Source of the DNA: Rhodovulum visakhapatnamense
Lineage (GTDB): Bacteria; Pseudomonadota; Alphaproteobacteria; Rhodobacterales; Rhodobacteraceae
Length of the DNA stretch: 64,000 nt
NCBI RefSeq assembly: GCF_004365965.1
Contig: NZ_SOEB01000001.1
Location: 310,001-374,000 of the forward strand
Reading direction: 5' to 3'
This document shows positions 1-64,000 of this stretch, one piece after another. The stretch's first letter is position 1, and each line of letters opens with the position of its first letter. The position numbers and the translations under genes were made by a program. The notes below the pieces were generated by a model. It was not told the DNA's origin. It was given only the letters and a program-made list of their open reading frames with translations, and searched no databases.

Positions 1-186
1 GGCCATCCGGTGGTGTTTCCGGCGCGGCTTTTCCCCGCGCTTGAAACGGTGGCGGGCGATGTCGGCGGCCGCGACCTGCTGGCCCGCGAGACGGTGCGCA
101 CCCTGGCCCTGCCGGGCGGACGCGCCGTCACCGATCTCGACACGCCCGAAGACTGGACCGACTGGCGCGCCCGGGCGGGGCGCTAA
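1..186 (+). CDS. Molybdenum-cofactor nucleotidyltransferase (MobA/MocA-like), C-terminal end, partial
   Basis: Frame 1 is open from the first base to a TAA at 184-186 and encodes 61 residues. The stretch GHPVVFPARLFPAL and the later LPGGRAVTDLDTPEDW are typical of the C-terminal part of MobA/MocA-like NTP transferases, which attach GMP or CMP to molybdopterin; the TDLDTPEDW element normally lies close to the end of these proteins. moaA, about 1.7 kb downstream on the same strand, supports a molybdenum-cofactor role. The N-terminal nucleotide-binding loop lies outside the window, so GMP and CMP transfer cannot be told apart. The stop codon overlaps the 3' end of the convergent gene by 4 bases. 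Confidence 0.7.
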   Translation, partial: GHPVVFPARLFPALETVAGDVGGRDLLARETVRTLALPGGRAVTDLDTPEDWTDWRARAGR

Positions 187-614
187 AGCTCGCCCAGAAC
201 CCGCATCCGGCGGGCATAGGCATAGAACAGGATCGCCATCGCCGCCGCCCCGGCAATCATCGCGTCGCCGAAATAGCCCGCGACCTCGGTCAGGCCGGGC
301 GTCGCGAAGCCGATCAGCCAGACCGCCGCCGTGGTCATCCCCAGCGCCGAGAACCCCAGCACCCAGGGCGCCGCGCCGACCCTGAGAAACAGCAGCACCG
401 CGCCGATCAGCCCGCCCCAGACCGCCACCGCCCAGGCGCCGTCGACAAAGGCGGGAACGGACGTGAAATAGGCCGCCTGCGTCTGGGTGAAGAGCTGCAG
501 ATACGGCGCCACGCCATATTGAGTCATCACGTAATCGGCGCATCCGGCAAGGTTCCAGAGGATTGCCAGGATTGCCACCGGCATCATGTGCCAGGCCTCG
601 GACTCGTCGGACAT
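183..614 (-). CDS. Small integral membrane protein of unknown function
   Basis: This is a 143-residue protein with about four hydrophobic segments, roughly residues 11-28, 55-75, 80-102 and 112-132, and a short basic C-terminus (ARRMRVLGEL). The start ATG at 614 is chosen because a purine-rich GGGGAAAG lies just upstream. Reading further upstream adds low-complexity, non-membrane residues typical of noncoding GC-rich DNA. I do not recognise a family with confidence and see no catalytic motif. It is convergent with the partial cofactor gene at the window start and ends within its stop codon, and about 640 bases without a gene lie upstream. It is probably an inner-membrane protein. Confidence 0.75.
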   Translation of the reverse strand: MSDESEAWHMMPVAILAILWNLAGCADYVMTQYGVAPYLQLFTQTQAAYFTSVPAFVDGAWAVAVWGGLIGAVLLFLRVGAAPWVLGFSALGMTTAAVWLIGFATPGLTEVAGYFGDAMIAGAAAMAILFYAYARRMRVLGEL

Positions 615-1254
615 TTTCTTTCCCCGGGTTCTCTCACGCGCGCCGCCGGATCGTGCCGCGTACTGTGGCACCTGTCCAGCGGGTGCGACGTTTTGCAGGG
701 GAAACGCTCCGGGCGCAAGAGCCCGGAGTTCATCTGTCGCGGGGCCATGGCCTAAACCAGTGGCACAATCGCCTGCGGAACGCGCACGGGACGCAGGCGA
801 CCCGAGCTGCCCTGGTTGGATCGGCGCCGACCGACCCGATTTGCCGGTCCCGCGCACGTCCCGCCCTGCGATCGGCCAAGCCCCCGCACAGCCGCCCGAC
901 CGCCCCCGGATCGGTTGACAGAACCTTAACCCGGGACGCCTTGGGGGGCTACGGTCGAGTATGGCCTAAAGAAGGCATGGGTCTGCCCCGACCTGCGGCG
1001 GGAGCTCCCGCGCCGGGCAAGCCCGGGGGTTTTACCGGCGAAATCGGAAACGATGGGGGCGGTTCGGCGGGGAATCGCCGGGAAAACCCGGCGAACCGGA
1101 AACGATGACCCGCCGCGATCCGGCACGCTCCGGTTCGGCCTGTCTGACAAAACCGGCCACCGCACCCGACAAGGGGCGAAACAATGCGCACCATTCGGCC
1201 GGATCGTTTCGCAAGCTTGCCTTCGTCAAAGCACCGTCCGGGACTCGCCGCGCC
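615..1254. other. 640-base intergenic stretch, no gene found
   Basis: Both flanking genes run leftwards, so the promoter of the membrane protein should lie at the left edge. No reading frame here has a plausible protein composition. A perfect 14-base palindrome GCGGGAGCTCCCGC at 998-1011 sits inside a longer GC-rich hairpin, and a TTGACA hexamer at 915-920 has no convincing -10 partner. A diverged direct repeat lies at 1035-1107 (separate entry). The function of the stretch is unknown; a small RNA cannot be excluded by eye. Confidence 0.5.
1035..1107 (+). repeat. Short direct repeat, two copies about 53 bases apart
   Basis: A 21-base unit at 1035-1055 and a 20-base unit at 1088-1107 share the pattern CCGGCGAA followed by CGGAAACGATG, differing only in one or two central bases. 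They lie in noncoding DNA. Two copies are too few to call an array; local duplication or paired protein-binding sites are both possible. Confidence 0.45.
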
Positions 1255-1824
1255 CTATTCCGATACGTAGACCTTGAGATTGGTCAGCGAGATCGGCGGC
1301 AGCCCCAGCGCCTGCAGCGCCTGCATCGAGACCCGCGTGCCCGCCCCGGGCGAGCTGTCGCTGGGTCTCAGCTCGACCTGCACGCTGGCGCCCGAGACCG
1401 GATCGGCCAGACGGCCGCGCCGGGTCTCGTCGACCAGCGGCGTCACCGCCCAGAACCCCGCCTCGTTCGGATCGCCCAGCGAGGCGGTCGTCACGCCCAG
1501 CTCGCGTTCAAGCCCGAAGACCGGCGCGGTGGCCTCGGCCAGCCCGGAAGGGGCGGTCGGCACCGCGCCCGATCCGGCACCCGATCCGGTACCCGCCCCG
1601 GCCTCGGGACCGGTGGCCTCGGGGACCCCGTCGGTCGGCAGGGTCTCAAGCGCCGAAAGCGGCGCGCCGGGATCGGCCGGGATCTCCTCGGCGGGCGGCG
1701 CGGCGCCGCCGCCAAGCGGAATTCCGGCCCCGTTGCACCCGGCCAGCACCAGAGCCAGTCCCAAACCCGGTCCCAGTTTTCTGGCGGCCGTCCGGCCCCG
1801 GGTCGTTCCGTCTGCGCGCCCCAT
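1255..1824 (-). CDS. Predicted lipoprotein, unknown function
   Basis: This is a 189-residue protein with a basic N-terminus, a short hydrophobic segment and a lipobox LVLAGC with the lipid-bearing Cys at residue 30, so it should be exported and acylated. A Gly/Ala/Pro-rich low-complexity linker covers residues 31-95. The compact C-terminal domain starts near VFGLERELG and contains DPNEAGFWAVTPLV and LGLPPISLTNLKVYVSE. The start ATG at 1824 has GAGGAGA upstream at good spacing. It is divergent from moaA with about 100 bases between starts. No enzymatic motif is visible and I do not assign a function. Confidence 0.8.
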   Translation of the reverse strand: MGRADGTTRGRTAARKLGPGLGLALVLAGCNGAGIPLGGGAAPPAEEIPADPGAPLSALETLPTDGVPEATGPEAGAGTGSGAGSGAVPTAPSGLAEATAPVFGLERELGVTTASLGDPNEAGFWAVTPLVDETRRGRLADPVSGASVQVELRPSDSSPGAGTRVSMQALQALGLPPISLTNLKVYVSE

Positions 1825-1926
1825 CGGCGGTCTCCTCGATCCAAGCATCGCGCCCCAGCCTAGCGGCTTCGCGCGGGCCCCGAAAGGTTCTTGCCGCGCG
1901 TCCCCCCTGCCCTTACCTTCTGCGAC

Positions 1927-2940
1927 ATGATGCAGCAGCCGCCCCTGATCGACCCTTTCGCCCGCGCCATCACCTATCTGCGTGTGTCGGTCACCGACCG
2001 CTGCGACTTCCGCTGCGTCTATTGCATGGCCGAGAACATGGCCTTCCTGCCCAAGAAGGACCTGCTGACGCTGGAGGAACTCGACCGGCTCTGTTCGGCC
2101 TTCATCGGGCTCGGGGTCAGGAAGCTCCGGATCACCGGCGGCGAGCCGCTGGTCCGCCGCGACATCCTGACCTTCTTCCGTGCCATGGGGCGGCATCTGG
2201 ACAGCGGCGCGCTGGACGAACTGACCGTCACGACCAACGGCTCGCAGCTGGAAAAGCACGCCACCGCGCTCTGGGAGGCCGGGGTCCGGCGGGTCAATGT
2301 CAGCCTCGACACGCTCGACCCCGACAAGTTCGCCCGCGTCACCCGCTGGGGGCGGCTCGATCAGGTCCGGCGCGGGATCGAGGCGGCGCAGGCCGCGGGG
2401 CTCCGGGTCAAGATCAACACCGTCGCGCTGAAGGGCTTCAACGAGGACGAGCTGTTCGATCTGGTCGACTGGTGCGCCGCAGGCGACATGGACCTGACCT
2501 TCATCGAGGTCATGCCGATGGGCGATCTGGGCAACGACTACCGGGTCGATCAGTACTGGTCGGTGCGCGACGTGCGCGCGCGGCTGGAAGAGCGGTTCAC
2601 CACGGTCGATCTGGCCGAACGCACCGGCGGGCCCGCGCGCTATGTGCGGCTGGCCGAGACCGGGCAGAAGATCGGCTTCATCACGCCGCTGTCGCATAAC
2701 TTCTGCGAAAGCTGCAACCGGGTGCGGGTGACCTGCACGGGCGAGCTTTACATGTGCCTCGGTCAGGAAGACCGCGCCGATCTGCGCGCGCCGCTGCGCG
2801 CCCATCCGGGCGACGACGGCGCGCTGGTCGGGGCGATCCGCGCCGCGATCGCCGCCAAGCCCAGGGGCCACGATTTCGACTATTCGCGCCAGCGCGCCGA
2901 CGGCCAGGTCAGCCGCCACATGAGCCATACCGGCGGCTAG
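1927..2940 (+). CDS. moaA: GTP 3',8-cyclase MoaA
   Basis: MoaA is the radical-SAM enzyme that, with MoaC, converts GTP to cyclic pyranopterin monophosphate, the first step of molybdenum-cofactor synthesis in the cytoplasm. The 337-residue protein has the radical-SAM motif CX3CX2C (Cys26, Cys30, Cys33), the SAM-contacting GGEPL segment, and the second iron-sulfur motif CX2CX13C (Cys260, Cys263, Cys277). It ends in the Gly-Gly dipeptide (HTGG) characteristic of MoaA. Start: two adjacent ATG codons occur at 1927 and 1930, and neither has a strong Shine-Dalgarno sequence; the first is used. The molybdenum-cofactor nucleotidyltransferase fragment at the window start is a likely functional partner. 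Confidence 0.96.
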
Positions 2941-2954
2941 GCCGCGAACCGGTC

Positions 2955-3422
2955 TCAGGCGATCTCGACCACCGCGTCGATCTCGACCAGCGCATTGGCG
3001 GGCAGCGACGCCACGCAGACCGCCGTCCGGGCATGCTGTCCGGCCGTCCCCCAGAGGTCGATGAAAAGCTGCGAGGCGCCGTTGACGACCATCGGCCCGG
3101 CCTCGAAGCCCGGCCGGGCCGAGACGAAGCCACCGACCCGCACGACCTCGCGCACCCGGCCAAGCGAGCCGACCACGGCGCGGATCGAGAACAGAAGGTT
3201 CAGCGCGCAGATCCGCGCCGCCGCCTGCGCCTCGGCCAGATCCAGACTGTCATCGGCCGGGCCGAAATAGCGCGGGACGCCCTCCCATTCGCAGATCTGC
3301 CCCGACAGGAACAGCAGGTTGCCGCTGAGCTTGCCCGGCAGGAACATCGCCCGCGACGGCGCGCTGTCGGGCAGACTGTGGCCCAGCTCTCGCAGCCGTG
3401 CTTCGACCGGACAGGCGGTCAT
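2955..3422 (-). CDS. RidA/YjgF-family enamine/imine deaminase
   Basis: This 155-residue protein belongs to the YjgF/YER057c/UK114 superfamily, small trimeric enzymes that hydrolyse reactive enamines and imines or take part in specific ring-opening and carbamate pathways. The conserved C-terminal block HARTAVCVASLPANALVEI is present, with the substrate-binding Arg at 132 and the Glu at 147 that correspond to the active-site pair in RidA. Its start codon overlaps the amidase stop in ATGA, so the two are almost certainly co-translated, as the last gene of the ABC importer operon. The longer N-terminus fits a YjgF subgroup rather than canonical RidA, so a dedicated catabolic role is plausible. 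Confidence 0.88.
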   Translation of the reverse strand: MTACPVEARLRELGHSLPDSAPSRAMFLPGKLSGNLLFLSGQICEWEGVPRYFGPADDSLDLAEAQAAARICALNLLFSIRAVVGSLGRVREVVRVGGFVSARPGFEAGPMVVNGASQLFIDLWGTAGQHARTAVCVASLPANALVEIDAVVEIA

Positions 3423-4594
3423 GGATGCGCCTCGGGCGCCAGCCGCCGGGCCAGCGCGACCAGCGACAGGTCCGACCCGCGCGGCCCGATCAGCGACACC
3501 CCGCAGGGCGCGCCCTCGACCATGCCCGCAGGCAGCACCACCTGCGGCAGCCCGGCCAGCCCCGCGACGCACAGAAGCCGCATCGCGTCATGGCGGAAGC
3601 CCTCCAAGACCTCGTCCGGCGCATCGAGCGCGAAGGGGGCCGCATGGACCGCGGGCGCCAGCAGGACGGCATCGACCAGCAGTTCCTCGAGATGGGCGGC
3701 AAAGGCATGACGGGTGGCGCGGGCCTTGTCGATCTCGGCCTCCTCCAGCGCCGCGGCCGCTGCCACGCGCCCGTCGATGCCGCGCGCCAGCGGCATGCCC
3801 GAGCGGCGGATGAACGGCAGAACCGTCTCTTGGGCCTCGCCGCCATTGGTCACCCGGTAGGCGGCATAGGCCGCGTCCGCGCCCTCGGGATAGACCTCGA
3901 CCTCGCGCGAGGGCATGGTGCCGAAGGCCGCCTCCAGCACCGCGCGCGGCGCCTCGTCAAGCTGGGCCACCATGTCGGCGGGCCAGAGCAGATCGGGCAT
4001 CTCGGGCAGCGGCACCGGGTCGGGGTCCATCAGCGCCCCGGCCGCGGCCAGAAGCGTCGCGCCGTCCCGCGCGAACAGCCCGGCGGTGTCGTAGCTGGGG
4101 GCCAGCGCCATCGCGCCTGCCAGCGGCACCCGGCCATGGGTCGGCCGAAGCCCCCAGGTGCCGCAAAAGCTTGCCGGGGCCCGGACCGACCCGCCGGTAT
4201 CGGTGCCAAGCGCGATATCCGCCAGCCCCGCCGCGACCGCGACCGCAGACCCCGACGAGGACCCGCCCGGAATGCGGTCGGGGGCCTTCGGGTTCACCGG
4301 CGTGCCGAAATGCGGGTTCATGCCATAAAGCGCCCAGGCCAGTTCGTCGGTATGGGTCTTGCCGACGAAGCGCGCCCCCGCCTCCAGCAGCCGCTGGACG
4401 GCCGGGGCGGTGGTTTCGGCCTCGCGGCTTGCGGCCAGTTTCAGCGGACAGCCGCAGCCGGTGCGGTAGCCCCGGACATCGAACAGGTCCTTGACCGCCA
4501 GCGTCAGCCCGGACAGCGGACCCTGGGGGGCGTTTTCCACCGAAACGGCGGGATAGGGCATGAAGGCATGATAGGCATCTTCTTCGATCAGCAT
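3419..4594 (-). CDS. Amidase-signature family hydrolase
   Basis: This is a 391-residue amidase-signature enzyme. The Ser-cisSer-Lys catalytic set is visible: Lys35 in AVKD, the Gly/Ser-rich GGSSSGSA at 110-117 containing the cis-Ser, and the nucleophile Ser136 in DTGGS. Such enzymes hydrolyse amides or related C-N bonds to acid plus ammonia. It is shorter than GatA (about 480 residues) and no GatB or GatC is nearby, so a tRNA amidotransferase role is unlikely. It lies 4 bases after an ABC ATPase gene and overlaps the RidA-like gene. This suggests that an imported amide or peptide-like substrate is hydrolysed and a reactive intermediate is then cleared. The substrate is unknown. Confidence 0.88.
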   Translation of the reverse strand: MLIEEDAYHAFMPYPAVSVENAPQGPLSGLTLAVKDLFDVRGYRTGCGCPLKLAASREAETTAPAVQRLLEAGARFVGKTHTDELAWALYGMNPHFGTPVNPKAPDRIPGGSSSGSAVAVAAGLADIALGTDTGGSVRAPASFCGTWGLRPTHGRVPLAGAMALAPSYDTAGLFARDGATLLAAAGALMDPDPVPLPEMPDLLWPADMVAQLDEAPRAVLEAAFGTMPSREVEVYPEGADAAYAAYRVTNGGEAQETVLPFIRRSGMPLARGIDGRVAAAAALEEAEIDKARATRHAFAAHLEELLVDAVLLAPAVHAAPFALDAPDEVLEGFRHDAMRLLCVAGLAGLPQVVLPAGMVEGAPCGVSLIGPRGSDLSLVALARRLAPEAHP

Positions 4595-4598
4595 CCGG

Positions 4599-5579
4599 TC
4601 ACTCGGCAGGAACGGCCTCGTCGGCGCGCAGACAGGCCACGCGGCGCCGCGGCGCAGGGGTCACGACGGGCGGCAGCCCGGCCCGGCAATCGGGTCCGGC
4701 CAGCGCACAGCGCGGCGCGAAGGAACAGGAGGCAGGCCGGGTTTCCAGCGCGGGCGGCGCGCCGGGGATCGCGGCCAGCCGTTCTCCCCGTGCCACATCG
4801 TGCAGGTTTGCCGCCAGAAGACCGCGCGTATAGGGGTGACGCGGGTCCTTGATGATCTCGCGGGTGGTGCCCTCCTCGACGATCTGACCGGCATACATCA
4901 CCGCGATCCGTTCCGAAATTTCCACCGCCACGCCGATATCGTGGGTGACGAAAATCACCCCCATTCCGAATTCCTTCTGAAGCTCGCGCAACAAAAGCAG
5001 AATCTGGATCTGGACGGTGGCGTCAAGGGCCGTTGTCGGCTCGTCGGCCAGCAAAAGCCGCGGACGGCAGGCCAGAGCCAGCGCGATCATCACCCGCTGG
5101 CGCATGCCCCCCGACAATTCATGCGGATAGTTCTGCAGCCGCCGTTCGGGCGACGGGATCTTGACCCGCTTCAACATGTCCAGAGCGACCTCCATCGCCT
5201 CGGACCGGCTGACGCCCTTGTGGCGCATCACCGTCTCGGCGATCTGGGCGCCCACCGTATAGACCGGGTCCAGCGCCAGCGCCGGTTCCTGAAACACCAT
5301 CGACACGTCGCCGCCGCGATAGCGCTGCAGCGACCGGCCGGAAAGCCGCAGGATGTCGGTGCCCCCGACCCGAATGTCGCCCTCGATCTCGGTCCGTTTC
5401 GGCGGCAGAAGCCGCAACAGCGCCTTCAGCGTCACGCTTTTCCCCGAGCCGCTTTCGCCCAGCAGCGCCAGCGTCTCGCCCTCCCCCAGCGACAGCGACA
5501 GGTCGTTGATGGCATGGATCGTCCGCGCGCCCTTGAAGCGCACCGTCAGATGGTCGATTTCAAGCAGCTTGTCGGTCAT
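4599..5579 (-). CDS. ABC transporter ATP-binding protein, DppD/OppD type
   Basis: This 326-residue ATPase belongs to the peptide/nickel-type importer family. Walker A is GESGSGKS, the signature is LSGGMRQR, and Walker B is [12 protein letters not shown] followed by the switch His in VTHD. The C-terminal oligopeptide-transporter extension is present, with a Cys-containing CSFAPRC segment near 285 that in related proteins can hold a metal or iron-sulfur centre. It should pair with the next ATPase on the cytoplasmic face of the permeases. Its ATG overlaps the stop of the upstream ATPase gene in ATGA. Confidence 0.93.
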
Positions 5580-6616
5580 GCGATCTTCCCCGCCTTGGGA
5601 TGGCCGGACGTCGGGTCATGCAGATGGCAGGCGGCCAGGTGGCCATCCGCGCCGATCTTGCGCAGCTGCGGGGCCTTGCGCCCGCACAGCGTCGCCGCAA
5701 AGGGACAGCGGGTATGAAACCGGCAGCCCTCGGGCGGGTCGATGGGGTTCGGCGGATCGCCGGTCAGCGGCGGTTCCTCGGTGCGGTTGTCCGGGTCCAT
5801 CGAGGGCATCGCCGAGAACAGCGAGCGGGTATAGGGGTGCGCTTGCCGCGCCCAGATCGCCGCGACCGGCGCGACCTCGACCACCTCGCCCAGATACATC
5901 ACCAGCACCCGGTCCGAGATATAGCGCACCACGTTCAGGTCGTGGCTGATGAAGATATAGGTCAGCCCGAATTCGGCGCGCAGGTCCGACAGCAGGTTCA
6001 GCACCTGCGCCTCGACCGACTTGTCCAGCGCCGAGACCGCCTCGTCCAGCACCACCAGCCGGGGCGACATCGCCAGCGCCCGGGCGATGTTCACCCGCTG
6101 CCGCTGGCCGCCCGACAGCTCGTGCGGATAGCGCTGGGCAAAGCGCGCAGGATCAAGACCCACCCGCGCCAGCAGCCCGTGCGCGCGTCCCATCGGATCG
6201 GACAGCCCCTGCACCCGGGCGCCGAAGGCCACCGACTCCTCGATGGTCAGCCGCGGGTTCAGCGAGGCATAGCTGTCCTGGAACACCATCTGGATGCCGC
6301 GGCGCAGCTCGCGCAGGCTCAGCGTGTCGCCCAGCGCGTCGCCGTCGAAGATGATGTCGCCCTCGTCGCGGTCGATCAGCCCGACCGCCAGCCGCGCCGT
6401 GGTGGACTTGCCGCAGCCGGATTCGCCGACGATGCCAAGCGTCTCGCCCTTGCGGACCTCGAAGGACACGCCGTCGACCGCCTGCACCATCGCGCGGGTG
6501 CGGCCGAGGATGCCGCCCCGGATCGGAAAGTACTTCTTCAGGCCCCGCACCGTCAGCAGGGGTTGGGCGGGGCCGCCGCGATCGGGCAGCCGGTCGTAAA
6601 GCTCAGTCGCGGACAT
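5576..6616 (-). CDS. ABC transporter ATP-binding protein, DppF/OppF type
   Basis: This 346-residue second ATPase of the importer has Walker A GESGCGKS, signature LSGGQRQR, Walker B LVVLDEAVSALD and the switch His in ISHD. The C-terminal oligopeptide/dipeptide extension contains GCRFHTRCPFA. Its start lies inside the 3' end of the permease gene (14-base overlap), so translation is probably coupled. Together with the previous ATPase it powers uptake of the substrate delivered by the periplasmic binding protein encoded at the operon start. Confidence 0.93.
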   Translation of the reverse strand: MSATELYDRLPDRGGPAQPLLTVRGLKKYFPIRGGILGRTRAMVQAVDGVSFEVRKGETLGIVGESGCGKSTTARLAVGLIDRDEGDIIFDGDALGDTLSLRELRRGIQMVFQDSYASLNPRLTIEESVAFGARVQGLSDPMGRAHGLLARVGLDPARFAQRYPHELSGGQRQRVNIARALAMSPRLVVLDEAVSALDKSVEAQVLNLLSDLRAEFGLTYIFISHDLNVVRYISDRVLVMYLGEVVEVAPVAAIWARQAHPYTRSLFSAMPSMDPDNRTEEPPLTGDPPNPIDPPEGCRFHTRCPFAATLCGRKAPQLRKIGADGHLAACHLHDPTSGHPKAGKIA

Positions 6617-7487
6617 TCATGGCACTCCTCACGCCGTCGCTCAGCAGGTTGAGGCACAGCGAGGTGACGAAGATCATCACGCCGGGCAACGCCGAGAGCC
6701 ACGGATCGACATAGATCGCCGAGCGCAGCGTGTTCAGCATCAGGCCCCATTCCGGCTCCGGCGGACGGACCCCGATCCCGAGGAAGGACAGCCCCGCCGC
6801 GAGGATCATGCAGACGCTGGTCAGCGAGGTGGCATAGACGAAGATCGGCGACAGCACATTGCCGATCACATGGACCCGGATCACCGTCAGCGCGCTGGCC
6901 CCGGTGGCACGGGCCGCGTCGATGTAATCGAGGCTGCGCACGCCCGAGGTCACCGCCTCGGCGACGCGGGTGATCGGCGGCACGAAGACGATGGTCAGCG
7001 AGACCAGCGAATTGACGATCCCCGCCCCCAGCGCGCCCGAAATGGCAATGGCCAGCAGCACCGAGGGGAAGGCGAAGAAGACATCGACCACCCGCATGAT
7101 GAGGGTGTTGAGCCGGCCGCCGACATAGCCCGCGACGACGCCGAGGATCGACCCGATGAAGAAGGCGAAGACCACCGGCATCAGCCCGATGAAGAGCGTC
7201 AGCCGCCCGCCATGGATCAGCCTTGCCAGCATGTCCCGGCCCTGCTCGTCGGTGCCGAGGATGTGGCCCGGCGTGCCGATGGGCTTGAGCCGCGCGATCA
7301 TCGAGCCCTTGTAGGGATCGGCCAGCCCCAGCCAGGGCGCGAAGATCGCAGCCAGGATGAGGGCCGCCACGACCGCGAGGCAGAGCATCGAGACCGGGTC
7401 GCGCGCCAGCCGCCCGGCGACGCCCGCCCAGTAGCCCTTGCGCGCCTCGGGCGCCGGGGCCGAGGTGAGGGGTTCGGTCAGCGTCAT
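6603..7487 (-). CDS. ABC transporter permease, DppC/OppC type
   Basis: This 294-residue inner-membrane permease carries an N-terminal OppC leader region, about six transmembrane segments and the binding-protein-dependent transport signature around DYIDAARATGASALTVIRVHV, which couples to the ATPases. The segment GTDEQGRDMLARLIHGGR is the classic motif following the first helix in DppC proteins. The ATG at 7487 has AGGAGCTGA upstream, which itself includes the stop codon of the preceding permease, so the two permeases are tightly coupled. Confidence 0.93.
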   Translation of the reverse strand: MTLTEPLTSAPAPEARKGYWAGVAGRLARDPVSMLCLAVVAALILAAIFAPWLGLADPYKGSMIARLKPIGTPGHILGTDEQGRDMLARLIHGGRLTLFIGLMPVVFAFFIGSILGVVAGYVGGRLNTLIMRVVDVFFAFPSVLLAIAISGALGAGIVNSLVSLTIVFVPPITRVAEAVTSGVRSLDYIDAARATGASALTVIRVHVIGNVLSPIFVYATSLTSVCMILAAGLSFLGIGVRPPEPEWGLMLNTLRSAIYVDPWLSALPGVMIFVTSLCLNLLSDGVRSAMNVRD

Positions 7488-7491
7488 CGGC

Positions 7492-8445
7492 TCAGCTCCT
7501 CTTGATCCGCGGGTCGATGGCGGCCTGGGCCACGTCGACGATGAGGTTCATGGCAACGAAGAACAGCGCCAGCACCAGGATCGTGCCCTGCAGAAGCGGC
7601 AGGTCGCGCTGGAAGATGGCATTCGACAGCAAGAAGCCCGAGCCCGGCCAGTTGAACACGGTCTCGATCAGGATCGAGCCGCCCAGCAGATAGCCCAGCT
7701 GCAGCCCCATCACCGACAGCGCGGTCGCGGCGGCATTGCGGCCGACATGGATCAGCACGTCGAACCGGGTCATGCCCTTGGCGTAAAGCGCCTGCACGAA
7801 ATCCATGCTGAGAATGTCGCCCGACAGCGCCCGGACGGTGCGGGAGACGATGCCGATGGGTACAACGGCCAGCGTCACCGCGGGCAGGACCAGATGGCGC
7901 ATATGCTCCCAGTTCCAGGACCAGTCGCGCGAGCCGCCCGGCCCCGCCCCCATCGAGGGCAGCCAGCCCAGATTGACCGAGAAGATGATCACCAGAACGA
8001 TCCCGAGCCAGTAATTGGGCACCGACACGCCCGCGATGGAGACCGCCGTGACCGCCTTGTCGAGCGCGCTGTCGCGGAAATAGCCCGCGAGGAAGCCGAG
8101 GAAGATGCCGATCGGGAAGGCGATGACGGCCGCACTGACCGCGAGCAGCAACGAATTCTGCACCGCGCCGAAGACCTCGCCCGCGACCGGGCGTCCGGTC
8201 GCGATCGACCGGCCCATGTCGCCCTGCGCGAGATTGCCGACCCAGATCGCGTATTGCACCGGCAGGGGCTTGTCCAACCCGTAGGCCGCCCGCATCGCCG
8301 CCTGTTCCTCGGCCGTGGCATCGACCGGCATGATCGCGGTCAGCGGGTCGCCGGGCGCGATCTGCACCAAGAGGAAGCAGATCACCGAAACGCCGAACGC
8401 CACCGGCAGCACGAGGATCAGCCGCCTGAGAAGATAGCTGAACAT
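7492..8445 (-). CDS. ABC transporter permease, DppB/OppB type
   Basis: This 317-residue inner-membrane permease starts with the characteristic YLLRRLILVLPVAFGVS segment of DppB proteins and has about six transmembrane helices. The EAA-type loop is in the region of FVQALYAKGMTRFDVL. The ATG at 8445 is preceded by AAGGAGAA. It is the first gene after the binding-protein gene, separated by a stable hairpin (8465-8495) that probably sets its expression below that of the binding protein. Confidence 0.93.
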   Translation of the reverse strand: MFSYLLRRLILVLPVAFGVSVICFLLVQIAPGDPLTAIMPVDATAEEQAAMRAAYGLDKPLPVQYAIWVGNLAQGDMGRSIATGRPVAGEVFGAVQNSLLLAVSAAVIAFPIGIFLGFLAGYFRDSALDKAVTAVSIAGVSVPNYWLGIVLVIIFSVNLGWLPSMGAGPGGSRDWSWNWEHMRHLVLPAVTLAVVPIGIVSRTVRALSGDILSMDFVQALYAKGMTRFDVLIHVGRNAAATALSVMGLQLGYLLGGSILIETVFNWPGSGFLLSNAIFQRDLPLLQGTILVLALFFVAMNLIVDVAQAAIDPRIKRS

Positions 8446-8464
8446 GAAAGGTTTCTCCTTCGGG

Positions 8465-8495
8465 AAAAGCCCCGCCGCGCGCCTGCGGCGGGGCT
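8465..8495 (-). terminator. Intra-operon hairpin with U-tract between binding-protein and permease genes
   Basis: The arms at 8468-8478 and 8485-8495 are perfect 11-base complements (AGCCCCGCCGC on the plus strand) with a 6-base loop. On the transcribed minus strand the stem is followed by TTTT. The position, after the binding-protein stop and before the permease RBS, fits a partial terminator or mRNA-stabilising stem that raises binding-protein output relative to the membrane subunits. Confidence 0.75.
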
Positions 8496-8515
8496 CCCGG
8501 ACCCGGACGGGTCGT

Positions 8516-10117
8516 TTATTCCATCGTGATCGACGAGAAGTTCTGGTACCAGTTCTGCGCCTGCACGAAGCCCTTGACCCTCGGGCTCATCGCGCGCGGC
8601 GCCACGTCATGGGTCACCATCAGGAACAGCGCGTCATCGACGAATTTCTCATGCGTCCGGCGCATCACCTCGTCCTGTTCTGCCGGATCGAAGGTGTTGC
8701 GGATCTTCGTGAACAGCTCTTCCATCCCGGGGTCGCAATAATGCCCCCAGTTGGTGCCGTTCGGCGCGATCAGGTCGCAGGACAGGTGCCGGATCAGCCC
8801 GGTGAAGGGGTCCTGGATGAAGTAGGTGAAGTTGATCGACTGGCTGCCCTCGACCGCCGGATCGGCGGCGCCCGCGCGCCACAGATTGATCATCTGGTTC
8901 CACTCGACCACCATGAATTCCACATCGATGCCGACCTCGGCAAGGCTTTGCTGGATGTATTCGTTCATCGGCAGCGGCAGCATCTGGCCCGAGCCCGAGG
9001 GCGAGATCAGCGCCTTGACCTTCAGCGGCTTGTCGGGACCGTAGCCCGCCTCGGCCAGCAGGCGCCTGGCCTCTTCGGGGTCATAGCGCACATCGAAGCT
9101 GGGCTTGCCGAACCATTGCGAGCCGGGCGGCAGGAAGCCCTTGGCAGGCACCATCAGCCCGCCCAGAAGCGCGCCCATCCCCTCGCGGTCGATGGCGAGG
9201 TTCGCGGCCTTGCGGACGCGGATGTCGTTCCAGGGCGACCCTTCCAGCCGCGACAGGTGCCAGGTCCAGTTATGCGGATAGGCGTTCGACGAGATCACGA
9301 AGCCGTTCGCGGTCATCGCCGGGATGGTGTCGGGCGCGGGCGCCTCGATCCAGTCGACCTGCCCCGACAGAAGCGCGGCCGAGCGGGCATTGGGCTCGGG
9401 CAGCGGGATCAGCACCATCTTGTCGAGCTTCGGCACCCGGGTGTCGTCCCAGTATTCGGCGAAGGGCACCATCTCGGCGCGCTCGCGCGGCACGAATTCC
9501 TCAAGCTTCCAGGGGCCGGTGCCCGAGGGCTCCAACGCGACCTGTTCCCAGTCCTTGCCATGGGCCTCCCAGTTGGCCTTCGACGACATCAGGATCCAGG
9601 CCAGCTGATAGGGCAGCGTGGCGTCGGGGGTCTTGGTGGTGATTTCCAGCGTCAGCGGGTCGATCGCACGGTAGCTCGCCACCGCCGGGATCCGCGACTT
9701 GCCCTGCGCCGCCTGGCGCGGGTCGTATTGTTCCGACGTGTCGTCCAGCAGCTTGTCGAGGTTCCAGACCACGTCTTCGGCAGTGAAGTCCGACCCGTCA
9801 TGGAACGTGACGCCCTCGCGGATCTTGAAGATCCACTTGGTCTTGTCCTCGGCATCGACCGCCCATTCGGTGGCCAGCCCCGGGATCAGGGTCGAGGGCT
9901 TGTCGGCCGAGGTCAGGTCCCACTCGATGAGCGAGTCGTAGACCGTGTAGCCCATGAAGCGCATGCCCTCGCCGCCCTGGTCGGTCTGGCCGGTGGTCAG
10001 CGGAATGTCGGCTGCGGTCATGCCGATGCGCAGCGTGCCCTGCGCCAGTGCCGTCTGCGCCGAAAGCAGCCCCGCCGTCAGCATCAGCGCGGAAAAACTT
10101 TTCTTTATTTCAAGCAA
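8516..10117 (-). CDS. ABC transporter periplasmic substrate-binding protein, family 5 (DppA/OppA type)
   Basis: This is a 533-residue extracytoplasmic binding protein. An N-terminal signal peptide (IKKSFSALMLTAGLLSAQTALAQ) is followed by the family-5 core, with the GVTFHDGSDFTAEDVVWNL motif typical of this family. The start is taken as TTG at 10117 because a perfect AAGGAGG lies 6 bases upstream and no ATG gives a sensible signal peptide; longer frames add nonsense sequence. No lipobox is present, so it is probably soluble in the periplasm. It is the first gene of the importer-amidase-RidA operon. Family 5 proteins bind peptides, opines, nickel or other small molecules, so the ligand is not predictable. 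Confidence 0.92.
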   Translation of the reverse strand: MLEIKKSFSALMLTAGLLSAQTALAQGTLRIGMTAADIPLTTGQTDQGGEGMRFMGYTVYDSLIEWDLTSADKPSTLIPGLATEWAVDAEDKTKWIFKIREGVTFHDGSDFTAEDVVWNLDKLLDDTSEQYDPRQAAQGKSRIPAVASYRAIDPLTLEITTKTPDATLPYQLAWILMSSKANWEAHGKDWEQVALEPSGTGPWKLEEFVPRERAEMVPFAEYWDDTRVPKLDKMVLIPLPEPNARSAALLSGQVDWIEAPAPDTIPAMTANGFVISSNAYPHNWTWHLSRLEGSPWNDIRVRKAANLAIDREGMGALLGGLMVPAKGFLPPGSQWFGKPSFDVRYDPEEARRLLAEAGYGPDKPLKVKALISPSGSGQMLPLPMNEYIQQSLAEVGIDVEFMVVEWNQMINLWRAGAADPAVEGSQSINFTYFIQDPFTGLIRHLSCDLIAPNGTNWGHYCDPGMEELFTKIRNTFDPAEQDEVMRRTHEKFVDDALFLMVTHDVAPRAMSPRVKGFVQAQNWYQNFSSITME

Positions 10118-10328
10118 CTTGGGCCTCCTTGTTACCGTCCAAGGGCGATCCCTCCGCCCCGTCCCGGCGCCACTGTGCCCGAGAGGGTCCGGAACGGCAG
10201 GCGCAAGCGGGCGCGACCCGCCGGGAACCAGCATCGAAAACCGGCAATTGCCTAAAATTCAGTCGGTCTGGTGCCATGTGCTGAAATGGAATGCCACCCG
10301 GGCGGCGTCCGGAACCGTCCCGAATCAA

Positions 10329-10348
10329 ACCTTCCCCAAGGGGAAGGT
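10329..10348 (-). terminator. Inverted repeat downstream of mprF, weak terminator candidate
   Basis: ACCTTCCCC and GGGGAAGGT form a perfect 9-base stem around a two-base AA centre, followed on the minus strand by TTTGATT. It lies between the mprF stop (10386) and the start of the ABC operon, whose promoter should be in the remaining roughly 210 bases. The loop is too tight for an ideal hairpin, so a protein-binding palindrome is an alternative. Confidence 0.45.
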
Positions 10349-10385
10349 CCTCCGTGCTGCGGCAAGATGTCCTTCCGGACGCGCC

Positions 10386-13034
10386 TCAGGCCTCGTGCCG
10401 GCGGTCGCTGCCGCGCCGCTCGGCGCTCCGCCGGTCGCTGCGCCCGCCGATCAGCCGCGCGGCATCGGCCAGCGTCAACAGGGGCGGCAGCGCCGAGGGG
10501 GCGGCCAGATAGCGCGGCCGCCAGTCGGGGTCGAACTTGGCCTTGAAGGCGCGCAGCCCCTCGAAATTGTAAAAGCTCCGCCCGTGCCGGTAGATCAGCG
10601 CGCCGAACCGGTCCCACAGCCTGCGGCTGCGTTCCGGGCTCAGCCCCGACAGCGGCGCCATGCCCAGCGAGAAAGCGGCATAGCCCTCGTCCTTCAGCCG
10701 CAGCATCAGCGCGGTGAAGAGAAACTCCATGGTGCAGGGCGGCGCCGTCTCGACCTGGCGCATCAGGTCGATGCTGGCCTGGGTCCGGCTGTCGGTGACC
10801 AGCACATTGGCAAAGGCCACGACCCGGCCCGCGTGGCGCACCGTCGCCACCGGCCAGCGGTTCAGCCAGGCCGGATCGAACCGCCCGACCGAGAAGCCCT
10901 TTTCATGGGCGCGCTTGGCCGCAAGCCAGGCCTCCGACACGGTGCCCAGCTCGGCCAGAAGCGGAGCCGTATGGGGCGGCTCGGTCCAGTCGAGCGACAG
11001 CCCGTCGCGCAGCGCCCGCGCATGGGTCGTCCGCAGCTTCTTGCGGGCCGAGCCCTCCAGCGAAAACCGGGTGAGATCGACAACCGCCTCCTCGCCCATC
11101 TTGTGCAGCGACAGCCCCAGATCCAGCATGATCGGCACATCGGCCGCGCGCACCTCGTAGAAGGCCGGGCGCGCGCCCTCGCGCCGGGCGGCATCGACGA
11201 AGGCGAAGGCCACGTCCTCGGCGGCATCGGCGGGGCCGACCGGGCCGCCATAGGCGATCCAGGACCGGCCCGAGGCCGCGAACATCACGAAGGCGCGGCC
11301 ATCGTCCGAGACGAGGATCGACTTGTCGCCGGTCAGCGCAAAGCCCGCATCGGGGTTGTCGCCGCCCCCCGCGATCCGCGCCGCGGCCGCCAGATCCTCG
11401 GCATCGGGCGGGTCGGGCACCACGCGGGGCGCGCGCAACAGCATCAGAAGCGCCCCGAGCCCCAGCACGAGACTGCCCAGCAGCACGGCCCTCAGCGCGC
11501 GCGGCGCGCGTTCGTTGACCGCGAACTGCCACCAGAGCTCATGCGCATAAGGGGTCTGCTTGTGGGCGAAGAACAGCACGAAGCCGAAGCCCGCGATCAG
11601 TGCCACGATCAGCGCGACCCAGGCGGGCGTCAGCGTCGCATGGCTCAGCATCGTGTGGCGGTGGAAGGCATGGCGGAACGGCAGCAACAGCAGCGCGCCC
11701 GCCGCAAGAAACACCGCCCGGTCCAGATCGACGCCCTGGATCAGCGCCACCGCCGCGCCGGTCTCCATCACCACCAGCGCCAGCCAGAAGGCCGCCAGCG
11801 CCCGGCGCATCACCCCGAAGGACAGCAGCACCAGCGCCGCCCCGATCACGCTCGAGGCCAGGGCCGAGCCCTCGATGAAGGGCAGCGGGAACAGCGCCTC
11901 GGCGGCGCGGGCGGCCTCGGTCGTGGGCGGCAGGATCGACGAGACGCTCATCCAGAGCCCGGCGCCCAGGATCATCGAGCCCAGCACCAGCGGCGCGATC
12001 CCCTCGACCGCGCGAAAGCCCGGATCGGCGGCCGCGACCGCCCGCCCCCACTGGCCGCGCGGCAGATGCGCGCCCGCCGAGCGGAACAGCTCGTAGCTGG
12101 CCAGCGCCAGCAGGGCCACGCTGAACGGCACCAGGAAGTAGATCAGCCGGTAAAGAAGCAACGAGGCCGCCACTGCCTCGATCGAGGTCGAGGCCGGCAT
12201 CGCGGCGATCATCACCGCCTCGAAGACGCCGACGCCGCCCGGCACATGGCTCAGCACCCCGGCCATGGTCGCGGCGGCAAAGAGCGCGAGGAAAGTGGCA
12301 AAGCCCAGATCGTTCGCCGGCATCAGCAGATAAAGCGTCGCGGCGGCGAAGCCGATATCGCCCAGGCAAAAGACGATCTGCGCCGCCAGATCCCCCGGCG
12401 CCGGGGCGCGCAGGGAAAAGCGGCCGAGCTTCACGCAGCCTTGCCGCAGCGAGGCCCACAAAAGCGGCAGCGCGATCAGCGCCACACCGGCCAGCGCCAG
12501 CATGCGGACCGTGCCCGGCGCAAGCGGCAGCACCGCAGCCAGCGCGCCCGGATGGACCGCCAGCGCACCCAGCCCGACCACCGTCGCCGCCACCCCGAAC
12601 GACACCGCCGCGAAGGTCGAGACCGCGGCCACGTCGTAGCCGTCGAGCCCCAGCGCCGAATAGACCCGCCAGCGCACCGCCCCGCCCGACACCGCCGACA
12701 GCCCGATGGTGTTGCCGAAGGCATAGGCCATGAACCCGCCCGCCAGCACCACGGGTAACTTCAGCGGCTTGCCGATGAAGCGCAGCGCCGACCAGTCATA
12801 ACCCACCAGCGAGATATAGCTGGCCGCCGTCGCCGCCAGCGCCAGACCCACTGTCGACCAGGGCGTGGCGCGGACCTGCGCCACCACATCGGCGAAATCG
12901 ACCGCCGCCAGCAGCTTGTAAAGCGCCACCAGCCCCAGGACGAACAGGCCTGCGGCCAGGAGATAGGGAAAGCCCGCACGCAGGCGGGCCCAGGTGCCGG
13001 CAGAGCCGGCCTCGGGCTTGGGGTCCTCGGTCAA
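10386..13034 (-). CDS. mprF: Bifunctional phosphatidylglycerol aminoacyltransferase/flippase MprF
   Basis: This 882-residue protein has an N-terminal flippase half of many transmembrane segments (about residues 20-540) and a C-terminal cytoplasmic GNAT-like DUF2156 half (about 550-860). The family transfers Lys or Ala from aminoacyl-tRNA to phosphatidylglycerol and flips the product, lowering the net negative membrane charge and giving resistance to cationic peptides and acid stress. Recognisable blocks include GVGVFEAVMIA in the flippase half and GDKSILVSDDGRAFVMF and SFYNFEGLRAFKAKFDP in the synthase half. The start appears to be TTG at 13034 with AAGGTG upstream. The amino acid carried cannot be read from sequence by eye. 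Confidence 0.93.
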   Translation of the reverse strand: MTEDPKPEAGSAGTWARLRAGFPYLLAAGLFVLGLVALYKLLAAVDFADVVAQVRATPWSTVGLALAATAASYISLVGYDWSALRFIGKPLKLPVVLAGGFMAYAFGNTIGLSAVSGGAVRWRVYSALGLDGYDVAAVSTFAAVSFGVAATVVGLGALAVHPGALAAVLPLAPGTVRMLALAGVALIALPLLWASLRQGCVKLGRFSLRAPAPGDLAAQIVFCLGDIGFAAATLYLLMPANDLGFATFLALFAAATMAGVLSHVPGGVGVFEAVMIAAMPASTSIEAVAASLLLYRLIYFLVPFSVALLALASYELFRSAGAHLPRGQWGRAVAAADPGFRAVEGIAPLVLGSMILGAGLWMSVSSILPPTTEAARAAEALFPLPFIEGSALASSVIGAALVLLSFGVMRRALAAFWLALVVMETGAAVALIQGVDLDRAVFLAAGALLLLPFRHAFHRHTMLSHATLTPAWVALIVALIAGFGFVLFFAHKQTPYAHELWWQFAVNERAPRALRAVLLGSLVLGLGALLMLLRAPRVVPDPPDAEDLAAAARIAGGGDNPDAGFALTGDKSILVSDDGRAFVMFAASGRSWIAYGGPVGPADAAEDVAFAFVDAARREGARPAFYEVRAADVPIMLDLGLSLHKMGEEAVVDLTRFSLEGSARKKLRTTHARALRDGLSLDWTEPPHTAPLLAELGTVSEAWLAAKRAHEKGFSVGRFDPAWLNRWPVATVRHAGRVVAFANVLVTDSRTQASIDLMRQVETAPPCTMEFLFTALMLRLKDEGYAAFSLGMAPLSGLSPERSRRLWDRFGALIYRHGRSFYNFEGLRAFKAKFDPDWRPRYLAAPSALPPLLTLADAARLIGGRSDRRSAERRGSDRRHEA

Positions 13035-13325
13035 GGCTTCACCTTGCTCCCGTTCCGGTTGTATTCCGTTCTAGCATTTTCCGGGGCGCGGCGACACCGC
13101 CAATCCTCGGCGGGCGGACTCGCAGCGTCCCGGCGGGCGCCGCTTTCGCTTTGCCGGGCGCCTTTGGCCACCCGGCGCGACCGCGACAGCGGTGCCGTTC
13201 CTGCCAGCTACCGCGCCCGGCGGCCGATGGCCAGCCTTCTGCGACCGGAGGGACTTGAAAGATCCCGCCGCGCGGGCCTGTTGTCGCGCAGGCCATGCCG
13301 GAACCATCCCGGCCCAAGGCCCGCG

Positions 13326-14156
13326 CTACCAGCTCGCGGTGGCCTCCATCGCGACCGGGCCGCCTGCCTGCGCCGTCCAGAGCCGCAGGCTGTCGCCCTC
13401 GCAACTGGCATGCATCTCCATTTCGGCGGTATCGAACACGGTGGAGACGCTGCGAAAGGCAAAGCGCGACGGGCAACTGCCCTTGAGATCGGCCGCGAAT
13501 TGCAGAAGCAGCGTCGCCTGCATCGGACCATGGACCACGAGTCCGGGATAGCCCTCGACCTCGCGCGCATAGGGGGCGTCATAATGGATGCGGTGGCCGT
13601 TGAAGGTCAGGGCCGAATAGCGAAACAGCATCACCGGCCCGGGCATCAGCCGCCGGATCGAGCTGCCTTCGGCCGCCGGGTCCGCCTTCGGCCGCCGGAA
13701 CGGGGCGGCGGCGCGATAGACCAGATCCTGCCGTTCGGTCAGCGCCAGCCGCCCGCGGGCGCGGATCTTGTGGTCAACCGTCACGAACAGCAGCGGCCCC
13801 GAACGGCCGTGTTTCAGCGTGACATCGACGATGGTGGACCGCCGGGTCACGCTGTCCCCGATGCGCAGCGGCGTGTGAAAGCGGAATGCGCCTCCCGCCC
13901 ACATCCGCCGGGGCAGCGGCACCGGCGGCAGGAACCCGCCCCGCGCCGGATGGCCGTCGGGGCCAAGCCCGGCGCCCGGCACCGTCGGCTGCGCGAGGCA
14001 GAAATGGATCAGCAGCGGCGCCTCGTTGCCGGGCTGCAGCGGCCAGGTGCGGTCGAAGGTGGCGGCGAAGCGGCGGACCAGTTCGGGGGTCAGCCGCTCG
14101 GTCGCGGTCTCTTCCCGGCCGATCCAGCCGCGCAGATGCTCGATATCGAGATCCAT
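13326..14156 (-). CDS. MaoC/HTD2-like acyl-CoA hydratase (itaconyl-/mesaconyl-CoA hydratase family)
   Basis: This is a 276-residue hotdog-fold protein of the FAS1-like dehydratase group, with an N-terminal half (about 1-140) and a C-terminal half containing FRYSALTFNGHRIHYD (about 190-205), the conserved hydratase element of this group. Relatives include itaconyl-CoA and 3-methylfumaryl/mesaconyl-CoA hydratases. It follows the CoA-transferase gene directly (adjacent stop and start), so it is the third gene of an acyl-CoA dehydrogenase / CoA-transferase / hydratase operon. That arrangement is like the itaconate cluster of Pseudomonas, where the hydratase makes citramalyl-CoA. The family call is firm; the substrate is inferred from context. 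Confidence 0.82.
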   Translation of the reverse strand: MDLDIEHLRGWIGREETATERLTPELVRRFAATFDRTWPLQPGNEAPLLIHFCLAQPTVPGAGLGPDGHPARGGFLPPVPLPRRMWAGGAFRFHTPLRIGDSVTRRSTIVDVTLKHGRSGPLLFVTVDHKIRARGRLALTERQDLVYRAAAPFRRPKADPAAEGSSIRRLMPGPVMLFRYSALTFNGHRIHYDAPYAREVEGYPGLVVHGPMQATLLLQFAADLKGSCPSRFAFRSVSTVFDTAEMEMHASCEGDSLRLWTAQAGGPVAMEATASW

Positions 14157-15251
14157 TCAGGTCTCCCGGGGTTTCAGGGCGGGCACCGGGCCATAGCGGC
14201 GCGTCTCGCCCTCGACCCGGGCGGCGGGCGCGGGCATCGCGACCGGGCCGTTCGGGCTGTCGACCTCGATCCGGCGCAGGTGCGGATGGTTGGAAAGCCC
14301 GGCCATGTCATTGACCGAGGCAAAGGCGATGTCGGCGGCGACCAGGGCCGCCACGGCCTCCGCACCGTTGCGCCGGGCAAAGGCCTCGGCGACGATGCGG
14401 TCGGTCTCGGCGCGGTTCTGGACCCGCGCCACATTGGTCGCAAAGCGCGGATCGGTGCCCAGCCCGGGCGCGTCAAGGAAGCGCTCGGCCAGCTGGCGCC
14501 ATTCGCGGTCGCTCTGGATCGAGATCAGGATCGGGCGGCCGTCCTTCGGATGGAACACCCCGTAGGGCGCGATCGAGGGATGGGCCAGCCCGACCCGCCC
14601 CGGCGTGCGTCCGGCCTCGTGGTTCAGCAGCGGCACGGTCAGCCATTCGGCCATGACATCGAACATCGACACCGAAATCCGCGCCCCCTGCCCGGTCGCG
14701 CCGCGGCGGATCAGCGCCTCGAGGATCGCGGCATGGGCCGTGGCCCCGGTCGCGATATCGACGATCGAGACCCCCACCCGCGCCGGTTCCTCCGGTCCTC
14801 CGGTGATCGAGGACAGCCCCGATTCCGCCTGGATCAGCAGGTCATAGGCCTTGCGCCCGGCCAGCGGCCCCTCGCTGCCGTAGCCTGAAATGGCGCAAGA
14901 GATCAGCCGCGGATAGTCGCGCGCCAGCACCTCGTCGGAAAAGCCAAGCCGCGCCAGCGCGCCGGGCTTGAGGTTCTGCACCAGCACATCGGCCCCGGCC
15001 AGCAGGCCCGCCAGCGCCGCGCGCCCGGGCTCGCTGGCCAGATCCAGCGTCCGGGTCTCCTTGCCGCGGTTGAGCCAGACGAAATAGCTGGACTGTCCGG
15101 CCGCGGCATCGTCATAGCCGCGCGCGAAATCGCCGCCGGGCCGTTCGATCTTGACGACATGGGCGCCCGCATCGGCCAGCCGCGCGGTCGCGAAGGGCGC
15201 GGCCACCGCCTGCTCGACCGCCACCACCTCGATCCCTTCGAGCGGGCGCAT
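14157..15251 (-). CDS. CaiB/BaiF class III CoA-transferase
   Basis: This 364-residue class III (formyl-CoA type) CoA-transferase moves CoA between carboxylic acids without free intermediates. The N-terminus MRPLEGIEVVAVEQAVAAP and the block GADVLVQNLKPGALARLG are hallmark sequences. The catalytic Asp is Asp137 in the segment KAYDLLIQAESG. The family includes itaconate, mesaconate, succinate and carnitine CoA-transferases. Its ATG overlaps the dehydrogenase stop by one base (TGATG) and its stop abuts the hydratase start, so the three proteins are co-expressed. In the proposed pathway it activates a dicarboxylate for the downstream hydratase. Confidence 0.9.
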   Translation of the reverse strand: MRPLEGIEVVAVEQAVAAPFATARLADAGAHVVKIERPGGDFARGYDDAAAGQSSYFVWLNRGKETRTLDLASEPGRAALAGLLAGADVLVQNLKPGALARLGFSDEVLARDYPRLISCAISGYGSEGPLAGRKAYDLLIQAESGLSSITGGPEEPARVGVSIVDIATGATAHAAILEALIRRGATGQGARISVSMFDVMAEWLTVPLLNHEAGRTPGRVGLAHPSIAPYGVFHPKDGRPILISIQSDREWRQLAERFLDAPGLGTDPRFATNVARVQNRAETDRIVAEAFARRNGAEAVAALVAADIAFASVNDMAGLSNHPHLRRIEVDSPNGPVAMPAPAARVEGETRRYGPVPALKPRET

Positions 15252-16405
15252 CAGAACGACCTCGGCAGGCCCAGCACGTGTTCGGCCACATAGCTGAGGA
15301 TGAGATTGGTCGAGATCGGCGCCACCTGATACAGCCGGGTTTCGCGGAACTTGCGTTCGACATCGTATTCGCAGGCAAAGCCGAAGCCGCCATGGAATTG
15401 CAGGCAGGCATTGGCCGCCTCCCACGACGCCTTCGCGGCGAGATACTTTGCCATGTTGGCCTGGGCACCGCAGGGCTGACCGGCATCGTAAAGCCGGCAG
15501 GCCTCGAACCGCATCAGGCTGGCGGCCTCGACTTCGATGAAGGCCTCGGCAATCGGGAACTGCACGCCCTGGTTCTGGCCGATGGGGCGGCCGAAGACCT
15601 GGCGTTCGCGGACATAGTCGCTGACCTTGTCGGTGAACCAGTAGCCGTCGCCGATGCATTCGGCCGCGATCAGCGTGCGTTCGGCATTGAGCCCGGTCAG
15701 GATGTACTTGAACCCCTGCCCCTCCTCGCCGATCAGGTTCTCGGCCGGGATCTCGAGATTGTCGAAGAACAGCTCGTTGGTCTCGTGATTGACCATGTTG
15801 GGGATCGGCCGCACCGTCATGCCCGCCCCCATCGCCTCGCGGATATCGACGAGGAAGATCGACAGGCCCTCGGATTTCTTCGCGACCTCGGCCAGCGGCG
15901 TCGTGCGGGCCAGCAGGATCATCAGGTCGGAATGCTGGACCCGGCTGATCCAGACCTTCTGGCCATTGATGACATAGCGGTCGCCCTTCTTCACCGCCGT
16001 GGTCTTGATCCGGGTGGTGTCGGTGCCGGTGGTGGGCTCGGTCACGCCCATCGACTGCAGCCGCAAATCGCCCGCCGCGATCTTCGGCAGGTAGCGGCGG
16101 CGCTGCTCTTCCGAGCCGTGCCGGACCAGCGTCGTCATGTTGTACATCTGGCCGTGACAGGCGCCGGAATTGCCGCCCGAGCGGTTGATCTCTTCCATGA
16201 TGACCGAGGCCTCGGTCAGCCCCAGCCCCGAGCCGCCATACTCTTCCGGGATCAGCGCCGCCATCCATCCGGCTTCGGTCAGGGCCTGCACGAAGGCCTC
16301 GGGATAGCCGCGCTCGGCGTCGATCCGGCGGTGATAGTCGGACGGAAAGGTCGCGCACAGCGCGCGAATGGCGTCGCGGATGTCCTGGTGGGGGTCGGTC
16401 TGCAT
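15251..16405 (-). CDS. Acyl-CoA dehydrogenase family protein with relocated catalytic glutamate
   Basis: This is a 384-residue flavoprotein of the acyl-CoA dehydrogenase fold. Core motifs are present: VTEPTTGTDT for the FAD/substrate region, the arginine-rich helix YVRERQVFGRPIGQNQGVQF, and LQFHGGFGFACEYDVERKFRE near the C-terminus. The usual C-terminal base region (YEGT in most members) reads YQVAPIST here, so the Glu376-equivalent is missing. A Glu at 242 (NAERTLIAA) sits where isovaleryl- and long-chain-type enzymes carry their base. The start at 16405 is chosen over an upstream ATG at 16426 for length and spacing. It is the first gene of the operon, divergent from a LysR gene; a homologue sits in the Pseudomonas itaconate cluster. 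Confidence 0.88.
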   Translation of the reverse strand: MQTDPHQDIRDAIRALCATFPSDYHRRIDAERGYPEAFVQALTEAGWMAALIPEEYGGSGLGLTEASVIMEEINRSGGNSGACHGQMYNMTTLVRHGSEEQRRRYLPKIAAGDLRLQSMGVTEPTTGTDTTRIKTTAVKKGDRYVINGQKVWISRVQHSDLMILLARTTPLAEVAKKSEGLSIFLVDIREAMGAGMTVRPIPNMVNHETNELFFDNLEIPAENLIGEEGQGFKYILTGLNAERTLIAAECIGDGYWFTDKVSDYVRERQVFGRPIGQNQGVQFPIAEAFIEVEAASLMRFEACRLYDAGQPCGAQANMAKYLAAKASWEAANACLQFHGGFGFACEYDVERKFRETRLYQVAPISTNLILSYVAEHVLGLPRSF

Positions 16406-16458
16406 GGAGTGTCCTGCCTGGGGCATTTGAGCCAGAAATGCGCACGTCCCCCCATCAT

Positions 16459-16500
16459 GCAAATATATTCTTTGCCTGACTGCCATATGTTTTCTATATG
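16459..16500. promoter_or_regulatory. Two 17-base inverted repeats, probable LysR operator region
   Basis: GCAAATATATTCTTTGC (16459-16475) and CATATGTTTTCTATATG (16484-16500) each have 5-base arms around a 7-base spacer, and their starts are 25 bases apart. They are AT-rich islands in very GC-rich DNA, midway between the divergent dehydrogenase and LysR genes. The second contains the T-N11-A core of LysR boxes. Two sites about two and a half helical turns apart are what a LysR tetramer typically occupies. Confidence 0.7.
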
Positions 16501-16530
16501 GGCAGCGGATTGGACCCTTCGGGCACGGGC

Positions 16531-17505
16531 ATGGATCTGCGGCAGCTGCGCTATTTCATCGAAATCGTCGAACGCGGGTCGATCACCCGGGCCGCGGGTA
16601 CGCTGAACGTGGCCCAGCCCGCGCTGTCGCTGCATGTGCGCAACCTTGAGGACCGGCTTGGCACCCGGCTTCTGCTGCGCCGTCCGACCGGGGTGGTGCC
16701 GACCGAGGCGGGCGAGCTTCTGGCGCGGCGGGCGCGGTCGATCCTCGACGAGGTGGCCCGGACCGAGGCCGAGATCCGCGGGCTCGAGACCGACCCCTCG
16801 GGGCGGGTCGCGATCGGGCTGACCGGGACCATCGGCGGGCTTCTGGCGGTGCCGCTGATCGAGGCGCTGCGCGAGCGCTATCCGCGGATCACGCTGCAGA
16901 TCGCCGAGGCGATGAGCGGGTTTGTCGCCGGATGGCTGTCCGAAGGCCGGGTCGATCTGGCGGTGCTTTACGAGGCCCCGGCCGATCCGGGGCTGGCCTG
17001 CGATCCGCTGCTGGAAGAGGAACTGGTCGTGCTCTGGCCGCCCGACTGGCCCGCCCCGCCGGAAATCGCGCTGGCCGCGCTTGAGGACGTGCCGCTGGTG
17101 CTGCCGAGCCGGGCGCATGGGTTGCGCCGGATGATCGACGCCCGGCTCGCGACCGACGGGATTGCGCCGGAACTGGCCGTCGAGATCGATTCCTATGCCA
17201 ATATCAAGAACCTGGTCGCGGCGGGCTTCGGCGCCTCGGTGCTGCCCTGGCACGCGGTCGCGCCCGAGGCCGAGGCCCGCGCGCTGAGCGTCAGCCGGAT
17301 CGCGACGCCGGGGCTCTGGCGCGGGGCCTGGCTGATCCGCCCGGCCGCGCGCCCGGTGACCCGCGCCCAGGAGGCCGTGGCCGAGACCCTGCGCGCGGTG
17401 GTGGGGGACCTTCTGGCGGGCGGGGTCTGGGCGGCGGCGCGCGCCCCTAGCCTGCCGCCGGACCGCGCCGGAACAGCCGCGCCGACATCGGCTGGGTCAG
17501 GGTGA
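16531..17505 (+). CDS. LysR-family transcriptional regulator
   Basis: This 324-residue LysR-type regulator has an N-terminal winged helix-turn-helix (MDLRQLRYFIEIVERGS followed by ITRAAGTLNVAQPALSLHV), a linker helix and a periplasmic-binding-protein-like effector domain (about 90-300). Start at 16531: an upstream in-frame ATG at 16498 falls inside the presumed operator and adds 11 atypical residues. It is transcribed away from the acyl-CoA dehydrogenase operon, the usual arrangement for a LysR protein controlling its neighbour and itself; the ligand is probably the organic acid or CoA ester of that pathway. The 3' end overlaps the convergent methyltransferase gene by 59 bases. Confidence 0.92.
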   Translation: MDLRQLRYFIEIVERGSITRAAGTLNVAQPALSLHVRNLEDRLGTRLLLRRPTGVVPTEAGELLARRARSILDEVARTEAEIRGLETDPSGRVAIGLTGTIGGLLAVPLIEALRERYPRITLQIAEAMSGFVAGWLSEGRVDLAVLYEAPADPGLACDPLLEEELVVLWPPDWPAPPEIALAALEDVPLVLPSRAHGLRRMIDARLATDGIAPELAVEIDSYANIKNLVAAGFGASVLPWHAVAPEAEARALSVSRIATPGLWRGAWLIRPAARPVTRAQEAVAETLRAVVGDLLAGGVWAAARAPSLPPDRAGTAAPTSAGSG

Positions 17506-18124
17506 AGGCTGCGCCCTCGCGGCCCGCGCGCGCCAGAAACGCCGCGCGCAGCGCCTCGGTCAGATCCTCGCTCAGCCCACCGCGCTCGGGCGCGAAGGAC
17601 GAGATCCGGCCGACGAAGGCGTCGAAATCGTCATAGACCTCGCGCCGCACATAGTCGAAGGCGCGGGTTTCGGTCAGCACCCCCGACCCCACCGCGGCAT
17701 CAAGCGCGGCCTGCGCCGCGGTGCGGATCTCGGTCTCGTCATCGACGGTCGCGATCACCTGGCTCAGATCGCCCTCGACGCGCGGCTCGATCACCACCAG
17801 CGGCGCCTCGGGCGCGATCACCCGCGCCGCCTCGGCCAGCGCGTCGCCCATGCCTCCGACCGGGATGTGATGCAGCGCATTGACGATCACCGCGATGTCG
17901 AAGGCACCCGAGGGATAGGGCATCGCCTCGGCCTGGGCCACGTCGATGCCGGGCGCGCCGCCCGCCTGCGGGAAGGGTTCCAGCCCGCGCCACTCGGCCC
18001 CGGCCGCGCGGAAGGGTCCGGCCAACCCGCCCCGGCCGCAGCCGATATCAAGCACGCACCGCCCGTCAAGCGGCGCCAGGATCTCGAGAAGAACGTCAAG
18101 CGTGGTGCGGATCGGGTCGGTCAT
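17447..18124 (-). CDS. Class I SAM-dependent methyltransferase
   Basis: This 225-residue protein has the Rossmann-fold SAM-binding motif I VLDIGCGRGG at residues 24-33, the acidic motif II region, and NALHHIP in the motif IV position, typical of class I methyltransferases acting on small molecules. The substrate is not predictable. The C-terminus overlaps the convergent LysR gene by 59 bases in antisense, with both frames keeping normal protein composition. It faces away from the next gene (start-to-start about 146 bases) and has no obvious operon partners. Confidence 0.85.
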   Translation of the reverse strand: MTDPIRTTLDVLLEILAPLDGRCVLDIGCGRGGLAGPFRAAGAEWRGLEPFPQAGGAPGIDVAQAEAMPYPSGAFDIAVIVNALHHIPVGGMGDALAEAARVIAPEAPLVVIEPRVEGDLSQVIATVDDETEIRTAAQAALDAAVGSGVLTETRAFDYVRREVYDDFDAFVGRISSFAPERGGLSEDLTEALRAAFLARAGREGAAFTLTQPMSARLFRRGPAAG

Positions 18125-18270
18125 GCGGGGGCGGCCTTTCGCAACGGGGACATGCCCGATCCCTAGGCGACTTCGCCCCGCCCCGCAATTCGGCCGAGCG
18201 GCGCAGCCCGGTCCGGCTTGCCAGGACGTTGCGGCGCGGGGAACATTCGGCCCGACCGACGGAGAGCCCG

Positions 18271-20307
18271 ATGACCAACGATCCCCTGCTTTCGCCCTTC
18301 CAGCTGCGCCACCTGACGCTGAAGAACCGGATCTTCCTGTCCGCGCACGAACCCGCCTATGCCGAGGACGGCCTGCCCAAGGACCGCTACCGCGCCTATC
18401 ACGTCGAACGCGCCCGGGCCGGGGTCGCGCTGACCATGACGGCGGGGTCGGCCTCGGTCTCGCGCGACAGCCCGCCCGCCTTCAACAACATCCTCGCCTG
18501 GAAGGACGAGGTGGTGGGCTGGATGAAACGGCTGACCGACGACTGCCACGCGCACGGCACGGCGGTGATGATCCAGCTGACCCATCTGGGCCGCCGCACC
18601 CGCTGGGATCGCGGCGACTGGCTGCCGGTGGTCTCGGCCGGGCCCGCCCGCGAGGTCGCGCACCGGGCCTTTCCCAAGACCGCCGAAGATTGGGACATCG
18701 CCCGCATCGTGGCCGACTATGCCGATGCCGCCGAGCGGATGCAGGCGGCCGGGCTCGACGGGATCGAGCTTGAGGCCTATGGCCATCTGCTCGACCAGTT
18801 CTGGTCGCCCCTGACCAATGCGCTTGAACCGCCCTGGGGCGGCGATCTCGACGACCGGATGCGCCTGTCGATGGAGGTGCTGCGGGCGATCCGCGACCGG
18901 GTCGGCCCCGATTTCATCGTCGGCATCCGCCATGTCGCCGACGAGGCGCTGCCCGGCGGGATCGGCGCGGCCGAGGGGCTTGAGATTGCCCGGCGGCTGA
19001 AGGCAAGCGGGCTGGTCGATTTCCTGAACGTGATCCGCGGCCATATCGACACCGATGCCGGGCTGACCGACGTGATCCCGGTGCAGGGGATGAAAAGCGC
19101 GCCGCATCTCGATTTCGCGGGCGGCATCCGGGCCGCGACCGGGCTGCCCACCCTGCATGCCGCGCGCATCCCCGATCTGGCGACCGCGCGGCACGCCATC
19201 GCCGAGGGCAAGCTCGACATGGTCGGCATGACCCGTGCCCATCTGGCCGACCCGCATCTGATCGCCAAGCTGGTGGCGGGCGCCGAGGACCGCATCCGCC
19301 CCTGCGTCGGCGCCAATTACTGTCTCGACCGGATCTATCAGGGCGGGTCCGCCTATTGCCTGCACAACCCCGCGACCGGGCGCGAGCTGACCATGCCGCA
19401 TCTGGTGCCGAAGGCCGCCGCGCCTTTGAAGGTCGTCGTGGTCGGCGCCGGGCCCGGCGGGCTCGAAGCCGCGCGGGTCGCGGCCGAACGCGGCCACGAG
19501 GTCGTCCTGCACGAGGCCGCGAACGATCCCGGCGGTCAGGTCCGGCTGCTGGCGCGCCACCCGCGCCGGGCCGAGATGATGGCGGTGATCGACTGGCGCA
19601 TGGCCGAATGCACCCGGCTTGGCGTCAGCTTCCGGTTCAATTCCTGGGCCGAGCCCGAAACGGTGCAGGCCGAGGCGCCCGATGTGGCGATCGTCGCCAC
19701 CGGCGGCCTGCCGCCCGAGCCGGGTCTGGCCGAGGGCGACGGGCTTGCGGTGTCAGCCTGGGACATCCTGTCGGGCGCCGTGCGGCCGGGCACGAACGTG
19801 CTCTTGTGGGACGATGCGGGCGATCACGCCGGGCTGCAGACCGCCGAGACGCTGGCCGCGTCCGGCGCGCGGGTCGAGATCGTCTGCCGCGACCGGGGGC
19901 TGGTGCCCGAGGTGATGGCGATGTCGCTGACCCCGGCGATCCGGGCCTTGCAGCGGGCCGATGTGGTCTGGACCCCGACCTGGCGGCTCGACGCGATCCG
20001 GCGGACAGGGAATGCGCTGACCGCGCGGCTTGGCAGCGATTACGGCCCCGAGACACGCGAACGGCAGGTCGATCAGGTGGTGGTCAATACGGGCACGCAT
20101 CCGCTTGACGATCTTTATTTCGGGCTGCGGCCGGGCGCGTCGAACCTGGGAGAGGTCGATTACCCCGCGCTGATCGAAGGGCGGCCGCAGGCGCTCAACC
20201 GCAATCCCGAGGGGCGCTATCGGCTGTTCCGCATTGGCGACGCGGTGGCCGCGCGCAATGTGCATGCCGCGATCTACGACGCGCTGCGGCTGGTGAAGGA
20301 CCTGTAG
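18271..20307 (+). CDS. Old yellow enzyme-type FMN/FAD iron-sulfur oxidoreductase (N-methylproline demethylase / dienoyl-CoA reductase family)
   Basis: This 678-residue protein has an N-terminal FMN-binding TIM barrel (1-340), an iron-sulfur linker, and a C-terminal NAD(P)/FAD-binding unit starting at VVVVGAGPGGLEAAR (388-402). The layout is that of trimethylamine dehydrogenase, 2,4-dienoyl-CoA reductase and the N-methylproline (stachydrine) demethylases; the sequence reads closest to the last group, a judgement from memory. In the cluster motif Cys345, Cys351 and Cys363 are present, but the position of the second cysteine (348) is Ala (CVGANYC). The start has CGGAGAG upstream. It is monocistronic, between a divergent methyltransferase gene and a convergent ABC importer operon; import of a methylated amine by that importer is possible but unproven. 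Confidence 0.85.
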   Translation: MTNDPLLSPFQLRHLTLKNRIFLSAHEPAYAEDGLPKDRYRAYHVERARAGVALTMTAGSASVSRDSPPAFNNILAWKDEVVGWMKRLTDDCHAHGTAVMIQLTHLGRRTRWDRGDWLPVVSAGPAREVAHRAFPKTAEDWDIARIVADYADAAERMQAAGLDGIELEAYGHLLDQFWSPLTNALEPPWGGDLDDRMRLSMEVLRAIRDRVGPDFIVGIRHVADEALPGGIGAAEGLEIARRLKASGLVDFLNVIRGHIDTDAGLTDVIPVQGMKSAPHLDFAGGIRAATGLPTLHAARIPDLATARHAIAEGKLDMVGMTRAHLADPHLIAKLVAGAEDRIRPCVGANYCLDRIYQGGSAYCLHNPATGRELTMPHLVPKAAAPLKVVVVGAGPGGLEAARVAAERGHEVVLHEAANDPGGQVRLLARHPRRAEMMAVIDWRMAECTRLGVSFRFNSWAEPETVQAEAPDVAIVATGGLPPEPGLAEGDGLAVSAWDILSGAVRPGTNVLLWDDAGDHAGLQTAETLAASGARVEIVCRDRGLVPEVMAMSLTPAIRALQRADVVWTPTWRLDAIRRTGNALTARLGSDYGPETRERQVDQVVVNTGTHPLDDLYFGLRPGASNLGEVDYPALIEGRPQALNRNPEGRYRLFRIGDAVAARNVHAAIYDALRLVKDL

Positions 20308-20386
20308 ACCGGGCGCCGCCGGAAGTTCACGCGTCACATGAGCCGCGCGTTTTAAGCGTATGCTTTGAAATGTTTAAGGGCGATTC

Positions 20387-21082
20387 TCATACCCCGAGAT
20401 GGCGCCGCAGGAGATCGGGGTCGGTCCGCAGCCGCGCGGCGTCGGCCTCGGCCCGGACGGCGCCGGTCTCGAGGATCACCGCCCGGTCGGCCGTGGCCAG
20501 AACGGCGTCGAGCCGCTGTTCGACCAGCAGGATCGCGACGCCTTCGTCGCGCAGCCTGAGCACGGTGTCGCGGATCAGCGCGATCATCGAGGGCTGAAGC
20601 CCCTCGGTCGGCTCGTCCAGCAACAGGACCCGTGGGGCGAGGCACAGCGCCCGCGCGGTGGCCAGCATCTGCTGTTCGCCCCCCGACAGGGTTCCGGCCC
20701 GCTGGCCCATCCGGTCGGCAAGCCGCGGGAACATCGCCAGCACCCGGTCGCGCACCTCGGGCGGGCTTTTGCGGCAGCGCATCCCGATCTCGAGGTTCTG
20801 CGCGACCGTCAGATCCGCGAAGAGACGTCGCCCCTGCGGGATATAGCCGATGCCCCGGCGCGGCACCTCATGGGCCGGCAGCCTGCCGATATCCTCGCCG
20901 TCCAGAAGCACCTGGCCACCCGACAGCGGCAGAAGCCCCATGATCGCCTTCATCGCCGTGGTCTTGCCTGCGCCGTTCCGGCCCAGAAGGCAGGTGATCT
21001 CGCCCGGCCGGACGGTCAGGCTGAGCCCGCGCAGCACCCGGACCGGCCCGTAGCCCGCCGCGATGTTCCTGACCTCAAGCAT
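20387..21082 (-). CDS. livF: Branched-chain amino-acid-type ABC transporter ATPase LivF
   Basis: This 231-residue ATPase has Walker A GRNGAGKT, signature LSGGEQQM, Walker B VLLLDEPTEGL and a LivF-type GYIPQGRRLFADLTV segment after the Q-loop. It is the last gene of a complete five-gene liv-type importer. Start at 21082: the ATG lies 8 bases inside the 3' end of livG. The next gene to the left is convergent, so transcription should end in the 79 bases between them, though no strong hairpin is evident there. Confidence 0.93.
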   Translation of the reverse strand: MLEVRNIAAGYGPVRVLRGLSLTVRPGEITCLLGRNGAGKTTAMKAIMGLLPLSGGQVLLDGEDIGRLPAHEVPRRGIGYIPQGRRLFADLTVAQNLEIGMRCRKSPPEVRDRVLAMFPRLADRMGQRAGTLSGGEQQMLATARALCLAPRVLLLDEPTEGLQPSMIALIRDTVLRLRDEGVAILLVEQRLDAVLATADRAVILETGAVRAEADAARLRTDPDLLRRHLGV

Positions 21083-21800
21083 CGGCCGAGCGTCCCAGAT
21101 AGGCGGCCTGCACCCGCGCATCGGCCCGGATCGCGGCGGGTGCGCCCTCGGCCAGCACGACCCCCGCATCGAGCACGGTGATGCGGTCGGCCAGGTCCAT
21201 CACGACGCCCATGTTATGCTCGATCAGCAGGATCGCGGTCTCGCCCGCAAGGGCGCGGACCAGCGCCTTGAAGGTCTCGATCTCGGGCTCGGACAAGCCT
21301 TGCGTCGGTTCGTCGAGGATGAGAACGCGCGGCGCTTGCGCGAGCCCCATCGCCAGTTCCAGCAGGCGCTGATGGCCATAGCTCAGATCGCCCGCCGCGC
21401 TGTCGTCGCGCCCGGTCAGGCCGACCCGGCCCAGCGTCCGGGCGACCTCGGCGGCAACGGCGGCGCGGTCGCGGCCGAACCGGCGGCGGGCGGCCAGCGC
21501 CACGTTCTCGGCGACCGGAAGCCGGGCGAAGACCGAGGTGATCTGGAAGGTATAGGCCAGCCCAAGCCGCACCCGGGCATGGGCGGGCAGCCGGGTGATG
21601 TCCTGGCCGTCGAAGACGATACGTCCCGACGAGGGCGCGACACGGCCGATCAGCATCGACACGAAGGTGGTCTTGCCTGCGCCATTCGGCCCGATCAGCG
21701 CCCGGACCTCGCCGGGGCCGAGGTCCAGATCGACCTCATGGACGGCGCGCAGCCCGCCGAAGCTGCGCGAGAGCGCCCGGGTCGACAGAAGCGCGCTCAT
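21075..21800 (-). CDS. livG: Branched-chain amino-acid-type ABC transporter ATPase LivG
   Basis: This 241-residue ATPase has Walker A GPNGAGKT, a diverged LivG signature DLSYGHQRLLELAMGLA, Walker B VLILDEPTQGL and the switch region LLIEHNMGVV. It pairs with LivF. The start codon overlaps the livM stop in ATGA; an alternative ATG 15 bases upstream lies within livM and is less likely. Its 3' end overlaps livF by 8 bases. Confidence 0.93.
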   Translation of the reverse strand: MSALLSTRALSRSFGGLRAVHEVDLDLGPGEVRALIGPNGAGKTTFVSMLIGRVAPSSGRIVFDGQDITRLPAHARVRLGLAYTFQITSVFARLPVAENVALAARRRFGRDRAAVAAEVARTLGRVGLTGRDDSAAGDLSYGHQRLLELAMGLAQAPRVLILDEPTQGLSEPEIETFKALVRALAGETAILLIEHNMGVVMDLADRITVLDAGVVLAEGAPAAIRADARVQAAYLGRSADA

Positions 21801-22738
21801 GGCAGGCCCCGCCACCAGCGGCGCCGGATCTCGCCCGCCAGCCCCTGCGGGGCGAACAGCGTCAACAGAACCAGCGCCACGCCCGCGATCAGCATGTAGG
21901 CGGGCGTCAGCCCCGAGGCGAGGTCGATCAGGTAGAACATGAAGAGCGTGCCGAGAAACGGCCCGATCACCGTGCCCGCGCCGCCCAGCAGGACCCAGAG
22001 CAACGGAAAGATCGAATAGTGCGTTTCGGCGAAGCTGGCCCCGGCATAGCCGAAGAAAAGCCCGTAGGCCGCGCCCGCCGCCCCCGAGACCGTGCCCGAC
22101 AGCACGACCGCGCCCAGCTTGTGGCGGAAGGTGTCATAGCCCAGAAGCTCGGCCCGGTCCTCGTTCTCGCGGATCGCGACCAGCACCCGGCCCATCGGCT
22201 GGCGGACCAGCCAGAGCGTACCGAAAAGGACGGCCGAGAACAGCGCAAGCGCCGCCAGATAGCGGGTCTGCGGGTCGGAGAGGTCGAGCCCCAGCAGAAC
22301 CCGGTCGGCCTGCGGGATCACCACGCCCTCGTCGCCCCGGGTCCAGCGCCCCGCGAGAAGGATCGTCAGCCAGGCGGCCTGCGCGAACATCAGCGTCACG
22401 ATCATGAAGGCGACGCCCCTGGTGCGCAGCGCCAGGAGCCCCACGCCCAGCGACAGGACCGCCGCGGCACCGATGCCGGTCAGAAGCGCAGGCCCCGCGC
22501 CAAGGCCCAGATGCGTCATCGGCATCGCAAGCCCGTACATGCCCGCGGCAAAGAACATCGCGTGGCCGAGGCTGAGCAGCCCGGTATAGCCGAAGAGGAT
22601 GTTGTAGCCCATCGCATAGGTCGCCAGCACCATCACCCGGGCGACGGTGCCATGGCTGTAGGCGGGCAGCAGGAAGTTCAGTGCAAAAAGGACCGCGATC
22701 AGCCCCAGATGCAGCCCGATGATGCGCCCGCCCCTCAT
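21797..22738 (-). CDS. livM: Branched-chain amino-acid-type ABC transporter permease LivM
   Basis: This 313-residue polytopic permease has the LivM pattern MGYNILFGYTGLLSLGHAMFF near the N-terminus, where LivM and LivH families carry a conserved GxxSxGH-like element, and about eight to nine hydrophobic segments. It forms the transmembrane heterodimer with LivH. Its ATG overlaps the livH stop (ATGA) and its stop overlaps the livG start, so the membrane and ATPase subunits are translationally coupled. Confidence 0.93.
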   Translation of the reverse strand: MRGGRIIGLHLGLIAVLFALNFLLPAYSHGTVARVMVLATYAMGYNILFGYTGLLSLGHAMFFAAGMYGLAMPMTHLGLGAGPALLTGIGAAAVLSLGVGLLALRTRGVAFMIVTLMFAQAAWLTILLAGRWTRGDEGVVIPQADRVLLGLDLSDPQTRYLAALALFSAVLFGTLWLVRQPMGRVLVAIRENEDRAELLGYDTFRHKLGAVVLSGTVSGAAGAAYGLFFGYAGASFAETHYSIFPLLWVLLGGAGTVIGPFLGTLFMFYLIDLASGLTPAYMLIAGVALVLLTLFAPQGLAGEIRRRWWRGLP

Positions 22739-23670
22739 CGCGCGGCCTTGCCCCTCAGGCCCTCGGGCCGGAACACCAGTACCAGCGCCACCAGCAGCGT
22801 GGCGAGGATCTTGGCCAGCGTCGGCGAGAAGAAGACCGAGACGATGCCGTCGGACAGCCCGATCAGCAGCGCCGCGATCACCGTGCCGCCAAGGCTGCCG
22901 AGCCCGCCGATGATGACCACGATGAAGGACAGCAGAAGCGCGTCGCCCCCCATCAGGTAATGCGCCTGCTGGATCGGCACGATCAGCACGCCCGCAAGGG
23001 CGGCCAGTGCCGCCCCCAGCCCGAAAACCCCGGCATAGACCCGTTCGACCGGAATGCCGAAGGCCTGCGCGGTCTCGCGGTCCAACTGGGTCGCGCGCAT
23101 CACCAGCCCGATCCCGGTCCTGGTCATCAGCGCCCAGAGCCCGGCCAGCACCGCCGCCGCGGCCCCCATCACGAAAAGCTTGTAGGAGGTGATCGACAGC
23201 CCCCAGGGCCAGATCAGCCTAGGTCCCTCCGGGCCGAACGCGACCCAGGGCAGCGCGAGGCGGTCGTTGAAGGGCGGCGCCACCGGGCGCGCCTCGGGGC
23301 CATAGGTCATCAGCGCGGCCTGCTGCAGGATGTACAGCAGCCCGATGGTGGCGACGATGGTCCGTTCGGGGTCGTAGCCCACGCGCTTGAGCACCGTCAG
23401 GTCGGCCGCGACCGCCAGCGCCCCGGCGATGACCGGCGCCAGCAGGACTGCCGCGACAAAGCCGAAGGCCCCGCCCCCCAGAGCCGAGGACACCGCCGAG
23501 GACACCGCCCAGGCCAGCACCGCGCCCAGCATGAAGAACTGGCCATGGGCGACATTGACGACGCGCATCACCCCGAAGACGAGGCTGAGCCCCGAGGCCA
23601 TCAGCGCCAGCACCGCGGCGGTGACCGCGCCCTCCAGCACGGCAAGCATCAGATGTGGGCCGAATTCCAT
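22735..23670 (-). CDS. livH: Branched-chain amino-acid-type ABC transporter permease LivH
   Basis: This 311-residue permease has the LivH hallmark SLVFGVMRVVNVAHGQFFML near the N-terminus and the C-terminal IIGGLGSLGGTVIAALLIG block that contacts the ATPase. Start at 23670, with GGAG 6 bases upstream. A GC-rich hairpin with a U-tract (23726-23767) separates it from the binding-protein gene. Confidence 0.93.
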   Translation of the reverse strand: MEFGPHLMLAVLEGAVTAAVLALMASGLSLVFGVMRVVNVAHGQFFMLGAVLAWAVSSAVSSALGGGAFGFVAAVLLAPVIAGALAVAADLTVLKRVGYDPERTIVATIGLLYILQQAALMTYGPEARPVAPPFNDRLALPWVAFGPEGPRLIWPWGLSITSYKLFVMGAAAAVLAGLWALMTRTGIGLVMRATQLDRETAQAFGIPVERVYAGVFGLGAALAALAGVLIVPIQQAHYLMGGDALLLSFIVVIIGGLGSLGGTVIAALLIGLSDGIVSVFFSPTLAKILATLLVALVLVFRPEGLRGKAAR

Positions 23671-23725
23671 GCGCGCTCCGGAACGGGAGGGGGCCGGGTG
23701 AAGACCCCGGACCCTTGAGGACTGG

Positions 23726-23767
23726 AAAAGCGCGCGCCGGCGCCCGGTCGCGGGCCCCGGCGCGCGC
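23726..23767 (-). terminator. Intra-operon hairpin with U-tract after the liv binding-protein gene
   Basis: The arms at 23730-23740 and 23757-23767 are perfectly complementary (GCGCGCGCCGG on the plus strand), and on the minus strand the stem is followed by TTTT. It is placed exactly like the hairpin in the peptide-type importer operon: directly after the binding-protein gene and before the permease RBS. Partial termination or 3' protection of the binding-protein mRNA is the likely role. Confidence 0.72.
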
Positions 23768-23779
23768 AACGACCCCTGC

Positions 23780-25081
23780 CTAGAGCGATTGCGTCGTGTA
23801 GTCGACCTCGTCGGGATAGAACCCGGCCTCGATCGGGGTTTCCGCCTGCACGACCAGCCGCCCGTTCTCGACCTTCGAGATGTATTGCGGCCCGAAGACC
23901 TGGTGCGTCCGACCGTTGAAGAGCTTGGCGCCCTGCGGATGTTCGTTCGACAGCGGCATCTCGGTCATCGCCTCGACCGCCTCGACCAGCGCCGCGCGGT
24001 CGTCGGGGCCGCGGTAGCCGCAGGCCTCCATCCCGGCCTTGATGACGTAAAGCGTCTCCCAGCAGCCGAACATGTGGGCATAGGCCGAGACATCGGACGG
24101 ATCGGCGGCCAGCGCGCCGTTCTCGTCGATGCCGATGGCCGCGCGGTAATGGCGGTCGAACTCGGTCTGGTCGGGCTGGACGTAGCGGGGCATGCCCTCC
24201 CAGAAATAGGTGCCTTCCAGGAAGTCGAGCCCCGGGCTTTGCAGATCGACCGACTCGAGGCTGTCGATGAAGCCGAAGATCTCGGGCCGCGACGGACCGA
24301 AGAATTCGCCCATCTCCTTGACGAAGGTCAGGACCGAGGGGCCGACCATGACATGGTAGATCACCTCGGTCTCGCGCGGGATCTTGGCGAAATACTTGGT
24401 GAAGGAGGTTTCGGTGGGCGGGATCGCCAGCTTTGCCACCACCTCGCCGCCCTGGGCCTCGATCGCCTCGCTGAAGAAGTCGCGATGGTCATGGCCGAAG
24501 GCGTAGTCGGGGAAGATCATCGTGACCTTGCGCCCGAGATTTTCGCGCACGAAGGGGGCCATCGCCAGCACCTGGCTTTTGACATCGGTGATGCCGGGCT
24601 GCAGGGTCCAGCGGTTGAGCGCACCCGAGGCCACGTGATGGCCTTCGGAGACCACGAAATAGGGCAGCTTCAGCTCGCCCGCACGGGGCGCCGAACCCAT
24701 CACCACATGGCTGAAAAGCGTGCCATAGCCGACATCGCAGCGGTGCAGGCTGGCGAATTTCTCGACCACCTCGGCGCCGCGCTTGGGATCGGTGCCGTCA
24801 TCCTCGGTGACCAGCTCGACCGGCCGACCGTTGATGCCGCCCGCCTCGTTGATCAGCCGCAGCGCGGCCCGGGTGGTGCGGTCGTACCAGCGGCCATAGG
24901 CAGCGCCGATGCCGGTCGCATGCATCTGGAACCCGATCCGGATCGGCGCGGCGCTTTCGGCCCCGGCATAGCGCGCCCAGAGCGGCAGGCTCGCGGTGCC
25001 GGCAGCGGCGGCGGCGAGCGTCTTGATCGCGGAGCGGCGGGCGGGGCTCCGGGGGGCTGCATCGGTCTTGGTCACGGGCAT
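23780..25081 (-). CDS. ABC transporter substrate-binding protein, LivK/family 4 type
   Basis: This 433-residue periplasmic ligand-binding protein starts with a leader that has twin arginines (ARRSAIKTLAAAAAG), so Tat export is possible. The type I binding-protein fold follows, with APIRIGFQMHATG, INEAGGINGRPVELVTEDDGTDP and the hinge residues typical of family 4. Start at 25081 is chosen because GGAAAGAG lies just upstream; two earlier ATGs (25093, 25105) lack one. Family members bind branched-chain amino acids, amides, urea or aromatic acids, so the ligand is open. It is the first gene of the livKHMGF-like operon and is divergent from a receiver-domain gene. Confidence 0.9.
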   Translation of the reverse strand: MPVTKTDAAPRSPARRSAIKTLAAAAAGTASLPLWARYAGAESAAPIRIGFQMHATGIGAAYGRWYDRTTRAALRLINEAGGINGRPVELVTEDDGTDPKRGAEVVEKFASLHRCDVGYGTLFSHVVMGSAPRAGELKLPYFVVSEGHHVASGALNRWTLQPGITDVKSQVLAMAPFVRENLGRKVTMIFPDYAFGHDHRDFFSEAIEAQGGEVVAKLAIPPTETSFTKYFAKIPRETEVIYHVMVGPSVLTFVKEMGEFFGPSRPEIFGFIDSLESVDLQSPGLDFLEGTYFWEGMPRYVQPDQTEFDRHYRAAIGIDENGALAADPSDVSAYAHMFGCWETLYVIKAGMEACGYRGPDDRAALVEAVEAMTEMPLSNEHPQGAKLFNGRTHQVFGPQYISKVENGRLVVQAETPIEAGFYPDEVDYTTQSL

Positions 25082-25502
25082 GGCTCTTTCCATGGGAACG
25101 GTCATTGCCGGTTCAGTCTGGGGACGGCATGTGCGTTTGTCTACGCCATTGGGACAATTCGCCTCAGCTCGATCGGCGGGTGCAGGCCGCCCCGCGCCCG
25201 GGCCGAAAGGCCGCCACCCGGACCGGGGCGCCTGCCCGTTTGCACCGGCTGCGACCGGGCACGAAGCCCGTCGGGCGAAACGCGTGAAGGACCCGCATTT
25301 CAAAGGCCTGTCGGATCTTGCGACGATCGGTCGGATTTTCTTGATTTGCTCCTGCGACGCTGCGGCATTTTCGGGTATGCTTTCCCCAACGTCAGTCTCC
25401 ATGCGGGGGTCGGGCGGTGTCACTCCATTTCACGAACCCGGGATGCTCACGAAATCAGAATATGCACCCGCATCGGGACCAGCGGCAGAGGGGACCAGCC
25501 GG
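25082..25502. other. 421-base divergent promoter region
   Basis: This stretch lies between the starts of the liv binding-protein gene (leftwards) and the receiver gene (rightwards). No frame looks like a protein. It is less GC-rich than its surroundings around 25325-25395, where promoter elements of either gene could lie, but I see no clear -35/-10 pair or large palindrome. An ATG at 25443, in frame with the receiver gene, lacks a ribosome-binding site. Confidence 0.5.
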
Positions 25503-25892
25503 ATGACTCAGTCTGAACCCGTTTGCCTCGTCGTCGAGGACACAGCTTTCGACCGGATGATCATGGAGCGGAAGCTTGCCGCCTATGGCAAGTCGATTCA
25601 GGTGCGCTTTGCCGCCACCCTCGCCGAGGCACGGCGCTGCCTCGACAAGGAGCCGATCTCGATCATCTTCCTCGACAATTCCCTTCCGGACGGGAAAGGT
25701 GCGAATTTCGCACTCGAACTGTCCGCCCATCGCAGCTGGAGCCGAATCCCCGTGGTCATGGTCAGCGACTGGCCCTCGCCCTTCATGCGCGCCAAGGCCA
25801 AGGCGGCCAATGTCGTCGCGATCTGGACGAAGACGGAATTCACGACCCTGACCGTCGCCGAGGTGCTGCGCTCGCGCGGTCTGATGGTCTAG
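25503..25892 (+). CDS. Stand-alone response-regulator receiver domain (CheY-like)
   Basis: This 129-residue protein is a single receiver domain. The acidic pair is Glu12-Asp13, the phospho-acceptor is Asp58 in IIFLDNSLPDG, the switch Ser is Ser88 in VMVSD, and the conserved Lys is Lys110. The usual Lys-Pro is replaced by Lys-Thr. There is no DNA-binding or enzymatic output domain, so it should act by protein contact or phospho-relay. Start at 25503 has AGAGGGGA upstream. No histidine kinase or chemotaxis gene is in the window, so its partner is unknown; the divergent liv operon is the only close neighbour. The tRNA gene follows 212 bases downstream. Confidence 0.88.
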   Translation: MTQSEPVCLVVEDTAFDRMIMERKLAAYGKSIQVRFAATLAEARRCLDKEPISIIFLDNSLPDGKGANFALELSAHRSWSRIPVVMVSDWPSPFMRAKAKAANVVAIWTKTEFTTLTVAEVLRSRGLMV

Positions 25893-26065
25893 CTCTCCGG
25901 TCCGGGACGCCACGCCGCGGCTGTGCGCCCCCCTGCCCTGTCGGATGGCGCGAAAGCTCCGGGTCACCGTCAGGTCCGGCGTCCCGCGCCCGCCTCCCCA
26001 GGCCGGGCCGGAAGGACGTCCCCGAAAACCGGCGAAAAGAGTGCCTTCAACCTGCGCTTCGGTCA

Positions 26066-26093
26066 TTGCGTCCTCTGCGGGGCCACGCTAAAA
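26066..26093 (+). promoter_or_regulatory. Probable promoter of the tRNA-Arg gene
   Basis: TTGCGT (26066-26071) and CTAAAA (26088-26093) are separated by 16 bases. The -10-like element ends 11 bases before the first base of the tRNA, a fitting distance for a short 5' leader. Confidence 0.5.
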
Positions 26094-26104
26094 GACCCGA
26101 CGAC

Positions 26105-26181
26105 GCACCCGTAGCTCAGCTGGATAGAGTGTCGCCCTCCGAAGGCGAAGGTCACAGGTTCGAATCCTGTCGGGTGCGCCA
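26105..26181 (+). tRNA. tRNA-Arg (anticodon CCG)
   Basis: A complete cloverleaf of 77 bases with encoded CCA. The acceptor stem is GCACCCG with CGGGTGC. The D arm starts GCTC, the anticodon stem is TCGCC with GGCGA, and the loop CTCCGAA gives anticodon CCG at 26139-26141. The T arm is ACAGG-TTCGAAT-CCTGT. It reads CGG arginine codons, which are common in this GC-rich genome. The decayed DNA immediately downstream fits the frequent use of tRNA 3' ends as integration sites, but I found no duplicated 3' tRNA segment. Confidence 0.97.
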
Positions 26182-26252
26182 GACGCCATTTGTTACATTT
26201 CGGAATTTGGCGATACGCCCCGCCAGCAACCACCTGGCATAGCAGCCTGTTC

Positions 26253-26399
26253 TCATTGGCTCCGGGCCTCAAGCCGGTCTTTCAGGGCCTCCGGGATCAG
26301 CCTGATGTTCCCGCGCTTGAAGGACGTGATGGCGGCCCCGGCCTCTTTCAGCCAGCGATGGAGGGTCGGTCGGCTCACGCCGAACATCGCCCCCTGCAT
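26253..26399 (-). CDS. Small helix-turn-helix ORF, possibly a remnant
   Basis: A 48-codon frame encodes [17 protein letters not shown] followed by [18 protein letters not shown]. This looks like a single DNA-binding helix-turn-helix followed by a short wing or helix, as in excisionase-like or recombinase-tail domains. The frame stays open about 14 codons further upstream but with no better start, and no clear ribosome-binding site precedes the ATG at 26399. It lies just beyond tRNA-Arg and next to a decayed phage-type gene, so it may be a remnant rather than an active gene. Confidence 0.4.
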
Positions 26400-26434
26400 C
26401 CCTCGCTCGGACGTGGATCGGTCGCTGGGTGCGC

Positions 26435-26720
26435 TCAGTCATCGCTTCGCCCCGGCATCCCGTCCCGCGTCCTGCCGTCGAGCATTCTGCCCGCGGTACG
26501 CTTGCCGACGCGGCGCATGACATGGACCCTATCACCATGAAAACCGCAAAGCCTCCTGCCAGGGTCTCCTGCCAGGTCGAGCCACCGCGATTTGCCACGG
26601 TCCACATCGTTTTGCTGTAGTCGACGCGAAAGTCTGGGGCGTCTCGCTCTCGATCGGGTGCCGCTTCCCATTCACCCCACTGCCTGAGAAAGAAGGCCGC
26701 GCCCGCCGCCTGCCATAGGC
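26435..26720 (-). pseudogene. Fragment of a phage-type Gp37/Gp68 (DUF5131) gene, frameshifted
   Basis: Two minus-strand segments match the C-terminal part of phage Gp37/Gp68 (DUF5131) proteins. AGAAFFLRQWGEW lies at about 26668-26712, and RVGKRTAGRMLDG with a following stop at 26435 lies in a different frame, so at least one frameshift separates them. The N-terminal three quarters of the protein, including its radical-SAM-like cysteines, is absent. It is a non-functional remnant next to a tRNA and is evidence of past phage or island insertion. Confidence 0.55.
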
Positions 26721-26880
26721 GTCGCGGTTGCGGACCGCGACGGAGCGCCTCCCGGCGCGATCCACGTCGCGGGGGCGCTGTCGGGATGGACGCCCGAGGC
26801 CTTCCTGCGCCATGCCGCACCGGTGGCGACCGAAGCCGCCCGGGCCATCAACGGCAGCCTCCAGCGGAACGCCCTGCAGC
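26715..26880 (+). pseudogene. Possible C-terminal fragment of an IclR-type regulator
   Basis: A plus-strand frame reads IGVAVADRDGAPPGAIHVAG followed by about 15 residues and then VATEAARAINGSL. This resembles the end of the IclR effector domain, where a 'G.A.PV.D..G.PVGALSVSG' strand precedes a final helix with EAAR.I. No N-terminal helix-turn-helix part is present and no start codon exists, so it would be a truncated remnant abutting the DUF5131 fragment. The match is short and made by eye. Confidence 0.3.
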
Positions 26881-27758
26881 CCATCCCGGACCGTCTTGCG
26901 GACGCGAGGTCCCGGCGACCGCTCTGCCCAGCCATCCGCCTCGGCACCAGCGCCTGGAACGCCGCTGCCGGGGATCTGGCATTCGCGTCAGGCCTTGCGG
27001 ATCACCCATTCGACACAGGCGCTTGGGACCGACTTCGTTCCGTCGCCCGCGCCACGCGATGCCGACGGCGGGCGAGGGCGAGGGTCGCCTTGCCATTTCC
27101 TGCGACCAGATCGAGAACGCGCGCCCGGGGGCAGGACCCTGCTCGATGCGGATCGCCGGCGGCGGCGGCGACGCATCCAGCGGGGGAGCGGGTCCGGCCT
27201 TCGCGGCGATGGACCCGCGGGGAAGCCGCGTGACGGCGCCCCCGCGGCCAAAGCGGCGCCGCGCCAGCCGGCCCCGGTCCGGCGGAAGGATCAGGTTCCC
27301 GCCCGGGGACCGGATCGAGCCCGGGCCCGCTGGCAAGACTGCGCCGGGCGTTGGTGGGCAGAGACATCACATCGCCGGGGCCTGCCGTGCAGACCTGACC
27401 GTTTTCAAGCCCGACGCGCATCGCGGCTTCGGTGACGATGTGATCCGCGATCGCGTGTTTCGGCCCCTCCGTGAACGGGCGGCAACCGGTCGGCGAGATC
27501 CGGGCGAGGATCGCCCCGGGCGCGGTCGGAGCGCCTTTCGGAAAGACGCCGTCCGCGAGATCGGCGGATCGGACAATCGCCGTCGGCGGATCGGATCCCA
27601 TGCCTGCGGCTGCACCGGTCTGACCCCTCACCCCAGCGCTTTCCGACCTGCCGCGATGCCCCGCATCGGATGGCGTGGGACTGTCGCAGGACGCCGCAGC
27701 GGCCCCGGCGCCGCCTTGCCCCGGCGTGCTCCCGCTGGCGTGAGGCGCCTGTACCGGC
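26881..27758. other. About 0.9 kb without a recognisable gene
   Basis: Long open frames exist on both strands, but their translations are Arg/Pro/Gly-rich and look like chance openings in GC-rich DNA. One minus-strand segment near 27050-27130 contains VLDLVAGNGKATLALA, reminiscent of a methyltransferase motif I, but nothing around it continues the fold. With the fragments to its left, this is best read as decayed accessory DNA between the tRNA and the glnE operon. Confidence 0.5.
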
Positions 27759-28025
27759 CTAGCTGCGTCGGCCGCGCGGGCCGCCCCGACGGCGGGCGGA
27801 GGGTTCCTCGGCAAGGCCTGCGCGCAGCACGGCCGTCATCGGATGGTCGGGCGCATCGGGGCCGTATTCGGCCAGAAGCCTGCGCAGCGCGCGGCTTGTG
27901 TCGACCGTCTCGGGCAGCCCCAGCGCCCAGTCAAGAAAGATCGAGCGGCATTCCGAGGGGCCGATGCCCTCGATCCGGTAGGCTTCCCGGATCAGCCCGC
28001 GCGGGTCGGCCAGTTCAATCCGCAT
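27759..28025 (-). CDS. Conserved small protein downstream of glnE, unknown function
   Basis: This is an 88-residue protein with a well-formed N-terminal two thirds (MRIELADPRGLIREAYRIEG and LDWALGLPETVDTSRALRRLL) and an Arg/Gly-rich tail ending RRRGGPRGRRS. The ATG lies 11 bases inside the glnE 3' end, so it is translationally coupled to the adenylyltransferase. I do not recognise a domain. The basic tail could bind nucleic acid, but that is only a suggestion. A link to nitrogen control rests solely on position. Confidence 0.72.
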   Translation of the reverse strand: MRIELADPRGLIREAYRIEGIGPSECRSIFLDWALGLPETVDTSRALRRLLAEYGPDAPDHPMTAVLRAGLAEEPSARRRGGPRGRRS

Positions 28026-30819
28026 CCCCGTCCTCCTGCGGGCTGCGCCCGATCACCGCCTCGATCACCCTGGCCGCCGCAGCGCGCCGGTCGTCCAGCA
28101 GGGCCGCAAGCGCCCCGGCATCGGCCAGCCCCGTGCCCCGCAACAGGAAGGCCCGTCCGCTTTCGCCAAGGCTGCAAGGGTCGAGCGGCAGATCCGCGAT
28201 CAGCTTGGCCGCGCCCTGCACCTGGCGCTGCAGCCGGTAGGAGGCAATCAGCGTCTGCGCCTCGGGGGCCTCGAGCCAGCCCGCATCGACCCCGGCATCG
28301 AGCTGGTCGGGCACCGAGGTCGCGGGGTGGGCGGCGATCAGCGCCGCGGCCGAGGCGATCAGTTCGATATCCTGGCCCCGGCCCGGCCCCTGCTTGCCGT
28401 CCCAGGCCGATTTCGCGGGCTTGGCCTCGGCCAGCCGCCGCCGCATGTCGACAACGCCCGCCACGGTGCGCGCCACATCGGCCTTGTCGCGCAGCAGCGC
28501 CTGACGAAATGCCTCGACCTCGGCGCCAAGCGCGCTGTCGCCCGCCACCGGCCGCGCGCGGGTCAGCGCCAGATGTTCCCAGGTCCAGGCCTCGTCGCGC
28601 TGATAGCTGCGAAAGCTCTGCAGCGAGGTCGCGACCGGCCCCTGATTGCCCGAGGGCCTGAGCCGCATGTCGACCTCGTAAAGCCGGCCCTCGGCCATCG
28701 GCGCGGTCAGCGCCGTCACCAGCGCTTGGGTCAGCTTGGCGTAATAGGCGCGCGAGGCCAGCGGGCGGCGGCCGTCCGAGGCCTCGACCCCGTCGGCATC
28801 GTAGATCACGATCAGGTCGAGATCGGACCGCGAGGTCAGCGCCCCTGCCCCCAGCGACCCCATGCCCAACACCGTGGCTCCCTTGCCGGGCGGCGCGCCA
28901 TGCTTGGCGGCGAACTGCGCGACGACCTTCGGCCAGAGCGCGGCCAGAACCGCCTCGGCCAGATCGGCATATTCGGCGCCCGCGGTCTCGGCATCGATCA
29001 GGCCGCGCAGGAAATGGACCCCGATCCGGAAATGCCATTCCTTGGCCCAGGCCCGCGCGGCATCGAGCTGGGCCTCGTAATCGCCCAGCGTTCCGAGCCG
29101 GTCGGCCAGCGCCCCGGTCAGCGCCGCGCGTCCCGGCCAGGCCTCGAAGAAACTGCCGCCGATGACCGCGTCCAGCACCCGGGCGTTGCGCGACAGGTAC
29201 TGCGCCAGTTCCGGCGAGACGCTGGTGATGTCGATCAAGAGGTCGATCAGATGCGGGTTGGCCTCGAACAGCGAGAACAGCTGCACCCCCGCTGGCAGGC
29301 CCGCGAGAAACCCGTCGAAGGCGGCGAAGGCCTCGTCGGGGCGCGGCGCCTTGGTCAGGCGCGAGAAGAGATCGGGTTTCAGCCGGTGGAAGATCTCGCG
29401 CGCCCGCGCGGTGCGCAGGCAGGGATAGCCGGGCCAGCGTTCGACGATCCCGGCCGCGGTCTCCGGGATCTCGGGCAGATCCTCGGCGGGCTTTCCGGGG
29501 GCGAAGAAGCCTTCGGTCAGGCCCGCGACCCGGCGCAGCCGCGCGGCCAGCGCGTCGCGCCAGGGCCCGGTCTCGGCCGCGCCGCAGAACCGCGCGATCC
29601 GCTCGATCCCTTCGGGCGAATTCGGCAGCAGATGGGTCTGGGCGTCGTTGACCATCTGCAGCCGGTGTTCGACCTCGCGATGGGCGCGGTAGTCCTCGCT
29701 CAGCGTCCCGGCGATCTCGCGCGGGACCCAGCCCTTGTCGGCCAGCCGCGCCAGCCCCTCGACCGTGCCCCGGGCCCGCAAGTCCGGGTCGCGCCCGCCC
29801 GCGATGATCTGCCGGGTCTGGGTAAAGAACTCGATCTCGCGGATGCCGCCCTGCCCCAGCTTCATGTCATGGCCTTCAAGGCACAGCGCCCCATGCAGGC
29901 CCTTGTGACTGCGGATCCTCAGCCGCATGTCATGGGCGTCCTGGATCGCCGCGAAATCGAGATGCTTGCGCCAGACGAAGGGTCTCAGCCGGTCGAGATA
30001 GGCCCAGCCGGCCTGAATATCGCCCGCGCAGGGCCGTGCCTTGATATGGGCCGCGCGTTCCCAGGTGCGCCCGAGCGCCTCGTAATAGCGTTCGGCCGCC
30101 TCCATCGACAGACAGACCGGCGTGACCGAGGCGTCGGGCCTCAGCCGCAGGTCGGTGCGGAAGACATAGCCCTCGCCCGTGGCCTCGGACAGGATCGCGG
30201 TCATCCGCCGGGTGATCTTGACGAAGGCGCTGCGCACCTCGTGGAAATCGGCCTCTTCGAACCGGTCCTGATCGAACAGGCAGATCAGGTCGATGTCTGA
30301 CGAATAGTTCAGCTCATGCGCGCCCTGCTTGCCCATGGCCAGCGCCACCATGCCGCCCGCCGTCCCGGCATCGGCCTCGGTCAGACCTGGCAGCTTGCCG
30401 CGCGCGATCTCGGCCGCGACCAGCCGCCTTATCGTCACATCGACGCAAAGATCGGCGAAATCGGTCAGCGCGCCCGTCACCGCCTCGAGCGGCCAGAGCC
30501 CGCCCAGATCGGACAGCGCGATCAACAGCGCCGCGCGGCGCTTGGCCTGGCGCAGCCCGGGCTTGAGCGCGTCGAGCGTGAGGCCCCGGACCTCGTCCAA
30601 GAGCGCCGCGAAGACCGGTTCGGGCGTGCCCGCCAGCAGGTCCTCCAGCCAGTCGGCCTCGCGCGTCATCAGCCCCCAGAGATAGGGGCTGCACCCGGCC
30701 GTGCCCTCCAGCAGGGCGCGGATCTCGGGCGGCTGGGCGGCGAAGCGGTCGGCCGCCTCGGCGGCGCGGTCGGGCTCGTAGGCAAGGGGCGCGCGGGTCA
30801 GTCGGGATGCGAAGCTCAT
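28015..30819 (-). CDS. glnE: Bifunctional glutamine-synthetase adenylyltransferase/deadenylylase GlnE
   Basis: This 934-residue enzyme attaches and removes AMP on glutamine synthetase in response to PII status. Two nucleotidyltransferase domains are visible. The first has GKQGAHELNYSSDIDLICLF (deadenylylase half) and the second has GMGSLGAGALTSRSDLDLIV (adenylylase half), each with the metal-binding D-x-D pair; helical linker sequence lies between. Start at 30819: the frame stays open upstream, but that sequence is antisense to the divergent YbaK-like gene and is not protein-like. The initiation region has no strong Shine-Dalgarno. A small conserved gene overlaps its 3' end. Confidence 0.95.
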   Translation of the reverse strand: MSFASRLTRAPLAYEPDRAAEAADRFAAQPPEIRALLEGTAGCSPYLWGLMTREADWLEDLLAGTPEPVFAALLDEVRGLTLDALKPGLRQAKRRAALLIALSDLGGLWPLEAVTGALTDFADLCVDVTIRRLVAAEIARGKLPGLTEADAGTAGGMVALAMGKQGAHELNYSSDIDLICLFDQDRFEEADFHEVRSAFVKITRRMTAILSEATGEGYVFRTDLRLRPDASVTPVCLSMEAAERYYEALGRTWERAAHIKARPCAGDIQAGWAYLDRLRPFVWRKHLDFAAIQDAHDMRLRIRSHKGLHGALCLEGHDMKLGQGGIREIEFFTQTRQIIAGGRDPDLRARGTVEGLARLADKGWVPREIAGTLSEDYRAHREVEHRLQMVNDAQTHLLPNSPEGIERIARFCGAAETGPWRDALAARLRRVAGLTEGFFAPGKPAEDLPEIPETAAGIVERWPGYPCLRTARAREIFHRLKPDLFSRLTKAPRPDEAFAAFDGFLAGLPAGVQLFSLFEANPHLIDLLIDITSVSPELAQYLSRNARVLDAVIGGSFFEAWPGRAALTGALADRLGTLGDYEAQLDAARAWAKEWHFRIGVHFLRGLIDAETAGAEYADLAEAVLAALWPKVVAQFAAKHGAPPGKGATVLGMGSLGAGALTSRSDLDLIVIYDADGVEASDGRRPLASRAYYAKLTQALVTALTAPMAEGRLYEVDMRLRPSGNQGPVATSLQSFRSYQRDEAWTWEHLALTRARPVAGDSALGAEVEAFRQALLRDKADVARTVAGVVDMRRRLAEAKPAKSAWDGKQGPGRGQDIELIASAAALIAAHPATSVPDQLDAGVDAGWLEAPEAQTLIASYRLQRQVQGAAKLIADLPLDPCSLGESGRAFLLRGTGLADAGALAALLDDRRAAAARVIEAVIGRSPQEDGDAD

Positions 30820-30913
30820 GGCCGAGTGATGCCGCGCGCGGGCGGCCCGGTCAACGGGGGTTGCACCGGGCGGCGGCGGTGCCGATAGTCCGCGCCGACC
30901 GAAGGAGGACGCG

Positions 30914-31381
30914 ATGTCGAAAAGCCTGAACCGGGTGCGCGCGGCGCTGGAAGCGGCGGGGCTGCCCGCGGACATCCGCGAGCTGGGCCAGACCCGCACC
31001 GCCGAAGAGGCCGCGGCGGCGGTCGGCTGCGACCTCGACCAGATCGCCAAGTCGATCATCTTCCGGGGCGAGGACAGCGGCACCGCGATCCTGTTCCTGA
31101 CCGCGGGCGGAAACCGGGTGTCGGACGCCAAGGCCTCGGCGCTGGCGGGCGAGCCGCTGGGCAAGGCCGATGCCGCGCTGATCCGCGCCCAGACCGGCTT
31201 TGCCATCGGCGGCGTCGCCCCGGTCGGCCATCTGACCCCGATCCGCGCCTTCCTCGACCCGCGCCTGCTCGAGTTCCAGACCGTCTGGGCCGCCGCCGGA
31301 ACGCCCCGTCATGTCTTCCCGCTCGACCCCCATGTCCTGCCCGGGCTGACCGGCGCCGAGGCGGCCGACTTCACGCTTTAG
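30914..31381 (+). CDS. YbaK/EbsC-type aminoacyl-tRNA deacylase
   Basis: This 155-residue YbaK-family protein belongs to the group that hydrolyses misacylated tRNAs in trans (for example Cys-tRNA-Pro or Ala-tRNA-Pro). The conserved Lys of the family is in DLDQIAKSIIFRG and the substrate loop in GFAIGGVAPVGH, which is diagnostic for YbaK proteins. The start has AAGGAGGA 6 bases upstream. It is divergent from glnE with about 94 bases between starts. Exact tRNA specificity is not inferable. Confidence 0.88.
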   Translation: MSKSLNRVRAALEAAGLPADIRELGQTRTAEEAAAAVGCDLDQIAKSIIFRGEDSGTAILFLTAGGNRVSDAKASALAGEPLGKADAALIRAQTGFAIGGVAPVGHLTPIRAFLDPRLLEFQTVWAAAGTPRHVFPLDPHVLPGLTGAEAADFTL

Positions 31382-31483
31382 GCGCTGCGACGCCGGATCA
31401 TCGGCCCCGTGGCGAACAGCCGCTTGCGGGAGCCTGCCTTTCCGGCTGACACTCGTGCCGAGGACCGGGCGGAAGGGGGACCC

Positions 31484-32617
31484 ATGGGCATCACGGCACC
31501 CGATTTCACCATCGGCATCGAGGAGGAATACCTGCTGGTGGACCGCGAGACCTGCGCGCTGGCGCAGGCGCCGAAAGGGCTGATGGAGGCCTGCGCCGCC
31601 GATCTGGGCGATCAGGTGACCCCGGAATTCCTGCAATGCCAGATCGAGGTCGGCACCCGGGTCTGCCGCACCGTGGCCGAGGCCCGCGAGGACCTCAGGC
31701 GGCTGCGCGCGACGGTGGCGCATCACGCCGCAAGCTACGGGCTGGCCCCGATCGCGGCCTCCTGCCATCCCTCGGCCGACTGGCTGGACCAGCATCATAC
31801 CGACAAGGACCGCTATAACGATCTGGACCGGGCGCTGGCGGCGGTGGCGCGGCGGATGCTGATCTGCGGCATGCATGTGCATGTGGGCATCCCCGATCCC
31901 GACCAGCGCATCGACCTGATGGCGCAGTTTTCCTATTTCCTGCCGCATCTGCTGGCGATGTCGACCTCGTCGCCGTTCTGGAAGGGGGTCGATACCGGGC
32001 TCGCCTCCTACCGGCTGACGGTGTTCGACAACCTGCCCCGGACCGGGCTGCCGCCGCGCTTCGAAAGCTGGTCCGATTACGACCGCTCGGTCGGGGCGCT
32101 GACCCGGCTGGGGCTGATCGAGGACGCCACCAAGATCTGGTGGGACCTGCGCCCCTCGGCCCGGTTTCCGACGCTGGAGACCCGGATCTGCGACATGTGC
32201 CCCCGGCTCGATCACACGCTGTCGCTGGCCGCGCTGATCCAGTGCACGCTGAGGATGCTGTGGCGGCTTGCGGGCGAGAACCTGCGCTGGAGGGTCTATG
32301 AGCGCTTTCTGGTGGGCGAGAACCGCTGGCGGGCGCAGCGCTATGGCGTGTCCGAGGGGCTGGTCGATTTCGGCCGCAAGGAACTGGTGCCCTTTGCCGA
32401 CCTGCTGGAAGAGCTGATCCAGCTGGTCGAGGCCGATGCCGCGGTGCTGGGCTGTCTCGACGAGGTGAATGCCGCGCGCGATGTCATTGCCCATGGCACC
32501 AGCGCCGAACGCCAGCGCGCGACCCACAAGGCGGCGCTCGCCGCGGGCCTCGACCGCGAGGGCGCGATGCGCGCCGTTGTCCAGGGGCTGATCGAGGAAT
32601 TCGGCGCCGATCTCTGA
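31484..32617 (+). CDS. YbdK-type carboxylate-amine ligase (glutamate-cysteine ligase family 2)
   Basis: This 377-residue member of the GCS2 family has the N-terminal [13 protein letters not shown] signature with the metal-binding Glu triplet, [10 protein letters not shown] in the active-site core, and the C-terminal GTSAERQR block. Family enzymes form amide bonds between glutamate or another acid and an amine, and have weak glutamate-cysteine ligase activity in vitro; the physiological product is usually unknown. Start at 31484, with GGAAGGGGGA upstream. It follows the deacylase by 103 bases in the same direction. The decayed transposase lies just downstream. Confidence 0.87.
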
Positions 32618-32689
32618 GCGCATGCCGTGAAACGCCAGACGGGCACCCCTGACGGCGCCCGCCCGGGAATACGGCGCGCAGAAGACCGT

Positions 32690-33215
32690 AATGATCGATG
32701 CGACCTGTCTGAAGGCGCACCGCACAGCGACCAGCATGGCCGCGAAAAAGGGGTGTGTGCCCGCCTGATCGGGCGGAGGTCGAAGATCAGAAAACGATCC
32801 GGGGGATCGTTTTCCCGAGAACGGGCGGGCTGAACTCCACACTGCACGTCCTGGCCGATGCGAAGGGTCGCCCGATCCTGTTCCACTTGGCGGGCCGGAC
32901 CTCGGACGCCATCGGGCGCGGGCGCTGCCGTCTTTCATCCCGCAGGCCGGGACGCTGCGCGGTGACCGGGGCTAAGATGCCGACTGGGTCCGCAACGCCC
33001 TGATCGACATGGGCATTTTGCCGTGTATCGCCTCCCGCATCGGTCGCAAGGTTCCGATCCCGCACGCCGCGAACCTCTGCCGCCTGCGCCACGGGATCGA
33101 GACCATGTTCGCTCGCCTGCAGGACTGGCGGCGCATCGCCACCCGCTGCGACCGCTGGCCAATCCTGTTCCTCTCGGCCTGCGCCCTGGCCGCGACCGCC
33201 ATCTATCGGGTGTGA
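32690..33215 (+). pseudogene. Decayed IS5/IS427-type transposase gene
   Basis: Four consecutive transposase blocks of the IS5 group survive in different frames. They are MIDATCLKAHRTATSM (from about 32691), GGLNSTLHVLADAKGRPILF (from about 32830), DADWVRNALIDMGI (from about 32976), and a C-terminal 68-residue stretch with HGIETMFARLQDWRRIATR and the normal end ALAATAIYRV at 33215. At least one frameshift lies near 32750, and the Tyr codon of the GYDADW motif has become TAA (32973-32975). The N-terminal third is missing. No clean terminal inverted repeats or target duplication could be found, so this is an old, inactive copy. Confidence 0.85.
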
Positions 33216-33299
33216 GACCTGACTCTGGCGGCTGCGAAATGGACGCCAAGGAAATCTCTGGCGCAGACGCTTGCATGACCCCCTCCCCGGTCGCTAACT

Positions 33300-33311
33300 A
33301 AACGGGTGTTC
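33300..33311. promoter_or_regulatory. Imperfect AAAC-N4-GTTC palindrome upstream of the valine operon
   Basis: AAACGGGTGTTC lies 29 bases before the first start codon of the operon. It resembles the AAAC/GTTT-type half-site layout used by several TetR-family regulators of acyl-CoA metabolism. No such regulator gene is in the window, and the match is short, so this is only a candidate operator. The surrounding 33216-33340 is the only place for the operon promoter. Confidence 0.25.
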
Positions 33312-33340
33312 ATTTCTTTCGCGACGGGGGAGCGGCGATC

Positions 33341-34486
33341 ATGGATTTTGCGCTGAGCGAGGAACAGACGGCGATCTTTGACATGGCCTGCGATTTCGGC
33401 GCGGACCATGTCGCGCCCCATGCCCGGAAGTGGGAGGCCGAGGGCACGATCCCGAAGACGCTCTGGCCCGAGCTGGGCGCGCTGGGCTTCGGCGGGCTCT
33501 ATGTCCGCGAAAGCTCTGGCGGCGCGGGGCTTTCCCGGCTGGACGCAACGCTGGTCTTCGAGGCGCTCAGCACGGCCTGTCCGGCGGTCGCGGCCTTCCT
33601 GTCGATCCACAACATGTGCGCCAAGATGATCGACGCCTTCGGGTCGGACGAGATGCGCGCGCGGGTGCTGCCCGAGGCGCTGTCGATGCAAACGGTGCTG
33701 TCTTACTGCCTGACCGAACCGGGCTCGGGCTCGGACGCCGCGGCGCTGAAGACCCGCGCGGTGCGCAGCACCGACGGCTGGGCGCTGACCGGCACCAAGG
33801 CCTTCATTTCGGGCGGCGGCTATTCCGACGCCTATGTCGTCATGGCCCGCACCGGCGAGGCCGGGCCGAAGGGCATTTCGGCCTTTCTGGTCGAGGACGG
33901 GCGGCCGGGGCTGTCTTTCGGCGGGCTCGAGGACAAGATGGGCTGGCGCGCCCAGCCGACCCGGCAGGTGCAGTTCGACAATTGCACCATTCCCGCGGCC
34001 AACCTGCTGGGCGAGGAGGGCAAGGGGTTTCGCTATGCCATGGCCGGGCTCGACGGCGGGCGGCTGAACATCGCGGCCTGTTCGCTGGGCGCGGCGCAGG
34101 CGGCGCTTGATGCGACGCTGGCCTATATGGGCGACCGGCAGGCCTTCGGGCAAAGCCTCGACCGGTTCCAGGCCCTGCAGTTCCGCCTGGCCGACATGGA
34201 GATCGAGCTGCAGGCCGCGCGCACCTTCCTGCGTCAGGCGGCCTGGAAGCTCGACCAGGGCGCGCCGGATGCCACCAAGTTCTGCGCCATGGCCAAGGCC
34301 TTCGTGACCGAGACCGGATCGAAGGTCGCCGATGCCTGCCTGCAACTGCATGGCGGCTACGGCTATCTGGCCGATTACGGCATCGAGAAGATCGTGCGCG
34401 ACCTGCGCGTGCACCAGATCCTCGAGGGCACCAACGAGATCATGCGCCTGATCGTGGCGCGCCAGCTGCTGGAGGCGCGCGGATGA
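33341..34486 (+). CDS. Isobutyryl-CoA dehydrogenase-like acyl-CoA dehydrogenase (valine degradation)
   Basis: This 381-residue flavoprotein should oxidise isobutyryl-CoA to methacrylyl-CoA. All acyl-CoA dehydrogenase landmarks are present: CLTEPGSGSDAAALKTRA, the Arg helix near DRQAFGQSLDRFQALQF, LHGGYGYLADYGIEKIVRD, and the canonical catalytic Glu362 in ILEGTNEIM. The isobutyryl assignment rests on the next two genes, which carry out the following steps of valine breakdown, overlapping in ATGA. The ATG has GGGGGAG upstream. Unlike the other dehydrogenase in this window (15251-16405), the catalytic Glu is in the usual place. Confidence 0.9.
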   Translation: MDFALSEEQTAIFDMACDFGADHVAPHARKWEAEGTIPKTLWPELGALGFGGLYVRESSGGAGLSRLDATLVFEALSTACPAVAAFLSIHNMCAKMIDAFGSDEMRARVLPEALSMQTVLSYCLTEPGSGSDAAALKTRAVRSTDGWALTGTKAFISGGGYSDAYVVMARTGEAGPKGISAFLVEDGRPGLSFGGLEDKMGWRAQPTRQVQFDNCTIPAANLLGEEGKGFRYAMAGLDGGRLNIAACSLGAAQAALDATLAYMGDRQAFGQSLDRFQALQFRLADMEIELQAARTFLRQAAWKLDQGAPDATKFCAMAKAFVTETGSKVADACLQLHGGYGYLADYGIEKIVRDLRVHQILEGTNEIMRLIVARQLLEARG

Positions 34487-35529
34487 GCGAGATCGAGATC
34501 CGGAAAGAGGGCCGGATCGGCCGCATCACCCTGACCCGGCCGAAGGCGCTGAACGCGCTTGGCTACGACATGTGCCTGGCGATCGAGGCCGCGCTCGATG
34601 CCTGGGCGCCCGATCCCGAGGTCCGGATGATCCTGATCGACGCCGAGGGCGACAAGGCCTTCTGCGCGGGCGGCGACATCGCGGTGATGTACGAGACCGG
34701 CACCAAGGGCGATTACGCCTATGGCCAGACGTTCTGGCGCGACGAATACCGGATGAACGCCAAGCTCTTCGAGTTTCCCAAGCCCGTGGTCAGCCTGATG
34801 CAGGGCTTCGTGATGGGGGGCGGCGTCGGCGTCGGCTGTCACGGCTCGCACCGCGTGGTGGGCGAAAGCTCGCAGGTCGCCATGCCCGAATGCGGCATCG
34901 GCCTCGTCCCCGATGTCGGCGGCTCGCTGATCCTGGCCCGCGCGCCGGGGCGGATCGGCGAATATCTGGGCGTGACCGGCCGCCGGATGGGCCCGGCCGA
35001 TGCGATCTTCGCGGGCTTTGCCGATTACTTCATCCCCGAGGCCGACTGGCCCGCGCTGACCGGGGCACTGGTCGAAACCGGCGACTGGGAGGCCGTCGAC
35101 CGCGCGGCCCGGACCCCGCCGCCCGGCGAGCTGGCCGCGCTGCAACCCCGGATCGACGCGCTTTTCGCGGGCGAGCGGTTGCTGGACATCGCCAATGCGC
35201 TGACGGCCGACGGGTCCGACTTTGCGCTGTCGACGCTGAAGGTGATGGAACGCAACAGCCCGCTGGCCATGGCCTGCGCCATCGAGATGCAGCACCGGCT
35301 GAAGGGGTCGGACGACATCCGCCGGGCGCTGGCGCTGGAATACCGCTTTACCTATCGCGCGCCGGAGCATTCGGATTTCCTTGAAGGCATCCGTGCGGCC
35401 ATCATCGACAAGGACCGCAGGCCGCGCTGGAAACATGCGGGGCTGGAGGCTGTGCCCGGCGCCGATGTGGCGCGCATGCTGATGCCGCTGGGCGAACACG
35501 GGCTGAAACTGGAGGAGGAACTGCAATGA
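34483..35529 (+). CDS. 3-hydroxyisobutyryl-CoA hydrolase (enoyl-CoA hydratase/isomerase family)
   Basis: This 348-residue crotonase-fold protein fits the 3-hydroxyisobutyryl-CoA hydrolase subgroup: RPKALNALGYDMCLAIEAAL, the oxyanion-hole segment KAFCAGGDIAVMY, and MGGGVGVGCHGSHRVV followed by MPECGIGLVPDVGGS, which carries the subgroup Glu and Asp residues. The length of about 350 also separates it from 260-residue enoyl hydratases. It releases free 3-hydroxyisobutyrate for the next enzyme. A conventional enoyl-CoA hydratase for the intervening hydration step is not in this operon and must be supplied from elsewhere. It overlaps both neighbours by 4 bases. Confidence 0.9.
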   Translation: MSEIEIRKEGRIGRITLTRPKALNALGYDMCLAIEAALDAWAPDPEVRMILIDAEGDKAFCAGGDIAVMYETGTKGDYAYGQTFWRDEYRMNAKLFEFPKPVVSLMQGFVMGGGVGVGCHGSHRVVGESSQVAMPECGIGLVPDVGGSLILARAPGRIGEYLGVTGRRMGPADAIFAGFADYFIPEADWPALTGALVETGDWEAVDRAARTPPPGELAALQPRIDALFAGERLLDIANALTADGSDFALSTLKVMERNSPLAMACAIEMQHRLKGSDDIRRALALEYRFTYRAPEHSDFLEGIRAAIIDKDRRPRWKHAGLEAVPGADVARMLMPLGEHGLKLEEELQ

Positions 35530-36398
35530 AGATCGGGTTCATCGGGCTCGGCAACATGGGGGCGCCTATGGCGGCGAACCTCGTTCAGGCGGGCCATGAG
35601 GTGACGGGCTTCGACCTGACAGCCCCTGCCCCCGAGGGCGTCGCCATGGCCGAAAGCGCCGCCGCCGCCGCGACCGGCCGCGAGGTCGTCATCACCATGC
35701 TGCCGAACGGGCAGATCCTGCGCGCCGTCGCGGCCGAGATCCTGCCCGCGATGGCGTCGGGCGCGGTGCTGCTGGACTGTTCGACCGTCGATGTCGACAG
35801 CGCGCGGGCCGTGGCGGCCGAGGCCGGGGCAGCCGGGTTGATGGCCGTCGATGCGCCGGTCTCGGGGGGCGTCGGCGGCGCGACGGCGGGCACGCTGACC
35901 TTCATGGCGGGCGGCAGCGACGCGGCCTTCGCGACGGTGCGGCCGCTGTTCGACATCATGGGCCAGAAGGCGGTCCATTGCGGCCCCTCGGGCAACGGGC
36001 AGGCCGCCAAGATCTGCAACAACATGATCCTCGGCGTCACCATGATCGCGACCTGCGAGGCGTTCGCGCTGGCCGACAAGCTGGGGCTGGAGCGCGACAA
36101 GATGTTCGATGTGGTCTCGACCTCGTCGGGCTACAGCTGGTCCATGAACGCCTATTGCCCCGCCCCCGGGATCGGCCCGGCAAGCCCCGCCGATAACGGC
36201 TACAAGCCCGGCTTTGCCGCCGATCTGATGCTGAAGGACCTGCGCCTGTCGCAGCAGGCGGCCGAAGCCGCCGATGCCGACACGCCGATGGGCGCCCGCG
36301 CGACCGAGCTTTACGCAGCCTTCGTCGAGGCCGAGGACGGCGCCGGGCGCGATTTTTCGGCGATGCTGCCCCGCTTCGAGAAACGCGGCCGCGGATGA
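35526..36398 (+). CDS. mmsB: 3-hydroxyisobutyrate dehydrogenase MmsB
   Basis: This 290-residue beta-hydroxyacid dehydrogenase oxidises 3-hydroxyisobutyrate to methylmalonate semialdehyde with NAD. The N-terminal nucleotide fold FIGLGNMGAPMAANL is at residues 5-19, the substrate-binding loop DAPVSGGVGGATAGTL is near 117, and the catalytic Lys is in GNGQAAKICNNM. The C-terminal YKPGFAADLMLKDL is typical of the group. It is coupled by ATGA overlaps to the hydrolase gene before it and to the Crp/Fnr gene after it. Methylmalonate-semialdehyde dehydrogenase is not in the window. Confidence 0.94.
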   Translation: MKIGFIGLGNMGAPMAANLVQAGHEVTGFDLTAPAPEGVAMAESAAAAATGREVVITMLPNGQILRAVAAEILPAMASGAVLLDCSTVDVDSARAVAAEAGAAGLMAVDAPVSGGVGGATAGTLTFMAGGSDAAFATVRPLFDIMGQKAVHCGPSGNGQAAKICNNMILGVTMIATCEAFALADKLGLERDKMFDVVSTSSGYSWSMNAYCPAPGIGPASPADNGYKPGFAADLMLKDLRLSQQAAEAADADTPMGARATELYAAFVEAEDGAGRDFSAMLPRFEKRGRG

Positions 36399-37054
36399 GC
36401 TGGCTTGCGCGCGCCGAGGGCCTCGCGGGCATCGAGCCGGGCATCGCCGCCCGGCTCGGGACGCTGCCGGTCAGTCCCCTGCCGAAGGGCAAGGTGCTGT
36501 TCTGCCCCGGCGAGGCGGCGCGCGGCTTCACCATCCTTCTGACCGGCCGGGTCGAGGTCTTTCTGATCGGTCCCACGGGCCGCGAGATCCTGCTTTACGC
36601 CATCGAGCCGGGGCAATCCTGCGTGCAGTCGACGCTGGGGCTTCTGGGCGGCGAGGACTATACCGGCGAGGCGGTCGCGGCCACCGGCTGCGAGGCGGTG
36701 CTGGTGCCGAAGGACATCTTCCTTGCGCTGATGGACGACAGCCCGGTCTTTCGCCGCTTCGTCTTCGGCGCCTTCGCGCAGCGGCTGCAATCGGTGATGG
36801 CGCTGCTGGAACGGGTGGCCTTCCAGAAGGTCGAAAGCCGCCTTGCCGCCGATCTGCTGGACCGCGCGGCGGATGGCGCGGTCCACGCCACCCATCAGGA
36901 GATCGCAACCCGGATCGGCACCGCGCGCGAGGTCGTCTCGCGCCGGCTCGACGCGCTGGCCCGGGCGGGGATGGTGCGGCTTGACCGTGGCTGCGTCACC
37001 ATCGAGGACGCTGCGGGTCTGGCCCGGCTTGCCGCCGCCGACGGGGCCCGGTGA
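36395..37054 (+). CDS. Crp/Fnr-family transcriptional regulator
   Basis: This 219-residue regulator has an N-terminal cyclic-nucleotide-binding-type jelly roll (about 25-135), a dimerisation helix (about 140-160) and a C-terminal winged helix-turn-helix with THQEIATRIGTAREVVSRRL, the DNA-recognition segment. The N-terminal Cys cluster of oxygen-sensing FNR is absent, so it is not an iron-sulfur FNR. It overlaps mmsB in ATGA, but the palindrome and the DUF2892 gene downstream suggest it controls the latter. Regulators of this type with a linked DUF2892 gene occur in other proteobacteria. The signal is unknown. Confidence 0.9.
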   Translation: MSWLARAEGLAGIEPGIAARLGTLPVSPLPKGKVLFCPGEAARGFTILLTGRVEVFLIGPTGREILLYAIEPGQSCVQSTLGLLGGEDYTGEAVAATGCEAVLVPKDIFLALMDDSPVFRRFVFGAFAQRLQSVMALLERVAFQKVESRLAADLLDRAADGAVHATHQEIATRIGTAREVVSRRLDALARAGMVRLDRGCVTIEDAAGLARLAAADGAR

Positions 37055-37077
37055 TCCGTCAGACGTCTGGCGGCTGG

Positions 37078-37090
37078 GTGACACAGTCAC
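37078..37090. promoter_or_regulatory. Crp/Fnr-type palindrome GTGAC-N3-GTCAC
   Basis: GTGACACAGTCAC is a perfect palindrome in the gap between the Crp/Fnr gene and the DUF2892 gene, 88 bases before the latter's start. It resembles Crp-type TGTGA/TCACA half-sites with a shorter centre. Flanking CGTCTG (37064-37069) and CAGACG (37090-37095) extend the symmetry off-centre. The neighbouring regulator is the obvious candidate to bind it. Confidence 0.6.
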
Positions 37091-37177
37091 AGACGGGCCG
37101 GGCGGGCCGGGGCAAACTGGGGCCATCCTGTCCGGGGCTGCCGGACGAGTCGGACCCACCCATCGGAGGACCCATCC

Positions 37178-37381
37178 ATGACCACGCAATCCCTGCTTTC
37201 GAAGAATGTCGGCGGCATCGACCGCATCCTGCGCATCGTCATCGGCGCGCTGATGGTGATCGCCGCGCTGCTGGGCTACAGCAACTGGCTGCTGATCGGT
37301 ATCGTGCCGCTTGCCACGGGGCTGATGTCGACCTGTCCGCTCTATTCGCTGATCGGGCTGAACACCTGCAAGAAAGACTGA
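37178..37381 (+). CDS. DUF2892 (YgaP-like) small membrane protein
   Basis: This 67-residue protein matches the DUF2892 family: NVGGIDRILRIVIGALMVIA, a second hydrophobic hairpin, and a C-terminal CPLYSLIGLNTC with two cysteines. In YgaP this transmembrane unit is joined to a rhodanese domain; here it stands alone. It probably forms a two-helix inner-membrane hairpin linked to sulfur or redox physiology. It lies downstream of the Crp/Fnr gene and its palindrome, and is followed by a strong terminator, so it appears to be an independently regulated unit. Confidence 0.9.
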   Translation: MTTQSLLSKNVGGIDRILRIVIGALMVIAALLGYSNWLLIGIVPLATGLMSTCPLYSLIGLNTCKKD

Positions 37382-37402
37382 CAGGCCCGCAAAGACGACA
37401 GC

Positions 37403-37430
37403 GGCAGGGCGCCGGAGCGCCCTGCCCTTT
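37403..37430 (+). terminator. Rho-independent terminator after the DUF2892 gene
   Basis: GGCAGGGCGC (37403-37412), loop CGGA and GCGCCCTGCC (37417-37426) form a perfect 10-base stem followed by CTTT. It lies 22 bases after the stop codon. Confidence 0.85.
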
Positions 37431-37549
37431 GCCAGTCCGGTAGCGGTTCGGCGCCGAAGCGGCCGGAGTTTTGGGCACCGCTTTGACCCGTCTGCCCGCG
37501 CGGGTGTCTTGTCCCGAGACATAACCGGAGACCCCGCAGGCGTCCGATC

Positions 37550-37870
37550 CTGCTGGCGGCCCCGGCCGCCTTCGCCCTGGCCCGTGCCGTCGCCACCGCC
37601 TTGCCGGGGCATTGCACGCCGGGCCTCGCCAAGAAAAGCCCGACCTGCGTTCCCCATGGTCAGGCCCGCAAGGGCGCCGAGCCTGGCCATGGCATCGTTG
37701 CGGGTTCTCCGGTCGACGGTCGCTATCGCCATCTCGCCGATCCGCGCCGCCACCGGCTCGACCCGCAGGGCAGCTATTGCGTGCGCGACGACGGCTGGGT
37801 CGTGCGCGTCGATCCCGAGACCCGCAAGGCGCTGAACCTGATCGGCGCCACCGACGCTCTGGTCAACTGA
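37550..37870 (+). CDS. Secreted small protein, paralogue of the next gene; no normal start codon
   Basis: The frame is open from 37487 to a stop at 37870. The translation has a signal-peptide-like segment (RRPILLAAPAAFALARAVATA), then Cys-containing GHCTPGLAKK and a C-terminal domain with HRLDPQGSYCVRDDGWVVRV. That domain aligns with the end of the next gene's product. No ATG or GTG is available: CGGAGA at 37526-37531 is followed after 6 bases by AGG CGT where a start codon would be expected. Translation could use CTG at 37550, as given here, or the gene may have lost its start. The C-terminal domain resembles RcnB-like periplasmic proteins, a weak resemblance. Confidence 0.55.
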   Translation: MLAAPAAFALARAVATALPGHCTPGLAKKSPTCVPHGQARKGAEPGHGIVAGSPVDGRYRHLADPRRHRLDPQGSYCVRDDGWVVRVDPETRKALNLIGATDALVN

Positions 37871-37979
37871 CCCCTGCCGTCCGACCTGTCGGCGGAAACC
37901 GGCGCATCGCCCAAGACCCGCCGACGGAGCCGGAACCGGGCGCCGTACCGTCCCCGGAACGCCGATCATGGAGGACAAG

Positions 37980-38555
37980 ATGCGACTTCTGACGACCGGG
38001 CTCGCGGCGACGATCACCCTGACCGCCGGGCTGAGCCTGGCACAGGCCCAGCCGCAGGGCTGCCCGCCCGGGCAAGCGATGAAGACCGGTCAGTGCGCCC
38101 AGGACCAACCGCGGGGCCAACCGCGGGGCCAGCAGCCGCCCGGAAAGGGCGAACCGCAGGCCGGGGCACAGCAACAGACGGTTCCCGGCGGCCAGCCGCC
38201 CGGTCCGGGCAAACCGAACGCCAAGCCCCAGCAGGGCCAGCCGGCACCGCAAGGCAAGATGCAGATCGGCGGATCGCCCGCCATGGGCCAACCCGGCCCG
38301 CGCCCGGCCCAGGGCGCCGGGGACCCCGGACAAGCGCCGCAGGGCGGCGAGATCCGTCCGGCGCCGATGCCGCAGGGCGTGGCGGTCGGCCGTCATGTGC
38401 CGAAGGACTTCCGGCCGATGCCGCATCCCGAACGCCACGGGCTCGACCCGAACGCGCGCTACTATACCCGCAATGACGGGATCGTGCTGAAGGTGAACCC
38501 CGACACGCTGGCGGTGCTGGGCGTCGTCGGCATGATCGCCGCGATGTCGAACTGA
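37980..38555 (+). CDS. Secreted Pro/Gln-rich protein with RcnB-like C-terminal domain
   Basis: This 191-residue protein has a clear signal peptide (MRLLTTGLAATITLTAGLSLAQA), a short Cys-containing GCPPGQAMKTGQC motif, and a long Gln/Pro/Gly-rich linker (about 38-120) with repeated QPRGQ-type units. A small C-terminal domain follows (HPERHGLDPNARYYTRNDG followed by IVLKVNPDTLAVLG). Start at 37980 follows GGAGGACAAG, which itself begins with an in-frame ATG at 37968. The C-terminal domain is shared with the preceding gene, so the two are tandem paralogues. It is probably periplasmic or envelope-associated; metal homeostasis is suggested only by the faint RcnB resemblance. Confidence 0.8.
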   Translation: MRLLTTGLAATITLTAGLSLAQAQPQGCPPGQAMKTGQCAQDQPRGQPRGQQPPGKGEPQAGAQQQTVPGGQPPGPGKPNAKPQQGQPAPQGKMQIGGSPAMGQPGPRPAQGAGDPGQAPQGGEIRPAPMPQGVAVGRHVPKDFRPMPHPERHGLDPNARYYTRNDGIVLKVNPDTLAVLGVVGMIAAMSN

Positions 38556-38559
38556 CCCA

Positions 38560-38593
38560 TGCCCCGCGCGCCCGTCCGGTGGCGCGCGGGGCA
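38560..38593. terminator. Bidirectional hairpin between convergent genes
   Basis: TGCCCCGCGCGCC (38560-38572) and GGCGCGCGGGGCA (38581-38593) form a perfect 13-base stem with an 8-base loop. It lies between the stop codons of the secreted-protein gene and uvrA. No U-tract is evident, but position and stability fit a shared terminator. Confidence 0.7.
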
Positions 38594-38610
38594 AGGCGCG
38601 GGGCAAACGG

Positions 38611-41469
<2,859 letters not shown>

Positions 41470-41534
41470 CGTCGCCCCCGGGAATGGTGGGTAAGAAATA
41501 GGTGACCTTGGGGCGATCTCCAACCGGAAAATGA

Positions 41535-41549
41535 GAACAGGTCAGGAAC
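41535..41549 (-). promoter_or_regulatory. LexA (SOS) box upstream of uvrA
   Basis: GAACAGGTCAGGAAC has the GAAC-N7-GAAC form (GTTC-N7-GTTC on the uvrA strand), the established LexA-binding direct repeat of alphaproteobacteria including Rhodobacter. Its position 66 bases upstream of uvrA, in the divergent promoter region, indicates damage-inducible control of uvrA; the rhodanese gene on the other side could also be affected. Confidence 0.85.
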
Positions 41550-41643
41550 ATGCGCCATCGGGTGCGCTGCGGCCCCGTGCGCGCTTAACATTCGGGCCGG
41601 TCCCCCTATAGTGCGGCCGAATCTTTCAGGACAGGAGGGCGCG

Positions 41644-42018
41644 ATGCTCAAATGGTTCGACCTCATGGCAAAGGTCTACCCCTATATCGAGGAGATTCGC
41701 GCCAAGGATGCCAGTGTCCATGCCGAGAAGGGCGAACTGGTGCTGATCGACGTGCGCGAGATCCACGAGGTGGCACGGTTCGGCAAGGCCAAGGGCGCGC
41801 TGCATATCCCGCTGCAGATGATCCGGCACAAGGCCGATGCCAAGAGCCCGCATTTCGACCCGGCGCTCGACCCGGCCAAGAGCTTTGCGCTTTATTGCGA
41901 GAATGGCAGCCGGTCGCTGCTGGCGGCGCGGATGATGAAGAAGATGGGCTATGACGACGTCTACAACATGGGCACGTTCCGCGAATGGCTGAACGCCAAG
42001 CTGCCGGTCGAGAAATAG
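41644..42018 (+). CDS. Rhodanese-like sulfurtransferase
   Basis: This 124-residue single-domain rhodanese has the acidic VLIDVREIHEVARFG start and the active-site Cys85 in the loop YCENGSRS, which would carry a persulfide. The ending VYNMGTFREWLNAKLPVE is typical of small cytosolic rhodaneses. The ATG at 41644 has AGGAGGG upstream. It is divergent from uvrA and convergent with lpdA. The physiological sulfur acceptor is unknown. Confidence 0.9.
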   Translation: MLKWFDLMAKVYPYIEEIRAKDASVHAEKGELVLIDVREIHEVARFGKAKGALHIPLQMIRHKADAKSPHFDPALDPAKSFALYCENGSRSLLAARMMKKMGYDDVYNMGTFREWLNAKLPVEK

Positions 42019-42076
42019 GCCCATCCGACAGAGCGGTGGCGCCCCCCGCAGGACGGAGGGCCTGCCGCGGCCGGGC

Positions 42077-43471
42077 CTAGAAATGGATCGCCCGGTCCCA
42101 GGCATCCAGCACGGATTCGTGCATCATCTCGCTCAGCGTCGGGTGCGGGAAGACCGTCTGCATCAGGTCGGCCTCGGTGGTTTCCAGCCCGCGCGCCACG
42201 ACATAGCCCTGGATCAGCTCGGTCACCTCGGCGCCGACCATATGTGCGCCCAGCAGCTCGCCGGTCTTCGCGTCGAAGACGGTCTTGACCATACCCTCGG
42301 GCTCGCCAAGGGCGATGGCCTTGCCGTTGCCGATGAAGGGGAAGCGGCCGACCTTGACCTCATAGCCCTTCTCTTTGGCCCGGGCCTCGGTCAGCCCGAC
42401 GCTTGCGACCTGCGGGTGGCAGTAGGTACAGCCCGCGATGGACCCCGGCCTGATCGGGTGCGGCTTGCCGCCGGCGATCAGCTCGGCCACCATCACCCCC
42501 TCGTGGCTGGCCTTGTGCGCGAGCCAGGGCGCGCCCGCCACGTCTCCGATGGCATAAAGCCCCTCGACCCCGGTCCGGCAATAATCGTCGGTGACGACAT
42601 GGGTGCGGTCGATCGTGACCCCCAGATCCTCAAGCCCCAGCCCCTCGACATTGCCGACGATGCCGACGGCGGAAATCACGGTATCGACCTCGATCTTCTC
42701 GGTCTTGCCGTTCTGTTCGACATGAGCGCCGACCGTGTCGGCACCGCGATCCAGTTGTTTGACCGTTGCCTTTTCGCGGATCTTCATGCCCTGCTTTTCG
42801 AACTGTTTCTTCGCGAAGGCCGAGATCTCGGCATCCTCCACGGGCAGAATCCGGTCCATCACCTCGACAACCGTGGTTTCGGCGCCAAGCGTGTTGAAGA
42901 AGCTGGCGAACTCGATCCCGATGGCGCCCGAGCCGATGACCAGCAGCTTCTTCGGTTCGTGCGGCGGCTGCAGGGCGTGCTTGTAGGACCAGACCCGCTT
43001 GCCGTCGGCCTCGAGCCCCGGCAGGTTCCGCGCCCGGGCACCGGTCGCCAGAACGATGGCCCTGGCGGTCAGCTCTTCGGTGCCCTTGTCGGTCTTGACC
43101 GAAACGCGGCCCTTCTCGGGCAGCGTGGCCTCGCCCATCACCACGGTGACCTTGTTCTTCTTCAGCAGATGCCCGACGCCCGAGGCCAACTGCTTGGCCA
43201 CCCCGCGCGAGCGCTTGACCACGGCGGGCAGGTCATAGCCGATGCCCTCGGCCTTCAGGCCGAATTCCCTGGCGCGGTGCATCAGGTGGAACACCTCGGC
43301 CGAGCGCAACAGCGCCTTGGTGGGGATGCAGCCCCAGTTGAGGCAGATGCCCCCCAGATGTTCGCGTTCGACCACGGCGACGCTGAGCCCCAGCTGGGCG
43401 CCGCGGATCGCCGCCACATAGCCCCCCGGCCCCGCGCCGATCACGATCATGTCGAAGTTACGCGCGGCCAT
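42077..43471 (-). CDS. lpdA: Dihydrolipoyl dehydrogenase (E3)
   Basis: This 464-residue flavoprotein disulfide reductase reoxidises dihydrolipoamide in 2-oxoacid dehydrogenase complexes or the glycine cleavage system. The FAD fold IGAGPGGYVAA is at residues 11-21, the redox disulfide is Cys43/Cys48 in GGICLNWGCIP, the NAD fold contains IGSGAIGIEFASFF, and the C-terminal catalytic pair is His443/Glu448 in HPTLSE. Start at 43471 is chosen because upstream codons encode non-protein-like sequence. No E1 or E2 genes adjoin it, so it may be a shared or secondary E3; which complex it serves is open. Confidence 0.95.
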   Translation of the reverse strand: MAARNFDMIVIGAGPGGYVAAIRGAQLGLSVAVVEREHLGGICLNWGCIPTKALLRSAEVFHLMHRAREFGLKAEGIGYDLPAVVKRSRGVAKQLASGVGHLLKKNKVTVVMGEATLPEKGRVSVKTDKGTEELTARAIVLATGARARNLPGLEADGKRVWSYKHALQPPHEPKKLLVIGSGAIGIEFASFFNTLGAETTVVEVMDRILPVEDAEISAFAKKQFEKQGMKIREKATVKQLDRGADTVGAHVEQNGKTEKIEVDTVISAVGIVGNVEGLGLEDLGVTIDRTHVVTDDYCRTGVEGLYAIGDVAGAPWLAHKASHEGVMVAELIAGGKPHPIRPGSIAGCTYCHPQVASVGLTEARAKEKGYEVKVGRFPFIGNGKAIALGEPEGMVKTVFDAKTGELLGAHMVGAEVTELIQGYVVARGLETTEADLMQTVFPHPTLSEMMHESVLDAWDRAIHF

Positions 43472-43589
43472 GGCGCCCCCCTGTTCCGGTTCCCGTTTTC
43501 TCTTGCGCGCGTGCGGCTTTCCCGAACCGACGCGCAGGACCGCCGCACCCGCGGGCGGGGCGACGGTGTAACAACCTGCGACGGTCGCC

Positions 43590-44168
43590 TCAGGCCGAGG
43601 CGCGCAACTCGTCCAGACAGGCGCCGTAGCCACCCCGCTCGAGGAAGGCGACCTCTTCCTCGGACGAGCCGCGATGCAGTGCGGCATTGCGGAACGGGAA
43701 GCGGCCGAAGCGGCGGATCAGTTCGCGATGGGCCTTGGCATGCAGGAGGTTGTCGGCACCGGTCTCGGGCATGCGGGTCAGCATCAGGCGGACGCAGCGG
43801 TCCTGGTCCATCAGGCATTCCGAATGCATCAGCGGCATGTAGAAGAACTGCCGCTCGGGCTCGGGGTAGCGCATGTCGAAATTATGTTCGATCGCCTGCT
43901 TGGCAGCGGCCCGGGCCAGCGCGTCGGTGGCGAAGGCGCGCCAGTCGCCGCGGAACATGTTGCGCGGAAACTGGTCGGTCAGGATCAGGAAGGCGAAGGC
44001 GCCCGCCGGGTTGGTCACCCATTCGTGCAACTCGCCGGAATGGGCCGCTTCCCAGTCGCCCTTGAAGCGTTCGGTGATGGCGGCATCGACCTCGGGATCG
44101 GCCTTGTACCAGCCCTCGGGGCCGACGTCTTCCATCCAGAACCTGATGATCTGTTCGCGGCGCGGCAT
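43590..44168 (-). CDS. DUF924 family protein
   Basis: This 192-residue protein matches the DUF924 family: IIRFWMEDVGPEGWYKADPE at the N-terminus, FAFLILTDQFPRNMFRGD, and the conserved RQFFYMPLMHSEC segment. The family is all-helical (TPR-like) with no known biochemical role. Start at 44168 has GAGGAGGATC upstream. The gene lies behind lpdA in the same direction with a 118-base gap and is probably a separate unit. Confidence 0.88.
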   Translation of the reverse strand: MPRREQIIRFWMEDVGPEGWYKADPEVDAAITERFKGDWEAAHSGELHEWVTNPAGAFAFLILTDQFPRNMFRGDWRAFATDALARAAAKQAIEHNFDMRYPEPERQFFYMPLMHSECLMDQDRCVRLMLTRMPETGADNLLHAKAHRELIRRFGRFPFRNAALHRGSSEEEVAFLERGGYGACLDELRASA

Positions 44169-44253
44169 CTGATCCTCCTCGGCCGTAGGCTGCCTGTTCG
44201 TGCTGGCCCGGATCGTTTCAGATTTGGCCGGGCGGTTCAAGCCGTCGAACCGG

Positions 44254-45540
44254 TCAGCCCGGCGTTTGTGCGGGGCCGCCGGGCGGTGGTGTTGGCTGGT
44301 CGTCCTGCGCGGCCTCGATGGCGATTTCCTGCGCCAGCTCGACCGCGACCGGCGTGGCCGAGGGCAGGACCGGCGCGTAGCTGCCGGTCTCGTCCACCGG
44401 CACCGGCGCGCGCTGGGTCATCCGGAAGGCGGTGAAGACCGCCAGCGAGGCCATCAGCACCGCGATGAAGAGGAAAAAGCCCAAAGGGCCGATGGCGCCC
44501 ATCGCCCAGCCGGTGACCAGCGGCCCGACGATCGCCCCGACGCCGTTGAGAAACAGCATCCCGCCCGAGGCGGCGGCCATGTCCTCGGGCTGAAGGTAGT
44601 CGTTGGTATAGGCGATCAGCAGCGAATAGAGCGGGTTCGACATGCCGCCGATGACGAAGGCCGCAACCAGCAGGGCGCTGTAGCTGCCGCCGACCAGCAT
44701 CGCGGCGCCCGCGGCGGCGGCGCCGGTGGCGGCGGCCGCAAGGATCAGGGTGCGCCGGTCGATCCGGTCCGACAGCCAGCCGATCGGGTACTGAAAGAGC
44801 AGCCCGCCCAGATAGATCGCGGCGACGAAGGCCGAGATCTCGGCCACCGACAGCCCCGCCTCGGACCCGAAGACCGAGGCCATCCCGAACAGCGCCGAGA
44901 ACACGCCCCCCATCAGGAACACCCCGACCGTCCCGGTGGGCGAGGTGCGGATCAGGTCGCGCAGCTTCATGGGTTTCGCGGTTTCGAAGGGCGGCGTCGG
45001 GCTGACCGACAGCAGGATCGGCGCGAACGAGATCGACACCAGCACCGAGGGGATGATGAACAGGATGAACCCGCCCGGATCCGCGGTCAGCAACAGCCCC
45101 TGCGCCGCGACGATGCCCGCCATCTGGGTGATCATGTAAAGCGACAGCGCCTGCCCCCGCGTCTCGTTCGTGGCGGAGTTGTTCAGCCAGCTTTCGGCGG
45201 TGACATAGACGCCCGAGAAACAGAACCCGATCAGGACGCGCCCGATGGTCCAGGCGACGGGATCGGTCCAGGCCGGGTAGAGGATCAGGACGGCCGATAT
45301 GAACGAGCCGAGCGCCGCGAAGACCCGGATATGCCCGACCCGGCGGATCATTTCCGGCGCCAGCCGCGAGCCCCCGAGGAAGCCCAGGAAGTAGGCCGAC
45401 ATCACGATGGACATCTCGAAGGTCGAGAAGCCCTCGATCCCGCCGCGGATCCCCAGCAGCGTGCCCTGGATGCCGTTGCCCACCATGAGCAGAAGAATGC
45501 CCAGCAGCAGGGCCCAGGAGCTGGCCAACACCTTCAACAC
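44254..45540 (-). CDS. Major facilitator superfamily transporter
   Basis: This 428-residue protein has about twelve transmembrane segments and MFS loop motifs such as GWLSDRIDRRTLI between helices 8 and 9 and an Arg-rich GSRLAPEMIRRVGHIRVF near helix 3. The hydrophilic tail from about 385 on is Pro/Gln-rich. The start is GTG at 45540, with AAGGACG upstream. It resembles the YcaD-like sugar/drug transporter group of MFS, but the substrate is not predictable. It follows queA by 36 bases in the same direction and may be transcribed with it. Confidence 0.9.
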   Translation of the reverse strand: MLKVLASSWALLLGILLLMVGNGIQGTLLGIRGGIEGFSTFEMSIVMSAYFLGFLGGSRLAPEMIRRVGHIRVFAALGSFISAVLILYPAWTDPVAWTIGRVLIGFCFSGVYVTAESWLNNSATNETRGQALSLYMITQMAGIVAAQGLLLTADPGGFILFIIPSVLVSISFAPILLSVSPTPPFETAKPMKLRDLIRTSPTGTVGVFLMGGVFSALFGMASVFGSEAGLSVAEISAFVAAIYLGGLLFQYPIGWLSDRIDRRTLILAAAATGAAAAGAAMLVGGSYSALLVAAFVIGGMSNPLYSLLIAYTNDYLQPEDMAAASGGMLFLNGVGAIVGPLVTGWAMGAIGPLGFFLFIAVLMASLAVFTAFRMTQRAPVPVDETGSYAPVLPSATPVAVELAQEIAIEAAQDDQPTPPPGGPAQTPG

Positions 45541-45576
45541 GGAAACGTCCTTTCGAGATCTTGCGGTCTTGCGGTC

Positions 45577-46686
45577 TTACGCGGTCGGGGCGGAGGGGGG
45601 ATGCCCCGGGCGACCGCTGTCCGGCCGGTCCCGACCCGGCGGAATCAGAAGCGACGCGTCGCCATAGGAGAAGAAACGATATCCATGTTCAACCGCATGA
45701 AGGTAAATTTTCCGGATAGATCCGACCCCCATCAGCGCGGAAACCAGCATCAGGAGCGTCGAGCGCGGCAGATGGAAATTGGTGATCAGCGCATCGGTCA
45801 GCCGGAACCGGTACCCGGGCCGGATGAAGATGTCGGTCTCGCCCCGCCAGGGCGCGATCCGGCCGGTCTCGTCGGCGGCGGTCTCGATCAGCCGCAGCGC
45901 CGTGGTGCCGACCGGAATGATCCGCCCGCCCGCCGCACGGGTGGCGTTGATCTCGGCCGCGGCGGTCTCGGACACCTCGCCCCATTCGGCATGCATCCGG
46001 TGGTCGGACACATCGTCGACCTTGACCGGCAGAAAGGTCCCCGCCCCCACATGCAGCGTCACATGGCTGAAGGCCACGCCCTTCGCGGCCAGCGCCGCCA
46101 GCAGCGGCTCGTCGAAATGCAGCGACGCCGTGGGCGCCGCGACCGCGCCCGGCCGCGCGGCCCAGACCGTCTGGTAGTCCTCGCGGTCCTGCGCATCGGC
46201 CGGGCGGCGGGCGGCGATATAGGGCGGCAGCGGCATCGCGCCGGCCTCGGCCAGCGCCGCGTCGAAGGCAGCCCCCGTGCAGTCGAAGGCCAGCGTCACG
46301 TCCTCGTCCCCGCGCGCCGCGACCTCGGCCGAGAGCGCGTCGGAAAACCGGATGCGATCGCCGGGCTTCAGCTTTTTCAGCGGCCTGGCCATCGCCCGCC
46401 ACTGCCCGCCCGCCGCCGGTTCCATCAGCGTGACCTCGACCCGCGCCTCGGCCGGGCCCTGACCCGTCTGGCGCAGCCGCTGGCCCGACAGCCGCGCCGG
46501 GATCACCCGCGTGTCGTTCAGGACCAGACGGTCGCCCGGCCCCAGCAGATCGGACAGATCGCGCATATGCAGATCGCGGATCGTATCGCCCTCGGCCACC
46601 AGCAGCCGGGCCGACGAACGGGGCCGGGCCGGGCGCGTGGCGATCAGCGCCTCGGGCAGGTCGAAATCGAAATCGGAAAGTTTCAT
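45577..46686 (-). CDS. queA: S-adenosylmethionine:tRNA ribosyltransferase-isomerase QueA
   Basis: QueA transfers and rearranges the ribosyl group of SAM onto preQ1-modified tRNA, giving epoxyqueuosine. The 369-residue protein has the family start [16 protein letters not shown], the core [35 protein letters not shown] and the C-terminal [17 protein letters not shown], all diagnostic. The last 15 or so residues are an unusual Pro/Arg/Gly tail. Its ATG overlaps the stop of the large upstream gene in ATGA. A queuosine step in this organism requires Tgt and QueG elsewhere. Confidence 0.96.
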
Positions 46687-49600
46687 GGCGTCTCTTTAAG
46701 GGTCGGCGCCGGGCGACGGAAGAGCTCGCGGAACATGCCGGGCGTCAGGATCGACAGCGGGTTCACCCCGACCTCGGGATCGGCGGGATTGCCCTTCAGC
46801 GAGAAGTTGAAGCCCAGAAGCCCCTCGCCCTTCCGGGTCAGGACCGACCCGATGCCGTTGAACATGTAGACCGGCGACAGCACGCCCCGGAAATCCATCC
46901 GCTTCGAGCCGGTCAGGTAGACCCCCTGCAGCGACACCCCCAGCGAGGGTCCGATGGCGCTGCCCTCGCGGATCTCGACGGCGCCCGGCACCAGACGGAA
47001 CCGCGCCTCGACATTGGTGAAGGCCAGCCCCTCGCCATCCAGCAGTTCCAGCAGGCCCACCACCGAAATCGCGCTGAGAAGTTCGACCATCACCGGCGTG
47101 CCGCCGACCCTGAGATTCTCGACATGGGCGGTGCCGTCGTAATGGCCGGGCGTGCCGGTCGGGTTCAGCACCAGATCGAGCGTACCGCCACTGGCGCGCC
47201 GGTAGATCCCGGCCGCCCCCAGCACCGCACCGGCATCGGAGGCGCGCACCCGCACCGCCATGCCCGCGCGCGCCGGAACCAGCGTGACCTCGACGGGTGC
47301 GGCCCCGGCGACCAGTCCGGTGATCTGGCCCGCGGTTCCGTTCAGCCGGCCCCGCACCCGGGTCAGCTCGATCCCGTCGCCGACCCGCACCCGGTCGAGT
47401 GCCACGGCGATCGCGCCTGCCCCCGCCCCGGCACCCCCGCCGGCAGCCCCGCCGAGCGGCGCCCCGGCCAGATCGGCGGTGCCCCCGGTGATCGCCACCG
47501 CCGGAGGCTTGCCCGCCCCCTGCCCGGTCAGCGTCACCGCCGCGTCGAGCCAGCCGCCCAGCCGCACCCGCGAGAACCGCGCCGCATCGAGCCCGCCGCC
47601 GGGCTTGATCGCGACCGTGCCCTCGGCGGCCAGACCCGGCGCCTCGAAGCTGAGGCCCTCGACGGCGGGGGTGTCGCCAAGCGCCGCCGTAAGCTCCAGC
47701 CGCCCGGTCCGGTCCGCCGCCTTCGACCAACGAAGCGCGTCGAGCCGCAGCCCCAGCCCGGCCAGATCCGAGGTCAGCGTCAGCGCGGGCGGCGTGTCCG
47801 GGGCCAGCGTCAGCGCGAAAGCCCCGCGCGCGGCGCCGCTCAGGCTGTCTTCGGGCAGGCCGAGACCGAAGGCCGCGTTGGCGCGTTGCGAAAGCTCGAC
47901 CGTGCCGGTCACCTGCGACGTGCCGTCAGCCCCGGCGCCGGTCGGCTGGGTCCAGACCGCGCGGAGCGGCACACCGTCAAGCGCTGCCTCGCCCGAGATC
48001 GACACCGCGTCCTCATCGGCCCGAAACTCGAGCGCGGCGGCCTCAAGGCGGCGGCCCGGGACCAGCGTCTCGGAGACCGCATCGCTCAGGACCCCCTCGA
48101 CCCGGAAGCCGATCTCGGTCAGCGGAAGATCGCGGATCAGGGGCAGCCTCAGCTCGGTCGAGAGGCGCGCGTGGCCCTCGGCCGGGTTCGCGGGCAGGGT
48201 CACGCGGCTGCCCAGCCGCACCGGCGGCAACCCGGTCAGCGCCAGCGCCGCCGGAATCGTGCCGTCGGTTCTCAGCCGGAACACGGCTCGGGCCGGATCT
48301 TCGGTGACGTCCGGCACCTGCAGGGTCGAGCCCGCCACATCCACCGTTCCGCCCTCGGGGGCCTCGACCGTGCCGCCCTCGACCGCGACGGTCAGCGTCC
48401 GGTCGTCGATCGCCAGATAGCCGCGCCCGTCGCGCAAGGGCGGCATCTCGGGCAGGAAGGTCACCTCGGCGTCGCGGATGCGCGCCCCGAGCGCGGCCCG
48501 CAGCGTTCCGTCGGGCGGTCGCCGCAGCCCCAGATGGGCGTCGTAAAGCTCGCCCGCCGACAGCGCGCGGCCCAGCCAGCGCCGCGCGCCCTTGGCGACC
48601 GTCACCGGCCAGAGCGCCAGCAGACGCCGGTAATCGACCCGGTCGATATCCGCGCTCATCGCCACATCCCAGCCCTCGGGCAACGCCCGTACGCGCCCCG
48701 CGGCGCGATAGGCGGCCTCGCCATCGGTCAGCACCAGCTGCCCGATCCGCGCCTCGAACGGATCGAGTTCGAACTTGATGTCGAGCGCGCCGCCGGAAAA
48801 CGCCGCCGGGCGTTCGAAGACGCCATCGGGGTCGAGCCCGACCTCGCTGAAGCGGACCTGCGCCACCACCGCCTCGGGCCAGCCGCCCTCGGGCGCAACC
48901 AGATCGGCATGGCCTTCGCCCGCGAGCCGCAGGGCCGAGGTGTCGAGCGACAGCCGCCCAAGCTCGATCCGGCCGCTTTGCGCGTTGTAGGTGAAATAGC
49001 TTTGGGCCGAGTCGAACCGGATCGGCACCGCGCCGCCCGGCGGGGTCAGCGCGCCCCGCCCGATTTCCAGCGAGGCGCTGAGATCGCCGATCCGCCCGTC
49101 GGCGTCGATCTGGCTGCGGATCGCCCCCGAGATCGGCGCCTCGATCAGCTTGAGCGGCGCCAGCGCGGGCGACTGGGTGGCGATGTCGGCGGAAGGCACG
49201 TCCGAGAAGCTGGCCGAGAACCGGGCCGCCGGGCTGCCCTTCGACGAGGTGAAACCGAAGGCGAATTCCGAGGCGACGGGGGCCGAGCCCCGCAGCGAGA
49301 AGAAGGCCTGCACCGCGACCGTCTCGGCGGTCTGGTCCAGCGTCATCAGCCCGTTCTCGACCCGCCAGGTGCGGCCCGCCCGGGCATCGACATAGGTCAG
49401 CGCCAGCCCCTCGACGCTGACCGCGCGCAACGGCGCGAGCGCGGGCGTGTCGAAGGCGCGGTCGATCTCGTCAAGCACCTCGGCCACGCTGCCGCCAAGG
49501 CTGAACGGCGCCCCGGTGCCGCCAAGCGCAAGGTCTATGACCCCGTCGGCGCCGCGGCGCAGGGTGAGATCGGCGCCCGTCAGCGCCAGGTTGGAGACCT

Positions 49601-49964
49601 CGAGCCGCCGTTGCAGCAGCGCGCCCCCGTCGAGCCGCGCATCGGCCCGGGGCAGGCGCAGCACCTCGCGCCCGGCGGCATCGGTCAGCGTCACCCCGCC
49701 CAGATGCACCTGCGGGGATTCGCGGCGCGACAGGCTGACCCCCACCCGGTCGAGCCGCAGCACCAGGGGCGACAGACCGGCATTGACCTGCGCCTCGATC
49801 CGCGCGGTCGCCCAGTCGGGCAGCGTCACCGTGCGTTCGCTCAGCACCAGCGCCAACAGCCCCAGTGCGCCGGCCAGCATGCCAAGGCTGATCAGCACCC
49901 AGAGCCCGAAGCGCTGATGCGGATGCAGCCCGGAAGGGTCCGAGGGGGTGCCTGTGTCGCTCAT
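46683..49964 (-). CDS. AsmA/YhdP-like large envelope protein (DUF3971)
   Basis: This is a 1093-residue protein with a short cytoplasmic N-terminus, one transmembrane segment (about 20-45, [20 protein letters not shown]) and a very long beta-rich periplasmic part. The C-terminal AsmA-like domain includes the block beginning [19 protein letters not shown] followed by [18 protein letters not shown], the usual end of DUF3971/YhdP proteins. YhdP and relatives are proposed phospholipid bridges between inner and outer membrane; extension to this protein is by homology. Start at 49964 has CGGAGG upstream. It is the first gene of a unit with queA, coupled by ATGA, and divergent from bcp. Confidence 0.88.
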
Positions 49965-50131
49965 GCCTCCGGGCGCCCCGCCGCAACGCGGCCCGCCCGC
50001 TCCTGTCTTGCCCGCCCGCCCGCGGCGGCTATTCTTTGCCCCGTCGCGCCACACCGTCGCGCTACACCGATGGCGCCCATCTGCCAACCCGTCCCGCCCG
50101 TCCTATCCGGGCCCCGAGGAAAGAGTCGACA

Positions 50132-50593
50132 ATGACCGAGACCGGCCAGACCGCCCCCGATTTCACCCTGCCCCAGGATGCGGGCGACCCCGTGACCCTG
50201 TCGGCGCAGCGCCCGGCGCCGGTGGTTCTGTATTTCTACCCGAAGGATGACACGTCGGGATGCACGAAGGAAGCCGTCGCCTTTTCCGGCCTGCTGACCG
50301 AATTCGAGGCGGCGGGCGCGCGCGTCTTCGGCATCTCGAAGGACAGCGTCGTCAAACATGGCAAGTTCCGCGGCAAGCACGATCTGAGCGTGCCGCTTCT
50401 GTCGGACGAGGCTGGCGATGTCTGCGAGCGCTACGGCGTCTGGGTCGAGAAGTCGATGTACGGCAAGACCTATATGGGCATCGAGCGCGCGACCTTCCTG
50501 ATCGACGACGCGGGCCGCATCGCCCGGATCTGGCGCAAGGTGAAGGTGCCGGGCCATGCCGAAGAGGTGCTGGAGGCGGTTCGCGCGCTCTGA
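50132..50593 (+). CDS. bcp: Thioredoxin-dependent peroxiredoxin (Bcp/PrxQ)
   Basis: This 153-residue peroxiredoxin reduces peroxides with electrons from thioredoxin. The peroxidatic Cys44 lies in DDTSGCTKEA, and FYPKDDTSGCT is the PrxQ signature. The position five residues on, where many PrxQ members carry the resolving Cys, is Val; Cys98 could serve instead, or the enzyme is of 1-Cys type. The ATG is preceded by GAGGAAAGAG. A perfect 16-base GC palindrome (50656-50671) lies 63 bases after the stop. Confidence 0.94.
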   Translation: MTETGQTAPDFTLPQDAGDPVTLSAQRPAPVVLYFYPKDDTSGCTKEAVAFSGLLTEFEAAGARVFGISKDSVVKHGKFRGKHDLSVPLLSDEAGDVCERYGVWVEKSMYGKTYMGIERATFLIDDAGRIARIWRKVKVPGHAEEVLEAVRAL

Positions 50594-50935
50594 CCGCGCC
50601 CTGGCGGCGGTCGGTCGCGGCCGCCCGGAACCCACGGCGGGGCGGTGGGCGCCCCGTCCGGCCGGCCGGACCGCCGCCCCTTGCTTTCGGCCCGCTGGCC
50701 TGAGCCTGTCAGCCCCTGTGGCACCGCGGCGACAGGTCCGGATTATCCGGATCGAACCTGCGGGGGTAATGCAACTCTTGCGTGTCTATCGGCAGAATTT
50801 CGCCACCTTCCGCCTAAGTTTCACCCAAATGCCTGAAAAGGGCTTAAGAACCTTGCGACGGCACAGGGCTCTCAGTAGTCACGGGACAAAGGCGTCCCGG
50901 CTGCGGAGCGTCTGAACCGGACCTGAAACGGGCAG
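50594..50935. other. 342-base intergenic stretch before the LytM/M23 gene
   Basis: The left part holds a perfect 16-base palindrome GTCCGGCCGGCCGGAC (50656-50671), a likely terminator stem or binding site after bcp. The right part (50760-50880) has a markedly lower GC content and should contain the promoter of the peptidase-bactofilin pair; a CTTAAG occurs at about 50850. No gene is visible. Confidence 0.5.
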
Positions 50936-52288
50936 ATGAGGCAGACATTGACGGCGCGATTCCTTCACCGCATCGATGTGGCGCTCGGGCGCTACCTTCC
51001 CGAAAAACGACTGTTCCTCCGGTCCGACGACAGTACGCGTTTCGTCCGGTTGTCGCCTCTGACCCAGGCGGCGGCCCTCTCGGGCACGACGGCGCTTGTC
51101 GCCTGGACCATGGTAGCTAGCTCGATCCTGCTGATCGACCAGGTGGGATCGGGCAATCTGCGCGATCAGGCCCGCCGCGAACAGGCGCTTTACGACACCC
51201 GCCTGAATGCCATCGCCGCCGAGCGCGACCGCCGCGCCCAGGATGTGCGCGAGGCCCAGGACCGGTTCAACCTCGCGCTCGACGAGGTCTCGAAGATGCA
51301 ATCGGCGCTTCTGGCCTCGGAGGAACGGCGCCGCGAGCTGGAAACCGGGATGGCCGTGATCCAGAAGACGCTGCGCCGCACGCTTGCCGAGCGCGACGCC
51401 GCCCAAGGCCGCAGCCAGGAGCTGGCCGCGCAACTGGCCGGCGAGACGGCGCCCGCCGAAGGGCCGCGCCCGGTCGATGTCCAGCAGACGCTGGCCTTCC
51501 TGACCGGCGCGCTCGACCAGACCGCCGAGGAACGCGACCGGATCGCCGCCGACGCGGCCTCGGCCTACGACATGGTCCGCACCATGTCCTACGAACGCGA
51601 GCTCGACGCCGAACGCAACGACCAGATCTTCACCTCGCTCGAAGAGGCGCTGACGGTCTCGATGGCGCCGCTCGACAAGATGTTCAAGGCGGCCGGGCTG
51701 AACACCAAGTCCATCATCAACCGCGTCCGCCAGGGCTATTCCGGCATCGGCGGCCCGCTGACGCCGCTGTCGGTCTCGACCAAGGGCGCCGCGGCCGACC
51801 TGACCCCCGACGAGATCCGCGCCCGGGCGATCATGGGGCGGCTCGACGAAATCAACATGTACCGTATCGCGGCCGAAAAGCTGCCCTTCGCCCAGCCCGT
51901 CAAGGCAGGCTACCGGCTGACCAGCCCGTTCGGCGTGCGCGAGCATCCGACGCTGGGCGGCCGGCGGATGCATGAAGGCGTCGACATGGCCTCGGCCTAT
52001 GGCACGCCGATCCATGCCACCGCCGACGGGGTGGTGGTCCGGGCGCAATGGATGTCGGGCTATGGCCGGATGGTCGAGATCCGTCACGAATTCGGGATCG
52101 TCACCCGCTACGCTCACATGTCGAAGATCCGCGTCGAGGCCGGCCAAAGGGTCTCGCGCGGGGACCGGATCGGTGATATGGGAAGTTCCGGACGGTCGAC
52201 CGGCACCCATGTTCACTATGAGGTGCGCGTCGACGGGAAACCCGTGAACCCGATGACCTATATCAAGGCAGCCAGAAATGTTTTCTAA
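50936..52288 (+). CDS. Membrane-anchored M23/LytM-domain protein
   Basis: This 450-residue protein has a cytoplasmic N-terminus (1-43), one transmembrane segment (about 44-68), a long coiled coil (about 75-235) and a C-terminal M23 endopeptidase domain (about 325-450). The metal/catalytic residues His346 and Asp350 (HEGVD), His394, and His425/His427 (HVH) are all present, so it should be an active peptidoglycan DD- or LD-endopeptidase rather than a degenerate LytM activator. Its 3' end overlaps the bactofilin gene by 11 bases. M23-bactofilin pairs act together in cell-shape control in several bacteria. The Shine-Dalgarno is weak. Confidence 0.93.
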   Translation: MRQTLTARFLHRIDVALGRYLPEKRLFLRSDDSTRFVRLSPLTQAAALSGTTALVAWTMVASSILLIDQVGSGNLRDQARREQALYDTRLNAIAAERDRRAQDVREAQDRFNLALDEVSKMQSALLASEERRRELETGMAVIQKTLRRTLAERDAAQGRSQELAAQLAGETAPAEGPRPVDVQQTLAFLTGALDQTAEERDRIAADAASAYDMVRTMSYERELDAERNDQIFTSLEEALTVSMAPLDKMFKAAGLNTKSIINRVRQGYSGIGGPLTPLSVSTKGAAADLTPDEIRARAIMGRLDEINMYRIAAEKLPFAQPVKAGYRLTSPFGVREHPTLGGRRMHEGVDMASAYGTPIHATADGVVVRAQWMSGYGRMVEIRHEFGIVTRYAHMSKIRVEAGQRVSRGDRIGDMGSSGRSTGTHVHYEVRVDGKPVNPMTYIKAARNVF

Positions 52289-52832
52289 GAGCAGGATCAA
52301 CGAGCCCGGGCCCAAGGCCGGCGAGGCCGAGAAGGCAAAGGCGTTCGAGGCGCCCGCCGCTCCCCGCCCCGGCGACAGCCCCCTCCCCACGCCGCCGCGC
52401 GCCAAGCCGCCGGCCTCGATGCTGTCTTCCGATCTTGTCGTCACCGGCAATCTCAAGACCACCGGCGATATCCAGATCGAAGGTACCATCGACGGCGACA
52501 TCTCGGCCCATCTGCTGACCGTCGGCGAGAACGCCACCGTGCGCGGCGAGGTCGTCGCCGATGACGTCGTCATCAACGGCCGGGTGATCGGCCGGGTGCG
52601 CGGGCTGAAGGTCCGCCTGACCTCGACCGCCCGGGTCGAGGGCGACATCATCCACAAGACCATCGCGATCGAGAGCGGCGCGCATTTCGAAGGCTCGGTG
52701 CAGCGCCAGGACGATCCGCTGAACACCGGCAAGCGGGTGCAATCCGCCCCGGCCGGGCAAGCCGCGCAACCGCAGGCCCGCCCGCAGGGGACTGCCCCCG
52801 GCAAGCCCGGCGAGGGCGCGCCCAAGGCCTGA
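52278..52832 (+). CDS. Bactofilin-family cytoskeletal protein
   Basis: This 184-residue protein has the bactofilin core at about 48-145: LVVTGNLKTTGDIQIEGTID followed by GDISAHLLTVGENA and GDIIHKTIAIESGAHFEG, giving the regular beta-helical repeat of this polymer-forming family. It is flanked by Pro/Ala-rich disordered ends. Bactofilins form filaments at the membrane and recruit cell-wall enzymes. The start lies inside the M23 gene, so equal expression of enzyme and scaffold is expected. Two hairpins follow. Confidence 0.95.
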   Translation: MFSKSRINEPGPKAGEAEKAKAFEAPAAPRPGDSPLPTPPRAKPPASMLSSDLVVTGNLKTTGDIQIEGTIDGDISAHLLTVGENATVRGEVVADDVVINGRVIGRVRGLKVRLTSTARVEGDIIHKTIAIESGAHFEGSVQRQDDPLNTGKRVQSAPAGQAAQPQARPQGTAPGKPGEGAPKA

Positions 52833-52863
52833 GACGAACCACGAGCTCCGGGGGGGAGGCCAC

Positions 52864-52904
52864 AAGACCCCGCACCGACCGGACAAACGGGCGGGTGGGG
52901 TCTT
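52864..52904 (+). terminator. First hairpin after the bactofilin gene
   Basis: AAGACCCC (52864-52871) and GGGGTCTT (52897-52904) are perfect complements, with partially paired GC-rich sequence between them. It lies 31 bases after the stop. No U-tract follows, so it may protect the mRNA end or terminate weakly ahead of the second hairpin. Confidence 0.6.
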
Positions 52905-52965
52905 GATCTCCGCAGATCGTCCCGAACGCGTCGGGTCCGATGCCCCGGAACATGAAACAGGATCG

Positions 52966-52993
52966 AAGGCCGCCCCCGCACGGGCGGCCTTTT
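52966..52993 (+). terminator. Rho-independent terminator after the M23-bactofilin operon
   Basis: AAGGCCGCCC (52966-52975), a 6-base loop and GGGCGGCCTT (52982-52991) form a perfect stem running into TTTT. This is a textbook intrinsic terminator in the direction of the bactofilin gene; the AA at the 5' side allows function on the other strand as well. Confidence 0.88.
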
Positions 52994-53395
52994 CGTTGCG
53001 CCGCGCCCTGTCGGCCCGAGACCGGTTTCGAGGGTCCGCTCATCGCCGCCCGGCCCGGCAAGCGTCAGCCGCAATCGCATTGCGCCGCGCTGCGGGAAAA
53101 CCCTTCGCAGGCCCTGCACTTGCAAAACGGCGCGGTTTTCGCCTCGGGCCAGCGGCGACGTCCTGAACGGACCTCGTCAGTCTCGCGTCGGAGGACATCC
53201 AGGAGAGCGCCGAAATCCCGGCATGAGGGACGCGGTCCGCGGCCAGACCCGACCGGCCTGTGCCGCGCGCCAAAGCCGATCTGCCCGACAGCGCCCTGAC
53301 CGAAGACAGCAACGGCGGCCCCCGCGATCCGGGAGCCGCCCTCCTGTCCTCTGGCGGGCGTCACGGCACCCGCGCGGCGGGTCCGCCGGGGCGGA
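52994..53395. other. About 400 bases between convergent operons, no gene
   Basis: Bactofilin (rightwards) and metQ (leftwards) converge here. Open frames on both strands have chance-like composition. A hairpin at 53314-53340 (GGCGGC paired with GCCGCC, inner CCC/GGG pairs) is well placed as the metQ terminator on the minus strand. Nothing else is recognisable. Confidence 0.5.
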
Positions 53396-54172
53396 TCACC
53401 AGCTGGTCAGCACCGCGCCGTGATACTTCTCGTCGATGAAGGCCTTCACCTCGGGGCTGTGATAGGCCTCGACCAGGGTCTTGACCCAGGGCTGGTCCTG
53501 ATCGCCGTTGCGCGCCACGATGATGTTCACGTAGGGGCTTTCGGCCTTTTCCATCGCGATGGAATCGTCCCTGGGGCTGAGACCCGCAGCGATGGCGTAA
53601 TTGGTGTTGATCACCGCGATTTCGGCATCGGCCAGCGCGCGGGGCAGCTGGGCGGCGTCCAGTTCGAGGAATTTCAGCCCCTTGGGGTTGTCCTGCACGT
53701 CAAGCGGGCTGGGCACCAGACCGGTGCCCTCGGCCAGGGTAATCAGCCCCAGATCCTGCAGCAGCAGCAGCGCGCGGCCGCCATTGGTGGGATCGTTGGG
53801 GATTGCCACGCGGGCCTTTTCGGGCAGCGCGGCCAGATCCTCGATCTTGTCGGAATAGACCCCCATCGGCGTCGTGATGGTGGTCGCGATCTCGACCAGG
53901 TCGAAGCCGCGATCCTTGATCTGGTTTTCCAGATAGGGGCGGTGCTGGAAGCTGTTGGCGTCGAGATCGCCATCGGCCAGCGCCTGGTTCGGCACGACAT
54001 AGTCGGAAAATTCGACCACGTCGATATTCAGCCCGGCACCGGCGGCGACCTTGGCCACCTCTTCCATGATCTCGGCATGTTCGCCGGGCGAGACGCCGAC
54101 ACGGATATCATCGGCCATCGCCGCGGCGGCCGACAGGGCCAGGGCGGAAACGAGAGGGATCAGACGCAGCAT
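53396..54172 (-). CDS. metQ: Methionine ABC transporter substrate-binding protein MetQ
   Basis: This 258-residue member of the NlpA/MetQ family has the core IRVGVSPGEHAEIMEEV, DANSFQHRPYLENQ and the block beginning KARVAIPNDPTNGGRALLLL, which is strongly conserved around the methionine site. The leader LRLIPLVSALALSAAAAMA lacks a lipobox Cys, so unlike E. coli MetQ it should be a soluble periplasmic protein. The ATG at 54172 has AAAGGAA upstream. It is the last gene of the metNIQ operon; substrates of the family are L- and D-methionine and derivatives. Confidence 0.92.
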   Translation of the reverse strand: MLRLIPLVSALALSAAAAMADDIRVGVSPGEHAEIMEEVAKVAAGAGLNIDVVEFSDYVVPNQALADGDLDANSFQHRPYLENQIKDRGFDLVEIATTITTPMGVYSDKIEDLAALPEKARVAIPNDPTNGGRALLLLQDLGLITLAEGTGLVPSPLDVQDNPKGLKFLELDAAQLPRALADAEIAVINTNYAIAAGLSPRDDSIAMEKAESPYVNIIVARNGDQDQPWVKTLVEAYHSPEVKAFIDEKYHGAVLTSW

Positions 54173-54201
54173 GGAACGGTTCCTTTCTTGTCTGCGAACA
54201 T

Positions 54202-54876
54202 TCAGTGGCCGCGGTTGCGCGGCGCGCGGCGGTCGACCCGGGCGGCGATCCATTCGCCGGCCGATTGCACGATCTGCACCAGCACGATCAGGATGACGAC
54301 GACGGCCAGCATCACGTCGGGCATGAAGCGCTGATAGCCATAGCGGATGCCAAGATCGCCCAGGCCCTCGCCGCCGACCGCGCCGACCATGGCCGAATAG
54401 CCGATCAGGCTGACCACGGCGAGCGTCAGGCCAAGCGCGATGCCGGGCAGCGCCTCGCGCAAGAGCACCTTGCGGATGATCTGCAAGGGCGTCGCCCCCA
54501 TCGCACGCGCGGCCTCGATCAGGCCCGCATCGACCTCGCGGATCGCGTTCTCGACCAGCCGCGCGATGAAGGGCGTCGCCGCGATGGTCAGGGGCACGAT
54601 GGCGGCATCGGTGCCGATCGAGGTGCCGACCAGCGCCCGGGTGAAGGGGATGATGGCCACGACGAGGATGATGAAGGGCACCGAGCGCGCGGCATTCACG
54701 ACAAGCCCCAGCGCCTTGTTGACGAGCGGTGCCGACAGCAACTCGCCGCGTTGCGAGGTGGCCAGGAACACGCCCAGCGGCAGGCCGAAAACCGTGCCCA
54801 GCAGCGCCGACACCGACACCATGTAAAGCGTCTGCAGCGTGGCCTCGACCAACAGCCCGATCAGGTTAGCCGACAT
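54202..54876 (-). CDS. metI: Methionine ABC transporter permease MetI
   Basis: This 224-residue permease has five to six hydrophobic segments. The family block NAARSVPFIILVVAIIPFTR and the coupling loop AARAMGATPLQIIRKVLL with the later GGEGLGDLGIRYGYQRF are diagnostic for MetI. Start at 54876 gives an 11-base overlap with metN. It forms the membrane channel of the methionine importer. Confidence 0.94.
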   Translation of the reverse strand: MSANLIGLLVEATLQTLYMVSVSALLGTVFGLPLGVFLATSQRGELLSAPLVNKALGLVVNAARSVPFIILVVAIIPFTRALVGTSIGTDAAIVPLTIAATPFIARLVENAIREVDAGLIEAARAMGATPLQIIRKVLLREALPGIALGLTLAVVSLIGYSAMVGAVGGEGLGDLGIRYGYQRFMPDVMLAVVVILIVLVQIVQSAGEWIAARVDRRAPRNRGH

Positions 54877-55912
54877 AGCCCAGCACCTCCGTCGAAAGCC
54901 CGTGGCGGTTGAGATAGTCGCGCGCCTCGGGCCCACGCGCCGCGTCGATGGCGACCAGCAGGTTGCCGAAGGGCCGGGGGCCGATCTCTTCGATGGCACC
55001 GGCCAGGATGTTGATGGCGATGCCGCGTTCGGCCGTCATCCGCGCCAGCATCGGATCGGTCGCATGCGCCCCGGCAAAGGTGATGCGGACGATCTCTTCG
55101 GCCGGGCCGTGGGGCCGGGCCTCGGTCAAGCGGCCCGCGATGAAGCCCGGCAGGGTGATCCCGGTCACGCCCGACAGGAAGGACCGCGTCGTCGGATGCT
55201 GCGGCGTGACGAAGATGTCATAGGTCGCGCCCGCCTCGACGATCCGGCCCTGGTCGATCACCGCCATATGGGTCGCGATGTCGCGGACGACGGCCATCTC
55301 ATGGGTGATCAGCAGGATCGTCAGCCCCAGATCGCGGTTGATGTCGCGCAGAAGCTCCAGCACCGTCCGCGTGGTTTCGGGGTCGAGCGCCGAGGTCGCC
55401 TCGTCCGACAGCAGCACCTTGGGTTGCGTGGCCAGCGCCCGGGCGATGCCCACACGCTGTTTCTGCCCGCCCGACAGCTCGGCCGGATAGCGGTCGGCCT
55501 GCGCCTCGAGCCCGACCCGGGCGATCAGGTCGCGGACCCGGGGGCCGATCTCGGCCGAGGGCACACCCGCGATTTCCAGCGGCAGGGCGATATTGCCATG
55601 CACCGTGCGCGAGGACAGCAGATTGAAATGCTGGAAGATCATGCCCACGTCGCGGCGGATTGCCCGCAGGGCCGCGCCGCGCGCCCGGCCGACATCGCGC
55701 CCGCCCACGGTGACGGTCCCCGTGCTGGGGCGTTCGAGCCCGTTGACCATGCGCAGAAGCGTCGACTTGCCCGCGCCCGACCGGCCGATGATGCCGCAGA
55801 TCTCGCCCGGCGCCACGCTGAGCGTGACATCGCTCAGGGCCGTGACCTGCCCCTTCCCTCCACCGGCATAGGATTTGCCCACGCCTTCAAAGCTGATCGT
55901 CGCCCCGGTCAT
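54866..55912 (-). CDS. metN: Methionine ABC transporter ATPase MetN
   Basis: This 348-residue ATPase has Walker A GRSGAGKST, the Q-loop in MIFQHFNLL, signature ELSGGQKQRV, Walker B VLLSDEATSALD and switch His in ITHE. The C-terminal NIL-type regulatory domain (about 265-340) is present; in E. coli it binds methionine and inhibits transport. Start at 55912 with GGGACGG upstream. It is the first gene of metNIQ. Confidence 0.94.
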   Translation of the reverse strand: MTGATISFEGVGKSYAGGGKGQVTALSDVTLSVAPGEICGIIGRSGAGKSTLLRMVNGLERPSTGTVTVGGRDVGRARGAALRAIRRDVGMIFQHFNLLSSRTVHGNIALPLEIAGVPSAEIGPRVRDLIARVGLEAQADRYPAELSGGQKQRVGIARALATQPKVLLSDEATSALDPETTRTVLELLRDINRDLGLTILLITHEMAVVRDIATHMAVIDQGRIVEAGATYDIFVTPQHPTTRSFLSGVTGITLPGFIAGRLTEARPHGPAEEIVRITFAGAHATDPMLARMTAERGIAINILAGAIEEIGPRPFGNLLVAIDAARGPEARDYLNRHGLSTEVLGYVG

Positions 55913-56276
55913 GCCGTCCCGTTCCGCTGTCACTGTCCGGGCTGTCGGGTGCCCCAAAGCCGCAGCGGACGCAACCCCACAGAGCCCCGGGCGCGCGAGA
56001 AAGCGGCCCCGAATGGCCGAATAAGAACCGCCTCCCGACGCGCCGTTGCCCGGGCCAAGACCATTCCGCCCGCCCCGGGGCCACAGGACGATCCGTTCCG
56101 CCCTGCCCGCCCCGCCCCGGACAAACGGCCCTGGCCCCCGGTCGGGCGCAGGCCCCGCCGCATCGTCACCCTGCCGGTTGCGGCCCTCGCTCCGCCCCCG
56201 AAGAACGCGGCAGGAACGCGGTTGAAATGCGCCGCCGGATCGTGTCCTTTGGCGCCGACCCTAAAGGAGAGACCCC
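55913..56276. other. 364-base divergent promoter region of metNIQ and tctCBA
   Basis: Both operons start here and read away from each other. I looked for a SAM-II-type or other methionine riboswitch upstream of metN and saw no matching core. The right end carries AAAGGAGAG, the ribosome-binding site of tctC. Several GC-rich inverted repeats occur but none is distinctive. Confidence 0.5.
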
Positions 56277-57263
56277 GTGACCCTTCGGATGACGCGCCGT
56301 TCCGCGCTTGCCTGCGCCGTGGCTCTGACCGCCCTTCCCACCGCTGCCGCCGCCGAGGACGCCTGGCCCGCCGCGCCGCTTCATGTCTATGTGGGCTTCC
56401 CCGCCGGGTCCTCGCCCGACACGCTGACCCGGATCGTCACCGAGCCCCTGGCCCAGCGGCTGGGACAGCCCGTCGTGGTCGAGAACAAGCCCGGCGCGGG
56501 CGGGGTCATCGGCATCCAGCAGATGCTGGCCAATGCCGGCGACGGCCTCAGCTTTGCCACCACCATCAACGGCCCGCTGACCACGGCCGCGCGGCTGATG
56601 AAATCGACGGGTTATGACGTCGCCACCGACATCGCCCCGGTCACGCTGATTGCGACCTCGCCGCTGGTGCTGGCGGTCTCGGCCGGGTCGGACTTCACCG
56701 ATGTGGAAAGCTTCGTCGCGGCGGCCGGGACCGAGCCCGAGTTTCTCAGCTACGGGTCGGTCGGCCAGGGGTCGGGTGCGCATCTGACGGCGGAGCTGTT
56801 CGCCGATGCCGCGGGCGTCAGCCTGCTGCACATTCCCTTTACCAGCTATGCCGAAGTGACCACCTCGATCGTCGGCGGCGAGATCGATGCGGGCTTCATG
56901 GCGCCCTCGGCCGCGCTGCCGCAGGTCGAGGCGGGGCGGATGCGGATGCTGGGCATCACCTCGGCCAAGCCCTTCCCGCAGGCCCCCGACGTGCCGGTTC
57001 TGGCCGGCCGGGCCGGACTGTCCGACGATTTCCGGGCCGAGCTCTGGAACGCCTTCATCGCGCCCGCCGGGACCGACCCGGCCATCATCGCGCGGCTGAA
57101 CACCGAGATTGGCGCGATCCTTGCCGACCCCGAGGTGCAACAGAAGCTGCTGGCCATCGGCTGGCAGGCCGCGCCCGGCACGCCCGGGGATCTGGCCGAC
57201 CGGATCGCGGCCGACACCGCCATGTGGGGCGCGGTGATCGACCGGGTCGTGGCCAAGCCCTGA
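56277..57263 (+). CDS. tctC: Tripartite tricarboxylate transporter substrate-binding protein TctC
   Basis: This 328-residue periplasmic binding protein of the TTT/Bug family has a leader with RRSALACAVALTALPTAAAA, then LHVYVGFPAGSSPDTLTRIV and VVENKPGAGGVIGIQ, the two conserved ligand loops of the family. The start is GTG at 56277 because GGAGAG lies 8 bases before it, whereas the ATG at 56289 is too far away. It delivers a carboxylate to TctAB; substrates in the family range from citrate to terephthalate and nicotinate, so the ligand is unknown. Confidence 0.92.
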   Translation: MTLRMTRRSALACAVALTALPTAAAAEDAWPAAPLHVYVGFPAGSSPDTLTRIVTEPLAQRLGQPVVVENKPGAGGVIGIQQMLANAGDGLSFATTINGPLTTAARLMKSTGYDVATDIAPVTLIATSPLVLAVSAGSDFTDVESFVAAAGTEPEFLSYGSVGQGSGAHLTAELFADAAGVSLLHIPFTSYAEVTTSIVGGEIDAGFMAPSAALPQVEAGRMRMLGITSAKPFPQAPDVPVLAGRAGLSDDFRAELWNAFIAPAGTDPAIIARLNTEIGAILADPEVQQKLLAIGWQAAPGTPGDLADRIAADTAMWGAVIDRVVAKP

Positions 57264-57275
57264 GACGCGCGCGCC

Positions 57276-57303
57276 GATGCACAGGGACCCGATGCACAGG
57301 GAC
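57276..57303 (+). repeat. 13-base tandem direct repeat across the tctB start
   Basis: GATGCACAGGGAC occurs at 57276-57288 and again at 57291-57303, a 15-base period. Each copy contains an ATG, so the predicted N-terminus would begin MHRDPMHRD if the first is used. The AGGGA of the first copy sits as a Shine-Dalgarno for the second ATG. Confidence 0.85.
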
Positions 57304-57738
57304 TGGCCCGATATCCTGGGCGGTCTCGCCCTCGCCGCGATTGGCGCGGCGGCGGCGGGCTGGGCGCTTGCGCAGTATGACATCGGCACCCTGCGCCGGA
57401 TGGGGCCTGGGTTCTTTCCCGCCGTCCTCGGCGGGCTTCTGACCGTGCTTGGCCTTGTTGTCGCCCTGCCCGCGCTGCGCCGCCGGTCGGACGCGCCCGG
57501 CATCGAGCCGCTGGCAGCCCTTGCCGTGCTGGCCGCGATCCTCGTCTTCGGGCTCGGGCTTTTCCGGATCGGTCTTGTGGCCGCGACGGCGGCGGCGGTG
57601 CTGGTCGCCTCGCTTGCGGCGCCGCGTCCGGGCTGGGGCTGGCGGCTGGCGCTGGCGGCGGCCATCGCGCTGCTGACGGTGCTGGTCTTCGGGCTCGGGC
57701 TTCGGATGAGCCTGCCCCTCTGGCCGCGCCTGCCATGA
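57292..57738 (+). CDS. tctB: Tripartite tricarboxylate transporter small membrane subunit TctB
   Basis: This is a 148-residue protein (153 if the ATG at 57277 is used) with four hydrophobic segments and the TctB motif GTLRRMGPGFFPAVLGGLL near residue 35. It is the small integral subunit that assembles with TctA. The second ATG at 57292 is preferred because AGGGA, created by the repeat, precedes it at suitable spacing. Its stop overlaps the tctA start in ATGA. Confidence 0.9.
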   Translation: MHRDWPDILGGLALAAIGAAAAGWALAQYDIGTLRRMGPGFFPAVLGGLLTVLGLVVALPALRRRSDAPGIEPLAALAVLAAILVFGLGLFRIGLVAATAAAVLVASLAAPRPGWGWRLALAAAIALLTVLVFGLGLRMSLPLWPRLP

Positions 57739-59225
57739 CGACCTGGGAGGGGCTGCTTTACGGCATCGGGTTCGCGTTGCAGCCCGCGGTGCTGATCTAT
57801 TGCGTGATTGGCGTGGTGCTGGGCACCTTCGTCGGCGTGCTGCCCGGCATCGGGGCGATGGCGGCGATTTCGCTGCTGCTGCCGATCACCTATTACATCA
57901 CCCCCGAAGCGGCGCTGATCATGCTGGCGGGGGTCTATTACGGCGCGCAATATGGCGGGTCGGTCGCCTCGATCCTGATGCGCCTGCCCGGAACGCCGCA
58001 ATCGGCGGTGACCTCGCTTGACGGCTATCCGCTGGCGCGGCAGGGCCGGGCGGGCGTCGCGCTGTTCACGGCCATGGCCTCGTCCTTTGCGGGGTCGATG
58101 ATCGGCATCGCGGTGCTGGTGACGCTGGCGGGGTGGCTGTCGCACGCGGCCACGGCTTTCGGCGCGGCGGACTATGCCGCGATGATGATCCTCGGGCTGG
58201 TCGCCGCCTCGACCATCGGGTCGTCCAGCCCGGCCAAGGGCTTTGCCATGGTGGTGCTGGGCCTGCTGCTGGGCTGCGTCGGCACCGATGTCAATTCGGG
58301 GGTGCAGCGGTTCACCTTCGGCCGGACCGAGCTTCTGGACGGCATCAATCTGGTGGCGCTGGCGATGGGTCTTTTCGGCGTGGCCGAGGTGATCGCGAAT
58401 GTGCGCGACCCGGACCGGCAGGGCGTGACCGGAAAGATCGGCGGCCGCCAGCTTCTGCCCCGGCGCGACGACCTGAAACGGCTGCCGGGGCCGATGCTGC
58501 GCGGCAGCGCGCTTGGCAGCTTCTTCGGCGCCCTGCCCGGCACCGGTTCGACGCTGTCGTCCTTTCTGGCCTATGCGCTGGAACGCCGGGTGTCGCGTCG
58601 CCCCGAACGGTTTGGCGAGGGCGCCATCGAGGGCGTCTCGGCGCCTGAATCGGCCAATAACGCCGCCGCGATCTCGGCCTTCGTGCCGACGCTGACGCTG
58701 GGCATTCCGGGCGATCCGATCATGGCGCTGATGCTGGGGGCGCTGGTCATTCACGGGGTGCAGCCGGGGCCGATGATGCTGGAGGCCCGCCCCGAGATGT
58801 TCTGGGGGCTGGTCGCGAGCTTCGGCATCGGCAATCTGCTGCTGCTGGTGCTGAACCTGCCCCTGATCGGGATCTGGGTGGCGATGCTGCGCATCCCGTT
58901 CCGCTGGCTTTACCCCGCGATCCTGATCTTCCTGTGCCTCGGGGTCTATTCGGTGCGGGGCCTCTCGTTCGACATCCTGGCGGTCGCGGCCATCGGGCTT
59001 GCGGGCTACCTGCTGGCGCTGGCGCGCTTCAGCCCGGCGCTTCTGCTGCTGGGCTTCGTTCTCGGCCCGCTGATCGAGACCAACCTGCGCCGCGCCCTGC
59101 TGATCGGGCGGGGCGATCCGATGATCTTTCTCGACCGCCCCATCGCCGCGGGCTTCGTGCTGGCGACGGTCGGGCTGCTGGCCCTGTCGCTGGTGCAGGC
59201 CTGGCGGCGGCGGCGCGCCCGCTGA
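57735..59225 (+). CDS. tctA: Tripartite tricarboxylate transporter large permease TctA
   Basis: This 496-residue permease has about ten to twelve hydrophobic segments and the two TctA hallmark repeats: GVLPGIGAMAAISLLLPITY near residue 33 and GALPGTGSTLSSFLAYALE near 265. GVYYGAQYGGSVASILMRLP is also diagnostic. It is driven by ion gradients and depends on TctC for substrate delivery. The operon order tctC-tctB-tctA is standard; no two-component TctDE pair is nearby, so regulation is unclear. Confidence 0.95.
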   Translation: MTTWEGLLYGIGFALQPAVLIYCVIGVVLGTFVGVLPGIGAMAAISLLLPITYYITPEAALIMLAGVYYGAQYGGSVASILMRLPGTPQSAVTSLDGYPLARQGRAGVALFTAMASSFAGSMIGIAVLVTLAGWLSHAATAFGAADYAAMMILGLVAASTIGSSSPAKGFAMVVLGLLLGCVGTDVNSGVQRFTFGRTELLDGINLVALAMGLFGVAEVIANVRDPDRQGVTGKIGGRQLLPRRDDLKRLPGPMLRGSALGSFFGALPGTGSTLSSFLAYALERRVSRRPERFGEGAIEGVSAPESANNAAAISAFVPTLTLGIPGDPIMALMLGALVIHGVQPGPMMLEARPEMFWGLVASFGIGNLLLLVLNLPLIGIWVAMLRIPFRWLYPAILIFLCLGVYSVRGLSFDILAVAAIGLAGYLLALARFSPALLLLGFVLGPLIETNLRRALLIGRGDPMIFLDRPIAAGFVLATVGLLALSLVQAWRRRRAR

Positions 59226-59384
59226 GCCCGAGCCGCGCCGCAAAACCGCTCTTTTTCAAACCCTTGCCCGCGCCGCCCGCTGCTCTTAACGGCATGATAA
59301 GGTTTCAGGCGCAGAAATCGGGGGCACGAGGCCGGGCTGTTCCCCCACCCCGACCGGCCCGAAGAGCCATCAGAAGGAGGCGAC

Positions 59385-59810
59385 ATGGACCGGGCTGCAC
59401 GTCTGGAACAGTGGTATCGCAGGGTCTATCTCGAAGGCGACCTCGACGCCGTCGGGACGCTGTTCACCCCCGATCTTCAGGAACAGGGCCTGCTCCCGGG
59501 CCTTGCCGTCACCCCGGGCGATCTCAGCGTCTTCGCCCAGGCGATGATGCATCTGGTCGACGAGCCGTCCTTCCGTCTGGCCAAGGTGATCGAATCGGGC
59601 GACTGGCTGTCCGCGCTGATCGAGCTCGAGGCCCGGCGCCCGAGTGACGGGCAGCCGATCCGGCTGATCGGCCAGGTCATGCTGCGCTTTGAGGGCGACA
59701 AGGTGGCCGAGGCCTACAACTCTCTGGATTTCCTCGGGCTTTTCCTGCAGCTCGGGCTTTTGCCGAAGGACGCGCTGGAACTGGGCATGACCGGTCAGCG
59801 GCTGGTCTGA
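59385..59810 (+). CDS. NTF2/SnoaL-like small protein
   Basis: This 141-residue protein has the alpha+beta cone pattern of the NTF2-like superfamily: an N-terminal helix with ARLEQWYRRVYLEGDLDAVGTLF, and two later strands (SALIELEARRP, RLIGQVMLRFEGDKVAEAYN). The superfamily includes SnoaL polyketide cyclases and many non-catalytic ligand-binding proteins. No defined active-site set is recognisable, so no reaction is assigned. The ATG has AAGGAGG 5 bases upstream. It lies alone between tctCBA and sspB. Confidence 0.8.
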   Translation: MDRAARLEQWYRRVYLEGDLDAVGTLFTPDLQEQGLLPGLAVTPGDLSVFAQAMMHLVDEPSFRLAKVIESGDWLSALIELEARRPSDGQPIRLIGQVMLRFEGDKVAEAYNSLDFLGLFLQLGLLPKDALELGMTGQRLV

Positions 59811-60016
59811 GGCCCGCCCCGGCCGGCCACCGCACGGCCTGCGCCGGGACAGTCTTGCCCGGACGTCCCGGCCACCTGACAGGGCCGCACCCGCGCCGCT
59901 CTGCGACTCTCCGGGGCTCTCCGGGGCGCGGGTTCCAGGGCAATTGCATCCGCCCCCTTCCCCTGCCCGTCGAATCCCCTATGCTGGGCGCAACACAACC
60001 CAGAGGTATCACCGCG

Positions 60017-60490
60017 ATGTCCGACCGGATCGAGTATGGCAATCTGATGCATGCCGCCATGCGGGGTCTGATCCGCACGGTGCTGTCGGATGTCGCTGCC
60101 GACGGTCTGCCCGGAGACCACCATTTCTTCATCACCTTCGACACGACTCATCCCGAGGCGCAGATGGCCGACTGGCTGCGCCAGCGCTATCCGACGGAAA
60201 TCACCGTCGTGCTGCAGCACTGGTACGACCATCTGTCGGTCGACGAGGACGGGTTCTCGGTCACGCTGAATTTCGGCGACAGCCCCGAGCCGCTTTACAT
60301 TCCCTTCGATGCGATCCGCACCTTCGTCGATCCCTCGGTCGAGTTCGGACTGAGGTTCGAGACCCAGGACAGCGACGAGGATGAGGACGAGGACGACGAC
60401 GGCCCCGAACAGCCGAGCCCCGCACCCCATGACGGCACTGCCGGTCCCGGCGAGGCGCAGGTGGTCAGCCTCGACAAGTTCCGCAAATAG
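60017..60490 (+). CDS. sspB: ClpXP adaptor SspB (alphaproteobacterial type)
   Basis: SspB binds ssrA-tagged and other substrates and delivers them to ClpXP. The 157-residue protein has the alpha-type core (about 1-115: MHAAMRGLIRTVLSD, HHFFITFDTTHPE, LQHWYDHLSVDEDGF) and a very acidic linker (EDEDEDDD around 122-129). The basic-hydrophobic C-terminal tail VVSLDKFRK is the ClpX-contacting peptide. The start has AGAGG upstream. It precedes fumC, a neighbourhood I recall as usual for Rhodobacteraceae. Confidence 0.94.
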   Translation: MSDRIEYGNLMHAAMRGLIRTVLSDVAADGLPGDHHFFITFDTTHPEAQMADWLRQRYPTEITVVLQHWYDHLSVDEDGFSVTLNFGDSPEPLYIPFDAIRTFVDPSVEFGLRFETQDSDEDEDEDDDGPEQPSPAPHDGTAGPGEAQVVSLDKFRK

Positions 60491-60580
60491 GCCCGCCCGG
60501 ATGATCCTGCCGGGTCGGGGGCATTGCTCCGGAGCCCGGCCCGGCCTATTAGCTGGACCGAATTCGACCGGAGGATTGCG

Positions 60581-61975
60581 ATGACCGAAACCCGCACCGA
60601 GACCGACAGCTTCGGCCCCCTCGACGTGCCCGCCGACAAGTACTGGGGCGCCCAGACCCAGCGTTCGATCCAGAATTTCCCGATCGGCTGGGAACGCCAG
60701 CCGGTCGCGATCATTCGCGCGCTCGGCGTCATCAAGAAGGCCTGCGCGCGGGTCAACATGGCCCAGGGCGGGCTCGACCCCAAGCTGGGCGAGGCCATCG
60801 TTGCCGCCGCGCAGGAGGTGATCGACGGCAGGTTCGACGACAACTTCCCGCTGGTCGTGTGGCAGACCGGGTCCGGCACCCAGTCGAACATGAACGCCAA
60901 CGAGGTGATCTCGAACCGCGCGATCGAGATGCTGGGCGGCGTCAAGGGCTCGAAGGACCCGGTGCACCCGAACGATCACTGCAACATGGGGCAGTCCTCG
61001 AACGACACCTTCCCGACCGCGATGCATGTGGCCATCGGCATGACCGCCCGCGACGTGCTGCTGCCGGGGCTGGAAAAGCTGCATGAGGCGCTGACCGCCA
61101 AGTCGGACGAATTCGCCGCGATCATCAAGATCGGCCGAACCCATACCCAGGATGCGACGCCGCTGACGCTGGGCCAGGAATTCTCGGGCTATGCCCGGCA
61201 GGTCGAGAAGGGCATCGCCCGGATCAAGGCCTGCCTGCCCGACATCTATGAACTCGCCCAGGGCGGCACCGCCGTCGGCACCGGGCTGAACACGAAGAAG
61301 GGCTGGGACACCCGCGTCGCGGCCGAGATCGCCGAGATCACCGGCCTGCCCTTCGTCACCGCCGAGAACAAGTTCGAGGCGCTGGCCGCGCATGACGCCA
61401 TGGTGATGTTCTCGGGCGCGCTGAAGACGGTGGCGGCGTCGCTCTTCAAGATCGCCAACGACATGCGGCTGCTGGGCTCTGGCCCGCGCTCTGGTCTGGG
61501 CGAGCTGATCCTGCCGGAAAACGAGCCCGGGTCCTCGATCATGCCGGGCAAGGTCAACCCGACCCAGGCCGAGGCGCTGACCATGGTCTGCGCCCATGTC
61601 ATGGGCAATGACGCGGCGGTGGGCTTTGCCGGCAGCCAGGGCCATTTCGAGCTGAACGTCTACAACCCGATGATGTCCTACAACGTGTTGCAGTCGATGC
61701 AGCTTCTGGGCGACGCGGCGGGGTCCTTCACCGACAACATGGTGGTGGGCACCAAGGCCAATACCGCGCGGATCGAGAAGCTGATGAAGGAAAGCCTGAT
61801 GCTGGTGACGGCGCTGGCACCGACCATCGGCTATGACAACGCCACCAAGGTCGCCAAGACCGCGCACAAGAACGGCACGACGCTGCGCGAAGAGGCCATC
61901 GCGCTGGGCTTCGTCGATGGCGAGACCTTCGACCGGATCGTCCGGCCCGAAGACATGATCGGTCCGAAGGACTGA
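60581..61975 (+). CDS. fumC: Class II fumarate hydratase FumC
   Basis: This 464-residue, heat-stable, iron-independent fumarase interconverts fumarate and malate in the TCA cycle. [19 protein letters not shown] at the N-terminus, [13 protein letters not shown] and the superfamily signature [11 protein letters not shown] are all present. The start is fixed by GGAGG 6 bases upstream of the ATG at 60581. It is followed after 4 bases by the DUF4169 gene, so the small genes are probably co-transcribed. Confidence 0.97.
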
Positions 61976-61979
61976 CCCG

Positions 61980-62171
61980 ATGACGGGCGGCGTGGTCAAC
62001 CTGCGTCAGGCGCGCAAGGCCCGCGAGCGGGCGGCGAAGAAGGCAGAGGCCGACGAGAACGCCGCCCGGTTCGGCCGGACCAAGGGGCAGAAGGCGCGGG
62101 AAGAGCTTGATGCCGCCCGCGCCCGCGCCGCCCTTGACGGCCACAAGCGGACCCCGGACGACGAGGCATGA
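61980..62171 (+). CDS. DUF4169 small charged protein
   Basis: This 63-residue, highly charged, predicted helical protein fits DUF4169: VVNLRQARKARERAAKKAEA followed by NAARFGRTKGQK. No function is known. The Lys/Arg-rich helix could contact RNA or DNA, which is speculative. It starts 4 bases after fumC stops and overlaps the next small gene in ATGA. The fumC-DUF4169-ribbon-helix-helix order points to a conserved unit. Confidence 0.85.
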   Translation: MTGGVVNLRQARKARERAAKKAEADENAARFGRTKGQKAREELDAARARAALDGHKRTPDDEA

Positions 62172-62419
62172 GCGGGCGGCCGGTCAAGCGGTCGCTGACG
62201 CTGAAGGGGCACCGGACCTCGGTGTCGCTGGAGGATGAATTCTGGCGCGCGCTGCGCGAGATCGCGGCCGAACGCGGGATCGCCATCAACGCGCTCGCCG
62301 CCGAGATCGACGAAAGCCGGGGGCTCGATGTCGGGCTGGCCTCGGCGCTGCGCGTGCATGTGCTGACCCATTTCCGCCGCGCCCTGGATCGGGATCGCGA
62401 CCGGGATCGCGACCGCTAG
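62168..62419 (+). CDS. Ribbon-helix-helix domain protein
   Basis: This is an 83-residue protein with a ribbon-helix-helix fold (RHH_4-like). The strand is KRSLTLKGHRTSVSLEDEFW, followed by helices ALREIAAERGIAINALAAEID and a C-terminal helix. These small proteins are usually dimeric DNA binders, sometimes autoregulators. The tail ends in an RDRDRDRDR run encoded by a 12-base direct repeat. It is coupled to the DUF4169 gene by ATGA and convergent with scpB; the target is unknown. Confidence 0.85.
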   Translation: MSGRPVKRSLTLKGHRTSVSLEDEFWRALREIAAERGIAINALAAEIDESRGLDVGLASALRVHVLTHFRRALDRDRDRDRDR

Positions 62420-62498
62420 GGCAACTGGCGCGGCACGTCTCTGGCGCAAGCAGGTCTGGGGGCCGAGCCCGACCCGGCGCCGGGCGCCGACCTGCGGC

Positions 62499-63146
62499 TC
62501 AGCTTTCGTCCTCGAACATGTCGCCCTGCGCGTCGTCGGTGTCGTCCTCCTCGGTGCCGGGCATCGGGCGGCTGTCCAGAAGGCCCGCGGCGCGCAGATC
62601 GCGCAGCCCCGGCAGGTCGCGGGCGCTTTCCAGCCCGAAATGATCGAGGAAGGTCTCGGTCACCACATAGGTCACCGGGCGGCCGGGCGACATCCGGCGG
62701 CGGCCGAAGCGGATCCATTCCAGCTCCAGCAACTGGTCGACCGTGCCCCGGCTGACCGAAACGCCCCGGATCTCCTCGATCTCGGCACGGGTGACTGGCT
62801 GATGATAGGCGATGATCGCCAGGGTCTCGATGGCCGCGCGCGACAGCTTGCGCAGCTCGACCGTTTCCTTCTGCATCAGGAAGCCCAGATCGGGCGCGGT
62901 GCGGAAGGCCCAGGACTCGCCCACCCGCACCAGATGCACCCCCCGCCCCTCATAGCGGCGGCGCAGCGCCTCCAGCGCTCGGGCGGCATCGCAGCCATGG
63001 GGCATGCGGGCGTTCATGTCGGCCACCCGCACCGGCTCGGCCGAGGCAAAAAGGATCGCCTCGACCATGCGTTCCTGCTCGCCGAGCGGCGGCGCCTCGA
63101 AGAGGCTGCCCTCTTCGTCGTCTTCCGGGCCGTCGGGCTGGGGCAT
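62499..63146 (-). CDS. scpB: Segregation and condensation protein ScpB
   Basis: This 215-residue kleisin-associated winged-helix protein of the SMC-ScpAB condensin has the conserved IETLAIIAYHQPVTRAEIEEI and SRGTVDQLLELEWI, followed by YVVTETFLDHFGL, the standard ScpB blocks. Both ends are acidic and disordered. Its start overlaps the scpA stop by one base (TGATG). Confidence 0.95.
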   Translation of the reverse strand: MPQPDGPEDDEEGSLFEAPPLGEQERMVEAILFASAEPVRVADMNARMPHGCDAARALEALRRRYEGRGVHLVRVGESWAFRTAPDLGFLMQKETVELRKLSRAAIETLAIIAYHQPVTRAEIEEIRGVSVSRGTVDQLLELEWIRFGRRRMSPGRPVTYVVTETFLDHFGLESARDLPGLRDLRAAGLLDSRPMPGTEEDDTDDAQGDMFEDES

Positions 63147-63940
63147 CAGTGCGGTTTCCGCCGGATCTGGATCGGCTCGAAGGTGCCCGACTGGCGCAGT
63201 TCCAGCTGGCCCTGCTTGACCAGTTCGAGCGAGGCCGCGAAATGCGCGGCGGTCGCGGACCGGCGGCGGGCCGGATCGGCGTGCCAGCCTTCCGGCAGCC
63301 AGGTGACAAGGTCCACCCAGTCGCCCGCATAGCCGATCAGCCCCCGCATCCGCTCCAGCGCCTCTTCCATGGTGTAGATCGCGTCCCGGTCCAGCACATA
63401 GGGCCGGAAGTCGTCCTTGGTGCGGATCCGGGCATAGGCCTGCATCAGATCCAGCAGCGTCGCAGTGTATTGCACCCGCCGCACCCGTTCCACCCCTTCG
63501 GGGATGCCGCGCCCGAAGAAGTCGCGCCCCTTCCGGTCGCGCGCCATCAGCCGGGCGGCAACGCCCCGCATCGCCTCGAGCCGTTCCAGCTGGAAGGCGA
63601 GGTGCGCGGCCAGATCCTCGGCCGAGGGGCCGTCCTCGGTCGGGTCGGGCGGCAGCAGCAGCCGCGATTTCAGGAAGGCCAGCCAGGCCGCCATCACCAG
63701 ATAATCGGCGGCAAGCTCGATCCGCAGGCTTTTCGCGGTCTCGACAAAGGCCAGATACTGTTCGGCCAGATGCAGCACCGAAATCCTGCGAAGGTCGACC
63801 TTCTGGGTCCGGGCCAGCATCAGCAGCATGTCAAGCGGCCCCTCGAAGCCGTCGACATCGACGATCAGCGCCTCGGCGGCCTGCCGCGCGGCGATGGCGT
63901 CGGGCGTGTCGGCGGTTTCGGGATCATGGCCCTCAGCCAT
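63146..63940 (-). CDS. scpA: Segregation and condensation protein ScpA
   Basis: This 264-residue kleisin bridges the SMC heads and carries ScpB. The N-terminal FEGPLDMLLMLARTQKVDL is the family signature; ADYLVMAAWLAFLKSRLLLP follows, and a C-terminal winged helix binds the SMC cap (FAASLELVKQGQLELRQ). Start at 63940. Its first 8 bases overlap the 3' end of the upstream partial gene, indicating an operon. Confidence 0.95.
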   Translation of the reverse strand: MAEGHDPETADTPDAIAARQAAEALIVDVDGFEGPLDMLLMLARTQKVDLRRISVLHLAEQYLAFVETAKSLRIELAADYLVMAAWLAFLKSRLLLPPDPTEDGPSAEDLAAHLAFQLERLEAMRGVAARLMARDRKGRDFFGRGIPEGVERVRRVQYTATLLDLMQAYARIRTKDDFRPYVLDRDAIYTMEEALERMRGLIGYAGDWVDLVTWLPEGWHADPARRRSATAAHFAASLELVKQGQLELRQSGTFEPIQIRRKPH

Positions 63941-64000
63941 GGGCGGCCTTTCCCAGAATCCCGTAAAGCTCCCCGGCGACAGCGGTCACGTCGATCGGCT
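63933..64000 (-). CDS. C-terminal end of an upstream gene, possibly nagZ (partial)
   Basis: The minus-strand frame is open from the window edge to a TGA at 63933-63935 and ends VAGELYGILGKAAHG. Only about 21 residues are visible, too few for a family assignment. In related genomes the gene before scpA is often the beta-N-acetylhexosaminidase nagZ, so this is suggested from recalled gene order only. It overlaps the scpA start by 8 bases. Confidence 0.45.
   Translation of the reverse strand, partial: PIDVTAVAGELYGILGKAAHG

Follow-up and report, generated by a model that had tools for sequence, protein, structure and literature searches.

A probable operon for methylsuccinate and itaconate breakdown in Rhodovulum visakhapatnamense lacks a citramalyl-CoA lyase gene

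The locus described here raises the question of whether an operon resembling the itaconate cluster of Pseudomonas could work without a citramalyl-CoA lyase gene and, if so, which enzyme would take the final step. It lies in a 64,000-nucleotide stretch of the R. visakhapatnamense genome, referred to here as the window. Three genes on the minus strand encode an acyl-CoA dehydrogenase (ACAD; 15251..16405, ATG at 16403-16405), a class III (CaiB/BaiF) CoA-transferase (14157..15251) and a FAS1-DH/HTD2-like hydratase (13326..14156). They are translationally coupled: the ATG of the transferase and the stop codon of the ACAD share one base in a TGATG overlap, and the ATG of the hydratase immediately follows the transferase stop. 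A LysR-type regulator gene (16531..17505, plus strand; Pfam HTH_1 and LysR_substrate), for which an in-frame upstream ATG at 16498 is a possible alternative start, faces the operon. Coordinates and Pfam domains confirm this arrangement as the first-pass annotation had described it. The same gene order recurs at 37 further loci among the matches listed, one of them a duplicate record, which places the arrangement beyond chance.

The divergent promoter region (16406..16530) contains an inverted repeat, CCATAT-N7-ATATGG, at 16483-16501 and a CAAATATAT block. These blocks are kept in three congeners and partly in the relative G197, and they form a candidate LysR box. The LysR gene is divergent in all three congeners and in some of the relatives, and it probably controls the operon.

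The ACAD (Pfam Acyl-CoA_dh_N/M/1) is a probable (RS)-methylsuccinyl-C4-CoA dehydrogenase (Mcd). Over 376 residues it has 82% identity to its counterpart in a P. aeruginosa ich-mcd-VOC-msi-ict-ccl cluster, whose gene order is the published one; against the ACADs of the 11 complete five-gene clusters encountered, identity is 83-87%. Glu241 and a C-terminal APIST stretch are invariant among seven aligned sequences. ACAD copies split by identity, at ≥75% versus ≤69% (63 of 388 genomes had a match at E 1e-150).

The transferase has a CoA_transf_3 domain (331.7 bits) and is a probable itaconate/methylsuccinate CoA-transferase (Ict). When P. aeruginosa Ict was used as a query against the genome, the window transferase came first at 337.5 bits, the next match scoring 217.3 bits; the two proteins are 50-51% identical. 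An Asp that we take to be the catalytic residue is conserved in all 97 aligned sequences. The transferase tree places the window's transferase in a clade separate from the beta/gammaproteobacterial type, and because it falls in this other sub-clade, its identification is the weakest of the three. The nearest named models, all far under their cut-offs, are succinate-glutarate (217.5 of 750 bits), oxalate (210.9 of 522) and mesaconate (177.6 of 700) CoA-transferases, and the best PDB match is an entry called formyl-CoA transferase. NCBIfam gave no model above its cut-off for the ACAD or the transferase, and none at all for the hydratase.

The hydratase matches FAS1_DH_region at 54.9 bits (cut-off 22). 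Its best PDB matches are 8huc (E 4e-69) and 8khg, named itaconyl-CoA hydratase (E 5.4e-69). It is 53% identical over 228 residues to P. aeruginosa itaconyl-CoA hydratase (Ich), compared with 42% over 276 residues for a paralogue in its own genome, and the FNGHRIHYD region is conserved among eight aligned sequences save one Gly/Ala change. In a tree built on 67 of the 105 rows, the hydratases of these operons group in a separate clade with a support of 98; deeper joins are weak, and P. aeruginosa Ich does not group with them.

Judged by sequence, the three enzymes are related to Mcd, Ict and Ich, which belong to the known itaconate/methylsuccinate pathway, and the suggested kinship to the Pseudomonas cluster is borne out. 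The first-pass annotation had pointed out the dehydrogenase as first in the operon. This enzyme is no oddity: saprophyte-type clusters regularly include it, and PMC12290011 shows it to be an (RS)-methylsuccinyl-C4-CoA dehydrogenase. Its presence implies methylsuccinate as a substrate besides itaconate, and the operon is probably for the breakdown of both. Direct use of mesaconate, which had also been put forward, is unlikely by analogy with the Cupriavidus transferase, whose activity on mesaconate is given as <0.1 µmol/min/mg (PMC12290011, Table 2); the window's own transferase is only 50% identical to Ict. Use of (S)-methylsuccinate is doubtful because the genome appears to have no methylsuccinate isomerase (msi): full-length Cupriavidus MmgE found no match at E 1e-20, and with the same query all five control genomes, taken from other classes, gave matches of E ≤3e-168. 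The isomerase is likewise found at 0 of the 38 loci of this order among the matches listed.

The first-pass annotation noted that the lyase is missing from the neighbourhood, and this holds. A tblastn search of the whole window with the lyases of four relatives gave no CitE/HpcH lyase gene or remnant (best E 0.68). The gap after the hydratase (13035..13325), where 21 relatives have a lyase gene, was empty in the same search, and a remnant beside the operon was rejected. The next gene (10386-13034) is MprF-like, with LPG_synthase_C/TM domains, and starts at the same place in three congeners. The genome as a whole has four PF03328 matches: two HpaI/GarL-like aldolases, one malyl-CoA lyase (Mcl1) and one CitE-like protein. 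The last is the best match in the genome to a relative's lyase, at 38% identity and 114 bits, whereas lyase-bearing controls score 293-377 bits. A close relative of the (S)-citramalyl-CoA lyase (Ccl) of the P. aeruginosa-type cluster elsewhere in the genome was accordingly rejected.

The three congeners of the window also lack the lyase gene, and the three remaining genes are under purifying selection. All three frames are open in four congeneric genomes. Across nine gene-by-congener comparisons dN/dS is 0.07-0.24, and the ACAD is the most conserved of the three genes (dN/dS 0.07-0.09; 97-98% identity to congeners).

Several known systems share parts of this design. The P. aeruginosa and Cupriavidus necator cluster (ich, mcd, msi, ict, ccl) has the same three enzyme families and a LysR gene alongside. 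Unlike it, the window has no ccl, msi (the isomerase of the five-gene form), VOC gene or adjoining TRAP transporter, its gene order is different, and its LysR is 26% identical to that of P. aeruginosa. Another is an alphaproteobacterial ACAD-transferase-hydratase-lyase operon, as on plasmids of Limimaricola variabilis and Haematobacter massiliensis, with the same order and coupling and often a LysR gene alongside. Across the 21 lyase-bearing loci listed, the ACAD is 86-90%, the transferase 66-77% and the hydratase 55-68% identical to the window proteins. Those operons end in a CoA ester lyase gene, absent from the window, whose start is estimated to lie -10 to 26 bp from the end of the hydratase gene, and some add electron-transfer flavoprotein (ETF) and pyruvate carboxylase genes. 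The Yersinia-type three-gene itaconate operon has the pathway logic in common; going by its description in PMC12290011, it has a lyase but no dehydrogenase, and its enzymes are non-homologous or distant. The ethylmalonyl-CoA pathway shares methylsuccinyl-, mesaconyl- and malyl-type CoA esters, but as outlined in PMC12290011 its intermediates are C1-CoA esters, its dehydrogenase is a different one and its products are glyoxylate and propionyl-CoA.

Among the matches listed, 38 loci have this gene order; the lyase gene follows the hydratase directly at 21 of them and is absent at 13, each with a flank of 950 bp or more. Four are undecidable, three ending too early and one being a duplicate of one of these, so that the lyase closes 21 of 34 decidable operons. 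For one of these lyases the best PDB matches are 8khl and 9nzb, an acyl-CoA lyase beta chain. Supported branches force at least four state changes in lyase presence, and parsimony gives seven; we read this as repeated loss of the gene rather than repeated gain. No common replacement gene was found among the next two or three ORFs, chosen by length only, downstream of nine lyase-less operons (L073, L078, L081, L082, L087, L115, L116, L122 and L147; the L082 ORFs look doubtful). The named loci are the best 80 of at least 585, which biases identities upward. We entered 118 loci and dropped nine that had no ACAD of at least 72% (L038, L080, L083, L086, L088, L091, L093, L096 and L097). Some rows are not independent: L039 and L173 have identical proteins, L116 and L122 are one species, L076 and L077 are near-copies, the window and L070-L072 are one genus, and L142 duplicates L079.

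We consider it slightly more probable than otherwise that this is a catabolic operon for branched C5 dicarboxylates, probably LysR-controlled, which has lost its dedicated lyase and relies on Mcl1 to cleave (S)-citramalyl-CoA in its place. The CoA-transferase would activate itaconate or methylsuccinate with succinyl-CoA as CoA donor, and the dehydrogenase would convert methylsuccinyl-C4-CoA to mesaconyl-C4-CoA, presumably passing electrons to the cell's ETF. The hydratase would form (S)-citramalyl-CoA from itaconyl-CoA or mesaconyl-C4-CoA. With the operon's own (S)-citramalyl-CoA lyase presumed lost, Mcl1 of the ethylmalonyl-CoA pathway would yield acetyl-CoA and pyruvate. We infer both the activities and substrates of these enzymes in R. 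visakhapatnamense and the takeover of the final step.

The two enzymes of the ethylmalonyl-CoA pathway that were looked for are present in the genome: a crotonyl-CoA carboxylase/reductase (Ccr; TIGR01751, 613.6 bits, cut-off 378.55) and Mcl1, the malyl-CoA/beta-methylmalyl-CoA lyase, 87% identical to R. sphaeroides MCL 4L9Y. The R. sphaeroides enzyme is reported to form citramalyl-CoA reversibly, in an assay described for the condensing direction with pyruvate in 200-fold excess (PMC3832036, available text). In a sample of 388 genomes drawn from the phylum, with up to five candidates scored per genome, 29 had an ACAD at least 75% identical. Of these, 23 had a Ccl match of at least 150 bits, a cut chosen after the scores were seen, including 20 of 20 outside the window's class. 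Mcl1 was present in four of six Ccl-less versus two of 23 Ccl-bearing genomes (Fisher p 0.008), an association confounded by kinship, since all six Mcl1 carriers belong to the window's own family. A close Mcl1 is missing from the Ccl-less genomes G321 and G578. Within the window's family, genomes with Ccl give the weak Mcl1-type match as well, so Mcl1 alone does not make Ccl dispensable. More tentatively, Mcl1 may be the last enzyme of two pathways wherever the ethylmalonyl-CoA pathway is present. Ccl would then be dispensable and repeatedly lost, and the trimmed operon would return C5 acids, possibly methylsuccinate lost from the ethylmalonyl-CoA pathway of the same cell, to central metabolism; on balance we lean against this broader version.

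It is unlikely, though worth weighing, that the operon detoxifies itaconate with no lyase at all. The transferase would swap CoA from (S)-citramalyl-CoA to incoming itaconate and, with the hydratase, release harmless free (S)-citramalate to be excreted or slowly used. PMC12290011 describes such an exchange by the enzyme of P. aeruginosa, and the 13 loci without a lyase gene, with no common gene in its place at the nine inspected, would fit. However, the exchange is carried over by analogy to a transferase 50% identical to Ict, and detoxification gives no reason for the dehydrogenase gene to be the best conserved of the three.

We think it quite improbable that the CitE-like protein (G000:C19:40499-41299) cleaves or hydrolyses citramalyl-CoA in trans. 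It is the genome's best match to a relative's lyase, and its gene lies about 12 kb from ccr (C19:27533). Against this, 35-43% matches occur in 24 of 24 family genomes, Ccl-bearing ones included, and its gene context resembles that of R. sphaeroides Mcl2, which we take to be a malyl-CoA thioesterase.

It is more doubtful still that the operon is for some other 2-substituted succinate or C5 acid, whose breakdown would end in another reaction. The separate transferase clade, the missing isomerase at all loci of this order and the named transferase models, which leave the substrate undecided, are compatible with this, but the close identity of the ACAD to those of complete five-gene clusters, the lyase kept at most decidable loci and a pyruvate carboxylase near two of six annotated plasmid loci argue against it. 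That the operon is a decaying, functionless remnant is barely credible, because although its last gene is gone, its frames are open and under selection and its promoter blocks are conserved.

Replacement of a lost Ccl by Mcl1 also bears on the alternative offered at first, that the lyase is elsewhere or the substrate is a different C5 acid. Methylsuccinate, one of the acids proposed, is likely given the ACAD. The choice itself fits poorly, since P. putida provided with the P. aeruginosa cluster also required Ccl for growth on methylsuccinate (PMC9875883) and no close relative of Ccl was found in the genome. Loss of Ccl agrees better with these observations, the lyase of the ethylmalonyl-CoA pathway perhaps standing in for it in trans.

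The pathway is already known; the trimmed, lyase-less operon is a new form of it. Many isomerase-bearing clusters are described as lacking one of the five genes (PMC12290011, available text), and we found no published description of the lyase-less form in the open-access literature searched. Should our reading hold, predicting itaconate or methylsuccinate use only where ccl is present would overlook part of the Rhodobacterales, and the locus would cleanly illustrate how a gene is lost when two pathways converging on malyl-type CoA esters share an enzyme.

Three genes on the minus strand form a coupled unit, in which an acyl-CoA dehydrogenase (ACAD) gene comes first (15251–16405), the start codon of a class III CoA-transferase gene (14157–15251) overlaps the dehydrogenase stop by one base, and an HTD2/FAS1-DH-like hydratase gene (13326–14156) starts immediately 3' of the transferase stop. 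A LysR gene (16531–17505, plus strand) is divergent from all three. This arrangement, as described in the first-pass annotation, was borne out by coordinates, codon overlaps and Pfam matches. So was its statement that the neighbourhood lacks a lyase, as searching the window with four relatives' lyases recovered neither a counterpart nor a remnant (best E 0.68). No lyase lies between the hydratase gene and the next, MprF-like gene in the window or its congeners. On the other side of the operon are an Old-yellow-enzyme/FadH-like flavoenzyme gene (18229–20307, plus strand; TIGR03997, 469.3 bits, below the cut-off of 793.15), absent at the same site in the congeners G302 and G308 (both align on either side), and a LIV/Urt-type ABC transporter set (20387–25423, minus strand; two ATPases, two permeases, periplasmic binding protein) that nothing in the profile-based annotation ties to the operon.

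We represented the characterised Pseudomonas aeruginosa enzymes by proteins of a plasmid record, chosen by gene order, rather than by PAO1 sequences. The order in that record (LysR, hydratase, ACAD, VOC protein, MmgE/PrpD, CaiB/BaiF, CoA ester lyase, TRAP) is that given for PA0878–PA0886 in the available text of PMC12290011 and PMC9875883. The window dehydrogenase was 82% identical to the plasmid ACAD over 376 residues, the hydratase 53% identical to itaconyl-CoA hydratase (Ich) over 228 residues, and the transferase 50% identical to itaconate CoA-transferase (Ict) over 366 residues. With Ict as the query, the window transferase was the top match in the genome (337.5 bits vs. 217.3 for the next), and Ich scored 218 bits with the window hydratase vs. 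160 with the one other hydratase matched in this genome. The best PDB matches of the hydratase were 8huc (E 4e-69) and 8khg (E 5.4e-69; named itaconyl-CoA hydratase), at 52% identity over 233 aligned residues. By sequence, the dehydrogenase and hydratase identities are good and that of the transferase fair; the last is the weakest because it fell far under the cut-offs of named models in the profile search and belongs to a different sub-clade from the beta/gammaproteobacterial transferases. In the ACAD alignment, an APIST stretch near the C-terminus occupies what we take to be the place of the catalytic Glu of many acyl-CoA dehydrogenases, and Glu241, presumably at the place of the isovaleryl-CoA dehydrogenase catalytic Glu, is invariant. 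The genome has a second HTD2-like hydratase (L069, G000:C6:83411-84166), 40–45% identical to that of the window and just below the FAS1_DH_region cut-off (21 bits). Its relatives, drawn from 14 of the genus's 16 genomes, form one clade, and its gene has an Asp/Glu racemase-like neighbour at a distance of about 2.4 kb.

According to the available text of PMC12290011, the ACAD of the P. aeruginosa-type cluster was shown to be an (RS)-methylsuccinyl-C4-CoA dehydrogenase, Ict is efficient on both (R)-methylsuccinate and itaconate, and hydration yields (S)-citramalyl-CoA. Gene removal in P. putida indicated that Ict, Ich, (S)-citramalyl-CoA lyase (Ccl) and ACAD are all required for growth on methylsuccinate (PMC9875883). 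Given these roles, the ACAD at the operon head points to methylsuccinate as the likely substrate, with itaconate second. A methylsuccinate isomerase was found neither in the genome (search at E 1e-20) nor at any of 38 loci with the ACAD-transferase-hydratase order, so the window transferase may accept (S)-methylsuccinate, or the (R) form alone may be used.

Since the P. aeruginosa transferase can shift CoA from citramalyl-CoA to itaconate (PMC12290011), a lyase-less operon could instead detoxify itaconate to citramalate. However, the strongly conserved dehydrogenase (dN/dS 0.073–0.094 for congeners against the window; transferase, 0.145–0.171; hydratase, 0.125–0.235) favours a catabolic role. 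Counting that of the window, four of the genus's 16 genomes carry the operon (hydratase identity 86–100%), and the lyase is missing from all four. The ACAD-LysR intergenic region, with its inverted repeat CCATAT-N7-ATATGG, is kept in congeners, which together with the low dN/dS makes a decaying remnant very unlikely.

Plasmid operons of Limimaricola, Haematobacter, Actibacterium and Bosea share the window's gene order and end in a CoA ester lyase gene; one plasmid-locus lyase had 8khl/9nzb, acyl-CoA lyase beta chain, as its best PDB matches. We examined 118 loci, among them the top 80 of at least 585 in a single scan, and ACAD identity was at least 72% in 109. Among these 109, the commonest order was ACAD-transferase-hydratase-lyase (n = 21), followed by the same order without lyase (n = 17) and a five-gene cluster with isomerase (n = 11). 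Thirteen of the 17 lyase-less loci had at least 950 bp downstream, three were too short and one duplicated one of these. No common replacement gene was seen in nine lyase-less loci. On a tree of concatenated proteins (37 operons and 6 outgroup rows; many forks open), the lyase label changed at least four times on supported branches, or seven by parsimony, and was somewhat clustered (21–24 of 500 shuffles as low). We read these changes as losses, though gains are also possible, because the five-gene clusters also carry the lyase. Seven loci (L110, L112, L124, L143, L159, L165 and L167) are shorter still, with dehydrogenase and transferase alone and no hydratase or lyase within 3.2–8.9 kb of downstream flank. 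A complete itaconate/methylsuccinate cluster (L188, NZ_CP131792.1 710067–725194) lies on an 847 kb P. aeruginosa plasmid typed as conjugative. On Cupriavidus pinatubonensis plasmid p2 (L190), an ACAD of 81.5% identity adjoins a FabG-like reductase, pyruvate carboxylase and cytochrome P450, and the annotation of the 15-kb stretch shows no transferase or hydratase of the operon kind and no lyase.

The genome-wide search for a CitE/HpcH-type lyase proposed in the first-pass annotation gave four PF03328 matches. The one that most resembles a relative's lyase (38%, 114 bits) is on contig C19, where its gene sits roughly 12 kb from one for crotonyl-CoA carboxylase/reductase (613.6 bits). Two others are HpaI/GarL-like aldolases. 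The fourth, on contig C9, is Mcl1, the malyl-CoA lyase of the ethylmalonyl-CoA pathway, 87% identical to the R. sphaeroides enzyme (4L9Y). Because Zarzycki and Kerfeld describe reversible citramalyl-CoA formation by the R. sphaeroides enzyme (PMC3832036, available text), Mcl1 is the natural candidate for citramalyl-CoA cleavage. It would cut citramalyl-CoA in place of the missing Ccl, a takeover we offer as a testable guess.

Matches above 120 bits to a relative's lyase were absent from eight of nine genomes with the lyase-less operon (the genomes of L115, L116, L122 and L147 lay outside this search); the ninth, G188, had one of 176.5 bits elsewhere in its genome, and six lyase-bearing control genomes scored 293–377 bits. 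Across the phylum, ACAD matched at E 1e-150 in 63 of 388 genomes, with identities split between at least 75% (29 genomes) and at most 69%. Among the 29, a lyase matched at 150 bits or above in 23 (20 of 20 outside the class) and Mcl1 at 580 bits or above in six, all in the window's own family. Mcl1 was present in 4 of 6 Ccl-less vs. 2 of 23 Ccl-bearing genomes (Fisher p 0.008, confounded by kinship, with bit-score thresholds chosen after the scores were seen). Two Ccl-less genomes have no close Mcl1, and Ccl-bearing genomes of the window's family also show an Mcl1-type match. We regard this association as a hint, not a test.

Methylorubrum extorquens, which bears the ethylmalonyl-CoA pathway, is described in PMC9529712 (available text) as re-importing 2-methylsuccinic and mesaconic acid excreted through engineering. 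It is therefore conceivable, but speculative, that the operon salvages the cell's own methylsuccinate. Overall, we regard the operon as a shortened version of a known pathway, one that turns up repeatedly among relatives.
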